Shown: positions 1 to 64,000 of the stretch, piece after piece
Position numbering within the stretch: the first letter of the stretch is position 1
How the letters are laid out: every line of letters starts with the position of its first letter
From: Streptococcus pneumoniae
GTDB taxonomy: Bacteria > Bacillota > Bacilli > Lactobacillales > Streptococcaceae
DNA: 64,000 bases
Assembly: GCF_001457635.1 (NCBI RefSeq)
Contig: NZ_LN831051.1
Location: 930,001 to 994,000, forward strand
Direction of reading: 5' to 3'
Program-made: the position numbers and the translations under genes
Notes under the pieces: generated by a model
Told to the model about the DNA's origin: nothing
Databases searched by the model: none
What the model saw: only the letters and a program-made list of their open reading frames with translations

Positions 1-1077
1 GCTGACTATTTATGGAAGGGTGTTGATAGTAGTTTTGGATTACTTGGTCTTGTAGCTAGTTTTGGTATCGCTTACTTTATGGCTAGACAATACAAAGTTG
101 ATGGTATTCCTGCTGGTATTGTGTCATTATCATCTTTTATTACAGTTACGCCTTTCATTAGAGGAGAGGCTGGAGCAGGAATGCCTACCGCTTTCATGGC
201 ATCAAAAGGTTTATTTGTTGCTATGATTTTAGGATTGATTAATGGCTATATCTACCAATGGTTTATAAATCATAATATACAGATAAAAATGCCGGATGGT
301 GTTCCACCAGCAGTATCTAAAAGCTTTAGTGCCATTATTCCTGGTGCAGTGACTATTGTTGGTTGGTTGATTGTTTATGCAACTTTAGATAAATTAAGTT
401 TACCTAATCTTCATGAAATTGCTCAAGTAGCTTTGGGAGGTCCACTTGGACTTTTAGGAAATAATGTTATTGGTCTTCTTATCTTAATTTTCCTTAATAG
501 TAGTTTTTGGTTTGTAGGATTACACGGAGGAAATGTTGTTAATGCAGTTATGAAACCGTTATGGTTAGCTAATCTAGATGCAAATAAAGTAGCTTATCAA
601 ACTGGAGAAACTCTTCCAAATATTTTTACTAGCGTATTTATGGATAATTTTGTATTCATAGGTGGCGGTGGTGCAACCATAGGTTTAGTTCTTGCGTTAG
701 GATATTTAGCACATAAGAAGAAAGCTAGTAAACAACTAAAAACTTTGGCACCTATAACTGTTATACCTGGATTATTTAATATAAATGAACCAGCAATGTT
801 TGGCGTTCCTATTGTTTTGAACATTTTGTTACTAGTTCCATTTATCTTAGCTCCAATGTTTAACTTACTAGTAGCGTGGGGAGCAATGGCATCAGGTTTG
901 GTTCCGCTAACTTATACAGATCCAGGTTGGACTATGCCACCTGTTATAAGTGGTTTACTTGCTACAGGAAGTATTTCTGGTTCATTATTACAAATTGTAT
1001 TGATTGTTTTGGATGTCTTACTTTATTTACCATTTGTAATAGCTATTGAAAAACGGTTTAAGTTATTGGAGGATTGA
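1..1077 (+). CDS. PTS sugar transporter subunit IIC, lactose/cellobiose family (5' end outside window)
   Basis: This is the membrane-spanning permease subunit of a lactose/cellobiose-type phosphotransferase system, which carries a sugar across the membrane while EIIB phosphorylates it. The frame is open from base 1 (Ala-Asp-Tyr...), so the N-terminus lies upstream and the internal ATG at 79 is not the start. About 358 residues are visible. They hold several hydrophobic segments and family-typical stretches: PDGVPPAVSKSF, a GLHGGNVVNAV loop, and NINEPAMFGVPIVLNPLL-like text near the C-terminus. The IIC at 4340 has the same landmarks, so the locus encodes two IICs for one visible IIA and IIB. 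The stop overlaps the ribosome-binding region of the next gene, which indicates one operon. The family is clear. The sugar is not readable from sequence and is inferred from neighbours to be an oligosaccharide released by the GH16 enzyme. Confidence 0.93.
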   Translation, partial: ADYLWKGVDSSFGLLGLVASFGIAYFMARQYKVDGIPAGIVSLSSFITVTPFIRGEAGAGMPTAFMASKGLFVAMILGLINGYIYQWFINHNIQIKMPDGVPPAVSKSFSAIIPGAVTIVGWLIVYATLDKLSLPNLHEIAQVALGGPLGLLGNNVIGLLILIFLNSSFWFVGLHGGNVVNAVMKPLWLANLDANKVAYQTGETLPNIFTSVFMDNFVFIGGGGATIGLVLALGYLAHKKKASKQLKTLAPITVIPGLFNINEPAMFGVPIVLNILLLVPFILAPMFNLLVAWGAMASGLVPLTYTDPGWTMPPVISGLLATGSISGSLLQIVLIVLDVLLYLPFVIAIEKRFKLLED

Positions 1078-1079
1078 GA

Positions 1080-1976
1080 ATGAAACGTTTAATTAGTGCA
1101 AATCCATCTGAGATATTACAGATGAATGCTGAAGAATTAAAACAAAGTATTTTAGCAAGTGAAGGTAGAGTTGTTCTATCTGAAAATGTAGTTACTCGTG
1201 AGACATTTGTTGGGGATATAACTAATTCTGAAATTGCTAGAGCTTTTGGAGCTGATATGATTTTATTGAATTGTGTTGATGTTTTTGAGCCTAAAATTTA
1301 TGCTTTGGATAGTTCAGGTGATGATGTTATTCATCGCTTACACCAGCTTGTTGCTTGTCCAATTGGTGTAAATTTGGAACCGATTGACCCATCTGCAAAG
1401 ATGCTAGAGGAAACACAGGAAATTGTTGCAGGTCGTGTTGCTAGTGTTGAAACATTGAATCGAATAGAGGAGTTAGGTTTTGACTTTGTCTGTTTGACTG
1501 GAAATCCTGGAACAGGAGTTAGCAATCGAGAAATCATTAAGGCTGTTCAAACTGCTAAGGAAAACTTTTCTGGTTTGATTATTGCAGGTAAGATGCACGG
1601 GGCAGGAGTGAATGAGCCTGTGGCAGAGCTTTCTGTCGCAGAGCAATTGTTGGAAGCAGGTGCGGATGTGATACTTGTTCCAGCAGTTGGAACCGTTCCA
1701 GCCTTTCATGACCAAGAGTTGCGTGAAGTCGTTGATCTCGTTCATAGTAAGGGTGGGCTAGTACTGAGTGCTATTGGTACTAGCCAAGAAACATCTGATA
1801 CAGATACTATCAAGGAAATTGCACTTAGAAATAAAATTTGTGGAGTTGATATTCAACATATAGGTGACGCAGGATATGGGGGACTGGCAACAGTCGATAA
1901 TATTTATGCATTGAGCAAGGCAATTAGAGGAGTGAGACATACAGTATCTCGCTTGGCTAGGTCAGTAAATAGGTGA
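1080..1976 (+). CDS. TIM-barrel-like protein of a PTS-associated family (DUF7916-like)
   Basis: This 298-residue soluble protein has no signal peptide. Its sequence alternates beta-strand and glycine-rich loop segments in the way of a (beta/alpha)8 barrel: GVNLEP, VCLTGNPGTGVSN, IIAGKMHGAG, ILVPAVGTVPAF and GVDIQHIGDAGYGG. I recall such proteins sitting beside lactose/cellobiose PTS genes, possibly under the name DUF7916, but I do not know a proven reaction. I chose ATG 1080 over the in-frame TTG at 1074 because GGAGGA at 1068-1073 lies 6 bases upstream. The gene lies between a IIC and the GH16 glycanase with almost no spacing, so it is probably co-transcribed and may act on the imported sugar phosphate. 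That role is inference. Confidence 0.75.
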   Translation: MKRLISANPSEILQMNAEELKQSILASEGRVVLSENVVTRETFVGDITNSEIARAFGADMILLNCVDVFEPKIYALDSSGDDVIHRLHQLVACPIGVNLEPIDPSAKMLEETQEIVAGRVASVETLNRIEELGFDFVCLTGNPGTGVSNREIIKAVQTAKENFSGLIIAGKMHGAGVNEPVAELSVAEQLLEAGADVILVPAVGTVPAFHDQELREVVDLVHSKGGLVLSAIGTSQETSDTDTIKEIALRNKICGVDIQHIGDAGYGGLATVDNIYALSKAIRGVRHTVSRLARSVNR

Positions 1977-1980
1977 TAAA

Positions 1981-3666
1981 ATGAAGAATAAGAAATTAAT
2001 TTCAAGTTTATTTATATTATTTTTATTAATATTTATTCATGTGAAAGTTTTTGCTAATGAAAATTTAATAAAAAATTCAAATTTTGAGCAAGGAGAGCTG
2101 TTTTGGAACTCTAGAAATAGGGGAATAATTAATTCAAATGAGAGTTATAGTAACGGACATTACTCAGGTATGATTCCTTCTACTGCAATTAATGATAATA
2201 GAGCAGATGGATATATTGGACAAGTTATTGATATAGAACCTAATGAAGATTATTTAGTATCTGCTTTTGCCAAAGTAGATATTAGTGGAGCAGAGGGATA
2301 TTTTACCGCAAGATGGTTTGATAATAATAAGCAAGGAGAGATTGTTCAAAATAACATTGGAGAAGCTGTTGATCAAACAGTTAATACAACCGAATGGAAA
2401 AAATACATGTTTTCTTTCAATTCCGGTAAACACGATAAAGTTTTGATTCAATTAGTGAAATGGTCAGAAGACGATACTACAAAAAAATCTAATATTTTTA
2501 TTGATAATGTAGAGATGTATCAACTGTCTAAAGGAAATTCATATAAGAAAATTTGGAGAGATGATTTTGATGGCGAACAATTAAATAAAAAATATTGGGG
2601 ATATGAATTAGGATCAATTCGTGGTTGGGAACAGCAACATTATGTAAGAAGTGATGAGAATGTTTTTCTACGTTCGGGAAATTTAGTTCTTAGAGCTACG
2701 AATCGCTCTAAGGAAGATCAGTATTTTAACCCAAGAAACAATCACAGAAAGGTTGTATATAATTCAGGAAGTGTTAGAACACATGGGAAAGTAGAATTTC
2801 TTTATGGTAAATTAGAGATGCGTGCAAAATTACCGAAAGGTCAAGGAGTTTTTCCTGCTTTCTGGACTCTTGGATCGGATTTTACACTTGATGGGAAGAT
2901 TAATCCTGTTCAGGGACGAGGATGGCCGTCAACAGGTGAGATAGATATAATGGAATTAGTTGGTGAACGAAATTCAAATGGAAGTGGGAATAAGACAGTT
3001 TATCAAACGCTTCATTATGGACAGTCGGATAATGATGATGGAAAATTTGCAGGACGTGGTACAGCCTTTAAATTATCGAGTGGAAACTTTAATGATTCGT
3101 ATCATACTTTTTCAATTGATTGGTATAAAGATTATATTGTATGGATGGTTGACAATCATATTGTTAGAAAAGTATATTATGGATCAGATAATATAGCGAA
3201 AAAGATTTTTAATAGACCTCAGTATGTTCAGTTAAATTTAGCGATGGGAGGAAGTTGGCCTGGGGTAGTGGACAATAATTTATCAGGGACTGAATTTGTA
3301 GTTGATTATGTTTCTTACTCTAGAAATGATTTACAACAACATCAAGCTGAAGAGTATTATAGTCAATCTCCCAAAATAAATGGCGCTAAGGATATAGTAA
3401 TAAACAGAGGAGATGTTCCTGATTTATTAAAAGGAATTACAACTAATAGTGGATATGAGTTAGATTATTCTATTGAAAATGAACCTATGTTTAATAACTT
3501 TGGAGGGAATACTTCGGTAGATTTATTAATTCGCAATAAAACTGAAAAAGAAAAGATTTCACAAATGCCTCCAGGAGTTTATAATTTGCATTATACTAGT
3601 CGTCCCAAACATTTAGATTATGAGTCTAAAGTTGATCGAAAAACAGTAACATTGACAATAAAATAA
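1981..3666 (+). CDS. Secreted GH16 family glycoside hydrolase with carbohydrate-binding module
   Basis: This 561-residue exported endoglycanase begins with a signal peptide: Lys-rich start, hydrophobic core at about residues 6-24, then a VFANEN cleavage region. Residues ~28-180 resemble a CBM4/9-type jelly-roll binding module (NLIKNSNFEQG start, DNVEMYQL end). Residues ~185-450 form the GH16 catalytic domain, with the signature GEIDIME (nucleophile E320, D322, acid/base E325) and upstream YGKLEMRAKLPKGQGVFPAFW. The final ~100 residues are a separate domain of unknown role. No LPXTG or membrane anchor is seen, so it is probably released. GH16 members cut beta-1,3/1,4-glucans or galactans, including sulfated galactans and host keratan or mucin chains. 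Here a sulfated substrate is inferred from the downstream sulfatase. It starts 4 bases after the previous stop. Confidence 0.9.
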   Translation: MKNKKLISSLFILFLLIFIHVKVFANENLIKNSNFEQGELFWNSRNRGIINSNESYSNGHYSGMIPSTAINDNRADGYIGQVIDIEPNEDYLVSAFAKVDISGAEGYFTARWFDNNKQGEIVQNNIGEAVDQTVNTTEWKKYMFSFNSGKHDKVLIQLVKWSEDDTTKKSNIFIDNVEMYQLSKGNSYKKIWRDDFDGEQLNKKYWGYELGSIRGWEQQHYVRSDENVFLRSGNLVLRATNRSKEDQYFNPRNNHRKVVYNSGSVRTHGKVEFLYGKLEMRAKLPKGQGVFPAFWTLGSDFTLDGKINPVQGRGWPSTGEIDIMELVGERNSNGSGNKTVYQTLHYGQSDNDDGKFAGRGTAFKLSSGNFNDSYHTFSIDWYKDYIVWMVDNHIVRKVYYGSDNIAKKIFNRPQYVQLNLAMGGSWPGVVDNNLSGTEFVVDYVSYSRNDLQQHQAEEYYSQSPKINGAKDIVINRGDVPDLLKGITTNSGYELDYSIENEPMFNNFGGNTSVDLLIRNKTEKEKISQMPPGVYNLHYTSRPKHLDYESKVDRKTVTLTIK

Positions 3667-3678
3667 AAGGAGTAAGCT

Positions 3679-3996
3679 ATGGCTAAAGTAACAATTATGT
3701 TAGCGTGTGCAGCAGGTATGAGTACAAGTCTGCTAGTGACAAAGATGCAAAAGGCAGCAGAAGATAAGGGGTTGGATGCAGAAATTTTTGCAGTTCCAGC
3801 TCCTGAAGCAGAAGAAATTGTAGCAACAAAAGAAGTAAATGTGTTGCTTTTAGGCCCCCAAGTTCGCTATTTACTAGGGGACTTTCAAGAAAAACTAAAA
3901 GATAGACAGATTCCTGTGGCGGTTATTCCGATGACAGATTACGGAATGATGAATGGTTCTAAAGTTTTAGATTTAGCTGAAAGTTTATTAGACTAA
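3679..3996 (+). CDS. PTS sugar transporter subunit IIB, lactose/cellobiose family
   Basis: This 105-residue cytosolic phosphocarrier takes phosphate from EIIA onto a cysteine and passes it to the incoming sugar on EIIC. The phosphorylatable cysteine sits at residue 10 or so in the P-loop ACAAGMSTSLLV, the hallmark of the lactose/cellobiose IIB family. Length is normal for the family. AAAAGGAG lies just before the ATG. It is the first gene of a tight IIB-IIA-IIC trio (16- and 9-base gaps) directly after the GH16 gene, implying that this PTS takes up GH16 products. The sugar is not determined. Confidence 0.93.
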   Translation: MAKVTIMLACAAGMSTSLLVTKMQKAAEDKGLDAEIFAVPAPEAEEIVATKEVNVLLLGPQVRYLLGDFQEKLKDRQIPVAVIPMTDYGMMNGSKVLDLAESLLD

Positions 3997-4012
3997 GATT
4001 GAGGAGAATGTT

Positions 4013-4330
4013 ATGGATGAAAGTAATTTAGAATCTGTAATGGGGCTAATTATGTATGGTGGGGAAGCCAAAAGTAATGCTATGGAGGCTATTCAGGCAG
4101 CAAAAAAAGGGGATTTCTCTAAAGCCAATCGAAGATTAGCTGATGCGAATGCTGCCTTATTACAGGCGCATAAGGCTCAAACAGAAATGTTGACAAGAGA
4201 GGCACAGGGGGAAGAAACATCAATTAGCCTCTTGATGGTACACGCGCAAGATCATTTAATGACGAGTCTGACTTTTGTTGACTTGGCGAAAGAAGTGGTA
4301 GAAGTATACGAACGATTTGAAAAAAATTAG
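4013..4330 (+). CDS. PTS sugar transporter subunit IIA, lactose/cellobiose family
   Basis: This 105-residue helical EIIA accepts phosphate from HPr on a histidine and hands it to EIIB. The active-site histidine is most likely the one in LLMVHAQDHLMTS (residues ~74-86); the preceding region, ANAALLQAHKAQTEML, is also typical of trimeric lactose/cellobiose IIA. Start ATG 4013 follows a GAGGAG site. It lies between IIB and IIC. This is the only IIA in the window, so it may serve both IIC genes. Confidence 0.93.
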   Translation: MDESNLESVMGLIMYGGEAKSNAMEAIQAAKKGDFSKANRRLADANAALLQAHKAQTEMLTREAQGEETSISLLMVHAQDHLMTSLTFVDLAKEVVEVYERFEKN

Positions 4331-4339
4331 GAGTTTAGT

Positions 4340-5695
4340 ATGAATACAATGTTGGATAAAATGCAAGAAAAACTTTCTCCAATTGCAATGAAAGTTGGGA
4401 ATCAGAAGTTTTTAGTTGCTTTACGTGATTCATTTGTGGGGACTATGCCTGTTATTATGACAGGTTCCATTGCTTTGTTATTAAATGCTTTTCTAGTGGA
4501 TTTACCACAACAATTTCACCTAGAAAGTATTACGAAAACCTTTCAGTGGCTTGTTGACATCAATAATTTGGTATTCAAGGGAAGTATACCAATTGTTTCT
4601 TTGTTGTTCATCTATTGCTTGGGAGTGAATATCGCTAAGATTTACAAGGTTGATACAGTTTCTGCTGGTTTGGTATCACTTGCTTCGTTTGTCATTTCGA
4701 TTGGAAGTACAGTTACAAAGAGTTTCCCTTTGGCAAATGTAGGAGATGTGAAATTAGATCAGATCTTACAAGGAATTGATAATCTAGCATTTGATGGTAA
4801 AAATCTGATGGTAACTATTGGGAATGTGATTCCAGGAAACCATATTAATGCCAGAGGCTACTTTACAGCCATGATGATTGGATTTTTAGCCTCTATTATT
4901 TTCTGTAAAGTAATGAAAAAGAACTGGGTAATCAAGTTACCAGATTCAGTTCCCCCTGCGATTGCTAAGCCGTTCACTTCTATCATTCCAGGATTTATGG
5001 CGATGTATATAGTAGCCATCTTGACTTATGTTTTCCATTTACTTAGCAATGACTTATTGATTGATTGGGTTTACAAGGTGTTACAAACGCCATTACTAGG
5101 TTTGTCTCAAAGTTTCTTTGCAGTTATTCTGATGATCTTTTTAAATAAGTTATTCTGGTTTTTTGGTCTCCATGGAGGAAATGTATTGGCTCCCATCATG
5201 GAAGGGCTGTTTGGAGTTGCTATGTTAGCGAATCTGGATGCTTTCCAAAAAGGTGAACCGATTCCTTATATATGGACAAGTGGGTCTTTTGGGGCGTTTG
5301 TCTGGTTTGGAGGATTAGGATTGGTACTTGCTATTTTAATTTTTTCAAGAAACAGTCATTATCGAAAAGTTGCTAAACTTGGTCTAGCACCAGTTCTGTT
5401 TAATATTGGTGAGCCGGTCAATTATGGTTTACCAGTTGTCTTGAATCCTTTGCTATTTATACCATTTGTACTTAGCCCGGTTTTCATGGCAACGGTAGCT
5501 TACTGGGCAACAAGCTGGGGTCTTGTTTCACCTGTTACACAAAATGTTACTTGGGTAATGCCTCCAATTTTATATGGTTTCTTCTCTACAGCATTTGATT
5601 GGCGTGCCATCATCTTATCAGTTGTTTGTTTGATTATTAGTGTCTTGACTTATTTCCCATTTGTGAAAATGGCAGATAAAACTGAATTGAGTTAA
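4340..5695 (+). CDS. PTS sugar transporter subunit IIC, lactose/cellobiose family
   Basis: This full-length 451-residue membrane permease has about ten hydrophobic segments. Family landmarks are PDSVPPAIAKPF (residues ~200), the FFGLHGGNVLAP loop, and NIGEPVNYGLPVVLNPLLF near the C-terminus, where the conserved Glu helps bind sugar. ATG 4340 follows TAGGAG. It closes the IIB-IIA-IIC trio. It is clearly diverged from the first IIC, so it is not a recent duplication. Two IICs with one IIA/IIB set suggests two related substrates. About 320 bases without a gene follow, containing a RUP repeat, so the sulfatase operon probably has its own promoter. Confidence 0.94.
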   Translation: MNTMLDKMQEKLSPIAMKVGNQKFLVALRDSFVGTMPVIMTGSIALLLNAFLVDLPQQFHLESITKTFQWLVDINNLVFKGSIPIVSLLFIYCLGVNIAKIYKVDTVSAGLVSLASFVISIGSTVTKSFPLANVGDVKLDQILQGIDNLAFDGKNLMVTIGNVIPGNHINARGYFTAMMIGFLASIIFCKVMKKNWVIKLPDSVPPAIAKPFTSIIPGFMAMYIVAILTYVFHLLSNDLLIDWVYKVLQTPLLGLSQSFFAVILMIFLNKLFWFFGLHGGNVLAPIMEGLFGVAMLANLDAFQKGEPIPYIWTSGSFGAFVWFGGLGLVLAILIFSRNSHYRKVAKLGLAPVLFNIGEPVNYGLPVVLNPLLFIPFVLSPVFMATVAYWATSWGLVSPVTQNVTWVMPPILYGFFSTAFDWRAIILSVVCLIISVLTYFPFVKMADKTELS

Positions 5696-5800
5696 TGGTC
5701 TTACTTGCGTTTTTTGTGATAAAATAGAAATAGATTACGTGTAAGATGAGTTAGGTGTAGGATTTCTTATCTCCACTAAAATTGTTATTAGACCAAGGTT

Positions 5801-5907
5801 TATAGTTTGTTGAAGTTGGAATAGTACACTGTAACTTCTAAAACAGTACTAGAAAATGATTTGAATTTCCTAATCGATTTAGTCATATTTTAGTTCATTG
5901 TTCTATA
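5801..5907 (+). repeat. RUP repeat, diverged copy
   Basis: This stretch is exactly 107 bases from TATAGTTTGTTGAAG to TGTTCTATA. It aligns along its whole length with the reverse complement of the better-preserved RUP at 39299-39405, sharing landmarks GGAATAGTACAC, AACTTCTAAAACA, TAGAAA and CCTAATCGATT. RUPs are pneumococcal MITEs thought to be mobilised by IS630-Spn1. It accounts for much of the gene-free stretch 5696-6017; I see no coding sequence in the rest. The sequence around 5940-6000 probably holds the sulfatase promoter, but I cannot place it with confidence. Confidence 0.7.
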
Positions 5908-6017
5908 AAACATAACAAGAATGTTATTGCTTTATATAGAGAGATTGATATAGAAAGGGGTGCAGTAAAGGTAGATATCTTCTTGTGCCTCTTTTGCCAT
6001 ATTAGAAAGGAGATTTT

Positions 6018-7493
6018 ATGGTTCAGACAAAACAGCCAAATATTATTTTGATTGTTGTAGATCAAATGAGAGCAGACGCCTTATCCTTGAATAGTAAGGA
6101 TAAGCTAGTTAGCACTCCAACATTAGATATGATGGCTAGTGTAGGTTATAATTTTGAAAATGCCTATTCTCCAGTTCCTTCTTGCGTTCCTGCTAGGGCA
6201 GCTTTATTGACTGGCTTAGACCAAGATAAAAGTGGACGTGTTGGTTATCAAGATGAGGTGCCTTGGAATTTTACTAATACTCTTCCAAAAGTCTTTAAAG
6301 ATATGGGTTATCAAACAGAGTGTATTGGTAAGATGCATGTTTTTCCTTCCAGACAGAGACTTGGGTTTGATCATGTCTTACTTCACGATGGGTATCTACA
6401 TGTTGATAGAAAGTATGATAAGGCTTATGGAAGTCAATTTGATTATGTTAGTGACTATCTAGCCTTTTTAAAGGGTAAAGTTGGTTATGATGTTGATTTG
6501 ATTGATGACGGAATGGATTGTAATTCTTGGGAAGCTAGACCTTGGGATAAAGATGAGAAGTTACATCCAACAAACTGGGTTGTGAGTGAGTCCATTTCAT
6601 TTTTACAAAGAAGAGATCCAACGGTTCCTTTTTTTCTCAAAATGTCTTTTGAAAAACCACATGCTCCATTAAATCCCCCAAAATACTATTTTGATATGTA
6701 TATGGAACGCTTGCCTCAATTTCTCGATTTGCATATCGGGAATTGGGAAGTATTAGAAAAGCAAATTCCGTCTATTTATGCTTTAAGAGGGAAATTAAAG
6801 GAAGATGATCAAAGAAGAATGGTTGCTGCTTATTTTGGATTGATTACTCATATAGACCATCAAATTAGTCGCTTTTTGACTTCCCTAAAAGAATTTCGTC
6901 ATGATAAAGATACGATTATCTGGTTTGTTTCGGATCATGGAGATCAGCTTGGTGAACATTATCTGTTTAGAAAGGGATATCCTTATCAGGGAAGTATCCA
7001 CATTCCTTCGTTTATTTACGATCCGGCTGGATTGATAGCTGGTAATAGGGGAACAATCAAGCAATTAGTGAAAATTCAAGATATTTTTCCTTCACTCGTG
7101 GATTTGGCAGGAGGAACTACTACAGATGAACTAGATGGACGGAGTGTTAAGAATTTATTATTTGGACAGTACGAGGGGTGGCGAACAGAATTTCATGGTG
7201 AACATGCTTTAGGAAAAGATTCTAGTCAATATATCTTGACAGACCAGTGGAAATTTATCTGGTTTCCTGTTTTAAATCATTATCAGTTATTTGATATGAA
7301 AAAAGATCCGCATGAAATGAATGATTTGTATCCAAGCGAAAAATACCAACCTATTGTTCGTCAGATGAAGAAAAAATTAGTAGACTTTCTTAGATATAGA
7401 GAAGAAGGTTTTGTTGTGGATGAAGAGTTAGTTCCTGTTGAACTTTCTAAAATAACGCCAACTCTAACGAAAACGGGGGATAGTCAATCATGA
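6018..7493 (+). CDS. Cysteine-type sulfatase (alkaline phosphatase superfamily)
   Basis: This 491-residue sulfatase removes sulfate esters from a glycan. It has the canonical maturation motif C56-V-P-A-R60 followed by AALLTG. C56 must be oxidised to formylglycine to become the catalytic residue. Metal-binding elements are visible at the N-terminus (VVDQMRAD, D15) and at DHGDQLGEH (D306, H307). There is no signal peptide, so it acts in the cytosol on imported, probably phosphorylated, sugar. ATG 6018 is preceded by AAAGGAG. The stop overlaps the start of the FGE gene (ATGA), so enzyme and maturase are translationally coupled. The position of the sulfate and the sugar are unknown. Confidence 0.95.
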   Translation: MVQTKQPNIILIVVDQMRADALSLNSKDKLVSTPTLDMMASVGYNFENAYSPVPSCVPARAALLTGLDQDKSGRVGYQDEVPWNFTNTLPKVFKDMGYQTECIGKMHVFPSRQRLGFDHVLLHDGYLHVDRKYDKAYGSQFDYVSDYLAFLKGKVGYDVDLIDDGMDCNSWEARPWDKDEKLHPTNWVVSESISFLQRRDPTVPFFLKMSFEKPHAPLNPPKYYFDMYMERLPQFLDLHIGNWEVLEKQIPSIYALRGKLKEDDQRRMVAAYFGLITHIDHQISRFLTSLKEFRHDKDTIIWFVSDHGDQLGEHYLFRKGYPYQGSIHIPSFIYDPAGLIAGNRGTIKQLVKIQDIFPSLVDLAGGTTTDELDGRSVKNLLFGQYEGWRTEFHGEHALGKDSSQYILTDQWKFIWFPVLNHYQLFDMKKDPHEMNDLYPSEKYQPIVRQMKKKLVDFLRYREEGFVVDEELVPVELSKITPTLTKTGDSQS

Positions 7494-8338
7494 AAATGAA
7501 AAAAATCAAGGGTGGGACATTTATGATGGGAACAAATTCTGAAGAGGGCTTTTTAGATGATTTTGAAGGTCCTCAAGTCGCTGTTAGTGTAAAGGATTTT
7601 TCCATTGCGGATACTCCAGTTACGAATCAAGAATTTGCTCAATTTGTGAAAGAAACAGGCTATAAAACACTAGCTGAGCGACAAGAGTGGTCTTTTGTTT
7701 TTATATTGTTCGTTCCAGAGGCAGAAAGGGAGGGATATCCTCATCCTGCTGGGGCTCCGTGGTGGTTACAAGTTCCGAACGCTTGCTGGAAACATCCCTA
7801 CGGTGAGAACAGTAATCTAGTGGGTTTAGAAGACCATCCAGTAGTTCATGTTGCTTTAGAAGATGCATTGGCTTTCTGTAATTGGAGCGGAATGTCTTTA
7901 CCTACTGAAGCACAGTGGGAATATGCTGCTAGAGGAGGAAGACAATCTGAATATCCTTGGGGAGATACTCTTTTAGAAGGTGGATATTATCATGCCAATA
8001 CTTGGCAAGGAAGATTTCCTTATGAAAATACTGCCTTAGATGGATTTATAGGAACGGCTCCTGTCTATGAATTTTTACCTAATGATTTTGGTCTATATCA
8101 AATGATTGGGAATGTTTGGGAATGGTGTCGCAATCCGAGATATACCTTATTAGCTAGTTTTAATGAAGATGACTATGAGTTGCCAAAATATGGGATACAA
8201 GATGAGGAGTATGCTATCAGAGGAGGTTCCTTTTTATGTCATTGTTCTTATTGTAATCGATACCGAGTAGCTGCTAGAAATGGATGTATTTCTACTTCCA
8301 CTAGTAGCCATCTAGGTTTTAGATGTTTGAAAGAATAG
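7490..8338 (+). CDS. Formylglycine-generating enzyme (SUMF1-type, oxygen-dependent sulfatase maturase)
   Basis: This 282-residue cytosolic protein oxidises the sulfatase active-site cysteine to formylglycine. It carries the N-terminal GGTFMMGT motif, LPTEAQWEYAARGG in the middle, and a C-terminal RGGSFLCHCSYCNRYR segment closely matching the active site of true FGEs. The two cysteines five apart (C250, C255) correspond to the catalytic copper-binding pair, and GFRC ends the fold. Having both cysteines separates genuine FGEs from the many SUMF1-like proteins that lack them. It is not the radical-SAM anaerobic maturase (anSME) found in many gut bacteria. It overlaps the sulfatase gene by four bases. 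The following exporter begins 14 bases downstream. Confidence 0.93.
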   Translation: MKMKKIKGGTFMMGTNSEEGFLDDFEGPQVAVSVKDFSIADTPVTNQEFAQFVKETGYKTLAERQEWSFVFILFVPEAEREGYPHPAGAPWWLQVPNACWKHPYGENSNLVGLEDHPVVHVALEDALAFCNWSGMSLPTEAQWEYAARGGRQSEYPWGDTLLEGGYYHANTWQGRFPYENTALDGFIGTAPVYEFLPNDFGLYQMIGNVWEWCRNPRYTLLASFNEDDYELPKYGIQDEEYAIRGGSFLCHCSYCNRYRVAARNGCISTSTSSHLGFRCLKE

Positions 8339-8352
8339 GATGGACTTAAAAA

Positions 8353-9123
8353 GTGGTTGAGATTATTTATTTTCTAATCATTATAATAGCTAGTGGATTG
8401 GGTTCTATATCAGGCATGGGTGGTGGAATTATAATTAAGCCACTTATGGATAGTTTTGGATACCATTCGGTCAGTGATATTGCTTTTTATTCTAGTTTCT
8501 CTGTTTTTATAATGGCGATTATTTCAACAATCAAAAGATTTTCACAAAGTAAAGAGATAAAATGGAGATTGATTTTTACGGTATCCTTTTCTTCTGTTTT
8601 AGGAGGATTTCTAGGTCATCTTATTTTTCAAGTTTTGTTATCTCAATTATCAGTACGGCTAGTATCCATTGTTCAAATGATTTTACTATTTGTGATGCTA
8701 CTTGTATCATTTGTTTTAACAGATTTTAAAAAAACTTATCAATTTGATAAGATAGGATTCTATATGATTTGTGGTCTTCTATTGGGCTTGATTTCTAGTT
8801 TTTTAGGGATTGGTGGTGGTCCGCTCAATGTATCTTTATTGATGGTGTTTTTTTCTATTTCGATAAAAGAAGCAACGATGTATTCTCTTGCAATTATTTT
8901 CTTTTCCCAGCTGTCTCATTTGGCTACAATTGTTGTGGTTACAGGTTTAAATCAGTATCATTTAGCACCTGTTCCAGTTATTTTTCTTGCTTCTATATGC
9001 GGAGGGGTATTGGGGACGGTTGTATCAAAAGTCTTACCTGAAAATTGGGTAAGATACTGTTTTAAAGGGATGTTATTCTGTGTCATGGGAATGACTTTAT
9101 ATAATTTATTTCATATTTTGTAA
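8353..9123 (+). CDS. TauE/SafE (TSUP) family anion exporter
   Basis: This 256-residue integral membrane protein has about eight hydrophobic segments and the duplicated glycine-rich loops of the TSUP family: ISGMGGGIIIKPLM near residue 20 and SSFLGIGGGPLNVSLLM near residue 150. TSUP proteins move sulfite, sulfonates or related anions. It starts at GTG 8353, 14 bases after the FGE gene, with a weak AGGATGGA site. Because it directly follows a cytosolic sulfatase and its maturase, I infer that it exports the sulfate released inside the cell. The last visible gene of the operon is this one; no convincing terminator follows. Confidence 0.88.
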   Translation: MVEIIYFLIIIIASGLGSISGMGGGIIIKPLMDSFGYHSVSDIAFYSSFSVFIMAIISTIKRFSQSKEIKWRLIFTVSFSSVLGGFLGHLIFQVLLSQLSVRLVSIVQMILLFVMLLVSFVLTDFKKTYQFDKIGFYMICGLLLGLISSFLGIGGGPLNVSLLMVFFSISIKEATMYSLAIIFFSQLSHLATIVVVTGLNQYHLAPVPVIFLASICGGVLGTVVSKVLPENWVRYCFKGMLFCVMGMTLYNLFHIL

Positions 9124-9274
9124 GGTCAGTGTGAAAATATTTAAATAGACTTCCTGTAAAAACTGGATTTAACGCCCTCTATTTGTCAAATTAAGCTAGA
9201 CAGTCTTACCAACTCAGAAAATACCTGATGAGGTATTTGGTATCCAAAGGATTTAGGTGGGATGTGATTTCTTG
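9124..9274. other. Gene-free stretch after the sulfatase operon
   Basis: I see no open frame or clear signal here. The segment around 9209-9265 (ACTCAGAAAATACCTGATGAG and what follows) looks like decayed mobile-element sequence, because IS remnants fill the next kilobase, but I cannot assign it. Confidence 0.35.
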
Positions 9275-9402
9275 AGGCTGGGAAAAAGTTTTTAAAATTA
9301 AAAAATGCATAATATCAGGTGTTGGAAAAACTTTGATACTATGCGTTTTATTGTGGGAATATTTATTTCATTTTCTCCTGAAATTGAGTTTTTGTCCAGC
9401 CT
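9275..9402. repeat. MITE-like 128-bp element with terminal inverted repeats
   Basis: The left end AGGCTGGGAAAAAGT and the right end GTTTTTGTCCAGCCT are imperfect inverted repeats. Inside is a second hairpin: GCATAATATCA pairs with TGATACTATGC around a 20-base spacer. There is no coding capacity. This arrangement is familiar from non-autonomous streptococcal repeats or transposon ends, though I cannot name the family with certainty. It abuts an IS30 fragment. Confidence 0.6.
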
Positions 9403-9688
9403 AAAATTCTTGACTGACTTCGTTGAAATCTGTCTGCTTTGGCAAGTCATGACACCTTAAAAGTCTATTTGAATGTTCGTTGAGACGCCGCTGTCTTGGA
9501 CATCCTAGATTCGCAAAAAAGCTCTCACTATCGTGATGATTGGAAATATCTTTCCATTTTGAAAACTCTTTTCCACAGTCAAACGTAATAGATTTAAAGA
9601 GGTTCACTAGAAATTGTGCCAGCCACCCTTGGATGGATTCTGCCATATCCTTTGCCTTACGACTCTTGGTCTTCAAACTGACAATCAA
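9401..9688 (-). pseudogene. IS30-family transposase fragment
   Basis: Read on the minus strand, this frame contains a partial IS30-type integrase core: KSITFDCGKEFSKWKDISN, followed by a degraded version of the catalytic helix region (GCPRQRRLNEHSNRLLR, where intact copies have GxxxRGLNEHxNGLLR) and LPKQTDFNEV. Only the C-terminal third or so is present and the reading stops soon after. The N-terminal helix-turn-helix and first catalytic Asp are missing, so it cannot be active. Confidence 0.85.
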
Positions 9689-9924
9689 TTGACTATACCT
9701 GTTCGCTCACAAATAGGAGAGAACTTTTTACGAAAATCTAATGAATATGCCATAAGAACATTATACCGCAACGTGTACTATTTTTGGTTCATTTTACTAT
9801 AGAAACTATTGAAGCACCTGTACGAAAATATATCATGAAAAAGGGGAGATAGAAAGCAAACAGCCTTGAAATCAATGTTGACTGCGATTATGAACCTGAA
9901 TCAGCCCCTCAAAAGAGACTGTAT

Positions 9925-10164
9925 ATGAATGAACGTTACCAGTGTTTAAAAACTAAAGAATATCAGGCACTTTTATCTTCCAAGGGTAGACAAATTTTCG
10001 CTAAACGTAAGATTGATATGAAATCTGTCTTTGGACAGATAAAGGTTTGTTTGGGTTATAAGAGATGTCATCTGAGAGGTAAGCGTCAAGTGAGAATTGA
10101 CATGGGATTCATACTCATGGCCAACAACCTGCTGAAATATAATAAGAGAAAGAGGCAAAATTAA
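9925..10164 (+). pseudogene. IS1182-type transposase C-terminal fragment
   Basis: This 79-residue frame matches the C-terminal end of DDE transposases of the IS1182 group: KIDMKSVFGQIKVCLGYKRC, then HLRGKRQVRIDMGFILMANNLLKY. The catalytic core is absent. Between 9689 and 9924 there is only decayed sequence with no recognisable gene. It is a dead remnant, oriented toward the gls24 operon. Confidence 0.8.
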
Positions 10165-10202
10165 AAAGCTAGAGTTCCGCAATTGGGAATCTCTAGCTTT
10201 TT
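10163..10202. terminator. Bidirectional intrinsic terminator
   Basis: A 12-base stem (AAAAAGCTAGAG / CTCTAGCTTTTT) encloses a loop of 16 bases. A-tract and T-tract flank it, so it can work on either strand. It ends the minus-strand csbD operon. Confidence 0.8.
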
Positions 10203-10273
10203 GTTTTCTGAGAATCATCTCGACTCAGACTCTTTTGACTAATGTTACCAAAAAGATAAAGTAACTTTTAACC

Positions 10274-10477
10274 TTATTTATCGTCGCCACTCAACATGTT
10301 TTTAACACCTTCTACAGCACCTTCTACAGCGTCTTTAGCGTCTTCGGCAACTTCTTTAACTTTAGAAACAACTTTTTCAGCCGCTCCTTCTTTTTCCATT
10401 TTTTCATCACCGATGGCTTTTCCAACACCTTCTTTAATAGAACCTTTAGCTTGATTTAATTTTTCTTCTACTGACAT
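10274..10477 (-). CDS. CsbD family stress protein
   Basis: This small, very charged 67-residue cytosolic protein begins [20 protein letters not shown], the conserved opening of the CsbD family, and has a second amphipathic repeat ([19 protein letters not shown]). CsbD proteins are general-stress proteins of unknown mechanism. It is preceded by a good GGAG site. It is the last gene of the minus-strand envelope-stress operon, 30 bases after gls24, matching the pneumococcal operon next to mgaSpn. Confidence 0.9.
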
Positions 10478-10507
10478 GATAATTTCTCCTGTTATATTTA
10501 TTTTATC

Positions 10508-11116
10508 TTAGTTTACACGAGTGTTTTCGTGAGATACTACACCATTTGCTGCACCTTTAACAGCTTCTACACCTTCGCTAACTTTTTCTTGAACAGTTGA
10601 GAAACCAGATCCAAGACCAGATTTAGCTTTTTCGAATTGTTCTGAAGTGAATTCTCCTGTTGATTCAGCAACGTCAGATACGCGATCTTGAAGGCTTACT
10701 GAGTCTGCTTCATGCTGTTCTTTAGTTTTGATGTCGACAACGTTTACGTTGATTTCAACAATTTCCAAGTCAGTCATTTTAGCAACTTCTGAAGATACGA
10801 TTTCTCTGATTTCTGAATATAAAGCTGGAACATTTTTTTGGTACTCAACAATAACGTTTAAGTCAACTGCAACTTGTGTTTTACCAACTTCTACGTTAAC
10901 ACCACTTGTTACGTCATCGCTGTTAACGATTTTTTCTTTAAGATTTGAGAAGAAACCACCATCGATTCCCAAAAGACCTGAAACGTTTTCTAGTGAAAGA
11001 CCAATGATTTTTTGGATAACTTTATCTTCGTAAGTAAGTTCCCCTTTGATTTCGTGAGCTACAACAGTAGCATCTTTCTTTTCTACGTTAGTGTTTGTGT
11101 TTTTTTCGTTTGACAT
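10508..11116 (-). CDS. gls24: Asp23/Gls24 family envelope stress response protein
   Basis: This 202-residue alkaline-shock family protein has the Asp23 core at residues ~20-130 (GELTYEDKVIQKIIGLSL; VNVEVGKTQVAVDLNVIVEY; VEINVNVVDI). Its C-terminal tail is acidic, rich in Ala, Gly and Ser, and probably disordered. In staphylococci Asp23 sits at the membrane through AmaP, and an amaP gene is two genes upstream here, so the same complex is likely. An AAGGAG site precedes the start. Confidence 0.92.
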   Translation of the reverse strand: MSNEKNTNTNVEKKDATVVAHEIKGELTYEDKVIQKIIGLSLENVSGLLGIDGGFFSNLKEKIVNSDDVTSGVNVEVGKTQVAVDLNVIVEYQKNVPALYSEIREIVSSEVAKMTDLEIVEINVNVVDIKTKEQHEADSVSLQDRVSDVAESTGEFTSEQFEKAKSGLGSGFSTVQEKVSEGVEAVKGAANGVVSHENTRVN

Positions 11117-11154
11117 ATGAAACTCCTTTAATTAAATTAGTAATTTTTATTTTT

Positions 11155-11325
11155 TTATTTATCTATATAGTTTTTTTCGATATATAATCCAGCTGCAACT
11201 CCCAGTGCTCCTAAAATCAATACAAATATTGTTTTGAAGAAGCCAAAGGAGACAATCAAACAAGCCAGAAATACGCCTATGAGACCAGCGATAATTGGAT
11301 ATCGATATTGTTTAAGCCATTCCAT
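11155..11325 (-). CDS. DUF2273 family small membrane protein
   Basis: This is a 56-residue protein with two hydrophobic segments (residues ~9-25 and ~29-48) and a charged end. It begins MEWLKQYRYPIIAGLIGVF and ends KNYIDK. Proteins of this size and pattern lie between amaP and asp23/gls24 in many Firmicutes (DUF2273). It starts 11 bases after the amaP stop and precedes gls24 by 38 bases, all on the minus strand. The function is unknown; it is probably part of the envelope-stress complex. Confidence 0.85.
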   Translation of the reverse strand: MEWLKQYRYPIIAGLIGVFLACLIVSFGFFKTIFVLILGALGVAAGLYIEKNYIDK

Positions 11326-11336
11326 TTTTTACTTCC

Positions 11337-11903
11337 TTACTTCACACGACTAACAGTCTTTTTGTTTTGAGGTTTTGGTTGGTAATTTTTTACTGCAACT
11401 TCAAGTTTTACTTGACGCTCAATACCAAAAAACTGCTTCAATCCATTAGTTATTTCATTTTGAATTATTTGGCATCTGTCAGCGATGTTGTCTGAAGGAA
11501 GAATTTTACCTTCTACATGAACGAAACATTTATTTTTTCGTAAATTTACATGAACAGTTGGGTTCTTGATCAATCTATGATCACTCACCAAACTTCTAAC
11601 AAAACCTTCGATTGCCGAATTCTTTAATTTTAATGTATCGTTTTTAGTTTCAAGTTGGATTTCCAAGTAACGTTTAGGATAAAACATCACAACTAAAATG
11701 GATAATAAAACTAAAGTTGATAGAACCACTGTCCCCCAAAAGACATATCTAGCAAGATAGAATTCAACTACGGAGTTCTGTCTCCAGCTAAGTAGATGAA
11801 TACCTAGATCACTAACTTGATGATAATCTATCAAAACAGGAAGGAAAATTGTCAAGATTAAAATACAGAAAATAATGAAACATATTTTCTTTGCTTTTGA
11901 CAT
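11337..11903 (-). CDS. amaP: Alkaline shock response membrane anchor protein AmaP
   Basis: This 188-residue protein has two transmembrane segments near the N-terminus (residues ~8-25 and ~50-72) and a cytosolic C-terminal domain of Asp23-like character (VKLEVAVKNYQPKP end). AmaP anchors Asp23 to the membrane in staphylococci. I chose the ATG at 11903, not the upstream TTG, because AAAGGA lies 6 bases before it. It is the first intact gene of the operon; the gene before it (glsB) is broken. Confidence 0.88.
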   Translation of the reverse strand: MSKAKKICFIIFCILILTIFLPVLIDYHQVSDLGIHLLSWRQNSVVEFYLARYVFWGTVVLSTLVLLSILVVMFYPKRYLEIQLETKNDTLKLKNSAIEGFVRSLVSDHRLIKNPTVHVNLRKNKCFVHVEGKILPSDNIADRCQIIQNEITNGLKQFFGIERQVKLEVAVKNYQPKPQNKKTVSRVK

Positions 11904-11986
11904 ATACAATCCTTTCGATTTAACATTTAAACTATTTTTCCCGTCATTGATTTAAAAATAGTTTGCTAACTTTACTGGCGAAAAGT

Positions 11987-12222
11987 TTACTTTCTACCTG
12001 TAAAGAATGACACTACAGTAATCACAATCGCTGCACCTACAATAGATGGGAGCAAAGCCATTCCAGCGATTGATGGACCCCAACTACCTAAAAGAGATTG
12101 TCCTGCATATGCCCCGACTAAACCAGCGAATACATTTGCGATGATTCCCATAGAACTACTTTTTTAGTGATTTTACCTGCCAAGAGACCAATAAGACCTC
12201 CAGCAATAATTGATCACAACAC
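11987..12222 (-). pseudogene. GlsB/YeaQ/YmgE family stress membrane protein, disrupted
   Basis: The minus-strand text reads as a three-helix small membrane protein: IIAGGLIGLLAGKIT, then MGIIANVFAGLVGAYAGQ, then SWGPSIAGMALLPS ending in SFFTGRK. Two lesions break it. A TGA at 12214-12216 lies just after the presumed start, probably from TGG. A one-base loss in the AAAAAAG(G)T run near 12159 puts the two halves in different frames. It was the first gene of the gls24 operon, after a GGAGGG site. Either lesion alone would prevent a full product. Confidence 0.82.
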
Positions 12223-12257
12223 TGCCTACCCTCCTTTTTTATTTTAATATCAAAAAA

Positions 12258-12385
12258 TCAATTTCTTTGATTATTACTATTATATAACTTTAATATAGAA
12301 AAGTCAATTATTTCGATTGTTATTATTATATAATTTTAAAAAATCAAATTCTTTAATTGTTGCTATTATATAATTTTTAAAATTA
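12258..12385. repeat. Three A+T-rich direct repeats with palindromic cores
   Basis: Three imperfect copies begin at about 12258, 12304 and 12344 (46 and 40 bases apart). Each has a TCAA-N5-TTGA-like inverted core (TCAATTTCTTTGA; TCAATTATTTCGATTG; TCAAATTCTTTAATTG), then a T/A run containing TATTATATAA. Read leftward, TTATATAATA resembles a -10 box for the gls24 operon. The position between mgaSpn and its known target operon suggests a regulatory role. The rest of 12223-12593 holds the mgaSpn promoter, with TATAAT at 12543-12548. Confidence 0.6.
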
Positions 12386-12593
12386 AAAATATAATCTTTA
12401 GACTTGAATTTGATTCTGTATTCACGCCCTCAATAGACGGTAAAATAAGAAAATTGTTTATATATTGTCTCCGTAGTGTTATTATACGAAATAAAAGATT
12501 TTAGGAAAAGTCGTTATATCATGCTATACCTATTCTTTGTGGTATAATTGCAAGAGGTTTAATCCGATAATTTATAAAGAGAGAAAGATATTC

Positions 12594-14066
12594 ATGAGAG
12601 ATTTATTATCTAAAAAAAGTCATAGGCAATTAGAATTATTATTTGAACATAAACGTTGGTTTCATCGTTCTGAACTAGCAGAGTTATTAAATTGTACAGA
12701 ACGTGCAGTCAAAGATGATCTATCCCATGTTAAATCTGCTTTTCCTGACTTGATTTTTCATTCTTCTACTAATGGTATACGCATTATTAATACCGATGAT
12801 AGTGATATTGAAATGGTTTACCATCATTTCTTTAAACATTCAACTCATTTTTCGATTTTAGAATTCATCTTCTTTAATGAAGGTTGTCAAGCTGAGAGTA
12901 TTTGTAAAGAATTTTATATCAGTTCATCTTCGCTCTATCGTATTATTAGCCAAATCAATAAAGTGATTAAAAGGCAATTTCAATTTGAAGTCAGTCTGAC
13001 CCCTGTTCAAATCATTGGAAATGAGAGAGACATTCGTTACTTTTTTGCACAATATTTTTCAGAAAAATATTATTTCCTAGAATGGCCATTTGAAAATTTT
13101 TCATCAGAGCCACTATCTCAATTGTTAGAATTGGTTTATAAGGAAACAAGCTTTCCAATGAATTTGTCAACGCATAGAATGCTAAAGTTGCTCCTAGTTA
13201 CGAACCTATATAGAATAAAGTTTGGTCATTTTATGGAAGTAGATAAAGATTCTTTTAACGACCAAAGTTTGGATTTTTTAATGCAGGCAGAAGGAATAGA
13301 AGGTGTTGCTCAGAGTTTTGAATCAGAATACAATATCTCTTTAGATGAAGAAGTTGTTTGCCAATTATTTGTGTCTTACTTTCAAAAAATGTTTTTCATA
13401 GATGAAAGTCTCTTTATGAAATGCGTAAAAAAGGATAGTTATGTTGAAAAATCTTACCATCTATTGAGTGATTTTATTGATCAGATTTCAGTCAAGTATC
13501 AGATTGAAATTGAGAATAAGGATAATCTGATTTGGCATCTGCATAATACCGCACATCTGTATCGTCAAGAGTTGTTTACTGAGTTTATTTTATTTGATCA
13601 AAAAGGGAATACAATCAGGAACTTTCAAAATATTTTTCCAAAATTTGTTTCAGATGTAAAAAAAGAGCTTTCTCACTATTTAGAGACTCTTGAGGTTTGT
13701 TCTAGTTCAATGATGGTAAATCATCTATCTTATACCTTCATCACTCATACCAAACATTTGGTAATTAATTTGCTACAAAATCAGCCTAAACTAAAGGTTT
13801 TGGTTATGAGTAATTTTGATCAGTATCATGCAAAATTCGTTGCAGAGACACTTTCTTATTACTGTAGCAATAATTTTGAACTGGAAGTTTGGACTGAATT
13901 AGAATTATCAAAGGAATCTTTAGAAGATTCATCTTATGATATCATTATTTCTAATTTTATTATTCCTCCTATTGAAAATAAGAGACTCATCTATTCAAAT
14001 AATATAAACACGGTCTCACTCATATATTTGTTAAATGCCATGATGTTTATTCGATTAGATGAGTAA
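12594..14066 (+). CDS. mgaSpn: Mga-family global transcriptional regulator
   Basis: This 490-residue DNA-binding regulator has an N-terminal helix-turn-helix region (residues ~5-65, HRSELAELLNCTERAVKDDL), a second Mga-type HTH at ~85-140 (CKEFYISSSSLYRIISQINK), a long central helical domain and a C-terminal EIIB-like region. It lacks an obvious phosphorylation cysteine. Size and layout fit Mga/AtxA proteins. In pneumococcus MgaSpn activates the neighbouring gls24-type operon and binds A+T-rich curved DNA, which agrees with this arrangement. I chose ATG 12594: an upstream TTG at 12537 lies in front of the TATAAT at 12543-12548 and so would not be transcribed. Confidence 0.88.
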   Translation: MRDLLSKKSHRQLELLFEHKRWFHRSELAELLNCTERAVKDDLSHVKSAFPDLIFHSSTNGIRIINTDDSDIEMVYHHFFKHSTHFSILEFIFFNEGCQAESICKEFYISSSSLYRIISQINKVIKRQFQFEVSLTPVQIIGNERDIRYFFAQYFSEKYYFLEWPFENFSSEPLSQLLELVYKETSFPMNLSTHRMLKLLLVTNLYRIKFGHFMEVDKDSFNDQSLDFLMQAEGIEGVAQSFESEYNISLDEEVVCQLFVSYFQKMFFIDESLFMKCVKKDSYVEKSYHLLSDFIDQISVKYQIEIENKDNLIWHLHNTAHLYRQELFTEFILFDQKGNTIRNFQNIFPKFVSDVKKELSHYLETLEVCSSSMMVNHLSYTFITHTKHLVINLLQNQPKLKVLVMSNFDQYHAKFVAETLSYYCSNNFELEVWTELELSKESLEDSSYDIIISNFIIPPIENKRLIYSNNINTVSLIYLLNAMMFIRLDE

Positions 14067-14427
14067 CCAAAAATAACAAAAAAACGCTATTTCGCGTTTG
14101 AACTGTACCTCAAAAGTTAGACAGAAAAAATCTAATTTTTTGGGTGTTTTTGTTAAGAAAAGACCTTCAATCATTTAAGCAAAATGTACATCTAGATTTA
14201 TAGCCCTCTAAAACTCTTGCTTTTTTTGTAGAAGATACGAAAAAAGCCATAAAACCAAGGCTTTTCCTGTTTTATGTAGATGTTTACACATGAAAATTGA
14301 AGTATTTTCAAAAGCTAATTGGAGTGATTTTATTCATGATGGGATAAATGATCTGGCCAAAAATGATTGAGAAATAGTTGCTTAAAAAGCATTTGCATGA
14401 TACTATATATTGAAAGGAGGTGATAAT
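14067..14427. other. Intergenic region with possible IS end remnant
   Basis: A short hairpin (AAACGC/GCGTTT at 14082-14099) follows mgaSpn. At about 14103-14145, the text ACCTCAAAAGTTAGACAG with TCTAATTTTTTGG resembles the terminal repeat of streptococcal IS3-type elements, but no transposase remains. A hairpin-like AAGCCATAAAACCAAGGCTTTT lies at 14252-14275. The susR promoter must lie in the final ~100 bases. I see no gene. Confidence 0.35.
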
Positions 14428-15429
14428 ATGGTAGAACAAAGAAAATCAATTACCATGAAAGATGTTGCTTTAGAAGCAGGAGTTAGTGTTGGAACTGTTT
14501 CACGTGTAATTAATAAAGAAAAAGGCATTAAAGAAGTAACTTTGAAAAAAGTGGAACAAGCGATTAAAACTTTGAATTACATTCCAGATTACTACGCTAG
14601 AGGAATGAAAAAAAATCGAACAGAAACGATTGCAATCATTGTACCAAGTATCTGGCATCCCTTCTTTTCAGAATTTGCTATGCATGTGGAAAATGAAGTC
14701 TATAAGAGAAATAACAAATTACTCTTATGTTCTATCAATGGTACAAATAGAGAGCAAGACTATCTGGAGATGTTGCGTCATAATAAAGTTGATGGAGTGG
14801 TTGCCATTACCTATAGTCCAATTGAACATTACTTGACGTCAGGAATTCCCTTTGTTAGTATTGACCGCACATACTCAGATATTGCCATTCCTTGTGTTTC
14901 ATCAGATAATGATGCAGGTGGAAGAGAAGCAGCTAAACAATTAATTAGTAAAGGATGTCAGCATTTAGCCTTTGTGGGCGGACATAATACAACCATTAAT
15001 GAAACCAAACGTCGTAGAATTTCATTTGAAAAGTATGTCCAAGAGCATAAAATACCTCTTAGTATTTTTGATTTGGATGAGACAGTTACTGACTATTATG
15101 GAAAGCTAGAGAGTTTCTTGGAAGAAAATTCTTCTATAGATGGAATTTTTACAATCAACGATTTTACAGCTTTGGATGTGATTGAAATAATAGAAAAAAA
15201 TGGCAAACGTATTCCTCATGATGTCCAAATTATTGGATACGATGGAATTAAAATGGCTGGAGATAGAGATTATCTACTTTCAACTATTGAACAACCATTG
15301 GAAGAAATGGCAAAAGAAGCGGTTCGTATTTTGTTTGATATAATTGATGGAAAGACTGTTAATTTGCAGACAATCCTACCAGTAAAATTTGTTGAAGGAA
15401 AAACAACAAAAAATGAAAATAAGTCTTGA
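14428..15429 (+). CDS. susR: LacI-family sucrose operon repressor
   Basis: This 333-residue LacI/GalR regulator has an N-terminal helix-turn-helix (MKDVALEAGVSVGTVSRVIN, residues ~10-30), a hinge, and a periplasmic-binding-like sugar sensor domain. ATG 14428 is preceded by AAAGGAGG with 7-base spacing; an upstream TTG at 14410 is less likely. The stop codon overlaps the -35 box of the sus operon promoter. TGAAACGTTTCA operators just downstream are of the type LacI proteins bind. Identity with susR rests on the downstream susT1-T2-X-H order known from pneumococcus. Confidence 0.9.
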   Translation: MVEQRKSITMKDVALEAGVSVGTVSRVINKEKGIKEVTLKKVEQAIKTLNYIPDYYARGMKKNRTETIAIIVPSIWHPFFSEFAMHVENEVYKRNNKLLLCSINGTNREQDYLEMLRHNKVDGVVAITYSPIEHYLTSGIPFVSIDRTYSDIAIPCVSSDNDAGGREAAKQLISKGCQHLAFVGGHNTTINETKRRRISFEKYVQEHKIPLSIFDLDETVTDYYGKLESFLEENSSIDGIFTINDFTALDVIEIIEKNGKRIPHDVQIIGYDGIKMAGDRDYLLSTIEQPLEEMAKEAVRILFDIIDGKTVNLQTILPVKFVEGKTTKNENKS

Positions 15430-15454
15430 CAGAAAGCGCTATCAATGATAGAAT
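15426..15454 (+). promoter_or_regulatory. sus operon promoter with cre-like site in the spacer
   Basis: TTGACA (15426-15431) and TAGAAT (15449-15454) are separated by 17 bases. The spacer holds AGAAAGCGCTATCA, a good match to the CcpA cre consensus, so glucose repression of the operon is likely. Confidence 0.8.
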
Positions 15455-15491
15455 GAATTCAGATAAAAAAGATTTATTTTTAAAACAAAAA

Positions 15492-15563
15492 TGAAACGTT
15501 TCAAAAAAGAAATAAAGAGACAGCGCCAAGCGCCATCTTTTCTAGAAAAAATGAAACGTTTCA
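15492..15563. promoter_or_regulatory. Twin TGAAACGTTTCA operators upstream of susT1
   Basis: A perfect 12-base palindrome, TGAAACGTTTCA, occurs at 15492-15503 and again at 15552-15563, exactly 60 bases apart. The second copy abuts the susT1 ribosome-binding site. Both sit in a longer duplicated sequence (AAAAATGAAACGTTTCAAAAA). They are probably SusR operators; CcpA binding is also possible. The 60-base spacing, near six helical turns, would allow looping between dimers. Confidence 0.75.
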
Positions 15564-15577
15564 AAAAGGAGGTTGCT

Positions 15578-16495
15578 ATGAATAGCAAAGCGAAGCAAGT
15601 TTCTCTTTGGGAAAGAATCAAGAAACAAAAACTCTTGTTATTGATGACTGTCCCCGGTTTAGTTTTAACCTTTATCTTTAAATACATTTCTATGTATGGG
15701 GTTTTAATCGCATTTAAAGATTACAATCCTTTAAAAGGAATTTTAGGGAGTGATTGGATTGGTTTTTCTGAGTTTACAAAATTCATATCCTCTCCCAACT
15801 TTGGTATCTTGTTAGCCAACACATTAAAATTAAGTATCTATGGTTTATTGCTTGGCTTTTTACCACCAATCATTCTTGCTATTATGCTCAATCAACTCTT
15901 GAGTGAAAAAGTCAAAAAACGAATTCAGCTCATTTTATACGCACCAAACTTTATCTCAGTCGTTGTTATTGTCGGTATGATTTTCCTCTTCTTTTCAGTG
16001 GGAGGACCAATCAACAATTTTCTTTCTATGTTTGGAATGAAGGCTGACTTCTTGACAAATCCAGACTTCTTTAGACCCTTATACATCTTTAGTGGTATCT
16101 GGCAAGGAATGGGCTGGGCTTCAACGCTCTACACGGCAACATTGGTAAATGTAGATCCAGCCTTAGTAGAAGCAGCTCGACTGGATGGAGCCAATATCTT
16201 CCAACGAATCTGGCACATTGATATTCCAGCTCTTAAGCCTATTATGGTTATCCAATTTGTTTTAGCTGCAGGTGGAATTATGAATGTCGGATATGAAAAA
16301 GCATTCTTGATGCAGACATCGTTAAATTTGCCAACTTCTGAAATTATCTCGACATATGTCTATAAAGTTGGTCTTGTATCAGGAGACTATTCTTACTCAA
16401 CAGCGGTTGGTTTGTTTAATGCAGTGATTAACGTAGTATTGCTTGTTGCAGTTAACCAAATCGTTAAACGCATGAATAATGGTGAAGGAATTTAA
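15578..16495 (+). CDS. susT1: Sucrose ABC transporter permease SusT1
   Basis: This 305-residue inner-membrane permease of a carbohydrate ABC importer has six hydrophobic segments and the EAA loop EAARLDGANIFQRIWHIDIP (about residues 205-225) that contacts the ATPase. The true start is ATG 15578, with AAAGGAGG at 15565-15572. The longer frame from 15491 would translate the operator duplication (two MKRFKK segments). No ATP-binding subunit is in this operon, so a shared ATPase such as MsmK, encoded elsewhere, is expected. Confidence 0.9.
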   Translation: MNSKAKQVSLWERIKKQKLLLLMTVPGLVLTFIFKYISMYGVLIAFKDYNPLKGILGSDWIGFSEFTKFISSPNFGILLANTLKLSIYGLLLGFLPPIILAIMLNQLLSEKVKKRIQLILYAPNFISVVVIVGMIFLFFSVGGPINNFLSMFGMKADFLTNPDFFRPLYIFSGIWQGMGWASTLYTATLVNVDPALVEAARLDGANIFQRIWHIDIPALKPIMVIQFVLAAGGIMNVGYEKAFLMQTSLNLPTSEIISTYVYKVGLVSGDYSYSTAVGLFNAVINVVLLVAVNQIVKRMNNGEGI

Positions 16496-16505
16496 GGAGG
16501 AAAGT

Positions 16506-17396
16506 ATGAAAAATTCGATTATGGATACAAAATTTGATAGACGTATCTTACTCTTAAATAAAATCATTATTGTCTTTATCGTTTTGATGACTTTGCTTCC
16601 TTTACTTTATATCGTCGTAGCATCCTTTATGGATCCTAAGGTTCTGGTTAGTAGAGGGATTAGCTTTAATCCAGCCGATTGGACTGTAGAAGGTTACCAG
16701 CGTGTATTCAGTGACCAATCTATTCTAAGAGGTTTTATCAATTCTCTACTATACTCTTTTGGATTTGCAGCTTTAACAGTATTGCTATCTGTGTTTACAG
16801 CTTATCCTCTTTCTAAGAAAGACTTGGTTGGACGTCGTTGGATTAACTACTTCTTGATTGTGACTATGTTCTTTGGTGGTGGTTTAGTCCCAACTTACTT
16901 GCTCGTAAAAGAATTGGGAATGCTAAATACTCCATGGGCTATCATTGTTCCAGGTGCTGTCAACGTTTGGAATATTATTCTTGCTAGGGCCTATTTCCAA
17001 GGATTGCCTGAAGAATTAGTTGAAGCTGCTGTCATTGATGGTGCAAATGATTTACAGATTTTCTTCAAAATCATGCTTCCTCTTGCAAAACCAATTATGT
17101 TTGTTCTCTTCCTTTATGCTTTTGTAGGACAGTGGAACTCATACTTTGATGCAATGATTTATATCAAGGATCCAAACTTGGAACCATTGCAACTTGTACT
17201 TCGTAAAATTCTCATTCAGAGCCAACCAGGTCAAGACATGATTGGAGCACAAGCGGCTATGAATGAAATGAAACGTTTAGCTGAATTGATTAAATACGCA
17301 ACTATTGTCATTTCCAGCTTGCCATTGATTGTTATGTATCCATTCTTCCAAAAATACTTTGATAAAGGAATTATGGCTGGTTCACTTAAAGGATAA
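16506..17396 (+). CDS. susT2: Sucrose ABC transporter permease SusT2
   Basis: This 296-residue second permease (MalG/CUT1 type) has six hydrophobic segments and an EAA loop, EAAVIDGANDLQIFFKIMLP, near residue 180. ATG 16506 is preceded by AAGGAGG and starts 10 bases after susT1, so the earlier in-frame ATG at 16479 inside susT1 is rejected. It pairs with SusT1 to form the membrane channel for SusX-delivered sucrose. Confidence 0.9.
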   Translation: MKNSIMDTKFDRRILLLNKIIIVFIVLMTLLPLLYIVVASFMDPKVLVSRGISFNPADWTVEGYQRVFSDQSILRGFINSLLYSFGFAALTVLLSVFTAYPLSKKDLVGRRWINYFLIVTMFFGGGLVPTYLLVKELGMLNTPWAIIVPGAVNVWNIILARAYFQGLPEELVEAAVIDGANDLQIFFKIMLPLAKPIMFVLFLYAFVGQWNSYFDAMIYIKDPNLEPLQLVLRKILIQSQPGQDMIGAQAAMNEMKRLAELIKYATIVISSLPLIVMYPFFQKYFDKGIMAGSLKG

Positions 17397-17424
17397 AAAA
17401 AGAAAAAATAAAAGGAGTTTTCTC

Positions 17425-19041
17425 ATGAAATTCAAAACATTCTCAAAATCAGCAGTTTTGTTGACAGCTAGTTTAGCAGTACTTGCAGCCTGTGGCTCAA
17501 AAAATACAGCTTCAAGTCCAGATTATAAGTTGGAAGGTGTAACATTCCCGCTTCAAGAAAAGAAAACATTGAAGTTTATGACAGCCAGTTCACCGTTATC
17601 TCCTAAAGACCCAAATGAAAAGTTAATTTTGCAACGTTTGGAGAAGGAAACTGGCGTTCATATTGACTGGACCAACTACCAATCCGACTTTGCAGAAAAA
17701 CGTAACTTGGATATTTCTAGTGGTGATTTACCAGATGCTATCCACAACGACGGAGCTTCAGATGTGGACTTGATGAACTGGGCTAAAAAAGGTGTTATTA
17801 TTCCAGTTGAAGATTTGATTGATAAATACATGCCAAATCTTAAGAAAATTTTGGATGAGAAACCAGAGTACAAGGCCTTGATGACAGCACCTGATGGGCA
17901 CATTTACTCATTCCCATGGATTGAAGAGCTTGGAGATGGTAAAGAGTCTATTCACAGCGTCAACGATATGGCTTGGATTAACAAAGATTGGCTTAAGAAA
18001 CTTGGTCTTGAAATGCCAAAAACTACTGATGATTTGATTAAAGTCCTAGAAGCTTTCAAAAACGGGGATCCAAATGGAAATGGAGAGGCTGATGAAATTC
18101 CATTTACATTTATTAGTGGTAACGGAAACGAAGATTTTAAATTCCTATTTGCTGCATTTGGTATAGGGGATAACGATGATCATTTAGTAGTAGGAAATGA
18201 TGGCAAAGTTGACTTCACAGCAGATAACGATAACTATAAAGAAGGTGTCAAATTTATCCGTCAATTGCAAGAAAAAGGCTTGATTGATAAAGAAGCTTTC
18301 GAACATGATTGGAATAGTTACATTGCTAAAGGTCATGATCAGAAATTTGGTGTTTACTTTACATGGGATAAGAATAATGTTACTGGAAGTAACGAAAGTT
18401 ATGATGTTTTACCAGTACTTGCTGGACCAAGTGGTCAAAAACACGTAGCTCGTACAAACGGTATGGGATTTGCACGTGACAAGATGGTTATTACCAGTGT
18501 AAACAAAAACCTAGAATTGACAGCTAAATGGATTGATGCACAATACGCTCCACTCCAATCTGTGCAAAATAACTGGGGAACTTACGGAGATGACAAACAA
18601 CAAAACATCTTTGAATTGGATCAAGCGTCAAATAGTCTAAAACACTTACCACTAAACGGAACTGCACCAGCAGAACTTCGTCAAAAGACTGAAGTAGGAG
18701 GACCACTAGCTATCCTAGATTCATACTATGGTAAAGTAACAACCATGCCTGATGATGCCAAATGGCGTTTGGATCTTATCAAAGAATATTATGTTCCTTA
18801 CATGAGCAATGACAATAACTATCCAAGAGTCTTTATGACACAGGAAGATTTGGACAAAATTGCCCATATCGAAGCAGATATGAATGACTATATCTACCGT
18901 AAACGTGCTGAATGGATTGTAAATGGCAATATTGATACTGAGTGGGATGATTACAAGAAAGAACTTGAAAAATACGGACTTTCTGATTACCTCGCTATTA
19001 AACAAAAATACTATGACCAATACCAAGCAAACAAAAACTAG
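17425..19041 (+). CDS. susX: Sucrose ABC transporter substrate-binding lipoprotein SusX
   Basis: This 538-residue extracellular solute-binding protein has a lipoprotein signal peptide with lipobox LAAC (Cys about residue 25), so it is tethered to the membrane. The mature part is a large CUT1-type binding protein. A segment DPNGNGEADEIPFTF (residues ~215) resembles the calcium-binding loop of related proteins. ATG 17425 follows AAAGGAG. It delivers sucrose (or short fructo-oligosaccharides) to SusT1/SusT2. Confidence 0.9.
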   Translation: MKFKTFSKSAVLLTASLAVLAACGSKNTASSPDYKLEGVTFPLQEKKTLKFMTASSPLSPKDPNEKLILQRLEKETGVHIDWTNYQSDFAEKRNLDISSGDLPDAIHNDGASDVDLMNWAKKGVIIPVEDLIDKYMPNLKKILDEKPEYKALMTAPDGHIYSFPWIEELGDGKESIHSVNDMAWINKDWLKKLGLEMPKTTDDLIKVLEAFKNGDPNGNGEADEIPFTFISGNGNEDFKFLFAAFGIGDNDDHLVVGNDGKVDFTADNDNYKEGVKFIRQLQEKGLIDKEAFEHDWNSYIAKGHDQKFGVYFTWDKNNVTGSNESYDVLPVLAGPSGQKHVARTNGMGFARDKMVITSVNKNLELTAKWIDAQYAPLQSVQNNWGTYGDDKQQNIFELDQASNSLKHLPLNGTAPAELRQKTEVGGPLAILDSYYGKVTTMPDDAKWRLDLIKEYYVPYMSNDNNYPRVFMTQEDLDKIAHIEADMNDYIYRKRAEWIVNGNIDTEWDDYKKELEKYGLSDYLAIKQKYYDQYQANKN

Positions 19042-19050
19042 AGGTTGATT

Positions 19051-20370
19051 ATGGGAGATAAGAAATACACAGTAGAAAAAGCCAATCGTTTTATAGCAGA
19101 AAATAAACATCTCGTTAATACTCAATATAAGCCTGAAGAACATTTTTCAGCTGAGATTGGTTGGATCAATGATCCAAATGGATTTGTCTATTTTCGTGGA
19201 GAATACCATCTCTTTTATCAATTCTATCCATATGATAGTGTTTGGGGGCCTATGCACTGGGGACATGCTAAAAGTAAGGACTTGGTGACTTGGGAGCACT
19301 TGCCAGTGGCACTTGCTCCTGATCAAGATTATGACCGAAATGGTTGTTTCTCAGGCTCTGCCATTGTCAAGGATGATCGCCTCTGGCTCATGTACACTGG
19401 GCATATCGAAGAAAAAACCGGTGTCCGCCAAGTGCAAAATATGGCATTTTCAGATGACGGGATTCACTTTGAAAAGATTTCCCAAAATCCAGTTGTAACT
19501 GGAACAGACTTGCCAGATGAGTTGATTGCTGCTGATTTCCGTGATCCAAAACTCTTTGAAAAAGATGGACGCTATTACTCCGTAGTAGCTGCCAAACACA
19601 AGGATAATGTGGGCTGTATCGTTCTACTAGGGTCCGATAACCTAGTAGAATGGCAGTTCGAATCCATCTTTTTAAAAGGGGTAGAACACCAAGGCTTTAT
19701 GTGGGAATGCCCAGATTACTTCGAGTTAGATGGGAAAGATTGCCTTATTATGTCATCCATGCGTTATCAGCGTGAGGGAGACTCATATCATAACATCAAC
19801 TCATCGCTTTTGTTCACGGGTAAGGTAGATTGGGGAGAAAAACGTTTTATCCCAGAATCAGTTCAAGAAATTGATCATGGCCAAGACTTCTATGCGCCTC
19901 AAACATTGTTGGACGATCAAAATCGTCGTATCCTGATTGCTTGGATGCAGACATGGGGGCGTACCCTTCCAACCCATGACCAAGAACACAAATGGGCATG
20001 TGCCATGACTTTACCTAGAATTCTAAGATTGGAAGATGGCAAACTAAGACAATTCCCTGTTAAAAAAGGCCAATATCAAATCCAAATAGATAAAGATTGT
20101 CATTACCACTTAGGAAATGATACAGATTATCTTGAATTTGGTTATGACAGTAATGCGCAGCAAGTTTACATTGATCGTAGCCATCTTATTCAAAAAATTC
20201 TAGGTGAAGAAGAACAGGACACTAGTCGACGGTATGTAGATATTGAAGCTAAAGAATTGGAAGTTGTTCTAGATAAAAATTCCATCGAGATTTTTGTCAA
20301 TCAAGGTGAAGCAAGCTTGACTGCAACTTATTACTTAACGGTGCCAGCTGAGCTATCACGAATTGATTAA
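19051..20370 (+). CDS. susH: GH32 sucrose hydrolase SusH
   Basis: This 439-residue cytosolic beta-fructofuranosidase has all three GH32 acidic motifs: WINDPNG (nucleophile D41), FRDP (transition-state stabiliser D165) and WECPD (acid/base E219). A shorter beta-sandwich domain follows (~330-439, ending in SIEIFVNQGEASLT). No signal peptide is present, so sucrose is cleaved inside the cell. ATG 19051 lies 9 bases after the susX stop, with AGAGG upstream. A terminator follows, closing the operon. Confidence 0.93.
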   Translation: MGDKKYTVEKANRFIAENKHLVNTQYKPEEHFSAEIGWINDPNGFVYFRGEYHLFYQFYPYDSVWGPMHWGHAKSKDLVTWEHLPVALAPDQDYDRNGCFSGSAIVKDDRLWLMYTGHIEEKTGVRQVQNMAFSDDGIHFEKISQNPVVTGTDLPDELIAADFRDPKLFEKDGRYYSVVAAKHKDNVGCIVLLGSDNLVEWQFESIFLKGVEHQGFMWECPDYFELDGKDCLIMSSMRYQREGDSYHNINSSLLFTGKVDWGEKRFIPESVQEIDHGQDFYAPQTLLDDQNRRILIAWMQTWGRTLPTHDQEHKWACAMTLPRILRLEDGKLRQFPVKKGQYQIQIDKDCHYHLGNDTDYLEFGYDSNAQQVYIDRSHLIQKILGEEEQDTSRRYVDIEAKELEVVLDKNSIEIFVNQGEASLTATYYLTVPAELSRID

Positions 20371-20393
20371 AAATTAAGTTATTTCTCCTAAAG

Positions 20394-20433
20394 AAAAAGT
20401 TCTCTTTCTAAAATAGTGGAAAGAGGACTTTTT
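20394..20433 (+). terminator. Intrinsic terminator of the sus operon
   Basis: The stem AAAAAGTTCTCTTTC / GAAAGAGGACTTTTT closes over about 10 bases and ends in a T-tract, 24 bases after the susH stop. Confidence 0.8.
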
Positions 20434-20577
20434 GTGTTTTGGGTATATAAGCTTAGTTTATGGTATTTGTAAAATTGGTGTTGGATTATGATTTAAGCTA
20501 GTTTTCTAAAGAATTTGAAAAAAATTTTATTTAAGCAAAAAAACCTTGGTTCCAAGGCTTTTCCTGTTGTATTTAGA

Positions 20578-20650
20578 TGCCCCCTACAGGGATCGAACCT
20601 GTGACCCACGGATTAAGAGTCCGCTGCTCTGCCAGCTGAGCTAAGGAGGC
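20578..20650 (-). tRNA. tRNA-Lys (anticodon CTT)
   Basis: Read on the minus strand, this is a complete 73-base cloverleaf. The acceptor stem is GCCTCCT/AGGGGGC with discriminator A, the D-arm is GCTCAGCTGGCAGAGC, the anticodon loop is CTCTTAA with anticodon CTT, and the T-loop is GGTTCGATCCC. CCA is not encoded. A CCTTGG/CCAAGG hairpin with nearby T-run lies just downstream (20544-20557). Confidence 0.96.
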
Positions 20651-20654
20651 AAAG

Positions 20655-20840
20655 AAAAAAGCTGTATTGGTGCCGAAACTTCACGGTTTGTATTGAACCC
20701 GCGCAATTAAGCAGGTGGGCAACTCGCTCTAACTGAAGCTGTTTCCGTGTGAGACGGCCTACATGCTGTTAGAAGACTTTTGTTTCCCTAATAATACAAA
20801 AAATAGTCGGTCAACACTTAAGTGTGAAGTCGTACACCAC
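20655..20840 (-). ncRNA. ssrS: 6S RNA (SsrS)-like small RNA
   Basis: A ~186-base transcript is predicted on the minus strand between rarA and tRNA-Lys. Its promoter has TTGAAA (20870-20875) and TATAGA (20847-20852) with a 17-base spacer. Its two ends pair (GGTG...ACTTCAC near the 5' end with GTGAAGT...CACC near the 3' end), giving the long rod with internal bubbles typical of 6S RNA. The 3' end runs into a T-rich tract (GCTTTTTTC). There is no coding frame. In Firmicutes 6S genes lie near rarA. The identification is by structure and location; a covariance-model hit would confirm it. Confidence 0.65.
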
Positions 20841-20914
20841 AGCGTTTCTATACTTATATGATACCACTTTTTCAAAAAAAATCAAGAGGAAAGTGCAATT
20901 TTTTGAAAAGGATT

Positions 20915-22186
20915 TCAGATTTTTCGCAAACGATCGATAGCTTCCTTTCTTTGAGCCAAAGCCCGTTCATATTTACCAGTATCTTCTGCTTGGAAATAGT
21001 GATGATTACGAATTTTTTCTGGCAGATAGTCTTGCTTGATCCAATTTCCAGGATAGTTGTGTGGATAGAGATAGTCTTGGGCATTCCCCAGTTCCTTGCT
21101 TCCACTGTAGTGCCCATCACGCAGGTGTCGCGGAATAGGCAAGTGCCCTGATGTTTTGAGGTCAGCAAGTGCCTTATCCATAGCTACATAGGCTGAGTTG
21201 GATTTTGGAGAAAGGGCCAAATCAATCACGACATTGGCAATGAGAATGCGGGCTTCTGGAAACCCAATCTTCTGGGCAGCATCCAGAGCAGTCACGGTAT
21301 GAATCTGGGCCTCAGGATTGGCTAAGCCGATATCTTCATAGGCGATAACAGTCAAGCGACGAGCGAGACTAGGCAGATCCCCAGCCTCAATCAAGCGGGC
21401 AGCATAGTGGAGACTGGCATCCACATCTGAGCCACGGATAGACTTTTGCAGGGCAGATAGAACATCATAGTGACCGTCTCCATCCTTGTCCATAGTGATG
21501 TAGCTTCTCTGAAGACTATTTTCCATGATGTCTAAGGTGATGTGGCGAATGCCCTCGTCATTCTCAGGGGTAGAGAGAACAGCCAAGTCCAGTGAGTTAA
21601 AGGCAGAGCGAAGGTCTCCGTTTGTAGAGGTTGCGATGAAATCCAGCGCATCCTCATCTAGTTCTATTGGAAAATCAAAACCACGTTCAGGGTTACTTAG
21701 AGTTATCTGCAGGGCCTCTTTGACGTCTTGGTTAGACAGAGGTTCCAACTCGAAAATTTGAACTCGGCTACGAATGGCAGGAGTGACAGAGAAGAAAGGA
21801 TTTTCAGTCGTTGCTCCAATCATGATGACCAGTCCACTTTCCAAGAGAGGCAAGAGGAAGTCTTGCTTGGTCTTATCTAGTCGATGAATTTCGTCTAGCA
21901 ATAGGACGAGACCACCAGAAAATTTAGCTTCTTCCGAGATTTCTTGCAGTCGCTTTTTACTATCAACTGTCGCATTGAAAGTTCGAAAGGCATACTTGGT
22001 CGTTCCAGCGATGGCAGAGGCAATACTGGTTTTGCCGATTCCCGGAGGGCCATATAGAATCATGGAGGACAGGCGGTTGGCTTCCACCATGCGGCGGATG
22101 ATTTTTCCAGGTCCGACCAGATGCTCCTGACCGATGACCTGGTCGATGGTTTTAGGGCGCATGCGAAGCGCGAGATTGTCTGGCAT
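20915..22186 (-). CDS. rarA: Replication-associated recombination protein A (AAA ATPase, MgsA/RarA)
   Basis: This 423-residue clamp-loader-like AAA+ ATPase acts at stalled replication forks. It has Walker A GPPGIGKT (residues 46-53), Walker B LLLDEIH (~95-101), sensor 1 GATTENPFF, the arginine-finger region RSRVQIFEL and the C-terminal tetramerisation domain (YSGSKELGNAQDYLYPHNYP). Length and start (MPDNLALRMRPKTIDQVIGQ) are standard. It is transcribed toward the 6S-like RNA and tRNA-Lys. Confidence 0.96.
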   Translation of the reverse strand: MPDNLALRMRPKTIDQVIGQEHLVGPGKIIRRMVEANRLSSMILYGPPGIGKTSIASAIAGTTKYAFRTFNATVDSKKRLQEISEEAKFSGGLVLLLDEIHRLDKTKQDFLLPLLESGLVIMIGATTENPFFSVTPAIRSRVQIFELEPLSNQDVKEALQITLSNPERGFDFPIELDEDALDFIATSTNGDLRSAFNSLDLAVLSTPENDEGIRHITLDIMENSLQRSYITMDKDGDGHYDVLSALQKSIRGSDVDASLHYAARLIEAGDLPSLARRLTVIAYEDIGLANPEAQIHTVTALDAAQKIGFPEARILIANVVIDLALSPKSNSAYVAMDKALADLKTSGHLPIPRHLRDGHYSGSKELGNAQDYLYPHNYPGNWIKQDYLPEKIRNHHYFQAEDTGKYERALAQRKEAIDRLRKI

Positions 22187-22347
22187 AGCAGTCCTTTCTA
22201 ACGTGGATTTGAGTAGAATGACTCATCTACTATATCTTACTATGTCCATTCTAGCCTATTAGTTGTGATATTTCAATGGTTTTGTAATAATCAGGGAGTG
22301 AGATAGAATCTTTTTTACTATTTAATTTAATGAGGAGAGGTATCAGC

Positions 22348-22419
22348 ATGAGAGATTTGATTTTCCTTAAAGCTCAAAATAGGATAGTTGAGCCTAAAGA
22401 AGTGGAAGTGCTGACTTGA
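22348..22419 (+). other. Possible 23-codon leader or gene remnant
   Basis: An ATG at 22348 behind a GAGGAGAGG site opens 23 codons (MRDLIFLKAQNRIVEPKEVE and three more) before a TGA. The ribosome site is strong for so short a frame, which suggests a truncated gene start. I do not recognise the product. Apart from this I see nothing in 22187-22455. Confidence 0.25.
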
Positions 22420-22455
22420 GAAATAATATTGCTGAATGTCATTGTATGAACTATA

Positions 22456-22695
22456 ATGAAAAGAGAGGTGATAAGCAATGGAAATGATGGACCAAGTCAG
22501 GAAATTTTGATTTTTACAAAACAAATTCGTCATTGGATTCTTAGTGATCAAGTTATTTCAGGGAAAAGAAAACTTTTCTTCCGGGAAGATACTCCAAAAG
22601 AGATTTTAGATTTGTACGAAAACATTAAATCTAAACTTGATTTTGCTTACCAAGAAGTTTATTCTAATAATGGGTTGAAAAAATATGAAAAATAG
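22456..22695 (+). CDS. Small hypothetical protein
   Basis: I do not recognise this 79-residue frame. It is soluble, with a charged helical C-terminal half (RKLFFREDTPKEILDLYENI and following). The ATG at 22456 has no good ribosome site. A better-placed ATG at 22478, after AGAGAGGTGATAAGC, reads out of frame and stops after ten codons, so a frameshift near the start is possible. It overlaps the next small gene by 11 bases, suggesting a pair. Confidence 0.4.
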   Translation: MKREVISNGNDGPSQEILIFTKQIRHWILSDQVISGKRKLFFREDTPKEILDLYENIKSKLDFAYQEVYSNNGLKKYEK

Positions 22696-22933
22696 AATAA
22701 TTGATGTTTTTGAAGTAGTAAATCGCATCCTTGTAATAACTGTTGAAAATCCTGATTTCGAAGACTTGAGAGTTAATCAGTTTGTAAAAATTGGAGATAA
22801 AAAGTATAGAGTACGCAGTGGTCCTATGATTCATTCAACTCCGCCTCAATCTGTCTTAGATCGAGATACTTTTACAATTGACTATACAGATGATGAATTG
22901 CTCGATAAAGAAGCAGTTTTTACTACTCATTAG
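22685..22933 (+). CDS. Small hypothetical protein
   Basis: This is an 82-residue soluble protein of unknown function. Its first half reads as beta strands (IIDVFEVVNRILVITVE; QFVKIGDKKYRVRSG) and its end is acidic (DYTDDELLDKEA). It begins inside the end of the preceding frame and lies just upstream of hicAB. No domain is recognised. Other small genes near toxin-antitoxin pairs are common, but nothing here shows that role. Confidence 0.5.
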   Translation: MKNRIIDVFEVVNRILVITVENPDFEDLRVNQFVKIGDKKYRVRSGPMIHSTPPQSVLDRDTFTIDYTDDELLDKEAVFTTH

Positions 22934-23015
22934 AAAAATAGGTCTGAATAAATTGGTTTCCCTTAGAACCACATCTAGGGGCTTTTATGTATAATAGAAT
23001 AATAAGTATCACTCC

Positions 23016-23044
23016 TTTACAATACGTGTAACACGTGTTATAAT
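23016..23044 (+). promoter_or_regulatory. hicAB promoter with palindromic operator
   Basis: TTTACA (23016-23021) and TATAAT (23039-23044) have a 17-base spacer that contains the palindrome ACGTGT-A-ACACGT (23024-23036). A repressor bound there would block RNA polymerase. This is as expected for autoregulation by HicB or the HicAB complex. Confidence 0.75.
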
Positions 23045-23075
23045 GGTGTTGTCAGGAGGTAAAAGCGCTATACCT

Positions 23076-23249
23076 ATGACACAAAAAGAGATGGTTAAAC
23101 TCCTTACGGCCCATGGTTGGATAAAGACTAGAGGCGGTAAAGGCTCCCATATTAAAATCGAGAAGCAAGGGGAAAGACCTATCACAATCCTTCATGGTGA
23201 GCTGAATAAGTACACTGAAAGAGGGATAGGAAAGCAAGCTGGGTTGTAA
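23076..23249 (+). CDS. hicA: HicA family mRNA interferase toxin
   Basis: This 57-residue toxin has a double-stranded-RNA-binding-like fold. The family's catalytic histidine is seen in GGKGSHIKI, with the typical opening MTQKEMVKLLTAHGWIKTR and end HGELNKYTERGIGKQAGL. HicA cleaves mRNA when free of HicB. I chose ATG 23076. The upstream ATG at 23043 would overlap the promoter -10 box, although CAGGAGGT (23053-23060) is rather far from 23076. The antitoxin gene follows after 36 bases. Confidence 0.9.
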   Translation: MTQKEMVKLLTAHGWIKTRGGKGSHIKIEKQGERPITILHGELNKYTERGIGKQAGL

Positions 23250-23285
23250 AATTCAGTCCCTGCTTTTTGATATGGAGGTAGTGAA

Positions 23286-23738
23286 ATGTTAGTTACGTAT
23301 CCAGCTTTATTTTATTATGACGACACAGACGGAACAGAAGCGACTTATTTTGTCCATTTCCCAGATTTTGAATACTCAGCTACACAAGGAGAGGGGATTT
23401 CTGAGGCTTTGGCTATGGGGTCGGAGTGGCTAGGGATAACTGTTGCAGATTTGATAGAGAGTGATGGAGAGTTACCTCAGCCATCAGATATCAATAGCTT
23501 GTCTTTAATTGATAATGATCCTTTTAAAGATGATGAAGATTTCGTGTCAACCTATGACCTTGATAAATCTTTTATTTCTATGGTATCTGTTGATGTATCA
23601 GAATACCTAGGAAGTCAGGAACCCATTAAAAAGACTTTGACTATACCAAAATGGGCAGATAAGTTGGGACGAGAAATGGGACTTAACTTTTCTCAGACTT
23701 TGACAGACGCTATTGCAGATAAGAAAGTTCAAGCCTAA
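23286..23738 (+). CDS. hicB: HicB family antitoxin
   Basis: This 150-residue antitoxin has an N-terminal partial RNase H-like domain (MLVTYPALFYYDDT, FVHFPDFEYSATQGE) that binds HicA. A C-terminal DNA-binding region follows, KKTLTIPKWADKLGREMGLNF with QTLTDAIADKK, of ribbon-helix-helix type. A TATGGAGG site precedes the start. Toxin-first order is normal for hicAB. It probably represses its own promoter through the palindrome at 23024-23036. Confidence 0.9.
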   Translation: MLVTYPALFYYDDTDGTEATYFVHFPDFEYSATQGEGISEALAMGSEWLGITVADLIESDGELPQPSDINSLSLIDNDPFKDDEDFVSTYDLDKSFISMVSVDVSEYLGSQEPIKKTLTIPKWADKLGREMGLNFSQTLTDAIADKKVQA

Positions 23739-23824
23739 GATTAAGCGTGGTATCGTGGTAATAGTCAATAAAAAAGCACGTCCACTTGTGCTAGTTACTC
23801 GCCTATTGATTTTATAGATTTATT

Positions 23825-23844
23825 AGCCCTTTCGAGGGCTTTTT
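23825..23844 (+). terminator. Intrinsic terminator after hicAB
   Basis: AGCCCTTTCGAGGGCTTTTT forms a strong 6-7 base-pair stem with a TTCG-type loop and a T-tract. It closes the hicAB transcript. Confidence 0.85.
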
Positions 23845-23921
23845 ATATTGATTTTTATGAGAAATGAAGAAATCAGACTTTTAAGAAAATCACTGATACC
23901 AAGGGTTTAAATGAGGTAATA

Positions 23922-23930
23922 TGGTATAAT
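23922..23930 (+). promoter_or_regulatory. Extended -10 promoter upstream of the DUF3013 gene
   Basis: TGGTATAAT is an extended -10 element (TG-N-TATAAT) about 100 bases upstream of the DUF3013 start. No clear -35 box accompanies it, as often with extended -10 promoters. Confidence 0.6.
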
Positions 23931-24028
23931 TAGGACATAAAATAATTTTGTGGTAAGATGGTAGTATCTATTTTAGCATATTTCCGAGCAATCGGGGCGA
24001 TTAAAGAGTCGCATAGAAAGAGGACAAA

Positions 24029-24499
24029 ATGGCAACATACGGATTTTTAGATGTTTTAGAGGAAGAGTTGGACAAGAACTTTCCCTTTGACTTTGAGATT
24101 AGCTGGGACAAACGCAACCATGCGGTAGAAGTGAGTTTTCTATTGGAAGCGCAAAATGCTGCAGGTGTGGAGATGGTGGATGAAGACGGAGAGGTTTCAT
24201 CAGATGACATTCTTTTTGAGGAAGCGGTCCTTTTCTACAATCCTGCCAAGTCAACAGTCAATGAGGAAGACTATTTGACTGTTATTCCTTACCTGCCTAA
24301 AAAAGGATTTTCCCGTGAATTTTTAGCTTATTTTGCGCTTTTCCTTAAAGATACTGCTGAGGTTGGGCTAGATGCCCTCATGGACTTTTTGGAAGATCCA
24401 GAAGCAGAGGAATTTGTTATGGAATGGAATCAAGAAGTCTTTGAAGAAGGAAAAGTTGGCTTGGAAGAGGGAGAATTTTACCCTTATCCAAAATACTAG
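24029..24499 (+). CDS. DUF3013 family protein
   Basis: This 156-residue acidic soluble protein begins MATYGFLDVLEEELDKNFPF, which I recognise as the streptococcal DUF3013 family; its function is unknown. It has no signal peptide or membrane segment. An AAGAGG site precedes the start. It is followed after 18 bases by a membrane protease-like gene, so the two probably form an operon from the extended -10 promoter. Confidence 0.85.
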   Translation: MATYGFLDVLEEELDKNFPFDFEISWDKRNHAVEVSFLLEAQNAAGVEMVDEDGEVSSDDILFEEAVLFYNPAKSTVNEEDYLTVIPYLPKKGFSREFLAYFALFLKDTAEVGLDALMDFLEDPEAEEFVMEWNQEVFEEGKVGLEEGEFYPYPKY

Positions 24500-24517
24500 G
24501 AGTTGGTTGGAGGTGTT

Positions 24518-25606
24518 ATGAAGAAAATTGGGACTTATTTGGTTTATGTGCTAGCTGTTGTCTTTATTATGCTAGCTTTTGCTTGTGGAACAATCGCATT
24601 TGCAGAGTTGGGGTATTCCGCAGTTTTAGCCTTTACTTTTGGTTATGCCTTCGCTCTTCTAAGCATGTATTTAATCTTTATTCTTCATGAGCTGGGTCAT
24701 GCTTTTTGTGGCTACTTGACAGGCTATCAGCTGGTGGCTTTTGGATTAGGACATTTTATTTTGACAAAAAAGTCAGGCAGGTTTCATCTTAGTAGAACAG
24801 CCATTCTGAAAAATGTTGGTGCTCAATACATTGGTTTAAAAGAGGATGAAAGCGATCAAAGAATCATCCTGATGCTTTCAGGAGGCTTGATGGTTCATCT
24901 CGGCTTGATATTATTGGCGATAGTGTTTGGATTTTTGACAAGAAGCTGGTATTTTGCAGGGACTTGGATTTTTCTTAATTTATCTTTCTTCCTAAATAAC
25001 ATTTTACCAGTCGGCATCACCGATGGAGCAAAAATTTGGGAATTACTACAACACCCTGAAAATACCAAATACGCCTACCTGGTATTGAGACATTCTGCTC
25101 AAACTTTGCTGGCTCCTCAAGAATATGATTTGAAAGACTTTGTTCAAGCAGTTCCTGAGGATGCACGAGGGAGTTTTGCGGATGGTGTATTAGGTATGCA
25201 AGGTGAAGTTTCCATTTTGGAAGGGAAGGAAGAAGTAGCTAAACAGCAGTTTCAAGCATTACTTGAGAGGACAACTACTCCGATGATGCAGACAGTTGCC
25301 CAACTATCCCTACTTCATATCGCCTTGTTGGAAGGAGATTTTGAGCAAGCGGAGCAATATGCTAGTATTCGACAGGTCAAATCGTTTCTGTCTCTCAAAC
25401 TGTCCAATCTTCAAGTGATACAAGCCTGGTATCAATTAAAGGTGAAGAAAGATGTAGATCGAACTCGTAAGGCTCTCAAGATTGCTAGACAGAAAATGGA
25501 TAGTAGTCGAATGTTGAGGGACGAGAAACGCTATTATGAAAACTTGTTAGCAGAGCTGGAAAAGGAAATGTTAGAAGGAACTGAAGATGGAACTAGAAAT
25601 TTCTGA
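24518..25606 (+). CDS. Membrane protein with M50-like HELGH zinc metalloprotease motif
   Basis: This 362-residue protein has two hydrophobic segments at residues ~5-55, then HELGH at 57-61 at the membrane edge, as in site-2-type intramembrane proteases. A further membrane pair (~130-170) is followed by NNILPVGITDGAK, where family members carry a third zinc ligand (usually Asp). The C-terminal ~180 residues are soluble and repeat-like (TPR-like helices). The start is ATG 24518 with GGAGG upstream; the TTG at 24503 is rejected. Its end overlaps the truncated NUDIX gene by 20 bases. The substrate is unknown. Confidence 0.75.
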   Translation: MKKIGTYLVYVLAVVFIMLAFACGTIAFAELGYSAVLAFTFGYAFALLSMYLIFILHELGHAFCGYLTGYQLVAFGLGHFILTKKSGRFHLSRTAILKNVGAQYIGLKEDESDQRIILMLSGGLMVHLGLILLAIVFGFLTRSWYFAGTWIFLNLSFFLNNILPVGITDGAKIWELLQHPENTKYAYLVLRHSAQTLLAPQEYDLKDFVQAVPEDARGSFADGVLGMQGEVSILEGKEEVAKQQFQALLERTTTPMMQTVAQLSLLHIALLEGDFEQAEQYASIRQVKSFLSLKLSNLQVIQAWYQLKVKKDVDRTRKALKIARQKMDSSRMLRDEKRYYENLLAELEKEMLEGTEDGTRNF

Positions 25607-25745
25607 TTTCCCAGGCTGTAAGATTGCTTTGTTTTGTGGGGATAAGCTTTTGACTATCTTACGCGATGATAAGGCAAGCATTCCCTGGGCCAATATGTGG
25701 GAACTGCCAGGTGGGGGAAAGAGTGTCAGGGAAAATCTGATATAG
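25587..25745 (+). pseudogene. NUDIX hydrolase (MutT-like), truncated by insertion
   Basis: Only 52 codons remain. The text ends inside the Nudix box: MWELPGGGKSVRENLI then TAG, where intact proteins continue through the REXXEE helix that binds the metal and carries catalysis. The catalytic half is therefore missing and the protein cannot work. The gene overlaps the upstream protease gene, as an operon member would. The inserted AAA/subtilase/AbiH cassette begins within about 110 bases, and no remaining 3' part of the NUDIX gene is found before prmA. Confidence 0.85.
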
Positions 25746-25854
25746 TTTTGCATTAAAAGAATATCCTTTCAAGGTTATTCTTTTTTAATTTTGTCCCAAA
25801 ATAATTTACTTTGTCCGGAAAATATAGTATTATTTGTATAAGGAGGAATGAATC

Positions 25855-26889
25855 ATGAAAAAATCAGATGTTCTTGATTTAATAAAGTATCATTATGAGG
25901 GCAGAGAGACAGAATTTAGAAATCAATCCATAGCAATTGCTCGGAACTTCAATAAACATGGTGATACACAAATAGCACAATATATTATGGGGTTAATGTC
26001 TCAAAGTGATAGATTCATGCCACAAATAGAAAATCCTAGTGAGTATTTGACTCCTGCTAAACTAGATATTGGTCCTCTCCCATTGCCTCTTTCAATTATG
26101 AATGATTTAAAAGGAATAATAAACGCTGTCAATCATCATATTGGAATAAATAAATTTTTATTTGTGGGATCTCCAGGTACTGGAAAAACTGAAAGTGTAA
26201 AGCAGGTGGCTAGACTTATTGGCAAGGAATTACTTGTAGTAGATTTCAGTCACTTAGTAGATAGTAAGCTAGGGCAAACAGTCAAAAACTTAGCAACTCT
26301 TTTTAATGAAATCAATAATCTTCCTTTCAAGCAAAATTATATCATCCTATTTGATGAAATTGATTCCATAGTGTTGGATAGGGTTAATCAGAATGATTTA
26401 AGAGAAATGGGACGAGTGACTTCTGCCTTTTTAAAGGAGTTGGATAGGCTGTCACCAGAAATTGTATTAATTGCAACAACAAATCTTTTTGAAAATCTTG
26501 ATAAAGCAGTTACGAGAAGATTCGATGCCATAATTGACTTTGACCGTTATACTGATGAAGATAAAGTAGAAGTAGCTACTATTATTTTAAATGAGTTATT
26601 AAAGCAATTTAAGAATGTAGCTAGAGATTTAAAATTATTTAAAAAAATTATCAATAGTGCCAATGTAATACCGAATCCTGGTGATTTGAGAAACTCAATA
26701 AGAACGTCATTGGCATTTAGTGATCCATCAGATCCGCATGATTACCAAAAACGCCTGCTAAGAAGTTTGCATAATGGTAGAAATTTATCTATTTCTAAAT
26801 TATCGAAGCTAGGTTTTACTGTTAGAGAAATTGAGATTTTGACAGGTGTTTCTAAGAGTAGTGTATCACGAGAGTTAAGCGAGGATTAA
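25855..26889 (+). CDS. AAA+ ATPase, IetA-like component of a two-gene defence system
   Basis: This 344-residue AAA+ ATPase has Walker A GSPGTGKT (105-112), Walker B ILFDEID (164-170), sensor 1 IATTN (206-210) and arginine finger RRFD (221-224). The C-terminus ends in a helix-turn-helix-like stretch (VREIEILTGVSKSSVSREL), possibly for DNA binding. It is followed one base later by a subtilase, the pairing of the IetAS system. IetAS was first described in plasmid incompatibility and later shown to protect against phage. An AAGGAGG site precedes the ATG. A TATAGTATTATTTG stretch at 25825-25838 may be promoter. Base composition is A+T-rich and distinct from flanking housekeeping genes. Confidence 0.85.
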   Translation: MKKSDVLDLIKYHYEGRETEFRNQSIAIARNFNKHGDTQIAQYIMGLMSQSDRFMPQIENPSEYLTPAKLDIGPLPLPLSIMNDLKGIINAVNHHIGINKFLFVGSPGTGKTESVKQVARLIGKELLVVDFSHLVDSKLGQTVKNLATLFNEINNLPFKQNYIILFDEIDSIVLDRVNQNDLREMGRVTSAFLKELDRLSPEIVLIATTNLFENLDKAVTRRFDAIIDFDRYTDEDKVEVATIILNELLKQFKNVARDLKLFKKIINSANVIPNPGDLRNSIRTSLAFSDPSDPHDYQKRLLRSLHNGRNLSISKLSKLGFTVREIEILTGVSKSSVSRELSED

Positions 26890-26890
26890 A

Positions 26891-29134
26891 ATGAATACAT
26901 TATTGACATTACGAGGTAAAAGCTTTACACAAAAATCAAGAAATAATGGTATGGGACCAATAACTATACCCAAAAAAACAATAATTACATTGGAACATTT
27001 GAAGTATCTTCATTTTTCATTAGAAGAGACGAAAACATATTGGGAGAAAAATAACATTATCGATGGTATTTTGATCAGTATTTACTATAATCGAATTGTT
27101 GCCAAAAGTAACCGTATTAATGGCTATTTCAATGTAGGAGGAGGGAATCCATTCCCTAATGATACTATTGTGGGAGCAAAATTCAATGATGAGAAGACAA
27201 AACATATTGTTACTCATTATATTTCTAGAGATGCTCTTAATAAAACAATAACCGTTTTAAGTAAGATAATTGAAGTTTTTGAGGAACATTTTGATAGAGC
27301 GATAACATGTGAGATGTTTTCTGATTCATCAACGTTTGCTTCTATAAATTTTTCGGAGTATGGTATTTCAAAAAGCAAATTTCAACAGTATTTGAGAGAT
27401 TCTTGCTTTATTGAGAATTTTGGAGTTGAGCACACTACTGTTTCTGATATTCAAAATTCTATCGTGACATTTTATGATGTCCATACAGACATTTTTAGAT
27501 TACTGAATAAATTAAATATTGATATTTCAGAAGCTAATATCATGAATCAGACCACGGTCTTGCTTGATGAAAAAAATATTGAATTACTACTATCAAAAGC
27601 GCCCTATCTTGTCTCCATGATTGTGGAAGATTTTTCTAAGTTATCTGTAGATGATTTTTCTTTAGATAATAATGATTTAAAAATAAATCTTCCATCTCCA
27701 ATGAACGAACCAGTTGTTGGCGTTATTGATACCTTATTTGACAAAAGAGTTTACTTTAATGAGTGGGTAGAATATCATGATTTTGTCTCACCTGATATTA
27801 GCAAAGATAGCCAAGATTACAAGCATGGGACAGCTGTGACTTCTTTAATCGTTGATGGAGCCAATTTGAACCCTAATCTGGATGATGGTTGTGGAAATTT
27901 TAGAGTGAGGCATTTTGGTGTGTCACTACAAAGTGGATTTAATTCATTTACAATCATAAAACAGATAAAAGAGATTGTTTCTCAGAATGCTGATATTAAG
28001 GTTTGGAATCTTTCTTTAGGGTCCAATGATGAAATAAGAGAAAATTTTATCTCTGCAGAGGGAGCATTATTAGACGAAATTCAATTTGAGAATGATGTAA
28101 TTTTTATCATAGCTGGGACAAATGCTTCAGTAATAAATGGGAAACGCAAAAGAATAGGTGCTCCTGCTGATTCACTTAATTCTATAATAGTAAATTCTGT
28201 TGATTTTAATAATCAATCAGTGTCATATTCACGAGAGGGTATTGTTTTATCATTCTTTGTTAAACCAGATGTGTCATATTATGGAGGAGGAAATGGTGAC
28301 TTTATAAATGTTTGTGAACCTCTAGGATTAGGTCGTGTAGCTGGAACAAGTTTTGCGGCACCTTTTATTGCAAGGAAAATGGCCTATCTCATTCATATTA
28401 TGGGACTTAGCCGAGAAGAAGCGAAGGCTTTGCTAATTGATGCAGCAATACCCTGGAATGATAAGAAAACATTCACTGATTTATCTTTGATAGGAAATGG
28501 TATTGTTCCAATAAAAATGGATGATATTTTATCTACACCTGATGATGAAATTAAATTTATTGTGTCAGATATCTCTAGGGCTTATGATACCTATAATTAT
28601 GATTTTCCAGTACCTATTTCTAGTGAGAGTTATCCATATGTAGCTAAAGCAACAATGTGTTATTTCCCTAACTGCTCAAGAAAACAAGGGGTTGATTATA
28701 CAAATACTGAGATGCAGCTTACTTTTGGTAGGTTAAAGTCAGACGGTATCAAATCGATAAATAAAGACAACCAGCATGCCGAAGATTCCCCAGGATATGT
28801 GAGAGAAAATGCTGCTAGAAATATATTTAGGAAATGGGATAATGTCAAGCATATTGGAGAGTCGTTTACTTCTCGAAAGAGAGCTAAAGCAATTTTAAAT
28901 CCATCTAATCCTCAGTGGGGGATGAGTATTAAAACAATCGAACGTTTGAAAAGCGGTGATGGACAAGGAGTACGTTTTGGTGTAGTAGTTACATTAAAAG
29001 AATTAAATGGGGTTAATCGTATTGAAGATTTTATTCAGCAAGCTGAATTACGCGGTTGGCTAGTTAATAGATTGCAAGTAGAAGCTCAAGTAGACCTCTT
29101 TAATAGTTTAAATGAAGAAATTGAATTTGAATAG
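26891..29134 (+). CDS. Subtilisin-like serine protease (S8), IetS-like component
   Basis: This 747-residue cytosolic subtilase has a complete catalytic triad: D280 in VVGVIDT, H312 in KHGTAV and S487 in GTSFAAP; the oxyanion Asn lies in IIAGTNAS. A ~270-residue N-terminal region and a ~230-residue C-terminal region of unknown fold flank it. There is no signal peptide, so it acts inside the cell, consistent with defence rather than nutrition. It starts one base after the AAA ATPase stop, so the pair is coupled. By analogy with IetAS, the ATPase probably senses the invader and controls the protease. Confidence 0.87.
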   Translation: MNTLLTLRGKSFTQKSRNNGMGPITIPKKTIITLEHLKYLHFSLEETKTYWEKNNIIDGILISIYYNRIVAKSNRINGYFNVGGGNPFPNDTIVGAKFNDEKTKHIVTHYISRDALNKTITVLSKIIEVFEEHFDRAITCEMFSDSSTFASINFSEYGISKSKFQQYLRDSCFIENFGVEHTTVSDIQNSIVTFYDVHTDIFRLLNKLNIDISEANIMNQTTVLLDEKNIELLLSKAPYLVSMIVEDFSKLSVDDFSLDNNDLKINLPSPMNEPVVGVIDTLFDKRVYFNEWVEYHDFVSPDISKDSQDYKHGTAVTSLIVDGANLNPNLDDGCGNFRVRHFGVSLQSGFNSFTIIKQIKEIVSQNADIKVWNLSLGSNDEIRENFISAEGALLDEIQFENDVIFIIAGTNASVINGKRKRIGAPADSLNSIIVNSVDFNNQSVSYSREGIVLSFFVKPDVSYYGGGNGDFINVCEPLGLGRVAGTSFAAPFIARKMAYLIHIMGLSREEAKALLIDAAIPWNDKKTFTDLSLIGNGIVPIKMDDILSTPDDEIKFIVSDISRAYDTYNYDFPVPISSESYPYVAKATMCYFPNCSRKQGVDYTNTEMQLTFGRLKSDGIKSINKDNQHAEDSPGYVRENAARNIFRKWDNVKHIGESFTSRKRAKAILNPSNPQWGMSIKTIERLKSGDGQGVRFGVVVTLKELNGVNRIEDFIQQAELRGWLVNRLQVEAQVDLFNSLNEEIEFE

Positions 29135-29184
29135 TGGATATTTTATCCTTATTTTAGATCTTAGGAACACAAGAGGGCAAAGAT

Positions 29185-30204
29185 ATGAATATTACTTATA
29201 TAGTTGGAAATGGTTTGGATTTGCAATATGGTTTGAAAACAAGATATAGGGATTTCTACGAATTCCAAAATAAGGTTTATATAAGTAGGACAGAGAACGA
29301 GGAAAAATATTCAAATTTCATTTATGAGTCTCTATTTTCTGATAAAGTAAATGATTATGAAAATTGGTCAGATTTTGAATTGTCAATTGGTAAATTAACA
29401 AAAGATAACGACCTCATCTCCTCAAGTATAGAAATAAAGGAGAAATTTATAGATGATTTTAGTGAAGTAGTTGATGATTTAAGAGAATATCTACGCATAC
29501 AACAAGAAAAAAATCTTGAGAAAGGTAATGCAATTGACTTTATAAGCACTCTAGATAATATGAGGACCTCTCTCCCTGTAATTAATCAACCTGCTATCGA
29601 TAAAAAATATAATGAAAATCTATATTAACACGATATCGTGAATATATTAACTCTTAATTACACAAATGTAATCGATAAATTATATAATGAGTCAGCAAAA
29701 TCATTTAGCAATCAATTACGAACTAATAATTATAAATTTCACATTGCGCCTCCAATTCATGCACATGGAACGGTAGATATTTGCACAGTTTTAGGAGTTA
29801 GTGACGAGACACAGATTTCAAATAGTTTTGATGAAGAACAAAAAGAATCCTTAATAAAAAATTTAGTTTTGAAGAACTATAGAGAAAATATGGATGTTAA
29901 AAATAGCGATATTATAAAAAATTCTGACATCATAATTCTTTATGGGGTTTCTTTGGGAGAGACTGATGGGTATATCTGGAATCAGATTGCTGAACAATCA
30001 ATCAGAAGTTCTGTTCCTGTCATAATTTACCATTATGTACCTCATTTTGATGCAGGAAACCCCACTAGAGTAAAACGCTTATATAGAAATGTAGAAGACA
30101 AATTCATACAAAATAGTGGAATTGATTTAGAGTTAGAGAAGAAATTAAGAGATAACCTTATTGTTGTTATTGGAAAGACTATTTTTAATCTGATGGAAAG
30201 GTAA
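29185..30204 (+). pseudogene. AbiH-like abortive infection protein with one in-frame stop
   Basis: The frame reads as a single 339-codon protein. It opens with MNITYIVGNGLDLQYGLKT and YRDFYEF (the AbiH family nucleotide-binding-like start), and has LTLNYTNVIDKLY in the middle and IILYGVSLGETDGYIW near the end. A TAA at 29626-29628 splits it into 147 codons and a continuation from GTG 29638 in the same frame, so a point change rather than an indel caused the break. A ribosome site (GAGGGC) precedes the start but none precedes 29638. It belongs to the same inserted cassette as the IetAS-like pair. Whether read-through or two polypeptides give function is unknown. Confidence 0.8.
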
Positions 30205-30216
30205 GCAAAATACATA

Positions 30217-31167
30217 ATGGAAACATGGCAAGAGTTAAAAGTTACAGTGAAGCGTGAGGGAGAGGAGTTGGTTTCCAATCTCTTGATTGAGTTAGGTGCC
30301 CAAGGGGTAGCAATTGAAGACAGCATGGACTATGTGGGAAATGTGGACCGATTCGGTGAAATTTTCCCAGAGGTGGAGCAACAGGAAGAAATCGTAGTGA
30401 CCGCCTACTACCCTGAAACGGTTGATGTAGCAGCAGTTGAAGCGGATTTGCAGGCTCGTCTGGCAGAATTGACCGACTTTATGGACCTAGGAGAAGTCAA
30501 GATGGGCACGACTGCCTTGACTGAGGAAGACTGGGCTGACAACTGGAAGAAGTATTATGAACCGGCACGCATCACCCATGACCTGACCATCGTACCGTCA
30601 TGGACGGACTATGAGGCAACAGCAGGAGAAAAGATTATCAAGCTGGATCCTGGTATGGCCTTTGGGACAGGGACCCACCCAACAACCAAGATGAGCCTCT
30701 TTGCCTTGGAACAGGTTCTTCGTGGTGGCGAAACAGTGCTAGATGTAGGGACTGGTTCAGGGGTTCTTTCTATTGCAAGCTCACTCCTAGGTGCCAAGGA
30801 GATTTTCGCCTATGACTTGGATGATGTGGCGGTTCGTGTCGCTCAGGAAAATATTGAGCTCAACACTGGTATGGAAAATATCCATGTAGCAGCAGGAGAT
30901 TTGCTTAAGGGTGTGGAAATTGAGGCAGATGTGATTGTGGCTAATATCTTGGCGGATATCCTCATTCATCTAATAGACGATGCCTATCGTTTGGTCAAGG
31001 ATGAAGGCTACCTCATCATGAGTGGCATTATCAAGGACAAGTGGGACATGGTGCGCCAGTCGGCTGAGTCAGCTGGATTTTTCCTCGAAACTCACATGGT
31101 TCAAGGGGAATGGAATACCTGTGTCTTTAAGAAAACCAAGGATATCTCTGGTGTGATTGGAGGCTAG
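30217..31167 (+). CDS. prmA: Ribosomal protein L11 methyltransferase
   Basis: This 316-residue SAM-dependent methyltransferase trimethylates ribosomal protein L11. Start [17 protein letters not shown] and the N-terminal L11-recognition domain are typical. The SAM site is [15 protein letters not shown] (~170-184), followed by [13 protein letters not shown] and [10 protein letters not shown] (NPPF-equivalent). Codon use and G+C rise sharply compared with the preceding cassette, marking the right edge of the insertion near 30205-30216. Confidence 0.96.
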
Positions 31168-31168
31168 G

Positions 31169-31912
31169 ATGCAACAGTATTTTGTCAAGGGGAGTGCAGT
31201 CTCTCCTGTCACCATCGAGGACAGGGAAACCAGCAAGCATATGTTTCAGGTTATGCGCTTGAAAGAAGATGATGAGGTTACTTTGGTCTTTGATGATGGA
31301 ATTAAGCGCTTGGCGCGTGTGCTGGATGTGGAAGCTCGTCAGTTTGAATTGGTAGAAGAACTAGATGACAATGTGGAACTGCCCGTTCAAGTGACCATTT
31401 CATCTGGTTTTCCCAAGGGAGATAAGTTGGAGTTTATCACTCAAAAGGTGACGGAACTAGGTGCCAGCCAGATTTGGGCCTTCCCTGCCGATTGGTCCGT
31501 TGCTAAGTGGGATGGCAAGAAATTGGGTAAAAAGGTTGAAAAACTAGAAAAAATTGCTCTTGGAGCAGCAGAGCAAAGTAAGCGTAATGTTGTTCCAAGT
31601 ATCCATCTTTTCGAGAATAAAGCAGACTTTCTAGCCCAACTTGACCAGTTTGACCGCATCTTAGTAGCCTATGAAGAGGCGGCCAAAGAAGGAGAAGCCG
31701 CTGCTCTTATAAAAGCAGTTACTGGACTCGAGAAAGGAGCCAAATTGCTCTTTATCTTTGGTCCAGAAGGTGGTCTGTCACCTGCGGAAATTGAAAATTT
31801 TGAAGCTAAGGGAGCTGTTTTGGCAGGACTTGGCCCTCGCATTCTAAGAGCAGAAACAGCACCGCTTTATGCCTTATCAGCCCTTAGTGTTTTATTAGAA
31901 TTAGAGAAATAA
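31169..31912 (+). CDS. rsmE: 16S rRNA (uracil-1498-N3)-methyltransferase
   Basis: This 247-residue SPOUT-class methyltransferase methylates U1498 of 16S rRNA. It has an N-terminal PUA-like domain and the C-terminal knot with IFGPEGGLSPAEIENFE and LGPRILRAETAPLYALSAL. The start is ATG 31169, one base after the prmA stop; the in-frame TTG at 31157 lies inside prmA next to the GGAGG that serves 31169. It is co-transcribed with prmA and pepF. Confidence 0.96.
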   Translation: MQQYFVKGSAVSPVTIEDRETSKHMFQVMRLKEDDEVTLVFDDGIKRLARVLDVEARQFELVEELDDNVELPVQVTISSGFPKGDKLEFITQKVTELGASQIWAFPADWSVAKWDGKKLGKKVEKLEKIALGAAEQSKRNVVPSIHLFENKADFLAQLDQFDRILVAYEEAAKEGEAAALIKAVTGLEKGAKLLFIFGPEGGLSPAEIENFEAKGAVLAGLGPRILRAETAPLYALSALSVLLELEK

Positions 31913-31922
31913 GAGGAAGAAA

Positions 31923-33719
31923 ATGGAACAAAAACACCGTTCAGAATTTCCAGAGAAGGAACTTTGGGATTTAACAGCTCTATACCAAGACCGTGAGGAT
32001 TTCTTGCGTGCAATCGAGAAAGCTCGCGAAGACATCAACCAATTTAGCCGTGACTATAAGGGCAATCTTCACACTTTTGAGGATTTTGAGAAGGCCTTTG
32101 CGGAATTGGAACAAATCTACATTCAGATGAGTCATATTGGCAACTATGGTTTTATGCCCCAGACGACAGACTATAGCAATGAAGAATTTGCCAACATTGC
32201 CCAAGCTGGGATGGAATTTGAAACAGATGCCAGTGTAGCCTTGACCTTCTTTGACGATGCCTTGGTGGAAGCTGATGAGGAAGTCTTGGATCGTTTGGGT
32301 GAGTTACCTCATTTGACGGCGGCCATTCGTCAGGCCAAAATCAAAAAAGCCCACTATCTAGGGGCTGATGTAGAAAAGGCCTTGACCAATCTCGGTGAAG
32401 TTTTCTACAGTCCGCAGGATATTTACACTAAGATGCGTGCTGGAGATTTTGAAATGGCTGACTTTGAGGCTCATGGCAAGACTTACAAAAACAGCTTTGT
32501 CACCTATGAGAATTTCTACCAAAACCATGAGGATGCTGAGGTTCGTGAGAAATCTTTCCGTTCCTTCTCAGAGGGACTTCGTAAGCACCAAAATACGGCT
32601 GCAGCAGCCTATCTGGCTCAGGTCAAGTCTGAAAAACTCTTGGCTGATATGAAGGGATACGACTCTGTCTTTGACTATCTTCTAGCTGAACAAGAAGTGG
32701 ACCGTGCCATGTTTGACCGTCAGATTGACCTCATTATGAAGGACTTTGCGCCAGTTGCTCAGAGATACCTCAAGCATGTTGCCAAGGTTAATGGTCTTGA
32801 AAAGATGACCTTTGCTGACTGGAAATTGGACTTGGACAGCGCCCTCAATCCTGCAGTGACTATTGACGATGCCTATGATTTGGTCATGAAGTCGGTAGAA
32901 CCTTTGGGGCAAGAATATTGTCAGGAAGTTGCTCGTTACCAAGAAGAGCGCTGGGTGGACTTTGCTGCTAACAGTGGCAAGGATTCCGGTGGTTATGCGG
33001 CGGACCCATATCGCGTACACCCTTATGTCCTCATGAGCTGGACAGGCCGTTTGAGCGATGTCTATACCTTGATTCATGAAATCGGGCATTCTGGTCAATT
33101 CATCTTTTCAGACAATCATCAAAGTTACTTCAATGCCCATATGTCGACCTACTATGTTGAAGCACCGTCAACCTTCAATGAATTGCTACTCAGTGATTAC
33201 TTAGAGAACCAATCTAATGACCCACGTCAAAAACGCTTCGCTCTGGCTCATCGCTTGACAGACACCTACTTCCATAACTTTATCACCCACCTCTTGGAAG
33301 CCGCCTTCCAGCGTAAGGTGTATACATTGATTGAAGAAGGAGAAACCTTCGGAGCAAGCAAACTCAACAGTATTATGAAGGAAGTTTTGACAGATTTTTG
33401 GGGCGATGCCATTGAAATCGACGACGATGCAGCTTTGACTTGGATGCGCCAAGCTCACTACTATATGGGCTTGTATAGTTACACTTACTCTGCTGGTCTT
33501 GTCATCTCGACAGCTGGTTACCTTCATCTTAAAAACTCAGAAACTGGAGCTGAAGACTGGCTCAATCTCCTCAAATCAGGTGGTAGCAAGACACCACTTG
33601 AGTCAGCCATGATTATCGGTGCTGATATTTCAACAGACAAACCACTCCGTGATACCATCCAATTCTTGTCTGACACAGTTGACCAGATTATCTCCTATAG
33701 TGCTGAGTTGGGGGAGTAA
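31923..33719 (+). CDS. pepF: Oligoendopeptidase F
   Basis: This 598-residue M3 metallopeptidase degrades short peptides in the cytosol. Zinc motif HEIGH is at 385-389, with a Glu-containing EAPSTFNELLL stretch 25 residues on providing the third ligand. Length and start are typical. An AGAGGAAGAA site precedes the ATG, 10 bases after rsmE. Confidence 0.96.
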   Translation: MEQKHRSEFPEKELWDLTALYQDREDFLRAIEKAREDINQFSRDYKGNLHTFEDFEKAFAELEQIYIQMSHIGNYGFMPQTTDYSNEEFANIAQAGMEFETDASVALTFFDDALVEADEEVLDRLGELPHLTAAIRQAKIKKAHYLGADVEKALTNLGEVFYSPQDIYTKMRAGDFEMADFEAHGKTYKNSFVTYENFYQNHEDAEVREKSFRSFSEGLRKHQNTAAAAYLAQVKSEKLLADMKGYDSVFDYLLAEQEVDRAMFDRQIDLIMKDFAPVAQRYLKHVAKVNGLEKMTFADWKLDLDSALNPAVTIDDAYDLVMKSVEPLGQEYCQEVARYQEERWVDFAANSGKDSGGYAADPYRVHPYVLMSWTGRLSDVYTLIHEIGHSGQFIFSDNHQSYFNAHMSTYYVEAPSTFNELLLSDYLENQSNDPRQKRFALAHRLTDTYFHNFITHLLEAAFQRKVYTLIEEGETFGASKLNSIMKEVLTDFWGDAIEIDDDAALTWMRQAHYYMGLYSYTYSAGLVISTAGYLHLKNSETGAEDWLNLLKSGGSKTPLESAMIIGADISTDKPLRDTIQFLSDTVDQIISYSAELGE

Positions 33720-33779
33720 GGGGAATAGAGAGGTTGTTATAGAATTGGTATGGACAGTTATTTGCTTAAAAATCCATGT

Positions 33780-34457
33780 TTAAATCCCCCATTCCCTTTC
33801 GAGGAATTCTTTTCCCTGCTCTGTAATGGTAAGTGAACGTGGCGTTTGTGCAGGGATGACCAATTGTTTTTCACTGAAAAATTCTAAAAGAGCATTGCCG
33901 AGAGCTCCGCCGACATGATTTTTACGTTCGCTCCAATCCAAACATTTAGGGCAAAATTTCCGTTTTTTCTTTTTCAATTCATCCGTATCAATGTGTAATT
34001 TTCTTTGGAAATAAGACTTCCCAGCTTCAGTGAGTTGGAAGTCTTTTTCTGATTCGCTGAGGAGATTTTCTTGCAAGAGATAATTGGTAATGGAAATGCC
34101 AAGCTCACCAGCAATATGGTCATAGCAGGTGCGAGCGACCTTTAATTCCTTTTTGTGAATGTGTTGTTTATAACTTTTGACATCACGCTGAGGAGAGTAG
34201 AAGCTGAGAAATTCCAGCATTTCTGCAATGGCAGCACTTTTTAAAGAATAATAATGAAAACGTCCATAGGTTTGTAGAGTGGTTACCTGCGCTTCGGTAA
34301 GTAATTTGAGGTGATAGCTGACAGTATGTTGCTTGATTTTGGTAGAGCTGGCAATTTCGTTAACCGTGTGAGCTTTTCCATCCATTAGAATATCTAAAAT
34401 GTGCATCCGAGAAGGGTCTGATAAGAGTTTTGTGATGATGAAAATATCTGGTTCCAT
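33780..34457 (-). CDS. ArsR-type winged helix transcriptional regulator with C-terminal extension
   Basis: This 225-residue regulator has an ArsR-type winged helix at residues ~5-85 (LLSDPSRMHILDILMDGKAH, then KIKQHTVSYHLKLLTEAQV). A longer C-terminal part follows that includes a Cys pair (FCPKCLDW) and a second winged-helix-like end (LTITEQGKEFLEREWGI). ArsR proteins usually stop near 100 residues, so the extension is unusual. I chose ATG 34457, which has GGAGA about 8 bases upstream, over TTG 34472. It is divergent from the ABC exporter pair starting 270 bases away and probably controls it. Confidence 0.75.
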   Translation of the reverse strand: MEPDIFIITKLLSDPSRMHILDILMDGKAHTVNEIASSTKIKQHTVSYHLKLLTEAQVTTLQTYGRFHYYSLKSAAIAEMLEFLSFYSPQRDVKSYKQHIHKKELKVARTCYDHIAGELGISITNYLLQENLLSESEKDFQLTEAGKSYFQRKLHIDTDELKKKKRKFCPKCLDWSERKNHVGGALGNALLEFFSEKQLVIPAQTPRSLTITEQGKEFLEREWGI

Positions 34458-34730
34458 AAAAATTTTCTCCAAATTTCATATATCGATGATTTTCTATCTT
34501 TTGTTATACTATAATTAAAGCACAAGAAAAATAGATTTTAAAAATGTTTTACTAGAGAATATTTTAAATTTTATTGTCTGAGTTTAAATGGAGGTAAAAT
34601 TACAAAAGTAATTGCAGCAGTATCCACAGTTGAAGGACGTTAATCTTAAGATTACATTCTCAACATTTTTTCAAAAGTGAGATGAATTAACAAAGTATCC
34701 AACATGCTCTATTTGTGGGGGAAAGAAAGA

Positions 34731-35474
34731 GTGAAGAAGTTAAGTGTTAAAAATCTAAAAAAGCAATATGGTTCTTATGAAGCTGTCAAGGGAATTAGCT
34801 TTGAATTGGGAGAAGGAGAGTGTTTGGGTATCTTGGGAATCAACGGTGCTGGCAAAACATCCACTTTAAAGATGATTTACTCACTGACCTCAATTTCCTC
34901 AGGAGAGATTGATATCTTGGGGCAAAATATTGAAACCAATCGTCGTAAGAGTAAATCTTGTCTGGGTATTGTAGGGCAGGAGGATATGCTGGACATGACC
35001 TTGAATGTTTATGATAATCTTTTTGCTCACGGTCTATGCTATGGTATCTCATCTGTCGAACTTAGGAAGAGAATCGATTCTCTCTTGGATTTTGTTCAAC
35101 TGAGCAAACATGCGCAAAAGATGGTGAATCAGCTGTCGGGTGGGATGCGACGACGTCTTGTCTTGGCAAGAGCTCTCATCAATCGGCCTGATATTATCAT
35201 TTTAGATGAACCGACAGTTGGTTTAGACATTCAATCCCGCAATATTATTTGGGATAAACTTTTGGAGTTGAAGGAATTAGGTGTTTCCATCATTATTACT
35301 TCCCACTATATGAATGAGATTGAATATTTGACAGATAGGGTGTTGATGCTCCACCAAGGGACTATCAAAGAAGAAGGAACTGTAGAAGACTTGCTCATCA
35401 AGTATGATGCTGACAACCTTGAGACGCTTTTTTGGGGGTTGACTGGGACAGAGAAGGAGGACTTGCATGTTTAA
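34731..35474 (+). CDS. ABC exporter ATP-binding protein
   Basis: This 247-residue ATPase has Walker A GINGAGKTS (~35-43), signature LSGGMRRRL (~135), Walker B IIILDEPT and an H-loop in ITSHYMNEIEYL. It is similar to NodI/drug-exporter ATPases. The start is uncertain: GTG 34731 (KKLSVKNLKKQYG follows) fits family N-termini, while ATG 34704 adds nine residues. Its end overlaps the permease gene by 8 bases. It pairs with that permease; the substrate is unknown. Confidence 0.88.
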   Translation: MKKLSVKNLKKQYGSYEAVKGISFELGEGECLGILGINGAGKTSTLKMIYSLTSISSGEIDILGQNIETNRRKSKSCLGIVGQEDMLDMTLNVYDNLFAHGLCYGISSVELRKRIDSLLDFVQLSKHAQKMVNQLSGGMRRRLVLARALINRPDIIILDEPTVGLDIQSRNIIWDKLLELKELGVSIIITSHYMNEIEYLTDRVLMLHQGTIKEEGTVEDLLIKYDADNLETLFWGLTGTEKEDLHV

Positions 35475-36231
35475 GTTATCATTTCACTCCATCGGACACG
35501 TTGTGGTACGCAACTACATGAGTTTTAGAAATTTATTTAAAATTTCAATTGTCCCCAACCTTATCGACCCCCTCTTTTATCTTTTAGCAATGGGATTTGG
35601 AGTTGGTGCTTATTTGACGCATGTTAACGGTATGCTCTACCGTGATTTTGTCATTACAGGTTTAATTGCTGCGACTGCCATGTCTGCGGCCACCGCAGAA
35701 ACAACGGTCAATGCCTTTATCCAGTATAAGATTGAAAAGACTTATGATGCTATGTTGATGACGCCAATCAATACGAATGATATTGTGGTGGGTCAGGCTA
35801 TCTGGGCAGGTATTCGTGCAGTGATTTTTGGTGGGATTTTTTGGCTGATTTCCATACTTATCACAGCGCATTTTCATGTCTTGATGTTATTGATTCCTCT
35901 GATTTTATTTATAGTGGGTTATTTGTTTGGTGTTTTAGGACTAATCTTTACCTACTTGGCGCCGTCTAGGGAATTTCTGAATTACTACAATGTTTTGGCA
36001 ATCCGTCCTCTTTATATGTTTTCAGATACCTTCTTTCCCATTACTTCCTTGCCCCCAATACTTGGTGATTTGACTTGGTTTTCTCCCTTGTATCACGCTA
36101 CCCGCATGATTCGTATTATATGGGGAGGTGAGGTGACAGGTTTGTATCTTCATCTTATCTGGTTGATAGCCTTGGCGCTCTTGATAACGGTGCTTCCTAT
36201 GTATATGTTACATCGTAGATATTATAGATAG
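35467..36231 (+). CDS. ABC-2 type (NodJ-like) exporter permease
   Basis: This 254-residue membrane protein has six hydrophobic segments and family text FKISIVPNLIDPLFYLLAMG near the start, and RPLYMFSDTFFPI with LPPILGDLTWFSPLYHATRM near the end, as in NodJ/ABC-2 permeases. GGAGG precedes the ATG. It works with the upstream ATPase as a small exporter of unknown substrate. Confidence 0.9.
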   Translation: MFKLSFHSIGHVVVRNYMSFRNLFKISIVPNLIDPLFYLLAMGFGVGAYLTHVNGMLYRDFVITGLIAATAMSAATAETTVNAFIQYKIEKTYDAMLMTPINTNDIVVGQAIWAGIRAVIFGGIFWLISILITAHFHVLMLLIPLILFIVGYLFGVLGLIFTYLAPSREFLNYYNVLAIRPLYMFSDTFFPITSLPPILGDLTWFSPLYHATRMIRIIWGGEVTGLYLHLIWLIALALLITVLPMYMLHRRYYR

Positions 36232-36309
36232 TCTAATTATTTGTGATTTTATACTAAACGTTATTCGAATTTGGACAGGTATGGGAACTGTGCCTATCAA
36301 TATTGTAAT

Positions 36310-36410
36310 TTATGGAAGTTGAAATAGTACGGTTCAGTTTTTAAAATATTGTTAGAAATTGTTTTAAATTCCCTAATCAATTTGTATAGTTTTTATTTCA
36401 CTTTATTATA
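36310..36410 (+). repeat. RUP repeat, strongly decayed copy
   Basis: TATGGAAGTTGAAATAGTAC, AAAATATTGTTAGAAATTG and ATTTCACTTTATTATA align in order with the pneumococcal RUP seen at 39299-39405, so this is an old copy. The remainder of the gene-free stretch 36232-36637 shows no gene, only A+T-rich sequence that should hold the promoter of the DUF2785 gene. Confidence 0.6.
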
Positions 36411-36637
36411 ACTAGTTTTTCGCAATTTTTGAGACAGGAATGTGATTTTTGTGATAAGGCTCTATCATTACAAGTTTATTTGTTGTAATATGGAATAAAT
36501 CATTTATATATCTTTTCAGAAATATGCTGTTTCTCTGAATATAAATGTCTTTTTCTTTTTAACTTAATTTTACAAATTGGTAAGGTCATTTAAGACTGCC
36601 TTTTTGAACAGTTGCTAGAAATGTAGAGGTATTGACC

Positions 36638-37429
36638 ATGTATCAAGATTTACTAAGAAAAATAGCAGAAGAAAAACCAAATTATAACCAGGAGGAAATC
36701 CAGTGGTTGCTTGATCATTTGGGAGATCCTTCTCCAGAAATTCGTGATGATCTTGTTTTTACAAGCTTTGCTAAGGAGATTCAGGAAGAGCTATTTACAC
36801 AGGAACAATTTCATTTCATTGCTGAGGTGGTCTTAGCTGATGGAGGGTTAGATAAAGAGATTGATAAGGTAGGCTTGTCAACACTTGAACGTTCTTTTAG
36901 GGCACTTATTTATGCAAATCTCTTGTCTGCAGATGCTAACCAGCAATCGGTTTTTTATCAGGGATTACAATCAGAAATTCGTAATGTCCTTTTAAATCAA
37001 GGCTTGCACTATCTTTCAAAAGAAAAGGATACAACAGGTTTCTCAAGTCAGTATGGTTGGGTTCATTCTTTTGCACATGGAGCCGATTTACTGACAGAGG
37101 TGGTTTGTCATCCGGGCTTTCCTAAAAACAGAGTTCATGAAGTATTTAAGATACTTGGCCAACTATTTAAAAGAATGTCGATTCGCTTTACAGATGATGA
37201 GGATTGGCGTTTAGCAAGAGTGATCTATGAACCTATTTTACAAGGGAAGTTAGCGCAAGAACAAGTAGCTTCTTGGATAAAAACTGTTGATTTTCCGATA
37301 GAAGAAAGGGAGAATTTTTACAAATTTTCCAACTTTAGATCCTGTCTGGTGGAAGTCTATGTCCAACTTGACCAGAGAAATAGTTTACAAGATGAGTTGA
37401 AAGAAGCTATCCAGTCTTTTCAATACTAG
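36638..37429 (+). CDS. DUF2785 family protein
   Basis: This 263-residue soluble protein is built mainly of helices. Features are LLDHLGDPSPEIRDDLVFTS, the WVHSFAHGADLL motif in the middle (conserved His-rich centre of the family) and RVHEVFKILGQLFKRM. I recognise it as DUF2785; no function is known. The start is ATG 36638 with AGAGGT upstream; the TTG two codons earlier is less likely. It appears to be a single-gene unit. Confidence 0.8.
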   Translation: MYQDLLRKIAEEKPNYNQEEIQWLLDHLGDPSPEIRDDLVFTSFAKEIQEELFTQEQFHFIAEVVLADGGLDKEIDKVGLSTLERSFRALIYANLLSADANQQSVFYQGLQSEIRNVLLNQGLHYLSKEKDTTGFSSQYGWVHSFAHGADLLTEVVCHPGFPKNRVHEVFKILGQLFKRMSIRFTDDEDWRLARVIYEPILQGKLAQEQVASWIKTVDFPIEERENFYKFSNFRSCLVEVYVQLDQRNSLQDELKEAIQSFQY

Positions 37430-37478
37430 AGATTAGCTAATAGTTCTATGATTTTCAAAAAATTTCCAATCAATTTTC

Positions 37479-37507
37479 TTGAAACCCTTTCCTACTTTTG
37501 ATAGACT
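37479..37507 (+). promoter_or_regulatory. Promoter of the aquaporin gene
   Basis: TTGAAA (37479-37484) and TAGACT (37502-37507) are 17 bases apart, with the ATG 33 bases downstream of the -10 box. Confidence 0.65.
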
Positions 37508-37539
37508 AGTATCTAGTTTTTGAAAAAAGGAGAAAGAAA

Positions 37540-38208
37540 ATGAAAAAATTTGTTGCTGAGTTAATCGGTACGTTCATGCTTGTATTCGTCGGGACAGGAG
37601 CTGTTGTTTTTGGAAATGGTCTTGATGGCCTTGGTCACCTTGGAATCGCCTTTGCTTTTGGTTTAGCAATCGTGGTGGCAGCCTACTCAATCGGAACTGT
37701 TTCAGGTGCTCACTTGAACCCGGCTGTTTCGATTGCTATGTTTGTAAACAAACGTTTGTCATCTTCAGAACTTGTAAACTACATCCTTGGTCAGGTTGTT
37801 GGAGCTTTCATCGCTTCTGGCGCAGTCTTCTTCCTCTTGGGTAATTCAGGTATGTCAACTGCTAGTCTTGGTGAAAATGCCTTGGCAAACGGTGTCACTG
37901 TCTTTGGTGGTTTCTTGTTTGAAGTCATCGCAACTTTCTTATTTGTCTTGGTTATCATGACTGTGACTTCAGAAAGTAAGGGCAATGGCGCGATTGCTGG
38001 TTTGGTAATCGGTTTGTCATTGATGGCGATGATTCTTGTCGGATTGAAGATTACTGGACTTTCAGTAAACCCAGCTCGTAGCTTGGCACCAGCTGTCTTG
38101 GTAGGCGGCGCAGCCCTTCAACAAGTTTGGATTTTTATCCTTGCACCAATCGCTGGTGGAGTTCTTGCAGCCCTTGTTGCAAAAAATTTCCTTGGAACAG
38201 AAGAATAA
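37540..38208 (+). CDS. Aquaporin (MIP family channel)
   Basis: This 222-residue six-helix membrane channel has two half-helix pore motifs: N60-P61-A62 in GAHLNPAVS and N177-P178-A179-R180 in VNPARS. It is an orthodox water-type aquaporin by length; pneumococcal relatives are also discussed for oxygen or peroxide passage. AAAGGAG precedes the start, and it has its own promoter and terminator. Confidence 0.93.
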   Translation: MKKFVAELIGTFMLVFVGTGAVVFGNGLDGLGHLGIAFAFGLAIVVAAYSIGTVSGAHLNPAVSIAMFVNKRLSSSELVNYILGQVVGAFIASGAVFFLLGNSGMSTASLGENALANGVTVFGGFLFEVIATFLFVLVIMTVTSESKGNGAIAGLVIGLSLMAMILVGLKITGLSVNPARSLAPAVLVGGAALQQVWIFILAPIAGGVLAALVAKNFLGTEE

Positions 38209-38217
38209 TTGAAACTC

Positions 38218-38256
38218 AAAAAGCCTTGCTCCTCATCTTGAGGAACAGGGCTTTTT
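38218..38256 (+). terminator. Intrinsic terminator after the aquaporin gene
   Basis: AAAAAGCC...GGGCTTTTT forms a long stem with internal pairing (CTCCTCA/TTGAGGA), 10 bases after the stop, ending in a T-tract. Confidence 0.85.
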
Positions 38257-38262
38257 CGTATG

Positions 38263-38638
38263 ATACTCTTCGAAAATCTCTTCAAACCACGTCAGCTTCA
38301 CCTTGCCGTAGGTATGGTTACTGACTTCGTCAGTTCTATCCACAACCTCAAAACAGTGTTTTGATCTGACTTCGTCAGTTCTATCTGCAACCTCAAAACA
38401 GTGTTTTAAGCTGACTTCGTCAGTTCTATCTGCAACCTCAAAACAGTGTTTTGATCTGACTTCGTCAGTTCTATCTGCAATCTCAAAGCAGTGTTTTGAT
38501 CTGACTTCGTCAGTTCTATCTGCAACCTCAAAACGGTGTTTTGATCTGACTTCGTCAGTTTCATCTACAACCTCAAAACACTGCTTTGAGCAACCTGCGG
38601 CTAACTTCCTAGTTTGCTCTTTGATTTTCATTGAGTAT
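38263..38638. repeat. BOX element: boxA, six boxB, boxC
   Basis: The element runs from ATACTCTTCGAAAATC to TTGATTTTCATTGAGTAT, with mirrored ends. boxA is 38263-38320 (CACGTCAGC, CTTGCCGTAG). boxB repeats six times with a strict 45-base period starting at 38321, 38366, 38411, 38456, 38501 and 38546, each opening CTGACTTCGTCAG, itself a small palindrome. boxC is 38591-38638. Most BOX copies have one or two boxB units, so this is an expanded copy. It lies between the terminator of the aquaporin gene and the 3' end of the que chimera. Confidence 0.93.
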
Positions 38639-38642
38639 GACT

Positions 38643-39176
38643 TTAGCGGTTGTCAATTTTCTCTGGATAAAGGTCGTGTTGGAAGAGGCGTTGTTCTGCC
38701 AAGCCCTCATACTTAGTTCCTTGCTTACCGTAGTTATAGTAGGGGTCGATTGAAATGCCACCGCGCGGAGTGAATTTTCCCCAGACTTCTAAATAGCGAG
38801 GGTCTAGCAAGTTGACCAAGTCTTTCCCGATGGTGTTGATACAGTTTTCGTGGAAATCTCCGTGGTTTCGGTAGATAAATAGATATAGTTTGAGGGATTT
38901 TGACTCGACACAGAGCTTGTCAGGAATGTAGGAAATATGAATCGTCGCAAAGTCTGGCTGAGCAGTGATTTGTCCCAGCAGAGACATATCGAGGATATGG
39001 TGACGAATGCCCTGTTCCTTAGCGATTTCTCTAGTAATTTGAATTTCGAGGTGATGACGTTGGCCGTAGGCAAAGGTGACAGCTTCGACTGTTTCATAGT
39101 GTTGCATGACCCAGAAAAGGCAGGTTGTTGAATCTTGACCACCACTAAAGACGACCAAGGCTGATTGATGTTTCAT
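38643..39176 (-). pseudogene. QueC-QueF chimera left by a deletion in the queuosine pathway operon
   Basis: The 177-residue frame is open but composite. Residues 1-~70 are the N-terminus of QueC (7-cyano-7-deazaguanine synthase), with PP-loop SGGQDS at 11-16. Residues ~73-177 are the C-terminal two thirds of QueF (preQ0 reductase): [33 protein letters not shown] and [19 protein letters not shown]. The junction is near GQITAQPDF. QueC's later zinc-binding cysteines are lost, as is QueF's catalytic cysteine, which should lie just before the QPDF. Genes expected between them (queD, queE) are gone, so neither activity is likely. ATG 39176 has AAGGAGT upstream. Confidence 0.82.
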
Positions 39177-39213
39177 AGTACTCCTTCCAAAATGGGAAAT
39201 GTTCAGAGCACGC

Positions 39214-39284
39214 AAAAAGCTCCCATTAGGGAGCTAAAAAATACCAAATCGAGTTTTTTTAGCGATGGCATATCCCAAACATCG
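39214..39284 (-). promoter_or_regulatory. Leader with terminator hairpin and possible preQ1-type aptamer upstream of the que chimera
   Basis: On the minus strand, AGCTCCC TAAT GGGAGCT followed by five T (39214-39235) is an intrinsic terminator, about 38 bases before the start codon. Just upstream, CGATG/CATCG (39263-39284) forms a 5-bp stem over a 12-base loop and is followed by an A-rich tail (CTAAAAAAACTCG), a layout like class-I preQ1 riboswitches. The terminator is clear; the aptamer is a suggestion from layout and gene context. Confidence 0.4.
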
Positions 39285-39298
39285 TAATATTCTACTTA

Positions 39299-39405
39299 TA
39301 TAGTAAAATGAAATAAGAACAGGACAAATCGATCAGGACAGTTAAATCGATTTCTAACAATGTTTTAGAAGTAGAGGTGTACTATTCTAGTTTCAATCTA
39401 CTATA
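39299..39405 (-). repeat. RUP repeat, well preserved
   Basis: This 107-base element runs from TATAGTAAAATGAAATAAG to TTTCAATCTACTATA, with short inverted ends. It is the minus-strand orientation of the pneumococcal RUP (which reads TATAGTAGATTGAAACTAG...). It is the best-preserved of three copies here and fits RUP's canonical length. Confidence 0.88.
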
Positions 39406-39441
39406 GTCTAGCATATTTTTTGAAAAATGGCAAAGGGCAAG

Positions 39442-39472
39442 AAAAAAGAGACCAAAGAAAGTACTTGGTCTC
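39442..39472 (-). terminator. Intrinsic terminator of trxA
   Basis: On the minus strand, GAGACCAAG / CTTTGGTCTC pair around a short loop and are followed by TTTTTTC, just after the trxA stop. Confidence 0.85.
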
Positions 39473-39480
39473 TCGTTTGA

Positions 39481-39795
39481 TTAGCTCAATTCAGCAATGA
39501 TGGCCTTGATTTGTTCTGCTGTGTGAACACCTGCAACTTGTTTGACAACTTGGCCGTCTTTTTTGAAGAGAAGAGTTGGAATAGACATGATTCCAAAAGC
39601 ACGAGCTGTGTTTGGATTTTCATCAACGTCCATTTTAACGATTTTCAAGACATCTTCTGAAAGTTCTTCAGACAATTTGTCCAAGATTGGACCTTGCATA
39701 CGACATGGACCACACCAAGTTGCCCAGAAGTCTACTAAGACCAAACCGTCTTTTGTTTCTTGTTCGAATGTTGCATCTGTAATTGCTTTTGCCAT
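39481..39795 (-). CDS. trxA: Thioredoxin
   Basis: This 104-residue thioredoxin has the redox motif W27-C28-G-P-C31 (FWATWCGPCR), the cis-proline segment SIPTLLFKKDG and normal length. It reduces protein disulfides in the cytosol. AAGGAG precedes the ATG. It lies 16 bases after the DUF4649 gene and shares its promoter. Confidence 0.97.
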   Translation of the reverse strand: MAKAITDATFEQETKDGLVLVDFWATWCGPCRMQGPILDKLSEELSEDVLKIVKMDVDENPNTARAFGIMSIPTLLFKKDGQVVKQVAGVHTAEQIKAIIAELS

Positions 39796-39811
39796 TGTAT
39801 TTCTCCTTTTT

Positions 39812-40033
39812 TTAGTTATATTGGCTTAAATCTTGTTTCATGAGATAGAAGAAGATATCTCCATAAGTCCCATGGTAGTCCAAATTATGACCCTTGTAAG
39901 TTAATTTTTGGACAGGGTAGTAGTCTGCGACGCCGATAAGGCAAGCTTGTTGCGAACGTTCAAAGTCTTCATAAGACTCGAAAGTCACAGTTCTTTCGTT
40001 CTTGCTGGCATCTATATAGGTAATTTCAATCAT
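39812..40033 (-). CDS. DUF4649 family small protein
   Basis: This 73-residue soluble protein starts MIEITYIDASKNERTVTFES and contains GDIFFYLMKQDL at its end. I recognise it as the streptococcal DUF4649 family of unknown function, habitually found before trxA. I chose the ATG at 40033: the 27 extra codons of the longer open frame would begin inside the promoter region (TTGACA at 40089-40094, TAAAAT at 40065-40070). Confidence 0.82.
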   Translation of the reverse strand: MIEITYIDASKNERTVTFESYEDFERSQQACLIGVADYYPVQKLTYKGHNLDYHGTYGDIFFYLMKQDLSQYN

Positions 40034-40064
40034 ATTTAAAACTTCTTTGTTTAATGCTAACTTT

Positions 40065-40116
40065 ATTTTACTCCTTATAAAAGAGAATGTCAAGAAAAAT
40101 GATTGCGCACGCAACT
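40065..40116 (-). promoter_or_regulatory. Promoter of the DUF4649-trxA unit with adjacent palindrome
   Basis: On the minus strand, TTGACA (40089-40094) and TAAAAT (40065-40070) are 18 bases apart. ATTGCGCACGCAAC at 40103-40116 (arms TTGCG/CGCAA) lies just upstream of the -35 box and closely matches the palindrome in the marR promoter at 40588-40601, so both are probably sites for the same regulator. Confidence 0.65.
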
Positions 40117-40132
40117 TTTTTTTAAAATCATC

Positions 40133-40514
40133 TTAAATCAAGAAATCCAAACCTGCTTCTAAGCTTTCTTCGACAGTCTTTTGTAGCGAGGCCAGTGTCT
40201 TTTGCCCATCATTTGTCAGGCAGATAAAACTAGAGCGTCTATCTTGATGGCAACACATGCGACTGAGTAGACCGCAATTTTTAGCTTCCAAGCGAGCCAC
40301 CATCCTAGAAACTGCGCTCGGGCTCAGATGAAGCTTATCTGGCAGGTCAATCTGGCGTAGAGATTTTTCTTCAGCCAAGTCCAGATAGTAGAGCAGGTAG
40401 AACCTCTTTCAAGGTCAGACTTTGCTCGCTCTGTTGGGCAATGGTCTCTTCCAAGAGACTTTCAATTTCTTTCTGACGCCGATTGAAGTCAAACCATTTT
40501 TCCAAATAGGTCAT
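40133..40514 (-). pseudogene. MarR-family regulator, frameshifted
   Basis: The N-terminal part (MTYLEKWFDFNRRQKEIESL) and the C-terminal winged helix (LRQIDLPDKLHLSPSAVSRM, then DRRSSFICLTNDGQKTL) lie in different frames. An extra G in AAAGAGGTTCTAC near 40408 causes the shift; removing it restores EFYLLYYLDLAEEK through the joint. The intact product would be about 127 residues with a normal DNA-binding domain. A GGAGACACT site precedes ATG 40514. A sequencing error is possible, as the lesion is one base. Confidence 0.85.
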
Positions 40515-40587
40515 AGTGTCTCCTTTCTTTTTAGAGTCATAATATAGAAGAAAGTCCATTAACGGGCAGTCTCTGCGTCACAAGATG

Positions 40588-40631
40588 ATTGCGCATGCAA
40601 TAATTATACTACTTTTCAAGAATACTGGCAA
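40588..40631 (-). promoter_or_regulatory. marR promoter with operator at the start site
   Basis: On the minus strand, TTGCCA (40626-40631) and TATAAT (40603-40608) are 17 bases apart. The palindrome ATTGCATGCGCAAT (40588-40601, arms ATTGC/GCAAT) follows directly after the -10 box over the start site, the usual place for autorepression by a MarR protein. Confidence 0.72.
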
Positions 40632-40782
40632 GCTCTGTTTTTTAGTGGTTTTATTTTTGTGTGAATAATGGGGAAATCCTATTGTTTCAATTTCTAACTC
40701 CTTATCACATTCGAATTCAGATTTTATTTCATTTCTCTATCTATAGTTGCTTAGTTTAAAATAAGCATGGTCTAATAAAGCT

Positions 40783-41354
40783 ATGGCATATAGTACTGAT
40801 TTTAAACAGCGAGCATTAGATTCCATCAAAGAGGGGCACAGACATGTCGAGGCGGCCAAAGTTTTTGATGTTGGCGCCAAAACTCTCTTCACGTGGGAAA
40901 AGAAAGACGTGAACAAAGGAACTTAGAGCGGAAAAAGCGAGTCGTCAAAAAGCGTAAGATCCCTTTAGAAGAATTGAAAGCCTTTGTAGAGGCTCATCCA
41001 GACGCTTTTTTACGGGAAATTGCGGCCCGTTTTGATTGTGCTTTGCCCTCCGTATGGACAGTTTTAAAGCAGATTAAGGTCATTTTAAAAAAGACGGCCA
41101 GTTTTAGGGAACAAAAGCCTGAGAAAGTTTCTGAGTTTCTTGATATTTTGGATAACCTAAAAGATTTACCAGTCCTATATATTGACGAAACGGGAATCAA
41201 CCGCTACCTCTATCGTCCTTATGCAGGGGCTCCTAGAGGGGAGAAAGTCTATGACAAGATTAGCGGACGGCGTTTTGAGCGGACTAATGAGGTGGAGCAA
41301 AAACTCAATGGTAGTTTTCTAATCAGATATATTGATTCACAAATTAGAGAATGA
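40783..41354 (+). pseudogene. IS630-Spn1-type transposase remnant
   Basis: ATG 40783 opens MAYSTDFKQRALDSIKEGHR with a helix-turn-helix (VEAAKVFDVGAKTLFTWEKK) and then loses frame. The continuation in another frame (RKIPLEELKAFVEAHPDAFL, LREIAARFDCALPSVWTVLK, VLYIDETGINRYLYRPYAG) carries the first catalytic Asp-Glu region of IS630 transposases, then breaks off with the rest missing. It is dead. IS630-Spn1 is the proposed mobiliser of RUP elements, of which three copies are in this window. Confidence 0.85.
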
Positions 41355-41506
41355 AAGAATAATTATGCATAAAAATAGGAATATAAACCAAAAATTAGCT
41401 GATTTATACTCAGTTACGTGTCTTTATAAAAAACTTATCTTATAATATATATATATATACAAAATAGTAAAATGCTTTTTTTTTTAGCAAAAATACCTCA
41501 AGTTTC

Positions 41507-41535
41507 TTGCTATTTTGGGTTCCCTATTCTATAAT
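41507..41535 (+). promoter_or_regulatory. psrP promoter
   Basis: TTGCTA (41507-41512) and TATAAT (41530-41535) are 17 bases apart, about 60 bases before the psrP reading frame. A run of ten T (41476-41485) and an alternating TA tract (about 41443-41459) lie just upstream and could vary in length. Confidence 0.7.
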
Positions 41536-41596
41536 TATAGTATGGTAATTTATTTATATCCATACATGAAAATAATACTCGAAAGGAAATTTCAAA

Positions 41597-44500
41597 ATAT
41601 TTTTTAGACGTCAGAAGGGTGAATATAGAGAAACAGACCGAGTAACTCGGTTCAAATTAATCAAATCAGGGAAGCATTGGCTACGGGCCTCGACTTCTCT
41701 TTTTGGCTTGTTTAAGGTCTTGCGAGGTGGTGTTGATACTACTCAGGTCGTGACCGAAACGGTAGAAGATAAAGTAAGTCATTCAATTACTGGGCTTGAT
41801 ATCCTCAAGGGGATAGTTGCTGCGGGAACTGTCATAAGTGGAACCGTTGCAACTCAAACGAAGGTATTTACAAATGAGTCAGCAGTACTTGAAAAAACTG
41901 TAGAGAAAACGGATGCTTTGGCAACAAATGGTACAGTAGTTCTAGGTACGATATCTACAAGTAATTCAGCGAGTTCAACTAGTTTGTCAGCTTCAGAGTC
42001 GGCAAGTACATCTGCATCTGAGTCAGCCTCAACCAGCGCTTCGACCTCAGCGAGTACAAGTGCATCAGAATCAGCAAGTACATCGGATTCGACAAGTATC
42101 TCTGCATCATCTACTGTGGTAGGATCACAAACAGCTGCCGCTACAGAAGCAACTGCTAAGAAGGTCGAAGAAGATCGTAAGAAACCAGCTAGTGATTATG
42201 CAGCATCAGTTACAAATGTCAATCTCCAATCTTATGCTAAGCGACGCAAGCGTTCAGTGGATTCCATCGAGCAATTGCTGGCTTCTATAAATGCTGCTGT
42301 TTTTTCTGGCAATACGACTGTAAATGGCGCCCCTGCAATTAATGCAAGTCTAAATATTGCTAAAAGTGAGACAAAAGTTTATACAGGTGAAGGTGTAGAT
42401 TCGGTATATCGTGTTCCAATTTACTATCAATTGACAGTGATAAATGATGGTTCAAAATTGACCTTTACCTATACGGTTACGTATGTGAATCCTACAACAA
42501 AGACTCTTGGTAGTATATCAAGGATGAGTAATGGATATTCTATCTATAATTCAGGTACTTCAATACAAACAATGTTAACCCTTGGCAGTGGTCTTGGTAA
42601 ACCTTCAGGTGTAAAGAACTACATTACTGACAAAAATGGTAGACAGGTTCGATCCTATAATACATCTACAATGACGACGCATGGTAGTGGGTATACTTGG
42701 GGAAATGGTGCCCAAATGAATGGTTTCTTTGCTAAGCAAGGATATGGATTAACATCATCTTGGACTGTACCAATTAATGGAACGGATACATCCTTTACAT
42801 TTACCCCTTACGCTGCTAGAACAGATAGAATTGGAATTAACTACTTCAATGGTGGAGGAAAGGTAGTTGAATCTAGCACGACCAGTCAGTCACTTTCACA
42901 GTCTAAGTCACTCTCAGTAAGTGCTAGTCAAAGCGCCTCGGCTTCAGCGTCAACGAGTGCCTCAGCATCAGCAAGTACCAGTGCGTCAGCCTCAGCAAGC
43001 ACCAGTGCATCAGCCTCAGCAAGTACAAGCGCCTCAGCTTCAGCATCAACGAGTGCTTCGGCTTCAGCGTCAACCAGTGCGTCTGAATCGGCCTCAACCA
43101 GTGCTTCGGCTTCAGCCTCAACCAGCGCAAGTACGTCAGCGTCAACGAGTGCCTCAGCTTCAGCATCAATAAGTGCGTCGGCTTCAGCAAGTACCAGCGC
43201 CTCGGCTTCATCAAGCACATCAGCATCTGAATCAGCGTCAACGAGTGCTTCAGTCTCAGCATCGACAAGCGCTTCAGCTTCAGCAAGTACCTCAGCGTCT
43301 GAATCGGCCTCAACAAGTGCATCGGCTTCAGCAAGCACAAGCGCCTCAGCCTCAGCAAGCACAAGCGCCTCAGCTTCAGCAAGTATCTCAGCGTCTGAAT
43401 CGGCATCAACGAGTGCCTCTGAATCGGCATCAACCAGTGCATCAGCCTCTGCAAGTACCAGTGCGTCAGCTTCAGCATCAACGAGTGCGTCGGCTTCCGC
43501 ATCAACCAGTGCGTCGGCTTCCGCATCAACAAGCGCCTCGGCTTCAGCAAGCACAAGTGCGTCAGTCTCAGCATCAACGAGTGCGTCAGCTTCAGCAAGC
43601 ACCTCAGCGTCTGAATCTGCATCGACAAGCGCCTCGGCTTCAGCGTCAACGAGTGCGTCGGCTTCAGCAAGTACCAGTGCGTCAGCTTCAGCAAGCACCT
43701 CAGCGTCTGAATCTGCATCGACAAGCGCCTCGGCTTCAGCGTCAACGAGTGCGTCGGCTTCAGCAAGTACCAGTGCGTCAGCTTCAGCAAGCACCTCAGC
43801 GTCTGAATCTGCATCGACAAGCGCTTCAGCTTCAGCATCAACGAGTGCGTCGGCTTCAGCAAGTACAAGTGCCTCTGAATCGGCATCAACCAGTGCTTCA
43901 GCCTCAGCATCGACAAGCGCTTCGGCTTCAGCAAGTACAAGTGCGTCTGAGTCAGCATCAACAAGTGCGTCTGAATCCGCATCAACGTCTGCCTCAGCCT
44001 CAGCGTCAACCAGTGCCTCAGCCTCAGCATCGACAAGCGCCTCAGCTTCAGCAAGCACAAGTGCATCAGCTTCAGCAAGCACAAGTGCATCAGCTTCAGC
44101 AAGCACAAGCGCCTCAGCTTCAGCGTCAACAAGTGCGTCAGCTTCCGCATCAACGAGTGCCTCTGAATCGGCATCAACGAGTGCCTCTGAATCTGCATCA
44201 ACCAGTGCATCAGCCTCTGCAAGTACCAGTGCGTCAGCTTCAGCATCAACGAGTGCGTCGGCTTCCGCATCAACCAGTGCGTCGGCTTCCGCATCAACAA
44301 GCGCCTCGGCTTCAGCAAGCACAAGTGCGTCAGTCTCAGCATCAACGAGTGCGTCAGCTTCAGCAAGCACCTCAGCGTCTGAATCTGCATCGACAAGCGC
44401 CTCGGCTTCAGCGTCAACGAGTGCGTCGGCTTCAGCAAGTACCAGTGCATCAGCCTCTGCAAGCACAAGTGCTTCAGTCTCAGCATCAACCAGTGCGTCA

Positions 44501-46975
44501 GCTTCAGCGTCAACGAGTGCGTCAGCTTCAGCAAGCACCTCAGCGTCTGAATCTGCATCGACAAGCGCCTCGGCTTCAGCGTCAACGAGTGCGTCGGCTT
44601 CAGCAAGTACCAGTGCATCAGCCTCTGCAAGCACAAGTGCTTCAGTCTCAGCATCAACCAGTGCGTCAGCTTCAGCGTCAACGAGTGCGTCGGCTTCTGC
44701 AAGCACAAGCGCCTCGGCTTCCGCATCAACGAGTGCCTCAGCTTCAGCATCAACGAGTGCGTCAGCTTCAGCGTCAACGAGTGCGTCTGAGTCAGCATCG
44801 ACAAGCGCTTCAGCTTCAGCATCAACGAGTGCGTCGGCTTCAGCAAGTACAAGTGCCTCTGAATCGGCATCAACCAGTGCTTCAGCCTCAGCATCGACAA
44901 GCGCTTCGGCTTCAGCAAGTATCTCAGCGTCTGAATCGGCATCAACGAGTGCGTCAGCCTCAGCAAGTACTAGTGCATCAGCTTCAGCATCAACAAGCGC
45001 CTCAGCTTCAGCATCAACCAGTGCATCGGCTTCAGCATCAACAAGTGCCTCGGCTTCAGCGTCAACGAGTGCGTCTGAGTCAGCATCAACGAGTGCGTCA
45101 GCCTCAGCAAGCACATCAGCTTCTGAATCTGCATCAACCAGTGCGTCAGCCTCAGCATCGACAAGCGCCTCAGCTTCAGCAAGTACCAGTGCTTCGGCTT
45201 CCGCATCAACCAGTGCTTCAGCCTCAGCATCGACAAGCGCTTCAGCTTCAGCGTCGACAAGTGCTTCAGCCTCAGCATCGACAAGCGCTTCAGCTTCAGC
45301 ATCAACAAGTGCCTCGGCTTCAGCATCAACAAGTGCCTCGGCTTCAGCATCAACGAGTGCTTCAGCTTCAGCATCAACAAGTGCTTCAGCTTCAGCAAGT
45401 ACCAGTGCGTCGGCTTCAGCATCAACGAGTGCTTCAGTCTCAGCGTCAACCAGTGCCTCTGAATCCGCATCAACCAGTGCCTCGGCTTCAGCAAGCACCA
45501 GTGCTTCGGCTTCAGCAAGTACTAGCGCCTCAGCCTCAGCATCAACCAGTGCATCAGCCTCAGCAAGTATCTCAGCGTCTGAATCGGCATCAACGAGTGC
45601 GTCAGTCTCAGCATCAACGAGTGCCTCGGCTTCAGCAAGTACCAGTGCGTCAGCTTCAGCAAGCACAAGTGCTTCAGTCTCAGCGTCAACGAGTGCTTCG
45701 GCTTCAGCAAGTACCAGTGCGTCAGCTTCAGCAAGTACCAGTGCGTCAGCCTCAGCAAGTACTAGTGCATCAGCTTCAGCATCAACGAGTGCTTCGGCTT
45801 CAGCAAGTACAAGTGCCTCAGCTTCAGCAAGTACCAGTGCGTCAGCTTCAGCCTCAACAAGCGCCTCAGCTTCAGCATCAACAAGTGCATCGGCTTCAGC
45901 ATCAACGAGTGCGTCAGCCTCAGCAAGCACATCAGCTTCTGAATCTGCATCAACCAGTGCGTCAGCCTCAGCAAGTACCAGTGCATCAGAGTCAGCAAGT
46001 ACCAGTGCGTCAGCTTCAGCGTCAACGAGTGCGTCAGCCTCAGCAAGCACCTCAGCGTCTGAATCGGCATCAACAAGTGCGTCGGCCTCAGCAAGTACCA
46101 GTGCCTCATCCTCAGCAAGCACAAGTGCCTCAGCTTCAGCAAGTACAAGCGCCTCAGCCTCAGCCTCGACAAGTGCTTCGGCTTCAGCAAGCACAAGCGC
46201 CTCATCCTCAGCAAGCACAAGTGCCTCAGCTTCAGCAAGTACAAGTGCGTCAACCTCAGCATCAACCAGTGCTTCGGCTTCAGCAGGTAAGTCAAGACAG
46301 CAATTGCCAAATACAGGTACAGAAGTTTCCAAGTCATCTGTAGCAAGTATCTCAGCGTCTGAATCGGCATCAACGAGTGCGTCAGCCTCAGCAAGTACTA
46401 GTGCATCAGCTTCAGCAAGCACCAGTGCGTCAGCTTCCGCATCAACGAGTGCGTCCGCTTCAGCAAGCACAAGTGCGTCAGCCTCAGCAAGTACCAGTGC
46501 ATCAGAGTCAGCAAGTACCAGTGCGTCAGCTTCCGCATCAACGAGTGCGTCCGCTTCAGCAAGCACAAGTGCCTCAGCCTCAGCAAGTACCAGTGCATCA
46601 GAGTCAGCAAGTACCAGTGCGTCAGCTTCAGCGTCAACCAGCGCCTCAGCCTCAGCAAGTACCAGTGCTTCGGCCTCAGCATCGACCAGTGCGTCAGCCT
46701 CAGCAAGTACCTCAGCGTCTGAATCAGCATCAACCAGTGCCTCAGCTTCAGCGTCGACAAGTGCGTCAGCTTCAGCAAGTACCTCAGTTTCAAATTCAGC
46801 AAACCATTCGAACTCACAAGTTGGAAATACTTCTGGATCGACAGGTAAATCCCAAAAAGAATTGCCTAATACAGGTACTGAGTCGTCAATTGGATCTGTG
46901 TTACTTGGAGTTCTAGCAGCTGTTACAGGTATTGGATTGGTTGCGAAACGCCGTAAACGTGATGAAGAAGAGTAA
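41597..46975 (+). CDS. psrP: Serine-rich repeat glycoprotein adhesin PsrP (short allele)
   Basis: This is the surface adhesin of the accessory Sec system. The frame carries a KxYKxGKxW signal peptide ([18 protein letters not shown]), a short serine repeat (SRR1, ~residues 110-165), a basic binding region (~170-430) that in PsrP binds keratin-10 and DNA, a long SASASTSA repeat region (SRR2, ~430-1730), and a sortase signal LPNTG (46862-46876) with hydrophobic helix and KRRKRDEEE tail. The family's start position here is ATA (41597) with GAAAGGAAA upstream; the first normal start codons in frame are TTG 41708 and a later GTG, both inside the signal peptide. A second LPNTG lies at 46304-46318. 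About 1792 residues is much shorter than the >4000 I recall for TIGR4. Confidence 0.93.
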
Positions 46976-47035
46976 GACAACCTGTAAAGTTAGGCTAAAC
47001 TAACTCGCGCACATAAATCAAGGAGAAAATTGCTA

Positions 47036-49132
47036 GTGGATGATAAAATTACGGTCATTGTACCAGTATACAATGTAGAAAACTATCTGAGGAAATGTCT
47101 AGATAGTATTATTTCTCAAACATATAAAAATATTGAGATTGTTGTCGTTAATGATGGTTCTACGGATGCTTCAGGTGAAATTTGTAAAGAATTTGCAGAA
47201 ATGGCTCACCGAATTCTCTATATAGAACAAAAAAATGCTGGGCTGTCAGCTGCACGAAACACCGGTCTGAATAATATGTCCGGAAATTATGTGACCTTTG
47301 TGGATTCAGATGATTGGATTGAGTTAGATTATGTAGAAACCCTATATAAAAAAATAACAGAATATCAAGCTGATATTGCAGTTGGGAATTACTATTCTTT
47401 CAACGAAAGTGAAGGAATGCTCTACTTTCATATATCAGGAGACTCCTATTATGAGAAGGTATATGACAATGTTTCCATCTTTGAGAATTTGTCTGAAACT
47501 CAAGAAATGAGGAGTTTCGCTTTGATATCTGCTTGGGGTAAACTCTATAAGGCGAGATTGTTTGAGCAGTTGCGCTTTGACATGGGTAAATTAGGAGAAG
47601 ATGGTTACCTCAATCAAAAGGTATATTTATTATCAGAAAAGGTAATTTATTTAAATAAAGGTCTTTATGCTTATCGGATTAGAAAAGGTAGTTTATCAAG
47701 AGTTTGGACAGAAAAGTGGATGCACGCCTTAGTTGATGCTATGTCTGAACGTATTACGCTACTAGCTAATATGGGATATCCTCTAGAGAAACATTTGGCA
47801 GTTTATCGTCAGATGTTGGAAGTCAGTCTCGCCAACGGTCAAGCTAGTGGTTTATCTGACACAGCAATATATAAAGAGTTTGAAATGAAAAAAAGACTTT
47901 TAAATCAGTTAACGGTACAAGAATCAAGTGAAAAGAAAGCCATTGTCCTAGCAGCAAATTATGCCTATGTAGACCAAGTTTTAACGACAATCAAGTCTAT
48001 CTGTTACCACAATCGCTCGCTTCGTTTTTATCTGATTCATAGCGATTTTCCAAATGAATGGATCAAACAATTAAATAAGCGATTAGAGAAGTTTGATTCA
48101 GAAATTATTAATTGTCGGGTAACTTCTGAGCAAATTTCATGTTATAAATCGGATATTAGTTACACAGTTTTTTTACGCTATTTCATAGCTGATTTCGTGC
48201 AAGAAGACAAGGCCCTCTACTTGGACTGTGATCTAGTTGTAACGAAAAATCTGGATGACTTGTTTGCTACAGACTTACAAGATTATCCTTTGGCTGCTGT
48301 TAGAGATTTTGGGGGCAGAGCTTATTTTGGTCAAGAAATCTTTAATGCCGGTGTTCTCTTGGTAAACAATGCTTTTTGGAAAAAAGAGAATATGACCCAA
48401 AAATTAATTGATTTAACCAATGAATGGCATGATAAGGTGGATCAGGCAGATCAGAGCATCTTGAATATGCTTTTTGAACATAAATGGTTGGAATTGGACT
48501 TTGATTATAATCATATTGTCATTCATAAACAGTTTGCTGATTATCAATTGCCTGAGGGTCAGGATTATCCTGCTATTATTCACTATCTTTCTCATCGGAA
48601 ACCGTGGAAAGATTTGGCGGCCCAAACCTATCGTGAAGTTTGGTGGTACTATCATGGGCTTGAATGGACAGAATTGGGACAAAACCATCATTTACATCCA
48701 TTACAAAGATCTCACATCTATCCAATAAAGGAACCTTTCACTTGTCTAATCTATACTGCCTCAGACCATATTGAACAAATTGAGTCATTGGTTCAATCCT
48801 TGCCTGATATTCAGTTTAAGATAGCAGCTAGAGTAATAGTTAGTGATCGATTGGCTCAGATGACAATTTATCCAAACGTGACTATATTTAACGGAATTCA
48901 CTATTTGGTAGATGTCGATAATGAATTGGTAGAAACCAGTCAAGTACTTTTAGATATTAATCATGGTGAAAAAACAGAGGAAATTATCAATCAATTTGCT
49001 AATCTTGGCAAGCCTATCTTATCCTTTGAAAATACTAAAACCTATGAAGTAGGTCAGGAGGCATATGCTGTTGACCAAGTTCAAGCAATGATTGAAAAAT
49101 TGAGAGAAGTGGAAGATAGACATGGATTTTAA
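47036..49132 (+). CDS. Two-domain glycosyltransferase GT2-GT8 of the psrP glycosylation locus
   Basis: This 698-residue cytosolic enzyme would add sugars to PsrP. Residues ~4-300 are a GT2 (GT-A) domain: ITVIVPVYNVENYLRKCLDS, NDGSTD, and VDSDDW as the metal-binding motif. Residues ~300-560 are a GT8 domain: AIVLAANYAYVDQVLTTIKS, and DxD in LYLDCDLVV. Residues ~565-690 are a C-terminal module (ending LLDINHGEKTEE, GKPILSFENTK) shared by other genes here. I chose GTG 47036, ten bases after AAGGAG; TTG 47030 is the alternative. It is the first gene after psrP. Confidence 0.87.
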   Translation: MDDKITVIVPVYNVENYLRKCLDSIISQTYKNIEIVVVNDGSTDASGEICKEFAEMAHRILYIEQKNAGLSAARNTGLNNMSGNYVTFVDSDDWIELDYVETLYKKITEYQADIAVGNYYSFNESEGMLYFHISGDSYYEKVYDNVSIFENLSETQEMRSFALISAWGKLYKARLFEQLRFDMGKLGEDGYLNQKVYLLSEKVIYLNKGLYAYRIRKGSLSRVWTEKWMHALVDAMSERITLLANMGYPLEKHLAVYRQMLEVSLANGQASGLSDTAIYKEFEMKKRLLNQLTVQESSEKKAIVLAANYAYVDQVLTTIKSICYHNRSLRFYLIHSDFPNEWIKQLNKRLEKFDSEIINCRVTSEQISCYKSDISYTVFLRYFIADFVQEDKALYLDCDLVVTKNLDDLFATDLQDYPLAAVRDFGGRAYFGQEIFNAGVLLVNNAFWKKENMTQKLIDLTNEWHDKVDQADQSILNMLFEHKWLELDFDYNHIVIHKQFADYQLPEGQDYPAIIHYLSHRKPWKDLAAQTYREVWWYYHGLEWTELGQNHHLHPLQRSHIYPIKEPFTCLIYTASDHIEQIESLVQSLPDIQFKIAARVIVSDRLAQMTIYPNVTIFNGIHYLVDVDNELVETSQVLLDINHGEKTEEIINQFANLGKPILSFENTKTYEVGQEAYAVDQVQAMIEKLREVEDRHGF

Positions 49133-49997
49133 AGATTCTGTAAAGTTATTAGGAGATTTTCATCATATAGAGATATCTCCTACTGCTACTATTGAACTAG
49201 GAACGGATGTTACACTGCGTTCATTTATAAGTTTGGAAGCATCTGATAATGCTAAATTAACACTTGGAAATAGAGTTTTCTTTAATGATCATTGTACGAT
49301 TCGTTGTGGTAAAGAAATTGAAATCGGTAAAGATACTATGTTTGGAGATGGAGTAAGGATTTTTGACCATAACCATAAATATTCAAATTACCATATCGAA
49401 AAAATTAAATTTACTGCTGACAAAATAACTATTGGAAAAAATTGTTGGATTGGGACTAATGTCGTCATTTTAAAAGGAGTGACGATTGGGGATAATGTCA
49501 TTATTGGAGCAAATACGCTGATTTATAAAGATATACCAGCTAATTCTATCGTTACTTCCCAAGAGGATTTGAAAATCAGTCCTAGGAGACAACACCAGTT
49601 TCATGTTTTCACTTTAACAGCTTCAGACACTTTAGAAAATTTAGACTATCTTGTTCAGAATCTGCCAGAGGTAGCTTTTCATATAGCAGCTAAAACAAAT
49701 ATTTCGGATTATCTAGAAAGTTTTAATCGTTATGAAAACGTAAATATATACACAAATGTTCATCATGATGATATTATTGAGGACTTGTTGAAGAAATCAG
49801 ATATTTATTTAGATATAAACCATTGGGGAGAGGTGGATGGTATTGTCAATAGAGCAATAGAACAGAATAAGCCTGTTTATTCTTTTGAGAATACTAATCA
49901 TGATTCAAGTGGATTTAGTAAAGTTTTTAGACAAGAAGATGCAAATGGGATGGTGACAGAGATAAAAAATTTTAGGAGCCGAATAATTATAGTATGA
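49122..49997 (+). CDS. Hexapeptide-repeat acyltransferase fused to the locus-specific C-terminal module
   Basis: This 291-residue protein has residues ~1-155 as a left-handed beta-helix acyltransferase: FGDGVRIFDHNHKYSNYHIE, IGKNCWIGTNVVILKGVTIG and NVIIGANTLIYKDIPANSIV, with the catalytic-type His in FDHNH. Residues ~160-290 (FHVFTLTASDTLENLDYLVQ to FENTNHDSSG) are the same module that ends the glycosyltransferases here. I infer that it acetylates a sugar on PsrP or on a carrier in the same complex. It overlaps the preceding gene by 11 bases and the next by 4. Confidence 0.85.
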   Translation: MDFKDSVKLLGDFHHIEISPTATIELGTDVTLRSFISLEASDNAKLTLGNRVFFNDHCTIRCGKEIEIGKDTMFGDGVRIFDHNHKYSNYHIEKIKFTADKITIGKNCWIGTNVVILKGVTIGDNVIIGANTLIYKDIPANSIVTSQEDLKISPRRQHQFHVFTLTASDTLENLDYLVQNLPEVAFHIAAKTNISDYLESFNRYENVNIYTNVHHDDIIEDLLKKSDIYLDINHWGEVDGIVNRAIEQNKPVYSFENTNHDSSGFSKVFRQEDANGMVTEIKNFRSRIIIV

Positions 49998-51734
49998 AAA
50001 ACGAATTAATCAGTATTATAGTTCCAATCTATAATGTTGAAAATTATTTGCGACAGTGTTTGGATAGTATTTAGAATCAAACTTATAAAAAGTTTGAATG
50101 TATTATGGTTAATGATGGATCCACGGATAGCTCACAACAAATAGCGGAAGTGTATCTAACAGATGGTCGTTTCAAACTAATCAATCAATCTAATAAAGGT
50201 TTAAGTGGAAATACAGGGATTAGTCATATTAGAGAAGAGTCTACTTTTGTAGCCTTTGTAGATAGTGATGATTATATTTATCCTGATTTCTTAGAAACTT
50301 TAATAGAACACATCGAAGATGATGTTGATGTTATAGAAGGAATGATTGAAAATTTCCATGATGAAATAAAAGTGGATAGAGTCTGTCATGATTTTGAGAA
50401 ACAAACATTAATGACCAAGGATGACAAATTGGGGAAATTTGCATTAAATGAGCTGAGAGTTAGCGTTTTTCCAAAATTGTTTCGAAAAAGTTTATTAACA
50501 GAAGATTTTTTTCCAGAGGGATGGATATTTGAAGATTTAGCAGTTGTTCCTGAGTTGGTAAGTTATTCAGGAAAATGGATTAAATTACCAAAAGTTATCT
50601 ATGGTTACAGGATTCGTCCAAATTCAATTACTACTAAAGAGTTTTCAGAAGAAAAATTAGATGTATTTAAGATATTCGGAAAGTATGACTTGTTTTTTAA
50701 AGATGAGAGTGATGTAACAAAATTATTAGTTGAAAAAATAAAATATTTACATTTGAATTATCATGACATAGAATTTGTACCAGAGAATAATCAGTATAAA
50801 CAGTTATACAAACAAGAAAAACAAAAACTATTATCTAAAATAGCAGATTATGAAAGTAAAACTTTGATTAGTATTATAGTTCCCATCTATAATGTAGAAA
50901 ATTATTTGATACAGTGTTTGGATAGCATTCTGAATCAAACTTATCAGAATTTTGAATGTTTGTTGATAAATGATGGTTCTACAGATAATTCAGCAGAAAT
51001 CTGTAGAGAATATGTTGAGAAGGATTCTCGTTTCAAATATTTTGAAAAGGAAAATGGGGGAGTATCTTCGGCTAGAAATTTAGGTATTGAATGTTCGAAG
51101 GGGGGTATATTACTTTTATTGATTCAGACGATTGGGTGGATTCTGATTATTTGGAAGTTCTTTACAATGCGCTTATAGATGAGAAAGCTGATATATCAGT
51201 ATCTACTTATAAAAAGTTTCACATGGGGAATAATTGTTGGTATTTTCATTCCTTTCAGAGGGGTTATGAAAAAGAGTATTTACAAATCAAGAATTAATTG
51301 ATGAATTTATAGATTTAGACACTTTTGACTACTCATATCGTTTTGTATGTGGCAAATTAGTTCGCAAATGTCTATCAGATAAGATTGCTTTTAACGAAAT
51401 GACAACTCTTGGGGAAGATATGGAATTTTGGTTAAAATTATATCTTATTTCTAGTAGAGTTGTGTATGTCAATAGGGATAGCTATATTTATCGTATCGAT
51501 AATGTTAATAGGCGTTTCGGATTAGAAAAAATTCGTAGCGATATTCAACAAAGATTGAATTTTATTACATTTCTTGTTTCTAGGAAAATAGATACTACAA
51601 AATATTTATCTCATTTTATACTGTTTTTAAAAGAAAGACGTCAAGTAATGAGTGAACAAACAATTTATGATGCTACTAAAACTATAAGATGGATTGATGA
51701 AATCTTATTTTTATTAGAGGATTCGAATAGGTAA
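49994..51734 (+). pseudogene. Tandem GT2-GT2 glycosyltransferase, broken by one stop and at least two frameshifts
   Basis: ATG 49994 opens a GT2 domain (MKNELISIIVPIYNVENYL). A TAG at 50072-50074 interrupts it at codon 27, yet the same frame continues through NDGSTDSSQQIAEV. A second GT2 domain starts near 50866 (KTLISIIVPIYNVENYLIQC). At 51099-51104 a run of six G is one base short, so YITFIDSDDW lies in the next frame (from 51091). That frame ends at 51297 and the C-terminal part (TLGEDMEFWLKLYL) is in a third reading from 51399. No full product can be made. Confidence 0.85.
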
Positions 51735-51738
51735 TAAT

Positions 51739-52610
51739 ATGAAACAAGAGTTAATCAGTATTGTCGTTCCAATCTACAGTGTTGAGAATTATTTACGAAT
51801 GTGATTGGATAGAATTAAGAATCAGACGTATCAACATTTGAGGATTTATTAATCAATGATGCCTCTCCAGATAATTCAGCAGATATTTGTAGGGAATATG
51901 TTGAAAAAAGATTCTCGCTTTCAATACTTTGTCAAAGAAAATGGTGGACTATCAGCTTCACGTAATTATGGAATAAGGCAATCAAAAGGTTCCTATCTTA
52001 CTTTTATAGATTCAGATGATTGGATAGATTCTTCTTACTTAGAAACTCTATATGAACTGATAATAAAGCATAAAGCAGATGTTTCAATAGCTTGTTATGG
52101 TGCTTATGATAAGGAAAGAGCAACTTATCTTTTTTATGCTTATGGAGATGAGTATGAAAAAGTTTATAGTGGGAGAGAAGTTGTTGAACAGTTCCCCATT
52201 TTTGAAGTGGAGATTTAACATATAATACGTCATAGAGGATGTTATTAAAATGTGAACTATTTGATCAAATAACATTTCCAGCAGGAAGGATTAAAGAAGA
52301 TATAGGTACAAATTATGAGTTATTTATGCAAGTAAAAAATAACTTATATATCGTATTCGAAAGATTAGCATTTCAAATAATGGTTTTTCAGAAAAAAATG
52401 ATTAGAGATAATCATGATTTGAGATTGGAAAGGATTGCGATGGTAGCATAAAAAGATTACGATATAAGTCAGTACGTTTAACAACATCATTTTTATCTAG
52501 GCTATTGGCATCGAATTGCAAATGAAAAAGGACTAGAAAACAGTATTGAAACTAAGAGGCTAGAGGAGTTAGACTTTTTATTAACAGGGATAATCTATGA
52601 GGAGAAATAA
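51739..52610 (+). pseudogene. GT2 glycosyltransferase, heavily decayed
   Basis: The start MKQELISIVVPIYSVENYLRM is followed by TGA. The donor-binding motif region is scrambled by frameshifts and a short deletion, then KENGGLSASRNYGIRQSKGS and YLTFIDSDDWIDSSYLETL are readable at 51937-52053. More stops follow at about 52216 and 52449. The closing segment, ending EELDFLLTGIIYEEK at 52610, is recognisable. It is the most damaged gene of the island and similar in sequence to its neighbour, so it is probably an old tandem copy. Confidence 0.83.
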
Positions 52611-52611
52611 A

Positions 52612-53832
52612 GTGAAAAAAGCAGTCGTTCTTGGAGCAGATAATGGTTATTTAAATAAGCTAGAGACCACAATTAAGTCGGTATGTACGCATAATAGAAA
52701 CTTAAAATTTTATATTTTTAATGATAATCTTCCGAGCGAATGGTTTCAAGTTATGAATAGACGATTAAAAGTAATTGATTCAGAAATTGTCAATGTCAAG
52801 ATTTCGAATCATCAATTAAAGGGCTATCATCTTCCAAGTGCTTATTTATCCTACGCTACATTTTTTAAATATTTTATAGCAGATTTTGTAGTGGAAGAAG
52901 AAGCCTTATATCTTAATTCGGATATAGTAGTGACTCATTCGTTGGATGAACTATTTCAGGAAGAATTAGGAGACTATTGGATTGCTGGTGTTCGGGACTA
53001 TTTTGTAAAAGGGTATGAAAATCGCTTTAATTCAGGAATGATGTTGATTAACGTTAGTAAATGGAGACAAGAAAATCTTTCTGCAAAACTAATTGAGCTA
53101 ACAAATAAACATCATCAAGAAGTTTTTGGGGATCAAGGTATTCTCAATATGGTATTTGGAGAAAACTGGAAAAAGTTGGATAGAAAATACAATTTTATGG
53201 TTGGTTTGGATAGTTTGATTCATATTGCGGTTGAGACGACTCCTGAAGCGCTATCATCTTGGTACAATTCAGCCCTTCCTGAAGATGTAGTACCTTATAT
53301 TATTCATTATACTGGAGAAAAACCTTGGTTACCTTTAAGTCAAAATCGTTATAAAGATATTTGGTGGTTTTATCAAGGATTGGAATGGTCTGATATTTTG
53401 TTACGTAAAGAAAGAGTATTTCAGACCTATCAAGATTTGACAGTTGTACCAAAGGCTTATACAGCTATTTTTACCAATAGTTGTGAATTGGAACAAGTAG
53501 AATACTTGATAGAGAATTTAGCTGATGTTCACTTTTATATATTTGCTCATACTTTGGTTGCATCTAATATTATTGATTTAATGAGATATCCTAATGTAAC
53601 AGTTTATCAACAGTATAATCGTTTTTCTTATGATAAAGTAATGAATAAATTAGATTTTTATTTAGATATAAACCATCATGATGAGATTGATGATATTACA
53701 AATGTAGTAATGATTATGGGTAAACCAGTATTTTCTTTTTCAAATACGAATCATTGCAACGAGGGAGCTCAAGTGTTTTCTCCTACCGAGCCAGAAAAAA
53801 TGGTTCAGGAAATTAGAAAGTATATAGATTAA
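52612..53832 (+). CDS. GT8 family glycosyltransferase with altered DxD motif
   Basis: This 406-residue protein has a GT8 domain at residues ~1-270 (AVVLGADNGYLNKLETTIKS, NSGMMLINVSKW, GDQGILNMVF, PYIIHYTGEKPW) and the shared C-terminal module (~280-400). The metal-binding DxD, LDSD in its relatives, reads L-N102-S-D104 here, so the first Asp is Asn. That would probably impair UDP-sugar/manganese binding. GTG 52612 with AGGAG 7 bases before is preferred to ATG 52597. The gene is otherwise intact. Confidence 0.85.
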   Translation: MKKAVVLGADNGYLNKLETTIKSVCTHNRNLKFYIFNDNLPSEWFQVMNRRLKVIDSEIVNVKISNHQLKGYHLPSAYLSYATFFKYFIADFVVEEEALYLNSDIVVTHSLDELFQEELGDYWIAGVRDYFVKGYENRFNSGMMLINVSKWRQENLSAKLIELTNKHHQEVFGDQGILNMVFGENWKKLDRKYNFMVGLDSLIHIAVETTPEALSSWYNSALPEDVVPYIIHYTGEKPWLPLSQNRYKDIWWFYQGLEWSDILLRKERVFQTYQDLTVVPKAYTAIFTNSCELEQVEYLIENLADVHFYIFAHTLVASNIIDLMRYPNVTVYQQYNRFSYDKVMNKLDFYLDINHHDEIDDITNVVMIMGKPVFSFSNTNHCNEGAQVFSPTEPEKMVQEIRKYID

Positions 53833-53844
53833 GAGGAGAAAGAA

Positions 53845-55056
53845 ATGGAAAAGAAAGTTATTGTTTTAGGCGCAGATAATGGCTATCAAGATAAGGTAGA
53901 GACTACAATTAAATCAATTTGTGCTCACAATCGTAACTTGAAATTTTATGTTTTTAATGATGATATTTCATCAGAATGGTTTCAATTAATGTCTAAAAGA
54001 CTAGAGTTATTATCATCAGAGATTGTTAATGTAAAAATAACAAATCATAGTCTACGAGACTATAATCTTCCATTGTCTCATTTGAGTTATGCTGCATTTT
54101 TTCGTTATTTTATTCCTCAATTTGTGAAGGAAGATAAGGCCTTGTATTTGGATTCAGATATTATAGTTAGAACAAATATAGATGAATTGTTTTTAGAGGA
54201 TATTACAGATTACCTTTTGGCGGCTGTAGCAGATGCCTTAGTTCCATCTACTTTTAATTCAGGAGTCATGCTCATTAATGTTGCTTTATGGAGACAAGAA
54301 AACGCAACAGAAAGACTACTTGAATTGACAAACGAATTTCATACTAGTACTTTCGGAGATCAGGGGATTTTAAATAAATTATTTGAAAATCGTTGGTATT
54401 CTTTAGATTCTTCTTATAATTTTATGGTTGGAATGGATACAGTTGCAAGAAATTATCAAATTGAAAATTGGTATATCGATTCATTGAAACTAGAAGAGAC
54501 TGCAAAAATTATTCATTTTACAGGAGACAAACCATGGTATCAAGTGAATGTAAATCGCTTTAGAGAAGATTGGTGGTTCTATTATTCTTTGGAATGGTCT
54601 GATGTTGTGATGAGAAAGGCTAACTTTAAGAAGGGATTAAACTCACTCATAGAAGCACCACTCTATCATACAGCTATTTTTACAAATACTTGTCACATAG
54701 AGCATCTGGAATATTTGATTAGAGAATTACCGCAGGTTCATTTTTCAATTCTAGCTCATACAGGATTTGCATCTGAAATTGTTGATTTACAACGATATTT
54801 AAATGTACAAATACTGCCCTCATTTAATCCGATGAATTTCAAAAAGGTCTTAGAAAAGATTGATTTCTATTTGGATATTAATCATGAAAATGAAATTTCT
54901 AATATTATTGAAGAGGTGTATCTAATTGGAAAACCTATTCTTTCATTTGATAATACCTGTCATAATGTAGAAAAAGCAAGTTTTATCTGTGAATCTAAGA
55001 GACCGGAAAAAATGATAGATGCGATTAAAGAATTATTAAATATTGATGGATACTAA
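53845..55056 (+). CDS. GT8 family glycosyltransferase
   Basis: This 403-residue enzyme is a close relative of the preceding gene, with intact DxD (LYLDSDIIV). Residues ~1-270 are the GT8 domain, with NSGVMLINVALW, GDQGILNKLF and IIHFTGDKPW for donor and product handling; the shared C-terminal module is at ~275-395 (FYLDINHENEI, GKPILSFDNTCH). AAGAGGAG precedes the ATG. It and the gene at 52612 are probably tandem duplicates, one of which lost its DxD. Confidence 0.88.
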   Translation: MEKKVIVLGADNGYQDKVETTIKSICAHNRNLKFYVFNDDISSEWFQLMSKRLELLSSEIVNVKITNHSLRDYNLPLSHLSYAAFFRYFIPQFVKEDKALYLDSDIIVRTNIDELFLEDITDYLLAAVADALVPSTFNSGVMLINVALWRQENATERLLELTNEFHTSTFGDQGILNKLFENRWYSLDSSYNFMVGMDTVARNYQIENWYIDSLKLEETAKIIHFTGDKPWYQVNVNRFREDWWFYYSLEWSDVVMRKANFKKGLNSLIEAPLYHTAIFTNTCHIEHLEYLIRELPQVHFSILAHTGFASEIVDLQRYLNVQILPSFNPMNFKKVLEKIDFYLDINHENEISNIIEEVYLIGKPILSFDNTCHNVEKASFICESKRPEKMIDAIKELLNIDGY

Positions 55057-55295
55057 AATACAGGCAGTTAAAGAATTGATACTTACTGGACCTGGAAGAT
55101 ACTTCTAAGAATTTCAAAGATGGTCTATTCTAATTAGTTTGGGTTATGATTTAATAAACCATATTTTGATTGACAGAAATCAATTAGATAGTGTTGAATA
55201 AGAACAAAATATGCAACTTACAGAGATTTATAGAAGAATGATGGAAAAATTGTCTTTACTTCCGTAGATAGTAATAAAAAATGAGATAGCATAAT
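55057..55295 (+). other. Gene-free gap with coding-like debris
   Basis: An overlapping ATG at 55049 starts MDTKIQAVKELILTGPGRYF and stops. Further short readable pieces (ITEIYRRMMEKLSLLP-like) are separated by stops. It looks like the decayed end of a former gene, which I cannot name. No terminator is seen. Confidence 0.35.
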
Positions 55296-56306
55296 ATGAA
55301 ATTACATTTAACAAATTTATACGGCATGGCTGGTGATAGTACGGTTATCTTAGCTCAAAATGCTGTTCAAAAGATAGCTAGTCAACTGGGATTTAGAGAG
55401 GTTGGTATTTATTTTTACAACATTGCTTCAGATAGTCCTTCTGAAATGAATAAGCGTCTGGATGGTATTATGGCCAGTATCTCTATTGGTGATATCTTAG
55501 TCTTTCAGTCTCCAACCTGGAATGGCTTTGAATTTGATCGTCTCTTGTTTGATAAGCTAAAGGATATGCAGGTGAAAATTATTTGCTTTATCCATGATGT
55601 TGTTCCCCTCATGTTTGATAGTAACTATTATCTCATGAAAGACTATATGTACATGTATAATCTATCAGATGTTTTGATAGTGCCGTCAGAGAGAATGAAA
55701 ACACGCCTGATGGAAGAAGGATTGACGACTAAGAAGATTCTTGTTCAAGGTATGTGGGATCATCCTCATGATTTATCCTTATACACCCCTGCTTTTAAAA
55801 AAGAACTTTTTTTTGCTGGAAGTTTAGAGCGTTTTCCAGACTTACAAAATTGGTCTCAAGATACGCCTTTGAGAGTATTTTCAAATAAAGGGGAGGCCGG
55901 TTCTAGTGCTAGAAATCTCAGCATTGAGGGGTGGAAAAAAGACGAGGAGCTGTTGCTAGAATTATCAAAAGGTGGATTTGGGCTTGTCTGGGGAACTTAT
56001 CAAAACGATGGAGAAAGCAACCAATATTATACCTTAAATATATCTCATAAGGTGAGTACCTATCTGACAGCGGGCATCCCAGTCATTGTACCAAGTAGCT
56101 TGTCAACTGCTGAATTTATAGTAGATCAAGGCTTAGGCTTTATGGCGAATAGTCTAGAGGAAGTTCATGAGATAGTTGATAAAATGAATCTACAAGAATA
56201 TCAAGAAATGACGAATCGGATAAAAACCTTTAGTTATTTGCTAAAAGAAGGTTATTTTACTAAAAAATTATTGGTAGATGCAATTTACCATTTGGGAGTT
56301 GAATAA
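55296..56306 (+). CDS. gtf3: Gtf3 (Nss) glycosyltransferase, second step of SRR glycosylation
   Basis: This 336-residue GT-B enzyme adds the second sugar (glucose in characterised cases) to GlcNAc-modified serine-rich repeats. Family text: [30 protein letters not shown], then [20 protein letters not shown] and [20 protein letters not shown] in the C-terminal donor half. Length is normal. It is intact, so glycosylation beyond GlcNAc should be possible. GtfA/GtfB, which add the first GlcNAc, lie beyond the window. Confidence 0.92.
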
Positions 56307-56315
56307 GAGAACAAG

Positions 56316-58757
56316 ATGATTAAAACAATTGTATTAGCTGGTGATCGTAATTACATCAGGCAGTTAGAAACAACCATAAAATCTATTTTATACCACAATC
56401 GAGATGTTAAGATTTATATTTTAAATCAGGATATTATGCCAGATTGGTTTCGTAAACCACGAAAAATAGCTCGCATGTTAGGTAGTGAGATTATCGATGT
56501 TAAACTACCTGAACAAACTGTGTTTCAAGATTGGAAAAAACAGGCTCACATTAGTTCAATTGCCTATGCTAGATATTTTATTGCAGATTATATCCAAGAA
56601 GATAAGGTTTTATATTTAGACAGTGATTTGATTGTAAATACTTCTTTAGAGAAATTATTTAGTATTTGTTTAGAAGAAAAATCACTCGCAGCAGTTAAAG
56701 ATACAGATGGAATTACATTTAATACAGGTGTTCTATTAATCAACAATAAAAAATGGCGTCAAGAGAAATTAAAAGAACAACTAATTGAACAGAGCATTGT
56801 TACAATGAAGGAAGTTGAAGAAGGTCGCTTTGAGCATTTTAATGGTGATCAAACGATTTTCAATCAAGTCTTGCAAGATGATTGGTTAGAACTAGGTAGA
56901 GCTTATAATTTACAAGTAGGACATGATGTGGTTGCTTTGTATAATAATTGGCAGGAACATCTGGCTTTTAACGATAAACCAGTGGTGATTCATTTTACGA
57001 CCTACAGAAAGCCATGGACTACCTTGATAGCCAATCGTTACCGTGATTTATGGTGGGAATTTCATGTTTTGGAGTGGAATCAAATTTTACAACACCATAT
57101 AGGAGAGTTTGAAATGACATCGCCTCTAGATAAGGAATTTTCTTGTTTAACTTTGACAAATTCCCAAGATTTAGAAGGGATAGAAGAGCTAGTTACGGCT
57201 CTACCAGATGTGGTCTTTCATATCGCAGCTTGGACGGATGTGGGTGATAAGCTGATAAAGTTAGCTGTCTATGATAATGTGAGATTGCATCCACAGATTG
57301 TTCCTCCTGTATTGGAAAAACTGAAAAGAAAAGTGGATATTTATCTGGATATACATCAAGGGGCGGAAGTTGAAAGTATCTTGAGAGATGTTCGTAACTT
57401 TGGGATTCCTATCTTAAGTTTTTCTAATACACAGCATGGAATGTATGATCAAATAGTATTTGATGAAGAAAATATCAATTTAATGATAGAAGCTATCAAA
57501 GACTATGCTAGTCATTCTCGATTTTTAAAAGATTATAATCAGGAGACATTTCATTGCTTAATATTTACTGATACACAGGACATTGAACAATTAGATTATT
57601 TAGCTCAATATCTTCCACATGTTATCTTTGATGTAGCAGCCTGGACAGATATGGGGCCTAAGTTATATGAACTACAAAATAACTATCAAAATATTCGTTT
57701 ATATCCAGCTATAACGTCAGAAAAATTAGAACAATTAAAAGTAAGAATGGGTTTGTATTTGGATATTAGCTGTGGTCATTCGACACATGATGTAGTGAAT
57801 TCAGTTTATGAAATGAATAAAATCATTTTCTCTTTTGAGAGTACCCAACATGACTCTTTTGGACAACTGATATACTCTTCAAAATCACCTGAACGTATGG
57901 TAGAAGATATTAAAAATCTTATTTCTGGAACATTCAAAGCAAGAACACCAGCGATTATTGTTAAGGATATCAATCAAACTCTAGATTATATAATAGAAAA
58001 CCAATCTTCTATTATTCGCTTTGGAGATGGAGAGATGGATTTAATGTTAGGAAAATCTATTCCTTATCAAGTCTATGATGAGAATCTTGCAAGTCAGTTG
58101 AAAGAAATTATTTCTCTTCAAAGTGATAAAAAATTAGTTATCGGCTTACCAAATGTATTTGCTAACCGTTCCAATTTTACATCAGTAGCGGAAGCCTTCT
58201 GGAAGGGACATTTAGAACATCATTTAAAAGATTATCTAGAATTAGCTAGAGGAGATTGGTATGGGACTACATTTGTATCTAGACCATACATTGATTATGT
58301 GGATAAATCTCAATCATTTAGTCAATTTGAAAAATTAAAACAAATTTGGAAGAATGAGGATATTCTGATTGTAGAAGGAGTAACTTCACGTTCAGGTGTA
58401 GGTAATGATTTATTTGATGGAGCAAATTCAATTAAGCGGATCATCTGTCCTTCTCATAATGCTTATTCGCGTATAGAAGAGATTCAAGAAGCTGTATTAC
58501 AGTATGCTGAAAATCGCCTTATTTTATGTATGCTGGGTCCTACAGCAAAAGTTCTGAGTTATAATCTATGCCAGATGGGCTATCAAGTTTTGGATGTAGG
58601 CCATATTGACTCAGAGTATGAATGGATGAAAATGGGAGCTAAAACTAAGGTTAAATTTTCTCATAAACATACTGCAGAACATAATTTCGACCAAGATATT
58701 GAATTTATTGATGATGAAACCTATAACAGTCAGATTGTTGCACGAATATTAAACTAG
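56316..58757 (+). CDS. GT8 - two C-terminal modules - GT-D (DUF1792) multidomain glycosyltransferase
   Basis: This 813-residue protein has four parts. First is a GT8 domain (~1-265, DxD in LYLDSDLIV). Next are two copies of the shared module (~275-395, IYLDIHQGAEV; ~410-525, LYLDISCGHST). Last is a DUF1792/GT-D domain (~540-813) with RFGDGEMD carrying the D571-G-E573 motif, WYGTTFVSRPYID, and the LGPTAKVLSYNL end. GT-D enzymes of this type act as third-step glucosyltransferases on SRR proteins such as Fap1. It starts 9 bases after gtf3. Confidence 0.88.
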   Translation: MIKTIVLAGDRNYIRQLETTIKSILYHNRDVKIYILNQDIMPDWFRKPRKIARMLGSEIIDVKLPEQTVFQDWKKQAHISSIAYARYFIADYIQEDKVLYLDSDLIVNTSLEKLFSICLEEKSLAAVKDTDGITFNTGVLLINNKKWRQEKLKEQLIEQSIVTMKEVEEGRFEHFNGDQTIFNQVLQDDWLELGRAYNLQVGHDVVALYNNWQEHLAFNDKPVVIHFTTYRKPWTTLIANRYRDLWWEFHVLEWNQILQHHIGEFEMTSPLDKEFSCLTLTNSQDLEGIEELVTALPDVVFHIAAWTDVGDKLIKLAVYDNVRLHPQIVPPVLEKLKRKVDIYLDIHQGAEVESILRDVRNFGIPILSFSNTQHGMYDQIVFDEENINLMIEAIKDYASHSRFLKDYNQETFHCLIFTDTQDIEQLDYLAQYLPHVIFDVAAWTDMGPKLYELQNNYQNIRLYPAITSEKLEQLKVRMGLYLDISCGHSTHDVVNSVYEMNKIIFSFESTQHDSFGQLIYSSKSPERMVEDIKNLISGTFKARTPAIIVKDINQTLDYIIENQSSIIRFGDGEMDLMLGKSIPYQVYDENLASQLKEIISLQSDKKLVIGLPNVFANRSNFTSVAEAFWKGHLEHHLKDYLELARGDWYGTTFVSRPYIDYVDKSQSFSQFEKLKQIWKNEDILIVEGVTSRSGVGNDLFDGANSIKRIICPSHNAYSRIEEIQEAVLQYAENRLILCMLGPTAKVLSYNLCQMGYQVLDVGHIDSEYEWMKMGAKTKVKFSHKHTAEHNFDQDIEFIDDETYNSQIVARILN

Positions 58758-58787
58758 ACTATTTAAAATAAATGATAAGGATTTAAA

Positions 58788-60008
58788 ATGAGAAATACCA
58801 AACGCGCTGTAGCATTTGCAGGTGATTACGCTTATATTCGACAAATCGAAACGGCGATGAAGTCACTCTGTAGACACAATAGTCATTTGAAAATTTATCT
58901 GCTAAATCAGGACATTCCTCAGGAATGGTTTAGTCAAATAAGAATATATTTACAAGAGATGGGGGGCGACTTGATTGACTGCAAGTTAATTGGCTCACAG
59001 TTTCAAATGAATTGGTCTAATAAATTACCTCATATCAATCATATGACATTTGCACGCTATTTTATTCCAGATTTTGTAACAGAAGATAAAGTTCTCTATC
59101 TAGATAGTGATTTGATTGTGACTGGTGATTTGACCGATTTGTTTGAATTAGACTTAGGTGAAAATTATTTGGCAGCAGCTCGTTCTTGCTTTGGAGCAGG
59201 AGTCGGCTTCAATGCTGGTGTTCTCTTGATTAACAACAAAAAATGGGGATCTGAAACTATTCGACAAAAATTGATTGACTTAACAGAAAAAGAACATGAG
59301 AATGTGGAAGAAGGAGACCAGTCAATTTTGAATATGTTGTTTAAAGATCAATATAGTTCCCTTGAAGATCAATATAATTTTCAAATAGGATATGATTATG
59401 GGGCGGCAGCCTTTAAACATCAATTCATTTTTGATATTCCGCTCGAACCACTGCCACTAATTTTACACTATATTTCTCAGGATAAGCCTTGGAATCAATT
59501 TTCTGTTGGACGTCTAAGAGAAGTTTGGTGGGAATACTCTTTGATGGATTGGTCTGTTATTTTAAATGAATGGTTTTCAAAGAGTGTGAAGTATCCTAGT
59601 AAATCACAAATATTTAAGTTGCAATGTGTTAATTTAACGAATTCTTGGTGTGTCGAGAAAATCGATTATTTGGCGGAGCAATTGCCAGAAGTTCATTTTC
59701 ATATTGTTGCTTATACAAATATGGCAAATGAACTACTAGCTTTAACGCGTTTTCCTAATGTTACCGTATATCCAAATTCCTTACCAATGTTATTGGAACA
59801 AATAGTAATAGCTTCAGATTTGTATTTGGATTTGAATCATGATCGAAAATTAGAAGATGCATATGAGTTTGTGCTTAAGTACAAAAAACCAATGATAGCT
59901 TTCGACAATACTTGCTCTGAAAATCTTTCTGAGATTTCATATGAAGGTATCTATCCAAGCTCCATTCCGAAAAAAATGGTTGCAGCAATCAGATCTTACA
60001 TGAGGTAG
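58788..60008 (+). CDS. GT8 family glycosyltransferase
   Basis: This 406-residue enzyme has a GT8 domain at ~1-270 (AVAFAGDYAYIRQIETAMKS, DxD in LYLDSDLIV, NAGVLLINNKKW, GDQSILNMLF, LILHYISQDKPW) and a shared C-terminal module at ~280-395 (LYLDLNHDRKL, KKPMIAFDNTCS). It probably extends the PsrP glycan. AAGGATTTAAA precedes the ATG. All key residues are present. Confidence 0.88.
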   Translation: MRNTKRAVAFAGDYAYIRQIETAMKSLCRHNSHLKIYLLNQDIPQEWFSQIRIYLQEMGGDLIDCKLIGSQFQMNWSNKLPHINHMTFARYFIPDFVTEDKVLYLDSDLIVTGDLTDLFELDLGENYLAAARSCFGAGVGFNAGVLLINNKKWGSETIRQKLIDLTEKEHENVEEGDQSILNMLFKDQYSSLEDQYNFQIGYDYGAAAFKHQFIFDIPLEPLPLILHYISQDKPWNQFSVGRLREVWWEYSLMDWSVILNEWFSKSVKYPSKSQIFKLQCVNLTNSWCVEKIDYLAEQLPEVHFHIVAYTNMANELLALTRFPNVTVYPNSLPMLLEQIVIASDLYLDLNHDRKLEDAYEFVLKYKKPMIAFDNTCSENLSEISYEGIYPSSIPKKMVAAIRSYMR

Positions 60009-60016
60009 AGAACAGT

Positions 60017-61213
60017 ATGAGAAAATCAATAGTATTAGCGGCAGATAATGCCTATCTTATTCCTTTAGAGACGACTATAAAGTCTGTATTGTATCACAAT
60101 AGAGATGTTGATTTTTATATTCTCAACAGTGATATAGCTCCTGAATGGTTTAAATTATTGGGGAGAAAAATGGAAGTTGTGAATTCTACAATTCGCAGTG
60201 TACACATTGATAAAGAACTTTTTGAAAGCTATAAAACAGGACCTCATATAAATTATGCTTCTTACTTTAGATTTTTTGCGACAGAAGTGGTTGAATCTGA
60301 TAGGGTATTGTATCTGGATTCCGATATCATTGTAACTGGGGAACTAGCTACTTTGTTTGAGATAGATCTCAAAGGATATTCAATTGGTGCTGTTGATGAT
60401 GTCTATGCCTATGAAGGACGAAAATCTGGATTTAATTCTGGAGTTTTATTAATGGATGTTGCAAAGTGGAAAGAACATTCTATTGTCAATAGTTTATTGG
60501 AATTAGCGGCCGAGCAGAATCAAGTTGTTCATCTTGGGGATCAGAGTATTTTAAATATTTATTTTGAGGATAATTGGCTAGCGTTAGATAAAACATATAA
60601 TTATATGGTTGGTGTTGATATTTATCACCTTGCTCAAGAATGTGAACGTCTAGATGACAATCCACCTACAATTGTTCACTATGCTAGTCATGATAAACCT
60701 TGGAATACATATAGTATATCTAGACTACGTGAATTATGGTGGGTTTATAGAGATTTGGATTGGTCAGAGATTGCTTTTCAACGTTCCGATTTAAATTATT
60801 TTGAAAGAAGCAATCAGTCTAAAAAACAAGTGATGCTTGTGACATGGAGTGCAGATATAAAACATTTAGAGTATTTAGTACAACGGTTACCTGATTGGCA
60901 TTTTCATTTGGCTGCACCGTGTGATTGTTCTGAGGAGCTGACCTCTCTATCACAGTATACGAATGTAACAGTATATCAAAATGTATTACATAGTAGAATT
61001 GATTGGCTATTAGACGATTCTATAGTTTATTTAGATATTAATACAGGTGGAGAGGTTTTTAATGTAGTTACAAGGGCACAAGAAAGTGGCAAGAAAATCT
61101 TCGCTTTTGATATCACACGTAAAAGTATGGATGATGGACTCTATGACGGTATTTTTTCTGTGGAGAGACCAGATGATTTAGTGGATAGAATGAAGAATAT
61201 AGAGATAGAGTAA
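60017..61213 (+). CDS. GT8 family glycosyltransferase
   Basis: This 398-residue enzyme has a GT8 domain (~1-265: SIVLAADNAYLIPLETTIKS, DxD in LYLDSDIIV, NSGVLLMDVAKW, GDQSILNIYF, TIVHYASHDKPW). The C-terminal module (~275-390) is more diverged than the others (VYLDINTGGEV, KKIFAFDITRKS). The stop overlaps the start of the next GT2 gene (TAATG). No lesion is seen. Confidence 0.88.
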   Translation: MRKSIVLAADNAYLIPLETTIKSVLYHNRDVDFYILNSDIAPEWFKLLGRKMEVVNSTIRSVHIDKELFESYKTGPHINYASYFRFFATEVVESDRVLYLDSDIIVTGELATLFEIDLKGYSIGAVDDVYAYEGRKSGFNSGVLLMDVAKWKEHSIVNSLLELAAEQNQVVHLGDQSILNIYFEDNWLALDKTYNYMVGVDIYHLAQECERLDDNPPTIVHYASHDKPWNTYSISRLRELWWVYRDLDWSEIAFQRSDLNYFERSNQSKKQVMLVTWSADIKHLEYLVQRLPDWHFHLAAPCDCSEELTSLSQYTNVTVYQNVLHSRIDWLLDDSIVYLDINTGGEVFNVVTRAQESGKKIFAFDITRKSMDDGLYDGIFSVERPDDLVDRMKNIEIE

Positions 61214-62115
61214 TGAGTGAATTAATTAGTGTTGTGGTACCGATATACAATACGGGAAAATATTTAGTGGAGTGTGTCGAGCATATTCTGAAGCAAACCT
61301 ATCAAAATATAGAAATTATTTTAGTTGATGACGGTTCTACGGATAATTCTGGGGAAATTTGTGATGCTTTTATGATGCAAGATAATCGTGTGTGAGTATT
61401 GCATCAAGAAAATAAGGGGGCAGCACAAGCTAAAAATATGGGGATTAGTGTAGCTAAGGGAGAGTACATCACGATTGTTGATTCAGATGATATCGTAAAA
61501 GAAAATATGATTGAAACTCTTTATCAGCAAGTCCAAGAAAAGGATGCAGATGTTGTTATAGGGAATTACTATAATTATGACGAAAGTGACGGGAATTTTT
61601 ATTTTTATGTAACAGGGCAAGATTTTTGCGTCGAAGAATTAGCTATACAAGAAATTATGAACCGTCAAGCAGGAGATTGGAAATTCAATAGCTCGGCCTT
61701 TATATTGCCGACATTTAAGTTGATTAAAAAAGAATTATTCAATGAAGTTCACTTTTCAAATGGTCGCCGCTTTGATGATGAAGCAACTATGCATCGCTTT
61801 TATCTTTTAGCCTCTAAAATTGTCTTTATAAACGATAATCTCTATCTGTATAGAAGACGTTCAGGAAGCATCATGAGAACGGAATTTGATCTTTCCTGGG
61901 CAAGAGATATTGTTGAAGTGTTTTCTAAGAAAATATCGGATTGTGTCTTGGCTGGTTTGGATGTCTCCGTTCTGCGTATTCGATTTGTCAATCTTTTAAA
62001 AGATTATAAGCAAACTTTAGAATACCATCAATTAACAGATACTGAGGAATATAAAGATATTTGTTTCAGATTAAAGTTGTTTTTTGATGCAGAACAAAGA
62101 AATGGTAAAAGTTGA
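61213..62115 (+). pseudogene. GT2 glycosyltransferase with one in-frame stop
   Basis: The 300-codon frame reads as a complete GT2: MSELISVVVPIYNTGKYLVE, DDGSTDNSGEICDAF, VDSDDIVKENMIETLY (DxD) and a C-terminal acceptor part (NGRRFDDEATMHRFYLL). A TGA at 61393-61395 interrupts it after NRV; a CGA would restore the expected NRVRVLHQEN. Everything after is in the same frame, so it is a point change. It lies directly upstream of secY2. Confidence 0.85.
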
Positions 62116-62171
62116 AATAAAAGAATTGTTATTTACCATATCACAAACAATGAAGGTGAGGGGAGTGTTTT

Positions 62172-63389
62172 ATGACTAAGATTTATTCGTCAATAGCAGT
62201 AAAAAAAGGACTATTTACCTTATTTCTACTGTTTATCTATGTATTGGGAAGTCGTATTATTCTCCCTTTTGTTGACCTAAATACTAAAGATTTTTTAGGA
62301 GGTTCAACAGCCTATCTAGCCTTCTCAGCCGCCCTAACAGGTGGAAATCTAAGAAGTTTGTCAATTTTTTCTGTTGGATTATCCCCTTGGATGTCAGCTA
62401 TGATTTTGTGGCAGATGTTTTCATATTCTAAAAAATTGGGGCTAAGTTCTACAGCGATTGAAATTCAAGATCGTCGAAAAATGTATCTGACCTTGCTAAT
62501 TGCTGTGATTCAATCCTTGGCAGTTAGCTTGAGCTTGCCAGTACAATCCTCCTACTCGGTAATTTTGGTTGCTCTAATGAATACCTTGTTACTCATAGCA
62601 GGAACGTTTTTTCTTGTTTGGTTGTCAGATTTAAATGCTAGCATGGGAATTGGGGGTTCTATTGTAATCCTCCTATCCAGCATTGTTTTAAATATCCCTC
62701 AGGATGTTATTGAAACTTTTAAACTGGTTTATATCCCTACAGGGATTGTTGTCTTGCTTGTTTTTATGACCATTATATTTTCTTACTTGCTTGTCCTTAT
62801 GTATCGAGCTCGCTATTTGGTTCCTGTTAATAAAATTGGCTTACACAATCGATTTAAACGCTATTCTTATCTCGAAATCATGTTGAATCCTGCAGGTGGG
62901 ATGCCTTATATGTATGTGATGAGTTTTCTTAGTGTACCAGCTTATTTGTTCATCTTGTTGGGATTTATTTTCCCTAATCATTCAGGGCTAGCGGCTTTAT
63001 CAAAGGAATTTATGGTTGGGAAGCCTTTGTGGGTCTATGTTTATATTTCGGTCTTATTTTTATTTAGTATCATTTTTGCTTTTGTTACGATGAATGGAGA
63101 AGAGATTGCAGACCGTATGAAAAAATCTGGAGAATACATTTATGGTATTTATCCAGGTGCGGATACTAGTCGATTTATTAATCGATTGGTCCTTCGTTTC
63201 TCAGTCATAGGTGGTCTCTTTAATGTGATTATGGCAGGTGGTCCCATGCTTTTTGTTTTGTTTGATGAAAAGTTATTACGATTGGCAATGATTCCAGGCT
63301 TATTTATGATGTTCGGGGGCATGATTTTTACGATTAGAGACGAGGTCAAGGCTTTAAGGCTAAATGAGACCTATAGACCTTTGATTTAG
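62172..63389 (+). CDS. secY2: Accessory Sec system translocase SecY2
   Basis: This 405-residue integral membrane channel for the glycosylated adhesin has ten hydrophobic segments. SecY family text is [20 protein letters not shown] near the start, a plug-region-like [20 protein letters not shown], and [20 protein letters not shown] in the C-terminal cytosolic loop. It is shorter than housekeeping SecY, as usual for SecY2. TGAGGGGAG precedes ATG 62172. It pairs with SecA2 and Asp1-5, of which only asp1 is visible. Confidence 0.94.
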
Positions 63390-63398
63390 GAGACTTTT

Positions 63399-64000
63399 AT
63401 GTATTATTTTATTCCAGCTTGGTATGGGTCAGAAAGAACATGGCATGCAGATATCACTCCATGGTATTTTTCTCATTTTCGTCTAGAGTTTGATGATACC
63501 TTTCACCAGATTCGGCTCTTTCAAGAGCAAGATATAGATTCTCGTCTATTAGTATTAGCTTACCAGCCTCATCTACGTTATTTTTTATATAGACATGGTG
63601 TGTTAGAAACGGATACTTATTCCGTTTTTGATGTTATGCAAGATTTTCATAATCTCCATACCCAAGTTTTAAGCATTAGAGATATTGAGTGGGATGATGA
63701 CTGTGAATTTATTTATAGTCCCTTTACGATTATCGTTCAAAAAAATGGGAAGAAATTTGCTAAGGTTGAACATGGAGTTGAAGGTTTCATCAGTGATATA
63801 CAGTATTTTGGACCGAATGGTCAAATACATATGCACCATATCATGGATGATCGAGGGTTTATATCGAGTATTATTTTTTTTGAAGATGGGCAAGCAGCCT
63901 ATCAAGAATATTTGAATCCTAAGGGAGTTTGGCAATTTAGAGAGCGTTTAAAAGAAGGCGGACGGGTAGAAATCAATCCAATTTTGGGTTATCGCTTTAA
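63399..64000 (+). CDS. asp1: Accessory Sec system protein Asp1 (3' end outside window)
   Basis: Two hundred codons of Asp1 are visible, with no stop before the window end. The start MYYFIPAWYGSERTWHADIT is the family's, following TTAGGAG 6-10 bases before the ATG and 9 bases after secY2. Asp1 forms a complex with Asp2 and Asp3 that binds the adhesin and helps modify and export it; Asp1 has a GT-B-like fold without known activity. No lesion is seen in the visible part. Confidence 0.93.
   Translation, partial: MYYFIPAWYGSERTWHADITPWYFSHFRLEFDDTFHQIRLFQEQDIDSRLLVLAYQPHLRYFLYRHGVLETDTYSVFDVMQDFHNLHTQVLSIRDIEWDDDCEFIYSPFTIIVQKNGKKFAKVEHGVEGFISDIQYFGPNGQIHMHHIMDDRGFISSIIFFEDGQAAYQEYLNPKGVWQFRERLKEGGRVEINPILGYRF

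Follow-up and report, generated by a model that had tools for sequence, protein, structure and literature searches.

Remnants of ICEs that keep attL and attR at their ends are known as cis-mobilizable elements. Streptococcal ICEs with serine-integrase triplets use mutT as a target, with repeats of 2-8 bp, according to a passage in PMC4701971, and the part of PMC7168690 that names ICE sites gives mutT and an ADP-ribose pyrophosphatase gene. Adjacent ATPase and subtilase genes are known from sgiAT, which shows toxin-antitoxin activity and stabilises SGI1 (as stated in an excerpt of PMC5006074), and from TA132/3 of mycoplasmas, which shows toxin-antitoxin activity (an excerpt of PMC8562856); ietAS is named among S. 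suis systems in a section of PMC12479173. A literature search gave no title or abstract on the present locus among the matches listed.

The locus lies in a window of 64,000 nucleotides, the whole stretch of Streptococcus pneumoniae DNA analysed, and every component of it is of an already known kind. The ietAS insertion lies inside mutT, the right end of the insert in a related genome (G229) matches the attachment end of an ICE family, and in relatives ICEs of this family interrupt mutT at the same codons. It is probable that ietAS was the cargo of an ICE (or mobilizable element) with Nudix-box serine integrases that became stranded; the pair most likely serves as an addiction or abortive-infection unit.

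Layout of the interval before prmA

The sequence-only reading described a NUDIX gene ending in its catalytic box, three genes of foreign composition and then prmA, and much of that description stands. The NUDIX frame from 25587 runs for 52 codons and stops just past the GGG opening the Nudix box, where intact relatives read on with GGGREGDESPFECVAREVYEELEI; blastn homology to the mutT of four loci (L070, L080, L064, L095) ends at 25718. The AAA ATPase and the S8 protease, called intact, have open frames with the expected domains, and prmA follows the three low-GC genes from 30217. The foreign composition holds in part: GC of 0.27-0.35 in the interval contrasts sharply with 0.47-0.51 in prmA and more mildly with the sequence directly upstream (0.34-0.42). 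The AbiH-like gene was assigned to the right family (PF14253), the break in its frame by an in-frame TAA having been missed.

Table 1. Features of the locus in window coordinates.
Feature	Position	Strand	Evidence or remark
DUF3013 gene	24029..24499	+	left conserved flank of variable interval; PF11217; present in 127 of 129 loci
M50 peptidase gene	24503..25606	+	PF02163; one variable module of interval
Truncated mutT (NUDIX)	25587..25745	+	translation; blastn match to intact mutT runs to 25718; inserted sequence supplies last codons and stop
Attachment-core position, Nudix-box glycine codons	25714..25718	+	sequence comparison
Insert left end	25719..25783	+	TGTCA 6 bases past core, as in two full ICEs
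ietAS module common to S. suis copy located elsewhere	25784..29133	+	blastn to L109 spans 25784-29133
ietA-like AAA+ ATPase, 344 aa, open frame	25855..26889	+	PF00004, E 8e-26; PADLOC IetA, E 2.3e-36
ietS-like S8 subtilase, 747 aa, open frame, D280/H312/S487	26891..29134	+	PF00082, E 3.2e-32; PADLOC IetS, E 1.5e-60
Junction segment, ietS to abiH-prmA allele	29135..29178	+	blastn; attR-like score absent from profile scan
abiH pseudogene, in-frame TAA 29626-29628	29185..30204	+	intact relatives have 338-339 aa
prmA, right conserved flank	30217..31167	+	PF06325, E 3.2e-107

A terminator search of 25600-30300 found none, and a terminator-like hairpin 3' of the truncated mutT, spotted by eye, is absent from the scan of that region; promoter-like sites there are at shuffle level (25 against a mean of 23.6). 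Comparison of the interval across loci, which had been proposed as a check, found mutT-only loci and other defence modules. Gene-order strings upstream of prmA come in 34 different forms in 127 loci, and recognised defence genes are present in 14 of 129; judged from gene order, this region serves as an exchange site. It is also a small, well-marked spot for finding defence genes in mitis-group streptococci.

The ietAS pair and its likely role

The two genes are one nucleotide apart, the AAA+ ATPase directly before the S8 subtilase. Both proteins match their PADLOC models (Table 1) and stay below the NCBIfam equivalog cut-offs (IteA 103.3 against 510 bits, IteS 147.7 against 900); on these scores the pair is a divergent member of IetAS and not an equivalog. 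As a single sequence IetS found no relative in the PDB, and an IetS profile retrieved two subtilases with E about 7e-5. A protein search for relatives scored 7998 candidates, 7461 of them with E <=0.001; the closest named proteins among the 120 best of the 7998 are from S. pneumoniae (91%), and IetS relatives in plasmid (n=49) and phage (n=11) records are all below 60% identity. Had the genes been fixed in all relatives, the earlier view of a mobile unit would have lost its ground; the pair is not fixed, IetS occurring in 13 of 284 congeneric genomes, one per species, so that counts are between species, and lying at mutT in 3.

By analogy with the described pairs, ietAS most likely acts as an addiction or abortive-infection unit: IetS would be a protease that harms the cell, the IetA ATPase would restrain it, and it would be freed when the cell is infected or loses the locus. 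The pair would then have outlived its element because it is addictive. Retention purely as an addiction module, with no protection against phage, is possible but somewhat unlikely; the relatives sgiAT, which stabilises its island, and TA132/3 of mycoplasmas are toxin-antitoxin pairs, as the excerpts of PMC5006074 and PMC8562856 have it, whereas PADLOC classes the family as antiphage and other defence genes occupy the interval. Moreover, ietS has undergone exchange between two allele classes under an almost unchanged ietA, which suits an arms race better than pure addiction and suggests that IetS is the component under diversifying pressure.

It is improbable that the entire locus is a decaying relic, currently functionless. 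The frames of both abiH and mutT are interrupted, the interval showed no recombinase-like ORF of at least 100 aa, and ietA is disrupted in a Saccharibacteria relative; against this, the ietA and ietS frames are open in the window, two related genomes (G044, G229) and an S. mitis contig (L144), and the catalytic residues D280, H312 and S487 of IetS are invariant in an alignment of 10 sequences. The dN/dS ratio is 0.04-0.27 over 20 ietA or ietS pairs, S. suis among them, and is <=0.11 in 18 of these.

Insertion in the Nudix box of mutT

The mutT-prmA junction was earlier taken as the insertion point; the actual site is the Nudix box inside mutT, and the claim that ietAS landed in this gene is borne out in related loci, where the insertion is likewise inside it. 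The left mutT/ietAS junction of the window recurs in G044 and G229 (2 more of the 284 genomes) and in L144, and full-length matches to the insert left end outside G000 are confined to the same three. Complete ICEs mark the same site. On one G211 contig about 76 kb separates mutT codons 1-43 from codons 42-138, and serine recombinases stand at the right end; in G142 the mutT pieces are about 65 kb apart; a recombinase gene adjoins mutT codon 43 in G012 and G142. The presumed left mutT piece of G012, about 115 kb off, has the opposite orientation, and therefore G211 and G142 are the only simple cases. A match to the G211 recombinase was absent from G000 at E 1e-100, and the search for the left end, which occurs in G000, G044 and G229 alone of the 284 genomes, turned up no full ICE with this ietAS in mutT.

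The gene order in G229 is mutT(1-50), ietA, ietS, a small ORF and mutT(43-138), with GTGGA on either side of an insert of about 3.8 kb in which no integrase or conjugation gene was read; it keeps both halves of mutT, whereas the window keeps the left half only. A right-end profile built from 10 distinct ICE ends, with the ietAS end excluded, reaches 25.2 bits where ietAS meets mutT in G229, against 7.0 at the second-best place in that 22-kb locus. In 20 mononucleotide shuffles of this test the mean of the maxima was 9.7 and the highest 16.2 bits. Elsewhere the best scores (9.7 and 9.5 bits in the window, 12.1 in L144, 11.4 in G044) are off the junction and within the shuffle range.

It is distinctly improbable that ietAS reached mutT by plain homologous or illegitimate recombination and that the G229 right end resembles attR by accident. 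This alternative draws on the interval, much of which varies without a visible recombinase, on the right-end match being present at the junction in 1 of 4 copies, and on a left arm that weakly resembles known ICE ends: the core, six bases and TGTCA are common to ietAS, G211 and G012, with nothing more shared with the full ICEs at equal spacing. Against it are the score at the exact G229 junction, well above all shuffles, and the occupation of the same mutT codons by ICEs, or by recombinases of theirs, in G211, G012 and G142.

In the favoured reading of stranded ICE cargo, an ICE with a serine-integrase set would have brought ietAS into the Nudix box of mutT. Loss of its integrase and conjugation genes would have reduced the element to about 3.8 kb, the size in G229; this remnant would have spread by homologous recombination via the flanks, probably through natural transformation, and in the window lineage recombination would have fused it with an abiH-prmA allele, so that attR and the 3' half of mutT were lost. 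Counting against this reading are the right-end match in 1 of 4 copies, the slight likeness of the left arm, the G012 arrangement, the lack of a full ICE with this ietAS at mutT among the 284 genomes, and the sub-equivalog scores. A rather unlikely extension has a minimal Nudix-box element, attachment ends plus an addiction/antiphage pair, possibly re-mobilizable in trans by resident ICEs from this integrase family, in which a protease swapped under a near-constant ATPase gives streptococci, at a common docking site upstream of prmA, an antiphage unit whose protease specificity can be exchanged.

The sequence-only reading also held that a mutator-avoidance gene had been removed, which is unproven. 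An intact mutT homologue scores far under two MutT equivalog cut-offs (31.0 against 148 and 25.6 against 97.9 bits), a weak test because the presumed MutX NUDIX protein falls short of them too, with 32.5 and 30 bits. Seven other NUDIX genes are retained. An intact mutT copy is absent in 11 of 129 loci, the window counted, by coarse single-linkage ORF families. An intact mutT in a strain with the cassette would have counted against that reading, and G229, which has an interrupted mutT and a further copy that is intact, goes halfway.

abiH and comparison with known systems

The abiH pieces of 147 and 188 aa, parted by TAA at codon 148 (29626), both pass the PF14253 cut-off (59.9 and 50.6 against 30.9 bits). 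Homology to mutT-abiH-prmA loci restarts at 29179 (blastn), and in the 284 genomes close abiH homologues lie directly upstream of prmA in 10 of 10 cases; from this distribution abiH is a gene separate from ietAS and linked to prmA. An attR remnant directly before abiH (ACAAGAGGG) was rejected, as it scores 5.0 bits in the G044 copy and is outside the four best scores of the window; the AGAGGG there could be no more than a ribosome binding site. That IetAS and AbiH form a single mobile defence cassette targeting the mutT-prmA junction, as first read from the window, is very improbable. The two lie together in the window, G044 and L144, but G079, G061, G117 and G233 have abiH next to an intact mutT and no ietAS, G229 has ietAS without abiH, and the codon at which abiH is broken differs between the window and G044.

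The locus offers a traceable route from ICE cargo to stranded chromosomal defence gene, the stages being full ICEs at this site, a mutT-flanked remnant that keeps an attachment end, and copies without the right side, and it raises the testable question of whether antiphage pairs in ICE ruins persist as addictive, protective or both. It resembles the streptococcal mutT ICEs with serine-integrase triplets, as portrayed in the passage of PMC4701971, in target gene, short repeat and the G229 right-end sequence; it differs in the G229 insert being about 3.8 kb long, with no integrase or conjugation gene read in it. As in cis-mobilizable elements, a left end, cargo and attR persist in G229 without an integrase, but attR is gone from the window copy. 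The gene pair shares with pTiC58 IetAS, SGI1 sgiAT and mycoplasma TA132/3 the adjacency of AAA+ ATPase and S8 protease genes and the PADLOC matches, and differs in its sub-equivalog scores, its place in a streptococcal Nudix gene and the exchange of ietS between allele classes. Finally, abiH is akin to AbiH (PF14253) through both fragments, and differs in that the window gene is broken and in the link of its close homologues to prmA.

Anatomy of the locus and the insertion in mutT

The genome carrying the window (G000) is a single contig of 2.11 Mb; features of its DUF3013-prmA interval are collected in the table. GC content is 0.27-0.35 across 25.75-30.2 kb, compared with 0.47-0.51 in prmA and 0.34-0.42 directly before the interval, and catalytic residues D280, H312 and S487 are present in the IetS protease.

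Features of the interval in the window, and defence genes found in the interval across genomes
Feature	Position	Size or state	Genomes
DUF3013 gene	24029, left bound of interval
M50 peptidase gene	between DUF3013 gene and prmA
mutT	between DUF3013 gene and prmA	cut after 52 codons
ietA	interval	344 aa
ietS	interval	747 aa
abiH	interval	stop at codon 148
prmA	30217, right bound of interval
ietAS	interval		G000, G044, G229
abiH	interval		G000, G044, G079, G233, G117, G061
NsnABC	interval		G276, G205; pieces in G108
AbiP2/DRT-type reverse transcriptase + 4TM effector	interval		G215
ApeA-like HEPN	interval		G207, G250
Type IIG enzyme	interval		G089

The window matches intact mutT up to 25718 (25717 with two references), and homology to abiH-prmA restarts at 29179. 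The left ietAS/mutT junction recurs in G044 (L146, S. mitis 1001175st1_H6), G229 (L147, labelled S. pneumoniae 19F) and L144 (an S. mitis isolate). These names make a mitis-group Streptococcus the probable host. A 163-bp junction query matched 44 of 284 congeneric genomes, full-length beyond G000 only in G044 and G229; the remaining 41 matches span at most 79 bases each. In G229, mutT codons 43-138, the half lost in the window, stand after ietAS, the insert has the core GTGGA on either end, and a second, intact mutT copy plus other genes lie between insert and prmA. With both mutT parts flanking ietAS, the insertion point falls within mutT, rather than at the mutT-prmA junction proposed by the sequence-only reading.

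Intact mutT (Nudix-box pattern within a frame of at least 110 aa) is present in 118 of 129 genomes; the window is among the 11 without it, two of which (G038, G266) give a nearly full-length match in translated search. The intact homologue falls far under the MutT equivalog cut-offs, a weak test in that the NUDIX protein at 1561139-1561519 fails it too; the latter presumably resembles pneumococcal MutX. The earlier view that mutT is broken stands; loss of a mutator-avoidance gene may or may not follow from it, and G000 keeps seven further NUDIX genes.

A HicA/HicB pair lies at 23043-23738 between mgsA and the DUF3013 gene; a 150-aa ORF family, probably its HicB, occurs in 14 of 126 relatives. 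Downstream, a queC-like frame cut short and, after it, an ORF of near-identical repeats occupy 38233-39215, and a transposase fragment (40893-41354) lies upstream of a large serine-repeat protein (41708-46975), as judged by look.

An ICE docking site at the Nudix box

The mutT site is a docking site for integrative conjugative elements (ICEs). The two parts of mutT are separated by ~76 kb in G211 and ~65 kb in G142, and in G012 the presumed left half lies ~115 kb off on the opposite strand. The right end in G211 carries frames of 523, 538 and 482 aa, the latter two with Pfam serine-recombinase domains and the first judged by eye. The 482-aa recombinase matches 22 loci at E <1e-100, spread over 21 of the 284 genomes, and motif search of these loci gave the 10 distinct ends used for a right-end attachment profile, motif-less loci and ends being unused. 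This profile scores 25.2 bits at the G229 ietAS/mutT junction (runner-up in the locus 7.0; maxima of 20 shuffles averaging 9.7, highest 16.2) and matches no junction in the window, L144 or G044 (best anywhere 9.7, 12.1 and 11.4); the ICE right end is therefore kept in one of four ietAS-in-mutT copies. On the left arm, TGTCA lies six bases past the core in ietAS and in the full ICEs of G211 and G012, the sequences being otherwise unlike.

The Nudix box, and not any single gene, may be what integration targets. Seven loci carry less closely related recombinases (42-46%) and adjoin other genes, on frames judged by eye. In the parts of the literature consulted, serine-integrase-triplet ICEs are described as targeting mutT (PMC4701971), and in S. 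suis an ADP-ribose pyrophosphatase gene is likewise an ICE target (PMC7168690). Several serine-recombinase elements of the present family (right ends L333-L354) abut Nudix boxes of different NUDIX genes, again by eye.

Separate arrivals, ietS replacement and exchange at the interval

Since G079, G061, G117 and G233 run from an intact mutT through an intact abiH to prmA without an ietAS on the way, ietAS and abiH represent two events, contradicting their arrival as one cassette. Any AbiH match occurs in 26 of 284 genomes; ten exceed 400 bits (G079, G233, G044, G000, G061, G117, G217, G023, G074, G121), all with abiH directly 5' of prmA, and those listed beyond them reach at most 40 bits. The abiH-prmA linkage looks old, since four of the ten carriers fall outside the mitis group (57-61% identity to the query for abiH, 75-78% for prmA). 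Breaks in abiH differ (codon 148 in the window, 106 in G044), and L144 has intact abiH alongside ietAS; the breaks look recent because dN/dS is 0.12-0.18 over 15 pairs even with broken copies included (stop codons left out). Close AbiH homologues adjoin prmA in and outside the mitis group (29185-30204, L308, L317-L320).

Between the window and G044, dS is 0.042 for ietA and 1.88, near saturation, for ietS; identity drops at the ietA/ietS border and recovers in the final part of ietS, and the ietS copies form two classes, window with L144 (dS 0.064) and G044 with G229 (dS 0.074). This pattern reflects recombination, not drift. L144 ietA has a divergent patch near 26650-26950, with dS ~0.2 to other copies. 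Both genes look kept by selection, as dN/dS over 10 pairs each is 0.04-0.27 for ietA (the 0.27 belonging to a pair whose dS is 0.019) and 0.05-0.19 for ietS. An ietAS in Candidatus Saccharibacteria OX335598.1 (L145, 8970-12241), with IetS 85% identical, ietA disrupted and ribosomal-protein genes adjoining by look, may stem from transfer across phyla or from a fault in the assembly.

The interval was compared in all 129 genomes with prmA at >90% identity (prmA matches in 283 of 284), using the window itself for G000. The 127 loci with DUF3013 in reach show 34 gene-order strings; merging four whose sole differences are split hits or ORF length leaves 30. This comparison, suggested earlier as a check, recovered both mutT-only loci (ten) and other defence modules. 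Recognised defence genes occur in 14 of 129 genomes (loci with the last four types in the table: L253, L277, L287, L300, L055); G225, where a 771-aa ATPase matches DruC weakly (E 8e-4), was left out of this count. PADLOC was run on one representative per defence type, those of G205, G108 and G250 being assigned through sequence likeness, while the common modules (GNAT, M50, 133-, 180- and 299-aa proteins) were put to Pfam outside the PADLOC run. Such variety of gene order and the defence count mark the interval as an exchange site accepting defence genes, not a pure defence island. The adjacent MgsA-DUF3013 interval, taken as control (126 genomes of the set), measures 115 bp at the median and holds 9 ORF families, versus 1,691 bp and 18 for DUF3013-prmA. 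In G108, another contig holds a second prmA fragment 3' of a large open frame starting in masked letters (L041, L115).

Likely working of IetAS and related systems

Beyond the anatomy, insertion, G229 attachment end and selection established in this analysis, a working model may be proposed in which IetA would hold the IetS protease in check, and infection or loss of the locus would set it free. Such addiction could explain how the pair outlasts a decayed ICE, and the allele would spread by transformation and homologous recombination. IetAS reportedly gives phage protection (Gao et al. 2020), a role echoed in PADLOC and NCBIfam names. In the portions consulted, a mycoplasma ATPase/subtilase pair is described as a functional toxin-antitoxin module (PMC8562856), and sgiAT of SGI1 as a toxin-antitoxin pair that helps retain the island, a comparison with pTiC58 IetA and IetS being drawn by the authors (PMC5006074).
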